Shown here piece after piece: positions 1-12,478 of a stretch of DNA of 12,478 nt (positions within the stretch are counted from its first letter, which is position 1; each line of letters begins with the position of its first letter). Source of the stretch: Deltaproteobacteria bacterium (GTDB lineage Bacteria; Desulfobacterota; Syntrophia; Syntrophales; JAAYKM01); NCBI GenBank assembly GCA_019136935.1, contig JAGVTI010000023.1, positions 1-12,478 of the forward strand. Direction: 5' to 3'. The notes below the pieces were generated by a model. It ran no database searches. It had not been told where the DNA came from and worked only from the letters and a program-made list of their open reading frames with translations. The position numbers and the translations under genes are program-made.

Positions 1-182
1 TTTTGCATTTCCTCCAAGGTATACCCGAACATCTCCGTAAACCTCTGGTTGATAGCGATGAATTGAAATGACCGGATATCATGAACGGCGATGGCATCGT
101 TCACCGCTTCAAAGAAGGAACGGTCATCCATGTCGCCTTCGCATCCGGCATAATCGGGCGCAGTATCGAGTTTCATTTCCAT
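1..182 (-). CDS. PAS-domain sensor protein, N-terminal fragment (runs off the window)
   Basis: Reading the minus strand from the ATG at 182-180 gives about 60 residues with no stop before the window edge. After a short polar leader, residues about 20-60 look like the first half of a PAS domain: FFEAVNDAIAVHD, then FIAINQRFTEMFGYTLEEM, the usual 'N-x-x-F-x-x-x-x-GY-x-x-EE' signature. PAS domains sense small molecules, redox state or light, usually in histidine kinases, diguanylate cyclases or NtrC-type regulators; the output domain lies outside, so the type cannot be told. A GAGGCGG ribosome site lies 3-4 bases upstream, and an in-frame stop about 80 bases further upstream limits other starts to a TTG. 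It is divergent from the cytochrome gene, so it could regulate that gene, but this is only positional. Confidence 0.8.
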   Translation of the reverse strand, partial: MEMKLDTAPDYAGCEGDMDDRSFFEAVNDAIAVHDIRSFQFIAINQRFTEMFGYTLEEMQ

Positions 183-442
183 GGTCCGCCTCAGCCGATT
201 CTGTTTGCAGGCTGGTTCTTCAAACGGTTTTGCCTCTTTTTCCGATGGATTCTGCAAAATCTGCGGTCACTCCCTTACAATTGTGAAAAAAAGCTGAAAA
301 ACAGGAAGTCACCTTTACCGAACGGATGTAACGATTCAAACTTCGCAATTCGCGGCAAAGTCTACCGTCTCGCCTCCCTTGTGTCAAAAGGATTTTATAT
401 TTCACGGGAAAACGGGCCTGTCACCGATTTTCTTTTTTCCCC
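183..442. other. Intergenic stretch between divergent sensor and cytochrome genes
   Basis: I see no convincing gene here. The open frames on both strands do not resemble known proteins, have no good ribosome site and overlap sequence that looks non-coding. It separates two divergent genes and should hold the promoter of the PAS-domain gene on the minus strand, but I could not pick a clear -35/-10 pair for it. Confidence 0.5.
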
Positions 443-471
443 TTGACGAATGTTTCGTTATGATTTACTTT
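443..471 (+). promoter_or_regulatory. Likely sigma70-type promoter of the cytochrome-rhodanese operon
   Basis: TTGACG (443-448) is followed after 17 bases by TACTTT (466-471). Transcription would start near 478 and give a leader of about 70 bases before the cytochrome ATG at 547. The -35 box is close to consensus; the -10 box is weaker, which would fit an activated or repressed promoter. Confidence 0.5.
446..458. promoter_or_regulatory. Perfect short inverted repeat inside the promoter (candidate operator)
   Basis: ACGAA-TGT-TTCGT is a perfect 5-bp inverted repeat with a 3-base centre. It overlaps the end of the -35 box and fills the first half of the spacer, where a bound repressor would block RNA polymerase. 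The binding protein is unknown. A repeat this short could be chance; its position is what makes it worth recording. Confidence 0.35.
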
Positions 472-546
472 TTTAGTGAATTCTAGTTTTCGTGATTCGA
501 CCGGGTTGGCCCTGTTAAAAACTCTTGTCCTGATTCAGAGGATGTG

Positions 547-1800
547 ATGAAGACGAAAACTGCATGGTTTACCGCTCTGCTCCTTTTCCTGGTCTTTTCT
601 TCCTCTTCGACCGTCGCCGTCGACCAAAGCGGTTGCCTGACCTGCCACACAAACGAGAAAATCATAAAAATGCTCTATAAACCTCCCGCTACAGGCCCCT
701 CCGAAGGGGAAGGATGAGCGGGAGCACCTCCACCGGTTCGGTCGGAAGAAATGTACAAAGGTTATGTCATCGACAAGACCCTTCTTGACGGGGACCCCCA
801 TTTCAGCAGGGGCTGCCAATCCTGCCACAAGGGTAATGCGAAGGGTACGACCCGTGAAGAGGCCCACAGGAGCCTTGTAAAAAGGCCCTCCGACAACCTG
901 AAGACCTGCGCCATGTGCCACCGGAAGATCGTCGATACGTATGGAAAATCTCTGCATTATACGACAATCGGACAACGGCAGGGGGTCATGAAGCGTTTTT
1001 CGGAAACAGAATTGAAAGCGTTCGATGAAAAGGTTTTTCAGCAGTCATGCCGGAGTTGCCATGCCTCCTGCGGTGATTGCCATGTCCGGGGAGCTGCTGT
1101 CGGCGGCATCAGCATCGGCCTGATCAAGGGGCATAAATTCGTCAAAAAAGACGAGGGTAAAACCTGTGCTTTCTGCCATGGAGGAAGAGTTTATCCCGAA
1201 TACACGGGGGAATATGGCGGCAGGCCGGATGTCCATTACCAGAAGGGCATGCTGTGCATGGACTGCCACAAGAAATCCGATATGCACGGCGACGGGAACG
1301 CTTACCTCTCCAAGCAGGATGTGAAAGACCGGCCCGCCTGCACGAACTGTCATACGAAACTGGGACAGGAAGCCAGGCTGACCGTACGGACCGCGCACAC
1401 CAGACACCGGGGAAAAGTGACCTGCTACGGTTGCCACGCCTCCGCCGAATACCGGAACTGTTACGGTTGCCATCTGGGCACCGGCGCCACCGCCAAACCC
1501 GGTTTCATCCTCGGTCTGAACCCCCGGGACAGGAAAACGCTGACAACCCTGCGGCTGATTCCGACAGTCAGGGACAGTTTTGAAAAAGCGGGCGTGACGA
1601 TGTCGAATTTCGACAGCCTTCCCAACTACTGGGACACGCCCGTCCATAATATCCGGAAGCGGACGGACAGGACCCGCTCCTGCGACGCCTGCCATACGGG
1701 CAAGGACGGCTTTCTGACAAAAGAGGTGCTTGTGGAACAAGGTTCCAAGGCAAATGACGGTTTAATTTACAACATTAACCCCATTCCCATCAATCCTTAG
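547..1800 (+). CDS. Exported eleven-heme cytochrome c with a predicted selenocysteine (TGA codon 57)
   Basis: A 417-residue protein if the in-frame TGA at 715-717 is read as Sec. Residues 1-24 form a signal peptide (MKTK, a hydrophobic core, cleavage probably after TVA), so it acts outside the cytoplasm, where c-type haem is attached. Eleven CxxCH motifs start at residues 30, 90, 121, 168, 175, 207, 237, 265, 293, 305 and 379; those at 168 and 175 are nearly fused (CRSCHASCGDCH). U57 lies between haems 1 and 2 in SEGEG-U-AGAPPPV. Read as a stop, the TGA would leave a one-haem stub of 56 residues and a ten-haem remainder without a signal peptide, which makes no biological sense. The ATG follows AGAGG by 5 bases; GTG at 544 is an alternative. 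The role is electron transfer, perhaps reduction of a sulfur or selenium compound, judged from the adjoining rhodanese. A rhodanese beside a multiheme cytochrome recalls the ext clusters of Geobacter (from memory). The alternative is a recent nonsense mutation. Confidence 0.82.
715..745 (+). promoter_or_regulatory. In-frame TGA (Sec codon) plus SECIS-like hairpin in the cytochrome gene
   Basis: TGA at 715-717 is in frame with the upstream signal-peptide segment and the downstream haem segment. A hairpin follows: ACCG (732-735), loop GUU (736-738), CGGU (739-742), continued below a C-C mismatch by C730-G744 and U729-G745. The loop region reads GGUUC and lies 18-22 bases after the TGA, close to the GGUCU apical loop of the E. 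coli fdhF SECIS at nearly the same distance. A competing small hairpin, GGAG (721-724) with CUCC (728-731), lies just before it. This is manual folding only. Confidence 0.6.
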
Positions 1801-1804
1801 GAGG
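1799..1804 (+). promoter_or_regulatory. Ribosome binding site AGGAGG overlapping the cytochrome stop codon
   Basis: AGGAGG shares its first two bases with the cytochrome TAG stop (1798-1800). It is 5 bases before the ATG at 1810 but only 2 before the ATG at 1807, which favours 1810 as the rhodanese start. The overlap suggests translational coupling of the two genes. Confidence 0.75.
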
Positions 1805-1809
1805 CCATG

Positions 1810-2745
1810 ATGAAAAAAGCGAAGTTACTCTTGACGGCGGTTGTTTTCATGTTCCTGTTGCCCATGGCGGTTCTTGCGCAGACCTTTTCACCCGTTGTTT
1901 CCACAGAGGATCTGTCCGTCGGCCTGACCAATCCCGATCTGGTGATCGTGGATATACGGAAGGTGGAAGAGTACAAGGCCGGGCACATTCCCGGCGCCGT
2001 GAATGTGTTTTACGGTACCTGGGCGGTCAAGGCCGGCGACAACGACAACCAGTTACCGGCGGATGACGACCTAGCGGACACCCTGGGTTCCGCGGGAATC
2101 AAGCCGGACTCGACGGTTGTCGTTTATGGGAAAACCGATACCCCTCCCGACCTGGTCAACGTGACACGCGTTGCCTGGACCCTGAAATATGCCGGCGTGC
2201 AGAAGGTCTCCGTCCTGGATGGCGGATTTGAAAAGTGGGCCGCTTTTGAAAAACGTCCCGTATCCACCGATACCACCGTGCCGAAAGCCGCTTCGTACCA
2301 GGGCAAGTTCAACAAGAACATTGTGGCCAGTAAAGACTATGTCAAGGCCAGCATGGGCGGTAAGGGCCAGGTCCTGATCGTCGACGTGCGGGAACCGGAT
2401 TTTTATAAAGGGATTCAGAAGCTCCCCTTCATCGCCAAGGCGGGCCGCATCGCCGGAGCCGTCAATCTGCCGACATCCCAGCTTTTTGAAAAATATCCCG
2501 CATCCGGTGAAAATGCGGGCAGTTGCTGTACGATCTACAAGGGGAAAGAGATTTTGAAAGGAATCGCAACCCCGGTGGTCGGAACCGACCCGACCCGGGA
2601 AATCATCGTCTACTGTGATACGGGTAAGTTCGCCACCGGCTGGTGGTTTGTCCTGAGCGAGGTCCTCGGTTACAAGAATGTCAAGAATTATGATGGATCG
2701 ACCCAGGAATGGATGCGGGACCAGAACGGACCGACGCTCCCGTAG
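1810..2745 (+). CDS. Secreted tandem-rhodanese sulfurtransferase
   Basis: A 311-residue protein. A signal peptide spans residues 1-23 (KKAKLLLTAVVFMFLLPMAVLA), so it is periplasmic or surface-located; there is no lipobox. Two rhodanese domains follow. Domain 1 (about 28-150) keeps the fold signatures VDIRKVEEYKAGHIPGAVN and VLDGGFEKW but has Gly107 where the catalytic Cys would be (VVVYG). Domain 2 (about 170-305) has VDVREPDFY, AGRIAGAVNLP and the active-site loop C269-DTGKFA. This layout, an inactive first and an active second domain, is usual in thiosulfate and mercaptopyruvate sulfurtransferases. A pair of adjacent Cys (239-240) lies between conserved blocks of domain 2 and might add redox chemistry. 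Rhodaneses carry sulfur as a Cys persulfide, and some handle selenium. Being coupled to the Sec-cytochrome, it probably delivers or accepts sulfur or selenium in the same pathway; the substrate cannot be read from sequence. Confidence 0.88.
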   Translation: MKKAKLLLTAVVFMFLLPMAVLAQTFSPVVSTEDLSVGLTNPDLVIVDIRKVEEYKAGHIPGAVNVFYGTWAVKAGDNDNQLPADDDLADTLGSAGIKPDSTVVVYGKTDTPPDLVNVTRVAWTLKYAGVQKVSVLDGGFEKWAAFEKRPVSTDTTVPKAASYQGKFNKNIVASKDYVKASMGGKGQVLIVDVREPDFYKGIQKLPFIAKAGRIAGAVNLPTSQLFEKYPASGENAGSCCTIYKGKEILKGIATPVVGTDPTREIIVYCDTGKFATGWWFVLSEVLGYKNVKNYDGSTQEWMRDQNGPTLP

Positions 2746-2779
2746 CGACACTTCAAAACCAGCATTTTAATCCACAGCA

Positions 2780-2821
2780 GAGAAAGCCTCTCCTGCCGGA
2801 GGCCGTAAGGAGAGGCTTCTC
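2780..2821. terminator. Strong hairpin between convergent operons
   Basis: GCCTCTCC (2786-2793) pairs perfectly with GGAGAGGC (2809-2816), extended by GAGAA (2780-2784) with TTCTC (2817-2821) around one unpaired A. The loop holds a small nested GCC/GGC pairing. It lies between the rhodanese stop (2745) and the stop of the convergent YeeE gene (2858), so it can serve both directions. The U-tract is short and interrupted on both sides, so termination may need Rho or rely on the hairpin. Confidence 0.65.
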
Positions 2822-2857
2822 TTGACGAAAGAGCAATCCTGATCTCATCCGAAAGGC

Positions 2858-3385
2858 CTAAAGCCCCTTCTTTTCAAACCACCGGAAAAGACCAAGTCCC
2901 GCCACAATGAAGAGGACGATGACGATCCAATGATTGATCCCCAAAATCCCGGGGATGGTGATTTTCCCGAAATCTCCCCAGGTCAGAACGGTTGCCTTGA
3001 GAAGGGGATACGACTCGGCAAACACGGCCGCCCCGACCAGCATTCCCAAGACACCCCAAAGGGCGTCCCAGCGCCCTTCGCCGAGGGCGCCCAGCTGCGT
3101 TCCGGGGCAATATCCCAACAATCCCCAGCCCAGGCCGAAAATCAATCCGCCCAGGATGTTTCCGCCGAGTATCGTCGGTTTGATGGACAGTTTGACCATG
3201 CCCAGGTCGTATAAAAGATAAACGCCGACCATGGCGACCAGAACCGTGCTCAGCATGAATTTCACGATCGTCATGTCCATAAGGCGTAACGCCCCGAGTT
3301 GCTTGTCGTACCGGATCACCCTCGCCTTCTGGAGAAGAAATCCGAAGATGATCCCCGTCACCGCACCGTAGACGAGTTCGTTCAT
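2858..3385 (-). CDS. YeeE/YedE-family transporter, second half (Cys form)
   Basis: A 175-residue integral membrane protein with about five hydrophobic segments (roughly 4-19, 41-60, 72-90, 109-125, 152-168). The motif GWGLLGYCPGTQLGALGEG around Cys93 marks the YeeE/YedE (DUF395, sulfur transport) family, whose members move thiosulfate or related sulfur species by way of conserved pore Cys residues; related proteins have been tied to selenium. Full-length members have about 350 residues, so this is a half-size form that should pair with the gene just upstream. Its ATG (3385-3383) overlaps the TGA stop of that gene (3384-3382) as ATGA, which implies coupled translation and joint assembly. It is the last gene of the minus-strand set before the hairpin at 2780-2821. 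The family is clear; the transported compound is not. Confidence 0.87.
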   Translation of the reverse strand: MNELVYGAVTGIIFGFLLQKARVIRYDKQLGALRLMDMTIVKFMLSTVLVAMVGVYLLYDLGMVKLSIKPTILGGNILGGLIFGLGWGLLGYCPGTQLGALGEGRWDALWGVLGMLVGAAVFAESYPLLKATVLTWGDFGKITIPGILGINHWIVIVLFIVAGLGLFRWFEKKGL

Positions 3386-3909
3386 GACTTCTCACCTCCC
3401 CTGTAAAGCGCCATGGCGACAATGACCCCACCGATGAAGAAACAGATCAATGCGATATACCCGCTGACGGCTAACTGAAGCGACCCGCTCAGTCCATGAC
3501 CGCTCGGTCACCCGTCCGCCAGGCGGGCGCCGTACATGGCGACGGCACCGCCCACGAAGGCGGCCAATGCCCTCTTGGCCCGGCCCGGCCCGAAGCGCTT
3601 CTCCCACATGGGCGGTACGGCCTGCATCTTGAAGGTATTGGAAGTGGTGGATGCAACGAGGGCTCCGAAGAAGATCCCGACAACAAACACGAACTGCCAG
3701 TCGATTTTCGGCGCTTCCTTCATGAAGTAAGGCATTTTCGCCACCCGCTCGGCATCGAAGACCCGTTCGATGAAACCGGCGGAGCGCACGAAGGTTGTGG
3801 ACGCTCCCACATATTTGCCGGTAAACCAGACGGAAAGCACGATAAGCAAACCCGTCAGGGCTCCGGCGAGATACGGGCTCCAACCTTTTTTCTCCTGCAT
3901 TTCTCCCAT
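3382..3909 (-). CDS. YeeE/YedE-family transporter, first half, with a predicted selenocysteine (TGA codon 134)
   Basis: A 175-residue membrane protein if the in-frame TGA at 3510-3508 is read as Sec. About four hydrophobic segments lie at roughly 11-30, 72-88, 115-130 and 144-167. The motif is GARLADG-U134-PSGHGLSG; YeeE/YedE proteins typically have 'GCxxGHGLSG' here, with a conserved Cys at the position of the TGA. The 41 codons after it encode the motif tail and the last membrane helix, ending at the TGA that overlaps the next start. The ATG at 3909-3907 has AAGGAGGAA 4-5 bases upstream and is preferred to the longer frame opening at 3975, whose extra residues are very basic and lack a ribosome site. 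In thiosulfate transporters of this family the motif Cys is thought to relay substrate, so Sec here would sit on the transport path. A nonsense mutation is the alternative, but it would have to hit exactly the key Cys codon. Confidence 0.87.
3482..3510 (-). promoter_or_regulatory. In-frame TGA (Sec codon) plus possible SECIS structures in the YeeE gene
   Basis: On the mRNA (minus) strand TGA is at 3510-3508. Two mutually exclusive hairpins are possible. One is CGGUC (3502-3498), loop AUG, GACUG (3494-3490), which is 5 pairs with one G-U but only 11-13 bases after the TGA. The other is GACU (3494-3491), loop GAGCG (3490-3486), GGUC (3485-3482), whose G-rich loop is 18-22 bases after the TGA, where a bacterial SECIS loop is expected. 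I cannot decide between them by eye. The structural evidence is weaker here than the motif evidence. Confidence 0.45.
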
Positions 3910-3993
3910 TCGTTCCTCCTTTCTGTGTTTGCGTTTCCAAAAACCTGCAGAGGCAATTCTTTTGCCGGACACCATTCAAAGTCTTTGCAAACT

Positions 3994-4365
3994 TCACTGA
4001 TGGCCGCTTGTGGATTTGTCTCTGCTCACCATCTCATGAATGAAACGTACCGTCAACGGCCAGGCAAATGCCACCGGCGCCGCCAGCAACGCAACGGATA
4101 CTTTCATGAAGTTCTCGGGCGACAGGCCGCGCCAGTCATGGAGAAGAAGCGCGATACAGGCCGACAACACACTGGCGATGAGAAAGCGCCGGGAAAAATA
4201 GGCGTTGGCCTCGTACCAGGTTTTATCGTCACGAAGCGTTGTCCGGGTACGGTAGCCGTAAATCGGATTACGGGGAACTTTGCGTAAAACAAGAGGAATC
4301 GACACCAGGCAAAAAATGGCACAACACACCAGGATGGTGATCAGACCTTTGTCGTAAGCATCCAT
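3994..4365 (-). CDS. SdpI-like small integral membrane protein
   Basis: A 123-residue protein. A hydrophobic N-terminal helix (about 8-27) is followed by KVPRNPIYGYRTRTTLRDDKTWYEANAYFSRRF, which matches the conserved block of the SdpI family C-terminal domain ('P-N-x-x-x-G-x-R-T-...-W-x-x-A-N-x-x-x-x-x'). Two more hydrophobic helices follow (about 62-78 and 88-106). SdpI of Bacillus gives immunity to a toxic peptide and senses it, but small SdpI-like proteins in other bacteria are mostly uncharacterised, so immunity should not be assumed. Start: ATG at 4365 with a GAGGG site upstream. It lies between the DUF4139 gene (64-base gap) and the Sec-YeeE gene (84-base gap) on the same strand and may be co-transcribed with them. 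Confidence 0.75.
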   Translation of the reverse strand: MDAYDKGLITILVCCAIFCLVSIPLVLRKVPRNPIYGYRTRTTLRDDKTWYEANAYFSRRFLIASVLSACIALLLHDWRGLSPENFMKVSVALLAAPVAFAWPLTVRFIHEMVSRDKSTSGHQ

Positions 4366-4429
4366 GGCATACCCTCACAAATGGTGCAATGGAAACGCCC
4401 AGCCAATAGACACCGATGGAATCCCGATC

Positions 4430-5875
4430 TTAGAAGCGCATTCGGACCCGGTAGGTCACAACCGTTTCCCCGTCCTTCAGGACCGGGACGTTCATCTCCA
4501 GTTGGGACGAACTCGCTTTCACCGCCTTGTGCGAGGCGCCGAGCACCTGCCAGTCGCCGGGAACGGGCTCGATGATCCGGACGGTGATGTTTTCCGCCTT
4601 GTGGTTCCGCAGGACGATTTCGAAGGCCGCCTCGTAGGTGTCGTTAGCGATCTTCTTCCAGTCCGTCTGCTTGCGCGTCGCCGTGACATCGAAGGCCTCG
4701 CCCAGCTTGATCTTGACCTTCTCATCCTTCGGGGTATGGTCGATGGTGTCCTCACCCGTAAACTGGAGGCTCCTGTCCGCGTCGTGCTTGTAAACCCGCA
4801 CGATTCCCTTGGGAAGGGGCATTCCCATGCCGTTTTCCTTCGCGTTTTCGAACTCGATGAAGACGCTGACCTTTTTCTTCTGTTCCGCTTCCCCGTAGCG
4901 GCTGCGGTAATAATAGTCCTCGCCGTAGAGACGGTACTCCTTTTTCACCTTCACCTCCGGCGCATTCAACAGGCTGATCTGCTTGGTGGAGTTGTCTTTC
5001 AGGGTCGTTGGCCGCTCCAGGGTATAGATGTGATACTCGAAAAAGGCCTGTTCCCGGAACTGGGGCGCCGGGGCTTCCATCATCTGCGCCTTGTAGACGA
5101 TATCCCGTCTTCCGGCCAGTTCCTCCCGGACCCGGTTCACATCGCCGGCAACGAGTTTCAGTTTTGCGTTGGGATAGGACGCGCCGCTCCGGTTGTTCAA
5201 AGTCACCCAGGCGGAAAGACCTCCGACCTGGTCCTGCGCGTCCAGGACCATCACGTAGTCCGCCCGCCAGCCGATGCCGCCGGTCAGGTAAGCCACCTCG
5301 ATGTCCTGGGTTCTCGATGCATCATTTTTCAGGAGCCACACCAGGGTCGGCTGGGCGATGAGGTTGTCCGGCACCCTGGGGAAAATGATCCGTCCGGGAT
5401 AACCGAAGGTGACTTCATTGCCGATCTGAAAAACGGGATTGTTGTCGTTGTTGGACAGAACCTTGGCCGTTACGACCTCTTCCCGTTCCGTGTAGGGATT
5501 TTTCGAGTGGAGCTTGACCTCTTTCCCCACGTACTTGTCCAGCAGGCGGGCGGGACTCAGCAGGTCGTATTCGTAATTCTGTTCGAGAACCGACAGCGCC
5601 TCCGGGTCCGTCAGGGACTGCATGTGCACCGTGGCGGGGTTGATCTTGCCGGCCACGTCCATGAACCGCAACTCCGTCGTTCCTTTTGTCAACTGAATCC
5701 GCCGCTGGTCCTTGACCAGGCCCAGGTCTTCGTTATAGGCCGTCACCTCCACGGCGATCTGCTGGTCCACCCCGGACGTGGCGACTTCCGCCGTTACCGC
5801 CGCCGGGCGCAGGAAAACCAAGCCGGCCAACAAAACCATGAAGAACCACCCCCGCTGATTTCTTGCCTGTTTCAT
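4430..5875 (-). CDS. Exported DUF4139-domain protein
   Basis: A 481-residue protein from the ATG at 5875-5873, which has AGAGGTGA 5 bases upstream. An in-frame extension to 5944 exists but would bury the signal peptide, so it is rejected. Residues 1-29 are a signal peptide (KQARNQR, then a hydrophobic core ending in AVTA). The segment from about 35 to 130 has the usual opening of this group (YNEDLGLVKDQRRIQLTKG and 'ELRFMDVAGKINPATV'). The rest, to the C-terminus, is the DUF4139 beta-rich domain, with landmarks GIGWRADYVMVLD, LNNRSGASYPNAKLKLVAGDV and a late PVPGDWQVLGASH. No enzyme motif is visible. The family is widespread and has no firm biochemical function; export suggests an envelope role. 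It is first of a four-gene minus-strand run ending in the YeeE pair; the link to sulfur or selenium is only positional. Confidence 0.85.
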   Translation of the reverse strand: MKQARNQRGWFFMVLLAGLVFLRPAAVTAEVATSGVDQQIAVEVTAYNEDLGLVKDQRRIQLTKGTTELRFMDVAGKINPATVHMQSLTDPEALSVLEQNYEYDLLSPARLLDKYVGKEVKLHSKNPYTEREEVVTAKVLSNNDNNPVFQIGNEVTFGYPGRIIFPRVPDNLIAQPTLVWLLKNDASRTQDIEVAYLTGGIGWRADYVMVLDAQDQVGGLSAWVTLNNRSGASYPNAKLKLVAGDVNRVREELAGRRDIVYKAQMMEAPAPQFREQAFFEYHIYTLERPTTLKDNSTKQISLLNAPEVKVKKEYRLYGEDYYYRSRYGEAEQKKKVSVFIEFENAKENGMGMPLPKGIVRVYKHDADRSLQFTGEDTIDHTPKDEKVKIKLGEAFDVTATRKQTDWKKIANDTYEAAFEIVLRNHKAENITVRIIEPVPGDWQVLGASHKAVKASSSQLEMNVPVLKDGETVVTYRVRMRF

Positions 5876-5956
5876 CTTTGTCACCTCTGTGATGCATTGG
5901 AAAAGTCTAAATCCTAAAGTGGATGCTGCCGAAAAAAGTCGCAAAATGCTCTATTT

Positions 5957-6072
5957 GTCATTCCGACCTCTTTTCCCGTTATTTCGACTTTTTTCTTCAT
6001 CATTTCGACCGCAGGGAGAAATCTTTATCCTTCATGCATATTCAAGATCCCTTACATTCATTCGCAATGACA
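5957..6072. repeat. Dispersed palindromic repeat, copy A (degenerate)
   Basis: The left arm at 6000-6025 begins TCATTTCGACCGCAGGGAG and ends AAATCTT. The right arm at 6044-6072 begins AAGATCC and ends GCAATGACA. A further partial arm, GTCATTCCGACC, is at 5957-5968. The left arm matches 8805-8830 almost base for base, so this is a genomic repeat family and not chance. It fills the gap between the DUF4139 gene and the helicase gene. Confidence 0.75.
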
Positions 6073-6164
6073 AGAGTCGTTCTTATCAGACAGTCCCTTC
6101 GGCGAAATCTTAATTGATTAGACAGGGGATCTCCCTTTTTTGTTCCCAACTATCCCCCGGGCAA

Positions 6165-7733
6165 TTAAATATCTGTTTCCGTCCTGATATCCAGAATCCG
6201 GTCCACGTTGAAGACGCGCTTATCCCCCCGGAGCCGGCAGTAGGCTTCGAGTCCCAGGAAGGGATGGCCGTTGTAGGCCATCTCCCGCACTTCAACCGGA
6301 AGAATCGTCCGTTTTGTCTTTTCGTCCTTGGCCTTGAGATAGACGATATCGATAGCCCGCTCATCGCTGATAGCCCGCTCCAGAAGCTGTATCTTGTCAG
6401 CACGGGAGAGCTTCTTCTCCGCCAGCCGGTACTGGCAACCCGTGAGAAACTTCATCACCTGCCAGTCCACCATGATGTGCCGCTTCTGGATGGGCCGGCG
6501 CAAAACGATCCCCCCGAGAGACGTGCAGCGGGAAAGGGCCACGTACATCTGCCCCGGTGCGAAGGTCCCCCGGCCGACGTCGATGATGACCCTGTCGAAG
6601 GTTTTTCCCTGGCTTTTGTGGATTGTCACGGCGAAGGCCAGGCGGAAAGGGTACTGGGTAAAAGAGCCGATCGTCTCGGAGGCCAATTGCCCGTCTTTGA
6701 CGACGAACCGGAAGATCTGCCAGGTGTTCGGGGCGATCTCCACGTCTTCCCCGTCCTCCAGCTCGGCGCAGATGAGTTCCGCCCCTTCCCCGTCCTTCGT
6801 CACGCCGGTCACCTTCCCGATCGTGCCGTTGATCCAGCGTCCGTAGGTGTCGTTGTTGAGCAGCATGATCTGGGCGCCGATCTTGAATTTCAACTCCTCG
6901 GCCGTGGGGAGATACTCACGACCGAAGTTCCCTTCGGTGTACCCCTGGACACGCCGCAGCTTTCCGGGCAGTTTCTCCAGATGCTCCTCGTTGATCCGGT
7001 CCGCCAGGTCGTTCGTGCTGGTCATGCAGATGTAAAAATCGTCCGGGGACGATGTGAAACCGGGATCGACGCGGCTGTTCAGAAAGCGGAGATCCTCATC
7101 GGTGACGCTCCGGTTACGGATGGCGTTCAGAAGACGGATGAATTCCTCGTCATGCTGGCGATAGACCTTCTCCAGTTCCACGAAAGTCAGGTCCAGTTCG
7201 CCGAAGACGGCGGCGCTGAAGAAGTAGGGCGTCCGGTAACACAGGCGGAAGACGTCTTTTTCCTTTCCTGCCAGCACCGGGGGAAGCTGGTAGAGATCGC
7301 CGATGAAAATCATCTGGACGCCGCCGAACGGCTCGTGCTCGTCGGGGCCGTTCAGGCGGAGAAATCGGTCCACGCAGTCCAGCAGGTCCGCCCGGACCAT
7401 GGACACCTCGTCGATGACGATCGTGTCGAACTTTTGATAGATGCTCTGGTCGCTTTTTTTCCGCTTCCGGCGGATGGCCTGGAGCGTCACGTCCGGCTTG
7501 AAGCCGCAGAAGGAGTGGATCGTCTGGCCCCCGACGTTGACCGCCGCCACCCCCGTCGGGGCCAGGATCGCCACCCGCTTCCCCGTGTTCCGCCGGAAGT
7601 AATTGAGCAGGGTGGACTTCCCCGTTCCGGCCCGTCCGGTGATGAACAGGTGCCGCTTCGTCCCCTCCATCCAATCAAGCGCGCACTGAAATTCGTGATT
7701 GAATTCAATTTTTGCGGTCGTCCGGGTCAGCAT
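6165..7733 (-). CDS. Pif1/RecD-type SF1 helicase with C-terminal WYL-like domain
   Basis: A 522-residue protein. The SF1B helicase motifs run in order: Walker A GRAGTGKST (33-41), motif Ia APTGVAA (58-64), Walker B IDEVSM (107-112), motif III GDLYQLPPV (145-153), then TIHKSQGKTFDRVIID (about 370-385) and YVALSRCTSLGGI (about 397-409). The closest type is the Pif1 family, 5'-3' helicases that clear G-quadruplexes and help replication or recombination. Residues about 460-517 form a WYL-like domain (AIDIVYLKAKDEKTKR, 'ILPVEVREMAYNG' and 'YCRLRGDKRVFNVDRIL'), a ligand- or nucleic-acid-sensing module usually seen in transcription regulators. The start is ATG 7733-7731 with AGGGGG upstream, preferred to the TTG one codon earlier. 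It is a single gene, divergent from the thioredoxin-like gene. Confidence 0.9.
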   Translation of the reverse strand: MLTRTTAKIEFNHEFQCALDWMEGTKRHLFITGRAGTGKSTLLNYFRRNTGKRVAILAPTGVAAVNVGGQTIHSFCGFKPDVTLQAIRRKRKKSDQSIYQKFDTIVIDEVSMVRADLLDCVDRFLRLNGPDEHEPFGGVQMIFIGDLYQLPPVLAGKEKDVFRLCYRTPYFFSAAVFGELDLTFVELEKVYRQHDEEFIRLLNAIRNRSVTDEDLRFLNSRVDPGFTSSPDDFYICMTSTNDLADRINEEHLEKLPGKLRRVQGYTEGNFGREYLPTAEELKFKIGAQIMLLNNDTYGRWINGTIGKVTGVTKDGEGAELICAELEDGEDVEIAPNTWQIFRFVVKDGQLASETIGSFTQYPFRLAFAVTIHKSQGKTFDRVIIDVGRGTFAPGQMYVALSRCTSLGGIVLRRPIQKRHIMVDWQVMKFLTGCQYRLAEKKLSRADKIQLLERAISDERAIDIVYLKAKDEKTKRTILPVEVREMAYNGHPFLGLEAYCRLRGDKRVFNVDRILDIRTETDI

Positions 7734-7904
7734 CAAAATCCCCCTGGGGGTTTACCTTGATAAAGGTCGAACTGCCCTGTTTATTACCCCGGCAATTCAA
7801 CATATTCCATCCCGTCATTCCCCAGAAATCAGAAATCGATAATGGATCTGAATGGATAACGGATCGGGTCCGGCATGGCGTTTGTGATGTCCGCTTTCCG
7901 GAGT

Positions 7905-7933
7905 AATATATTCTGCGAATGTGCCGAAGTCAA
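7905..7933 (-). promoter_or_regulatory. Likely sigma70-type promoter of the helicase gene
   Basis: On the minus strand TTGACT (7933-7928) and TATATT (7910-7905) are separated by 17 bases. This is near consensus. Transcription would start near 7898 and leave a leader of about 165 bases before the helicase ATG. Confidence 0.55.
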
Positions 7934-8028
7934 CAAAAGACCGCCTCGACCGGTCTGCGTCAGGCATCCCGTGGAATCCGGTCATTGCCCGTTGTTTCGA
8001 TGATTTGCCTGATCGTGAATTGGATCTG

Positions 8029-8056
8029 TTGACATGAGTCTCATCGCCATTAAATT
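8029..8056 (+). promoter_or_regulatory. Likely sigma70-type promoter of the Sec thioredoxin-like gene
   Basis: A perfect TTGACA (8029-8034) is followed after 16 bases by TAAATT (8051-8056). Transcription would start near 8063 and give a leader of about 70 bases. No operator-like repeat stands out. Confidence 0.55.
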
Positions 8057-8132
8057 CTAACTTGTACGAGCTGTCGGAGGCGGTGAATCAATCGTAACCT
8101 GGGCAAATTTTCTCCAGAAAGGAGGTTTGGGC

Positions 8133-8699
8133 ATGTCAATCAACTGGATCACGTCATTCGAGAAAGCGTTGGAAAAGGCAAAAAAAGAGGACAAACTGGT
8201 CTTTCTCGATTTCTTCAACCCCAACTGAATCGGCTGCAAAAGAATGGACGCGGTCGCGTACCCAGAACCTGCAGTCATCGAGTTCGTCAACACGAATCTC
8301 ATCCCGCTCCGGATTCCCGCCGTCGATCACGACCTGGCGGTCGAGTACCGCATCAAATGGACGCCGTCCCTGTTGATTCTCGACGAAAAAGGCACGGAGC
8401 ACTATCGTACCCTCGGCTTCTTCTGGCCCCAGGAACTGATCCCCTCCCTGCTCCTGGGCATGGGGAAGGCCTATTTCGACAAACCGGACCGGGTCAAGGC
8501 GGCGTCATGCTTCGGTCGCATCATCGAGGAATACCCGAAGAGCTTCCAGACACCGGAAGCCATCTACATGAAGGGTGTCTCGGATTATATCGCGACCAAG
8601 AACGCGGCCAACTTGATCGGCATCTACGACCGGTTGTCTGCCGAAGACCCCGACAGCCAGTGGGCCATGCGGGCAAATCCCTACAGCTTTCTGAAATGA
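8133..8699 (+). CDS. Thioredoxin-like selenoprotein (U-x-x-C motif, TGA codon 32) with a TPR-like C-terminus
   Basis: A 188-residue protein when the in-frame TGA at 8226-8228 is read as Sec. The ATG at 8133 is preceded by an excellent AGAAAGGAGG (8116-8125), while the next in-frame ATG (8244, after the TGA) has none and would cut off the redox site. Residues about 20-105 are a thioredoxin fold: LVFLDFFNPN-U32-IGC35-KRMD matches the '[W/N]-C-x-x-C-K-x-M-D' site of thioredoxin-like proteins with the first Cys replaced by Sec, and the cis-Pro loop is WTPSLLIL. There is no signal peptide, so it is cytoplasmic. Residues about 110-185 are helical and TPR-like (KAASCFGRIIEEYPKS, 'APEAIYMKGVSDY'-type pattern). 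I recall Geobacter-like bacteria carrying relatives with Cys or Sec here. It probably reduces disulfides or peroxides or handles selenium; partners are unknown. It has its own promoter and terminator, so it is a single-gene unit. Confidence 0.9.
8226..8256 (+). promoter_or_regulatory. In-frame TGA (Sec codon) plus SECIS-like hairpin in the thioredoxin-like gene
   Basis: TGA (8226-8228) is followed two bases later by a 7-pair stem, CGGCUGC (8231-8237) with GCGGUCG (8250-8256), including two G-U pairs, closing a 12-base loop (8238-8249). The loop carries GG at 8246-8247, 18-19 bases after the TGA, in the range expected for the SelB contact bases of a bacterial SECIS. The stem also lies in coding sequence, so conservation in relatives is needed to prove it. 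Confidence 0.6.
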
Positions 8700-8756
8700 G
8701 CGGGCAAATCAAAACAAACAAGGAATACATCTACTCGTGATTAATTTTAACCGGTA

Positions 8757-8782
8757 AAGGCAGGGCCCAACCGCCCTGCCTT
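8757..8782 (+). terminator. Terminator-like hairpin after the thioredoxin-like gene
   Basis: AAGGCAGGGC (8757-8766) and GCCCTGCCTT (8773-8782) form a perfect 10-bp stem with loop CCAACC. The 3' side runs into TTCATTATACTTT, a broken T-tract. It lies between two convergent genes (stops at 8699 and 8964) and may also stop transcription from the right, since the stem is flanked by AAs on its 5' arm. Confidence 0.7.
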
Positions 8783-8803
8783 CATTATACTTTCCCATAT
8801 CCT

Positions 8804-8940
8804 GTCATTTCGACCGCAGGGAGAAACCTTGCTTTTTATAATACCTGTCGCATAAGATTCCTCGTATATGTTCGGAATGACAATGAGATGGAAGATAAAA
8901 TCTTCAAGATTTCTCGCCGCTCGTGCTCCTCGAAATGACA
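8804..8940. repeat. Dispersed palindromic repeat, copy B (best preserved)
   Basis: The outer arms GTCATTTCGACCGCAGGGAG (from 8804) and an inverted arm ending CCTCGAAATGACA (8906-8940, beginning AAGATTTCTCGCC) face each other. A third, diverged arm lies between them at 8854-8882 (AAGATTCCTCG to TTCGGAATGACA). This looks like a nested or tandem insertion of small palindromic units. Related copies are at 5957-6072 and 11443-11471. All three are intergenic and lie near gene ends. Confidence 0.8.
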
Positions 8941-8963
8941 ACAGGATTCGCTGAGTGGGAACC

Positions 8964-11111
8964 CTAAGCCAGCAGAAACGCCAGCAGCACCGGGCCAACC
9001 ATCAGTATGGCCGTGATGTCGAGGCCCAAAAGCGGCACCAGGACCAACCCGGCCAGAAGCGACGCCAGGCAGCCGCCGAAAAGGTCCGCTCCGTAGAGGG
9101 GAGCGATGACGTGTTCCTGGTCCCGGACCCCGTGAATGCTGGCATAGGCAAAGACGGCGGCCACGAAAAATCCGGAAGCACCCAGGAGCAACGCGGCCCC
9201 CGTCAGGCCGAGGGGAATGCTTACCCCGACCAGAGCGGCGATGCCCGCAGTCAGGAGAAGGAACCCGGCCAGGATCGAGGGACCCCGCCACCGCTTCGCC
9301 CGGCTCCCGCCCCGGACCAGCCAGTGATTGACCAGGAATGCGCCGAGGGCCAGCCCGGCCATGAACGCCATGAGCAGGAGTCCGATGTCCCGGTACAGGA
9401 CGCCCTGCTTCACCTGGTAATACAGGATCAGGATCGTCTCCTGCACCATGCCGATGAAGGCCGCCGTAAAAACGAGAAGCCCCCTTCTGAGACCTTCTTT
9501 CAGGCGGGAAAGCAGGAAAAGCAGGACCAGCCCCAGGCACGTCAGGCCCGAGGCAAGCAGGATCGTTCGGGTTGAGACATGGACCGTCGCGTTTCCCAGG
9601 GCCGGAAAGAATTTCGACAGCCACAGAAGAAGGGTATAACGGTAACATAGGGGGCGCGTATCCGAATTCGGCACCCCGTCTCCTGCACGGAGGAGCAGGT
9701 TGATTTCGGAAAAACGATCGTTCGTATACAGGTAGCGGAGATAGGGAGGAGATACCAGGCAGGCCGTTAACCCCCTTTCCTGCCAGCGATCAACCGGGAT
9801 CGCGGGAGAACTCGGCAGCGGTGCCGCGGAAGCCAGGATGACGTTGGTCGTCCCGGGAAGAAAAACCACGTGGGGAAAAGCACGGGACAGGGCGGCGTGG
9901 ACACTCAGCATGCGTTCCCGCAGGGCCGGGCTCCAGTAGTTTTCCGCCGACCGGAGACGAAGGGCCATCACCCCGCCGGGGTTCAACCGCCTCGCGCACT
10001 GCCGGAAGAATTCCTCCGTGTAGAAGCGGTTTGCCTGCCCCGAATCCGGTTCGGGCATCCCGACGAGAACCAGATCGCAGGAGCCGCTTCGCGCAAGAAA
10101 TTGCCGGGGATCGGCATAGACCAGGCGGACGGTTCGATCACGGAGGGAATCACGGATGGTCGGAGGAAGCCAGGGAAGAACGATTCCAACCAGGACGGGA
10201 TTCAGGTCCACGACGGTGATTTGCGCCGGGCGATGCTTGATCAATTCCGCAACCAGCCCTTCAGGGCCTCCTCCCAGGACCAGGACCGACCGGGGCCGGG
10301 GATGCTGAAGGGCGGCCGGGTGGACGAAGGCCGCGGCGTCGGTCCCTTCGGTTTCGAAGGAAAGGACGTCATTTTCATAAACCGCCACCTGGCCCGAGCG
10401 CCCCGTGACGGTAACCCGGCCATACGCCGAATCGCGGCTTTCCAGCAGGTCGGGATGATTCCAGGCCGTCGTTCCCCGGTCAATCGCTGATACAGGCCAC
10501 AGCAGGCAAAGCCAGATGAACGATAAGACAAAGACGGTGAACCGGAACGGGCGAGGCCGTCTTTCCGCCGAAACGGCCGCCGCAACCAGGGCAAAAATAC
10601 CGCAGACGAGGGCGACTGCCAGGTTCCGGATGCCCCAGGTGAGAACAACCGTCGCCAAGAGGCCCCCGATCACGCCGCCGGCGCACTCGACGGCATAGGC
10701 GGCGGCCAGCGTTTTTCCTCTCCCGCAGAATTGCCGGGCGCTTTCCCAGAAGAGCCAGCCCAGCAGAAGGCCGGGAGGCAGCATGGCCAGGATGACGATC
10801 CCGAATTGCTGGAGGAAGGACAGATACGCCCCCGGCACCCCGGCAAACAGGACCCGGCTGCCGCGGATGAAGAGGACGTCCAGAAGCAGAAAAACCGCCC
10901 AGAGGAGAAACAGGACGGAGACGGTCCTGGAAGAATCGGTATTGATCCGGGAACCGATCCAGGTTCCGGCAGCGCTCCAGAGGAGCCACATCCCCAGGGC
11001 CAGGATGTAGAAAAGCTCCACGCCATAGAGTGCGACGTTCAATTCCCTCAGCAGCACCACCTGCCCCAGAATCGAAATCAGGCCGATACAAAAAAGGAAC
11101 AGACTATTCAT
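8964..11111 (-). CDS. Polytopic membrane protein fused to a spermidine-synthase-like domain
   Basis: A 715-residue protein. The N-terminal part (about 1-210) has some six or seven hydrophobic helices, starting NSLFLFCIGLISILGQVVLLRE, a signature of this fused family. The middle (about 225-460) is a spermidine-synthase-like methyltransferase fold with the nucleotide-binding loop VLVLGGGPEGLVAELIKH (about 276-293) and the acidic VVDLNP (about 300-305) that would bind the adenosyl cofactor. The C-terminal part (about 515-715) has several more helices. Fused proteins of this kind are common in anaerobes; polyamine synthesis has not been shown for most, and some may modify lipids or other membrane substrates. 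The ATG at 11111 begins the family signature; GTG at 11123 is an in-frame alternative, and neither has a clear ribosome site. Nothing ties it functionally to the Sec genes. Confidence 0.85.
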   Translation of the reverse strand: MNSLFLFCIGLISILGQVVLLRELNVALYGVELFYILALGMWLLWSAAGTWIGSRINTDSSRTVSVLFLLWAVFLLLDVLFIRGSRVLFAGVPGAYLSFLQQFGIVILAMLPPGLLLGWLFWESARQFCGRGKTLAAAYAVECAGGVIGGLLATVVLTWGIRNLAVALVCGIFALVAAAVSAERRPRPFRFTVFVLSFIWLCLLWPVSAIDRGTTAWNHPDLLESRDSAYGRVTVTGRSGQVAVYENDVLSFETEGTDAAAFVHPAALQHPRPRSVLVLGGGPEGLVAELIKHRPAQITVVDLNPVLVGIVLPWLPPTIRDSLRDRTVRLVYADPRQFLARSGSCDLVLVGMPEPDSGQANRFYTEEFFRQCARRLNPGGVMALRLRSAENYWSPALRERMLSVHAALSRAFPHVVFLPGTTNVILASAAPLPSSPAIPVDRWQERGLTACLVSPPYLRYLYTNDRFSEINLLLRAGDGVPNSDTRPLCYRYTLLLWLSKFFPALGNATVHVSTRTILLASGLTCLGLVLLFLLSRLKEGLRRGLLVFTAAFIGMVQETILILYYQVKQGVLYRDIGLLLMAFMAGLALGAFLVNHWLVRGGSRAKRWRGPSILAGFLLLTAGIAALVGVSIPLGLTGAALLLGASGFFVAAVFAYASIHGVRDQEHVIAPLYGADLFGGCLASLLAGLVLVPLLGLDITAILMVGPVLLAFLLA

Positions 11112-11513
11112 GGCGAACAACACAAATGCTGAAAAAATTCTAATTAAAAAGCAACTTACCTTATTTTATTGATTGTAAAAGATTAAACCTGAATGTTCGT
11201 CAGCCTTTCCCGGCAGATTACAATTTTCTTTCCCATAGAGATAATCGCTGCCGCACCAAAGCCTTCCCATGTCTTCGATAAGTTTGTCAATCACCATCAG
11301 ACTTCCACACGTCATTCATCCGCCGGTTCAAATTGCACAGCACTTAATGCCGGTGTGACACATCCCAAAAGCATGATGACATATACGGTAACCCAGAAAA
11401 TAATTGTTTTAGAATTGAATCACAACAGCATATTAAGGGGAAGAGATTCTTCGGCTAACGCTCAGAATGACATTGCGACACAACCTCCTGCTCCGGCGTG
11501 ACGTTTTTGATAT
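11112..11513. other. AT-richer intergenic stretch
   Basis: Base composition falls in GC compared with the flanking spermidine-synthase-like gene. The open frame 11193-11501 on the plus strand has no recognisable content. A 49-codon minus-strand frame (ending in GLIFYNQ near 11169) has a weak ribosome site and no known similarity. The minus-strand promoter of the spermidine-synthase-like gene should lie here. The right end carries repeat copy C (11443-11471). Confidence 0.5.
11443..11471. repeat. Dispersed palindromic repeat, copy C (single arm)
   Basis: GAGATTCTTCGG...CTCAGAATGACA resembles the right-hand arms at 8854-8882 and 8906-8940 (AAGATT...GAATGACA or GAAATGACA). No matching left arm was seen nearby, so this is probably a solo or decayed copy. 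Confidence 0.6.
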
Positions 11514-12478
11514 TTACTTGCCGATGTAATAAGGTTCTGTCGCTTTTGATTTTGTTTCCGAAACCTTTTGGACATCTCGGCAGCGGCTGAATAAAGGATC
11601 GAAAAAGGTTTTTTCTATCTCCGGCGCAAGCCGGCGCGTCTTTTGTTCCAGTTTCTCTTTATCGGCAATCAACCACGCCTTGAACTCCTGATATCCGGCA
11701 TAGAGTTGCATTATCCTCTGATCGATCGTCTCCGTTCTTTTTTCAGTGCGTTTTGGATTGGAGGTTTTCGCGTCCCATACCAATACCTGATCTATTATTC
11801 GGCGCAACTTGACCGTGTCCCGAAAGGCATAACTACTGATGGCCGGTCCCAGAAACATTTCCGGACTCGGGAAGGGCAAGCGTTCGTGCTCATTGTTTTT
11901 TTCATAACACCATTGGTACCGTTCCCGCAGTTGGGCCGCATAAAACCAGAATACGGCCTCGTCTTTTTTCCCGTGCTGAAAGAACATGGAGGAAATCCCG
12001 TATAAATTATACGGATCTTTAAGAATGTCCGGATTTCTTGTTGCCGTTTCGGCCGCTGCCAAAGCCACCGATTGATCGCAGGATTTCATGCGATCCTTCA
12101 ACGCTTCAGGCGTATCGTAAACCAGTTCGGCAACGATGGCTTCCAAGTTCTTATACCGCGCCGGTCCCGGCGGGTTTTTCGACAATCTGTCAAAAAACTT
12201 AATAACGATAATATTCTTCTCCGAACGAGATTGCTTAACCTCTTCTTTTAGATCATCCCAGTTTGGTTTGATTCCGGCGTGTTCTTCTAGGGATAACAAA
12301 GTCCCGAGCGTCAGGAGTTTGTGACCATTATCATAACTTCCATGATATAAAATTGCATGCTGCAAAGGAGTAAGAAGGTTCAGGGTACGCGCCCTTAAAT
12401 CGCCACCATGTGCAACCAGCAACCTTATCATCGCAATATTACCGCTCTCAGCAGCAATATGCAGCGGTGTCCGGCTTT
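11514..12478 (-). CDS. Ankyrin-repeat protein, C-terminal part (5' end outside the window)
   Basis: The frame is open to the window edge, giving 320 visible residues and a TAA stop at 11516-11514. The first visible residues, SRTPLHIAAESGNIAMIRLL, are a classic ankyrin repeat, and VAHGGDLRARTLNLLTPLQHAI is a second, degenerate one. After that come about 260 residues of charged, mostly helical sequence with no domain I recognise. It contains a block rich in aromatic residues (about residues 165-190, with MFFQHGKKDEAVFWFYAAQL) that resembles a TPR- or Sel1-like helix pair. Ankyrin repeats bind proteins; the partner is unknown. The ATG at 12431 is internal to a repeat and is not the start. Codon use is less GC-rich than in the neighbouring genes, which hints at separate acquisition. 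Confidence 0.8.
   Translation of the reverse strand, partial: SRTPLHIAAESGNIAMIRLLVAHGGDLRARTLNLLTPLQHAILYHGSYDNGHKLLTLGTLLSLEEHAGIKPNWDDLKEEVKQSRSEKNIIVIKFFDRLSKNPPGPARYKNLEAIVAELVYDTPEALKDRMKSCDQSVALAAAETATRNPDILKDPYNLYGISSMFFQHGKKDEAVFWFYAAQLRERYQWCYEKNNEHERLPFPSPEMFLGPAISSYAFRDTVKLRRIIDQVLVWDAKTSNPKRTEKRTETIDQRIMQLYAGYQEFKAWLIADKEKLEQKTRRLAPEIEKTFFDPLFSRCRDVQKVSETKSKATEPYYIGK

Follow-up and report, generated by a model that had tools for sequence, protein, structure and literature searches.

Predicted selenocysteine at the first relay position of a split YeeE/YedE family transporter and its exchange with cysteine among relatives

Introduction

Redox catalysis is the presumed role of many selenoproteins described so far. 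The YeeE/YedE family of transporters (PF04143) has been credited with a selenoprotein, exemplified by WP_012471001.1, which is tabulated in PMC9312934 and in the 2026 review PMC13188914. The latter gives its motif as GUxSG, and the table entry in the former gives none. Several other transport proteins predicted to contain selenocysteine (Sec) are also named in PMC13188914, and the rarity of a Sec-containing transporter was therefore overstated in the preliminary description of the locus studied here. Like the Sec-containing protein reported below, WP_012471001.1 belongs to the Pfam family and has one Sec in a G-U-x-S-G motif, but its table entry gives neither a sequence nor any account of a partner gene, a SECIS or a place in the pore. 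The main texts of PMC2398784 and PMC5029168, cited by the reviews for this selenoprotein, do not name the family under the names looked for, and no experimental study of Sec in the family was found in the non-subscription literature searched. The YeeE/YedE selenoprotein is thus already catalogued, and what is new in this work is evidence on the SECIS, the gene pairing and the position in the pore.

In the YeeE/TsuA thiosulfate transporter of S. thermophila (6LEO, 6LEP, 8J4C, 8K1R), C293, C91 and C22 are the first, second and third cysteines of a row perpendicular to the membrane, spaced 8.6 and 6.7 angstrom apart, along which thiosulfate is relayed toward YeeD (PMC11073785). Being first in the relay order given there, C293 would be the outermost YeeE cysteine. 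Split forms of such transporters are also described. The short proteins PmpA and PmpB match the C293 and C91 halves of YeeE (PMC11582611), and YedE1E2 of C. pinatubonensis (Cupriavidus) imports zero-valent sulfur, for which both proteins and both conserved Cys residues are required (PMC10812762). According to the same source, the fused YedE3 did not import zero-valent sulfur as YedE1E2 does.

Results

The gene pair

The window, that is, the whole 12,478-nucleotide stretch of DNA analysed, includes two adjacent genes on the minus strand (Table 1). With TGA read as Sec, the frame running from 3909 to 3382 encodes 175 residues, in which U134 lies in the context LADGUPSGHGLSG and is followed by 41 codons and a stop TGA at 3384-3382. 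Translation thus bore out the preliminary description, which had placed the TGA at the Cys of a conserved motif, with 41 codons after it and an ATGA overlap with the partner gene. Ribosome-binding-like sequences lie upstream of both starts, AAGGAGG for the Sec half and GGGGAGG for the partner.

Table 1. Features of the transporter gene pair in the window.
Feature	Position	Strand	Basis or remark
Sec half of split YeeE/YedE (Sulf_transp) transporter, 175 aa, predicted Sec134	3382..3909	-	Translation with TGA as U; PF04143 match; scan of 395 genomes
Predicted Sec codon TGA (U134)	3508..3510	-	Aligned to Cys293 of S. thermophila YeeE/TsuA
Partner half, 175 residues	2858..3385	-	PF04143; DUF6691; phmmer to 6LEO; pairing across loci
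Partner Cys93	3107..3109	-	Aligned to Cys91 of YeeE/TsuA
ATGA stop/start overlap joining Sec half and partner	3382..3385	-	
AAGGAGG, ribosome-binding-like, for Sec half	3915..3921	-	
SECIS-like hairpin, nine contiguous pairs in the window copy, GGU in loop	3473..3494	-	16-37 bases past the first base of the TGA

The Sec half matched the C-terminal part of the PF04143 (Sulf_transp) profile with 85.8 bits and the partner its N-terminal part with 55.2 bits (cut-off 27), and the partner also matched DUF6691 above the cut-off (33.7 bits). Scores against the curated full-length YeeE/TsuA models were 48.1 and 48.7 bits (cut-off 400), and 34.4 and 27.2 bits (cut-off 645). No Pfam match to the TusA/YeeD family was obtained among the 10 larger window proteins scanned, and the CPxP motif was found at four places in the six frames of the window, all of them in short or overlapping frames.

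In its sequence features, the gene pair looks like a split importer of the PmpAB/YedE1E2 type, which likewise comes as a pair of neighbouring half-genes, each contributing a single conserved relay residue. However, the proteins of those systems have ~130 residues each, with four membrane helices, and Cys as the conserved residue, whereas the window halves have 175 residues each and one of them has the predicted Sec.

Correspondence to the relay cysteines of YeeE/TsuA

U134 was aligned to Cys293 of S. thermophila YeeE/TsuA, though at distant similarity (at best 31.7 bits with phmmer and 36.8 when a 60-homolog profile was used), which upholds the earlier view that the motif Cys is a relay Cys of the thiosulfate transporter and aligns it with the first of the relay described in PMC11073785. 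Cys93 of the partner was aligned by phmmer to Cys91 (6LEO), and all 106 pairs have Cys at this position. For the partner residue aligned to C22, the third relay cysteine, the same 106 pairs show L, I, T or A and never Cys. The invariance of Cys93 and the consistent absence of Cys at the C22 position suggest a two-residue relay, Sec and then Cys, in the split transporter. The halves are accordingly homologous to those of YeeE/TsuA, but the latter is one chain that carries three relay cysteines and is partnered by YeeD, and the window has two chains and no counterpart of C22. Since AlphaFold, given 60 sequences, modelled the Sec half poorly (mean pLDDT 61, pTM 0.34, residues 132-140 below 50), the placement of U134 in the pore is taken from the alignment.

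Residue 134 in relatives

Of 395 genomes scanned across the phylum, 127 gave a match. Ninety loci from 85 of these were opened, together with 24 from further genome contigs, 22 of which could be aligned (L064 and L065 fell below the score limit and were dropped). The resulting sample comprised 112 loci with 114 genes, or 108 non-identical genes after removal of six copies arising from identical records in two collections. The 42 matching genomes outside the sample mostly rank low in the list, with weaker or partial matches, and include two, G286 and G215, with a TGA.

At the position aligned to residue 134, 56 of the 114 genes have U and the other 58 have C (51 U and 57 C when non-identical genes are counted), which supports the proposed replacement of the motif Cys by Sec. 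Within the 395-genome sample, U was found in 40 of the 90 loci, from 39 genomes. An additional in-frame TGA inside the aligned stretch occurred only in L104 and L125, at the last residues; over slightly different alignment ranges, an extra stop appears in a few further matches, such as those of G177 and G320. The genus-mate of the source organism (G398, 87% identical) shares the TGA, and no match was obtained in the third genome of the genus, which is 75% complete.

The relatives were also inspected for decay past the TGA. In all 56 Sec genes, 36-47 codons separate the TGA from the next stop, and the sequence there is conserved. When the window gene was compared as reference with 38 Sec genes of at least 60% identity, the difference at codon position 2 fell from 0.22 ahead of the TGA to 0.098 past it, and that at position 3 was 0.568 and 0.558, respectively. 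From these values the region past the TGA is judged to be coding and constrained. Among the best 120 of 3849 database proteins, 114 have Cys at the position and six end before it; this is expected, given that gene callers stop at TGA. Reading of the TGA at 3510-3508 as Sec is thus well supported by these comparisons of sequence and by those that follow.

The SECIS-like hairpin

The region past the TGA was compared in 107 different nucleotide stretches, 50 from Sec and 57 from Cys forms. At least five contiguous stem pairs were present in 48 of the 50 Sec stretches (the exceptions being L031 and L067) versus three of the 57 Cys stretches (L028, L029 and L056), and GGU in the loop in 48 of 50 (all but L031 and L094) versus five of 57. 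The mean folding energy of the 24-mer was -10.0 kcal/mol in Sec forms versus -4.6 kcal/mol in Cys forms, and 36 of the 50 Sec hairpins but only eight of the 57 Cys ones ranked in the top 5% for stability among synonymous recodings. The signal is clear only in the 24-mer: when the full 48 bases past the TGA were set against synonymous recoding it was weak (mean z -0.57 for Sec and -0.06 for Cys). Two layouts of the hairpin were seen, with a short GGUUC-type loop or a GGUCUG loop, and one stem pair occurs both as C-G and as U-A. The Cys forms L028 and L056 retain both the stem and the GGU loop, as would be expected of recent Sec-to-Cys changes.

Searching the window against Rfam with a threshold of E<=5 yielded no SECIS family. 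Rfam SECIS_1 (RF00031) found nothing in the source genome and nothing in 14 controls; because the controls were equally blank, its silence in the source genome is uninformative.

Sec machinery

The preliminary description made its reading depend on a Sec system in the genome, and one is present. In the source genome, which is 72.7% complete, SelB (357 bits), tRNA-Sec (76.8), SelD (387) and SelA (592) all scored above their cut-offs. The selD gene itself (G000:C341:320-1240, minus strand) carries one in-frame TGA. SelB was detected at E<=1e-55 in 360 of the 395 genomes of the phylum and in 37 of the 39 genomes with a Sec form. Its presence is hence supportive but, being common throughout the phylum, not discriminating. 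The two remaining Sec-form genomes, G266 and G251, lack a SelB match at this threshold, yet have SelA, SelD and tRNA-Sec above cut-off, and G251 has a partial SelB match of 178 bits. A genome with a Cys form, G034 (97% complete), gave no SelA match, and its SelB, SelD and tRNA-Sec were below the cut-offs, tRNA-Sec narrowly so (45.7 versus 47 bits).

Distribution of Sec and Cys forms and gene neighbourhood

A quick tree was made from 145 sequences (48 Sec and 97 Cys), with three short Sec rows omitted and with the first 40 full-length proteins among the best 120 database matches added. Sec and Cys forms are intermixed on it, with a minimum of 23 changes, at least eight of which are forced by supported branches, and the best database match, 93% identical, has Cys. 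Given this mixing and the Cys of the best match, Sec probably tunes a sulfur function and has no separate selenium function. As about half of the opened genes use Cys, selenium appears to be helpful and not essential.

The partner gene was found downstream on the same strand, within 900 bases, in all 106 non-identical loci, mostly at a spacing of tens of bases that varies among Sec loci. When eight window proteins were used as queries, this partner was again detected in 106 of 106; the rhodanese, SdpI and DUF4139 proteins of the window were found only in the window's own locus (L012), and the four others in no locus. No general neighbour other than the partner emerged among the loci, although neighbours at a distance are invisible in part of the sample because 31 of the 112 loci are shorter than 4 kb. 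Groups that do recur, named from a Pfam search with one member of each, are a metallo-beta-lactamase/rhodanese protein (17 loci, four Sec and 13 Cys), a di-haem cytochrome c peroxidase (seven loci, all Sec), a sulfate permease (six loci) and a pyridine nucleotide-disulphide oxidoreductase (five loci, all Sec). Two loci, L073 and L085, each have a Sec pair and a second, Cys-type pair (GCTSGHGISG) ~3-5 kb away.

Other candidate Sec genes and a rhodanese in the window

The rhodanese and a cytochrome c gene of the window are no conserved neighbours of the transporter pair. The rhodanese has two domains, is encoded at 1807-2745 (plus strand) convergently with the transporter genes, and has a signal-like N-terminus by eye. 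It resembles ExtH of selenite/tellurite reduction operons only remotely, at 66.7 bits against a cut-off of 200.

The cytochrome c gene (547-1800, plus strand) encodes 11 CxxCH motifs and has an in-frame TGA at 715-717 (U57), in the sequence EGUAG, which comes after the first of the haem motifs. All 10 opened loci, the window's own included, have U at the aligned residue, and in most of them the hairpin past U57 looks SECIS-like by eye. Relatives were found in 64 of 149 genomes of the order. As no NCBIfam cytochrome matched above cut-off, this may be an undescribed selenoprotein family; a single literature search found nothing on point. Against this, the product matches PF13435 above cut-off, and a Sec-containing cytochrome c family protein under PF13435, WP_013164579.1, is listed in PMC9312934.

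A thioredoxin-like protein encoded at 8133-8699 (plus strand) has a TGA at 8226-8228 (U32) in the sequence PNUIGC, which forms a UxxC motif. The position is U in 12 of 12 opened loci, again including the window's own, and 61 of 297 genomes were matched. The protein matches PF13098, under which a Sec thiol:disulfide interchange protein with UxxC is listed in a review, and it is hence probably of a known kind.

Discussion

Taken together, the two adjacent genes would each encode one half of a small sulfur importer of the inner membrane, and the halves presumably assemble with each other. SelB, together with the SECIS hairpin just past the UGA, would insert Sec at residue 134 of the first half, in place of the first relay cysteine and presumably nearest the outside. 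Sec134 would probably be the first to meet a sulfane-sulfur donor (polysulfide, persulfide or thiosulfate), and the sulfur would then be handed inward to Cys93 of the partner. The chemistry would be as in the Cys forms, with selenium speeding the step or making it more reversible than a thiol would. For this reading as a whole, a split importer with Sec inserted by SECIS and SelB at the entry position and with sulfane sulfur relayed to Cys93, the probability is put at roughly 0.6. We infer the direction, the substrate and the type of relay, covalent or by hydrogen bonds. The substrate is most likely sulfane sulfur or thiosulfate, and would be imported; polysulfide is a plausible candidate. More tentatively, the chalcogen relay could be covalent and begin at Sec134, which would trap an incoming sulfane sulfur as Se-S and transfer it to Cys93.

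The preliminary description had also suggested that Sec could select for selenium. In the corresponding rival reading, the Sec would be the mark of a selenium pore, carrying selenide, selenite or further forms of the element. The partner does show distant similarity to TIGR04112 (YedE putative selenium transporter), proteins of that type are almost confined to genomes with SelD and are split into two neighbouring genes in archaea (PMC5322559), and the phylum is rich in Sec systems, as judged from SelB. However, the similarity of 41.1 bits is far under the cut-off of 200, the Sec half gave no match to TIGR04112 at E<=10, and some of the recurrent neighbours are of sulfur type, namely the metallo-beta-lactamase/rhodanese protein and the pyridine nucleotide-disulphide oxidoreductase. 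The intermixing of Sec and Cys on the tree, the Cys in the 93%-identical best match and the Cys form in G034, a single genome in which SelA was not matched and the other Sec components were below cut-off, also tell against selection for selenium, and a selenium transporter is considered unlikely.

A regulatory role would be different again. Without selenium, translation would end at codon 134 and the ATGA coupling would then lower the yield of the partner, so that the transporter would be formed only when selenium is available. The UGA does lie 41 codons ahead of the coupled start, and five public products of 133 residues (P0040, P0047, P0063, P0085 and P0089) end just before the TGA, although these are gene calls and not observed proteins. 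Such a switch is nevertheless rather improbable, as the partner has a ribosome-binding-like site of its own and the spacing of the halves differs among Sec loci; moreover, the retention of Sec or Cys only at the relay position points to chemistry.

Sec134 might instead form a selenenyl-sulfide with a nearby Cys, for example C156, and so act as a redox or persulfide sensor that gates or reports and takes no step in transport. Cys156 is found in 42 of the 51 Sec forms and in 30 of the 57 Cys forms, but it is absent from 36 of the 108 homologs, and uptake by the split relative depends on the conserved Cys in both halves (PMC10812762); a sensor is accordingly held to be very unlikely. A premature stop, pseudogene or sequencing error, the reading to which a plain list of open reading frames and some public gene calls would lead since they end the frame at the TGA, is rejected, because the TGA is shared by 56 opened genes, including that of the genus-mate, and is followed by a SECIS-like hairpin and by codons that are constrained, the frame being conserved and not decayed.

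With the sulfur importer as the preferred reading, the findings bear on the family in several ways. Gene callers can cut YeeE/YedE selenoproteins at residue 133, as the five public entries show. The YeeE/YedE selenoprotein, which in the reviews consulted amounts to a table row and a list mention, is now accompanied by evidence on its SECIS, its pairing and the position of its Sec. Sec occurs only at the first relay position and the second is always Cys in the opened pairs, and, given the repeated swaps at the first position, nature itself offers a way to compare Sec with Cys in transport. If the relay is indeed covalent, sulfur would cross the membrane by group transfer and not as a free ion, and the repeated natural switches between Sec and Cys would be a ready-made experiment on what selenium gives a transporter.
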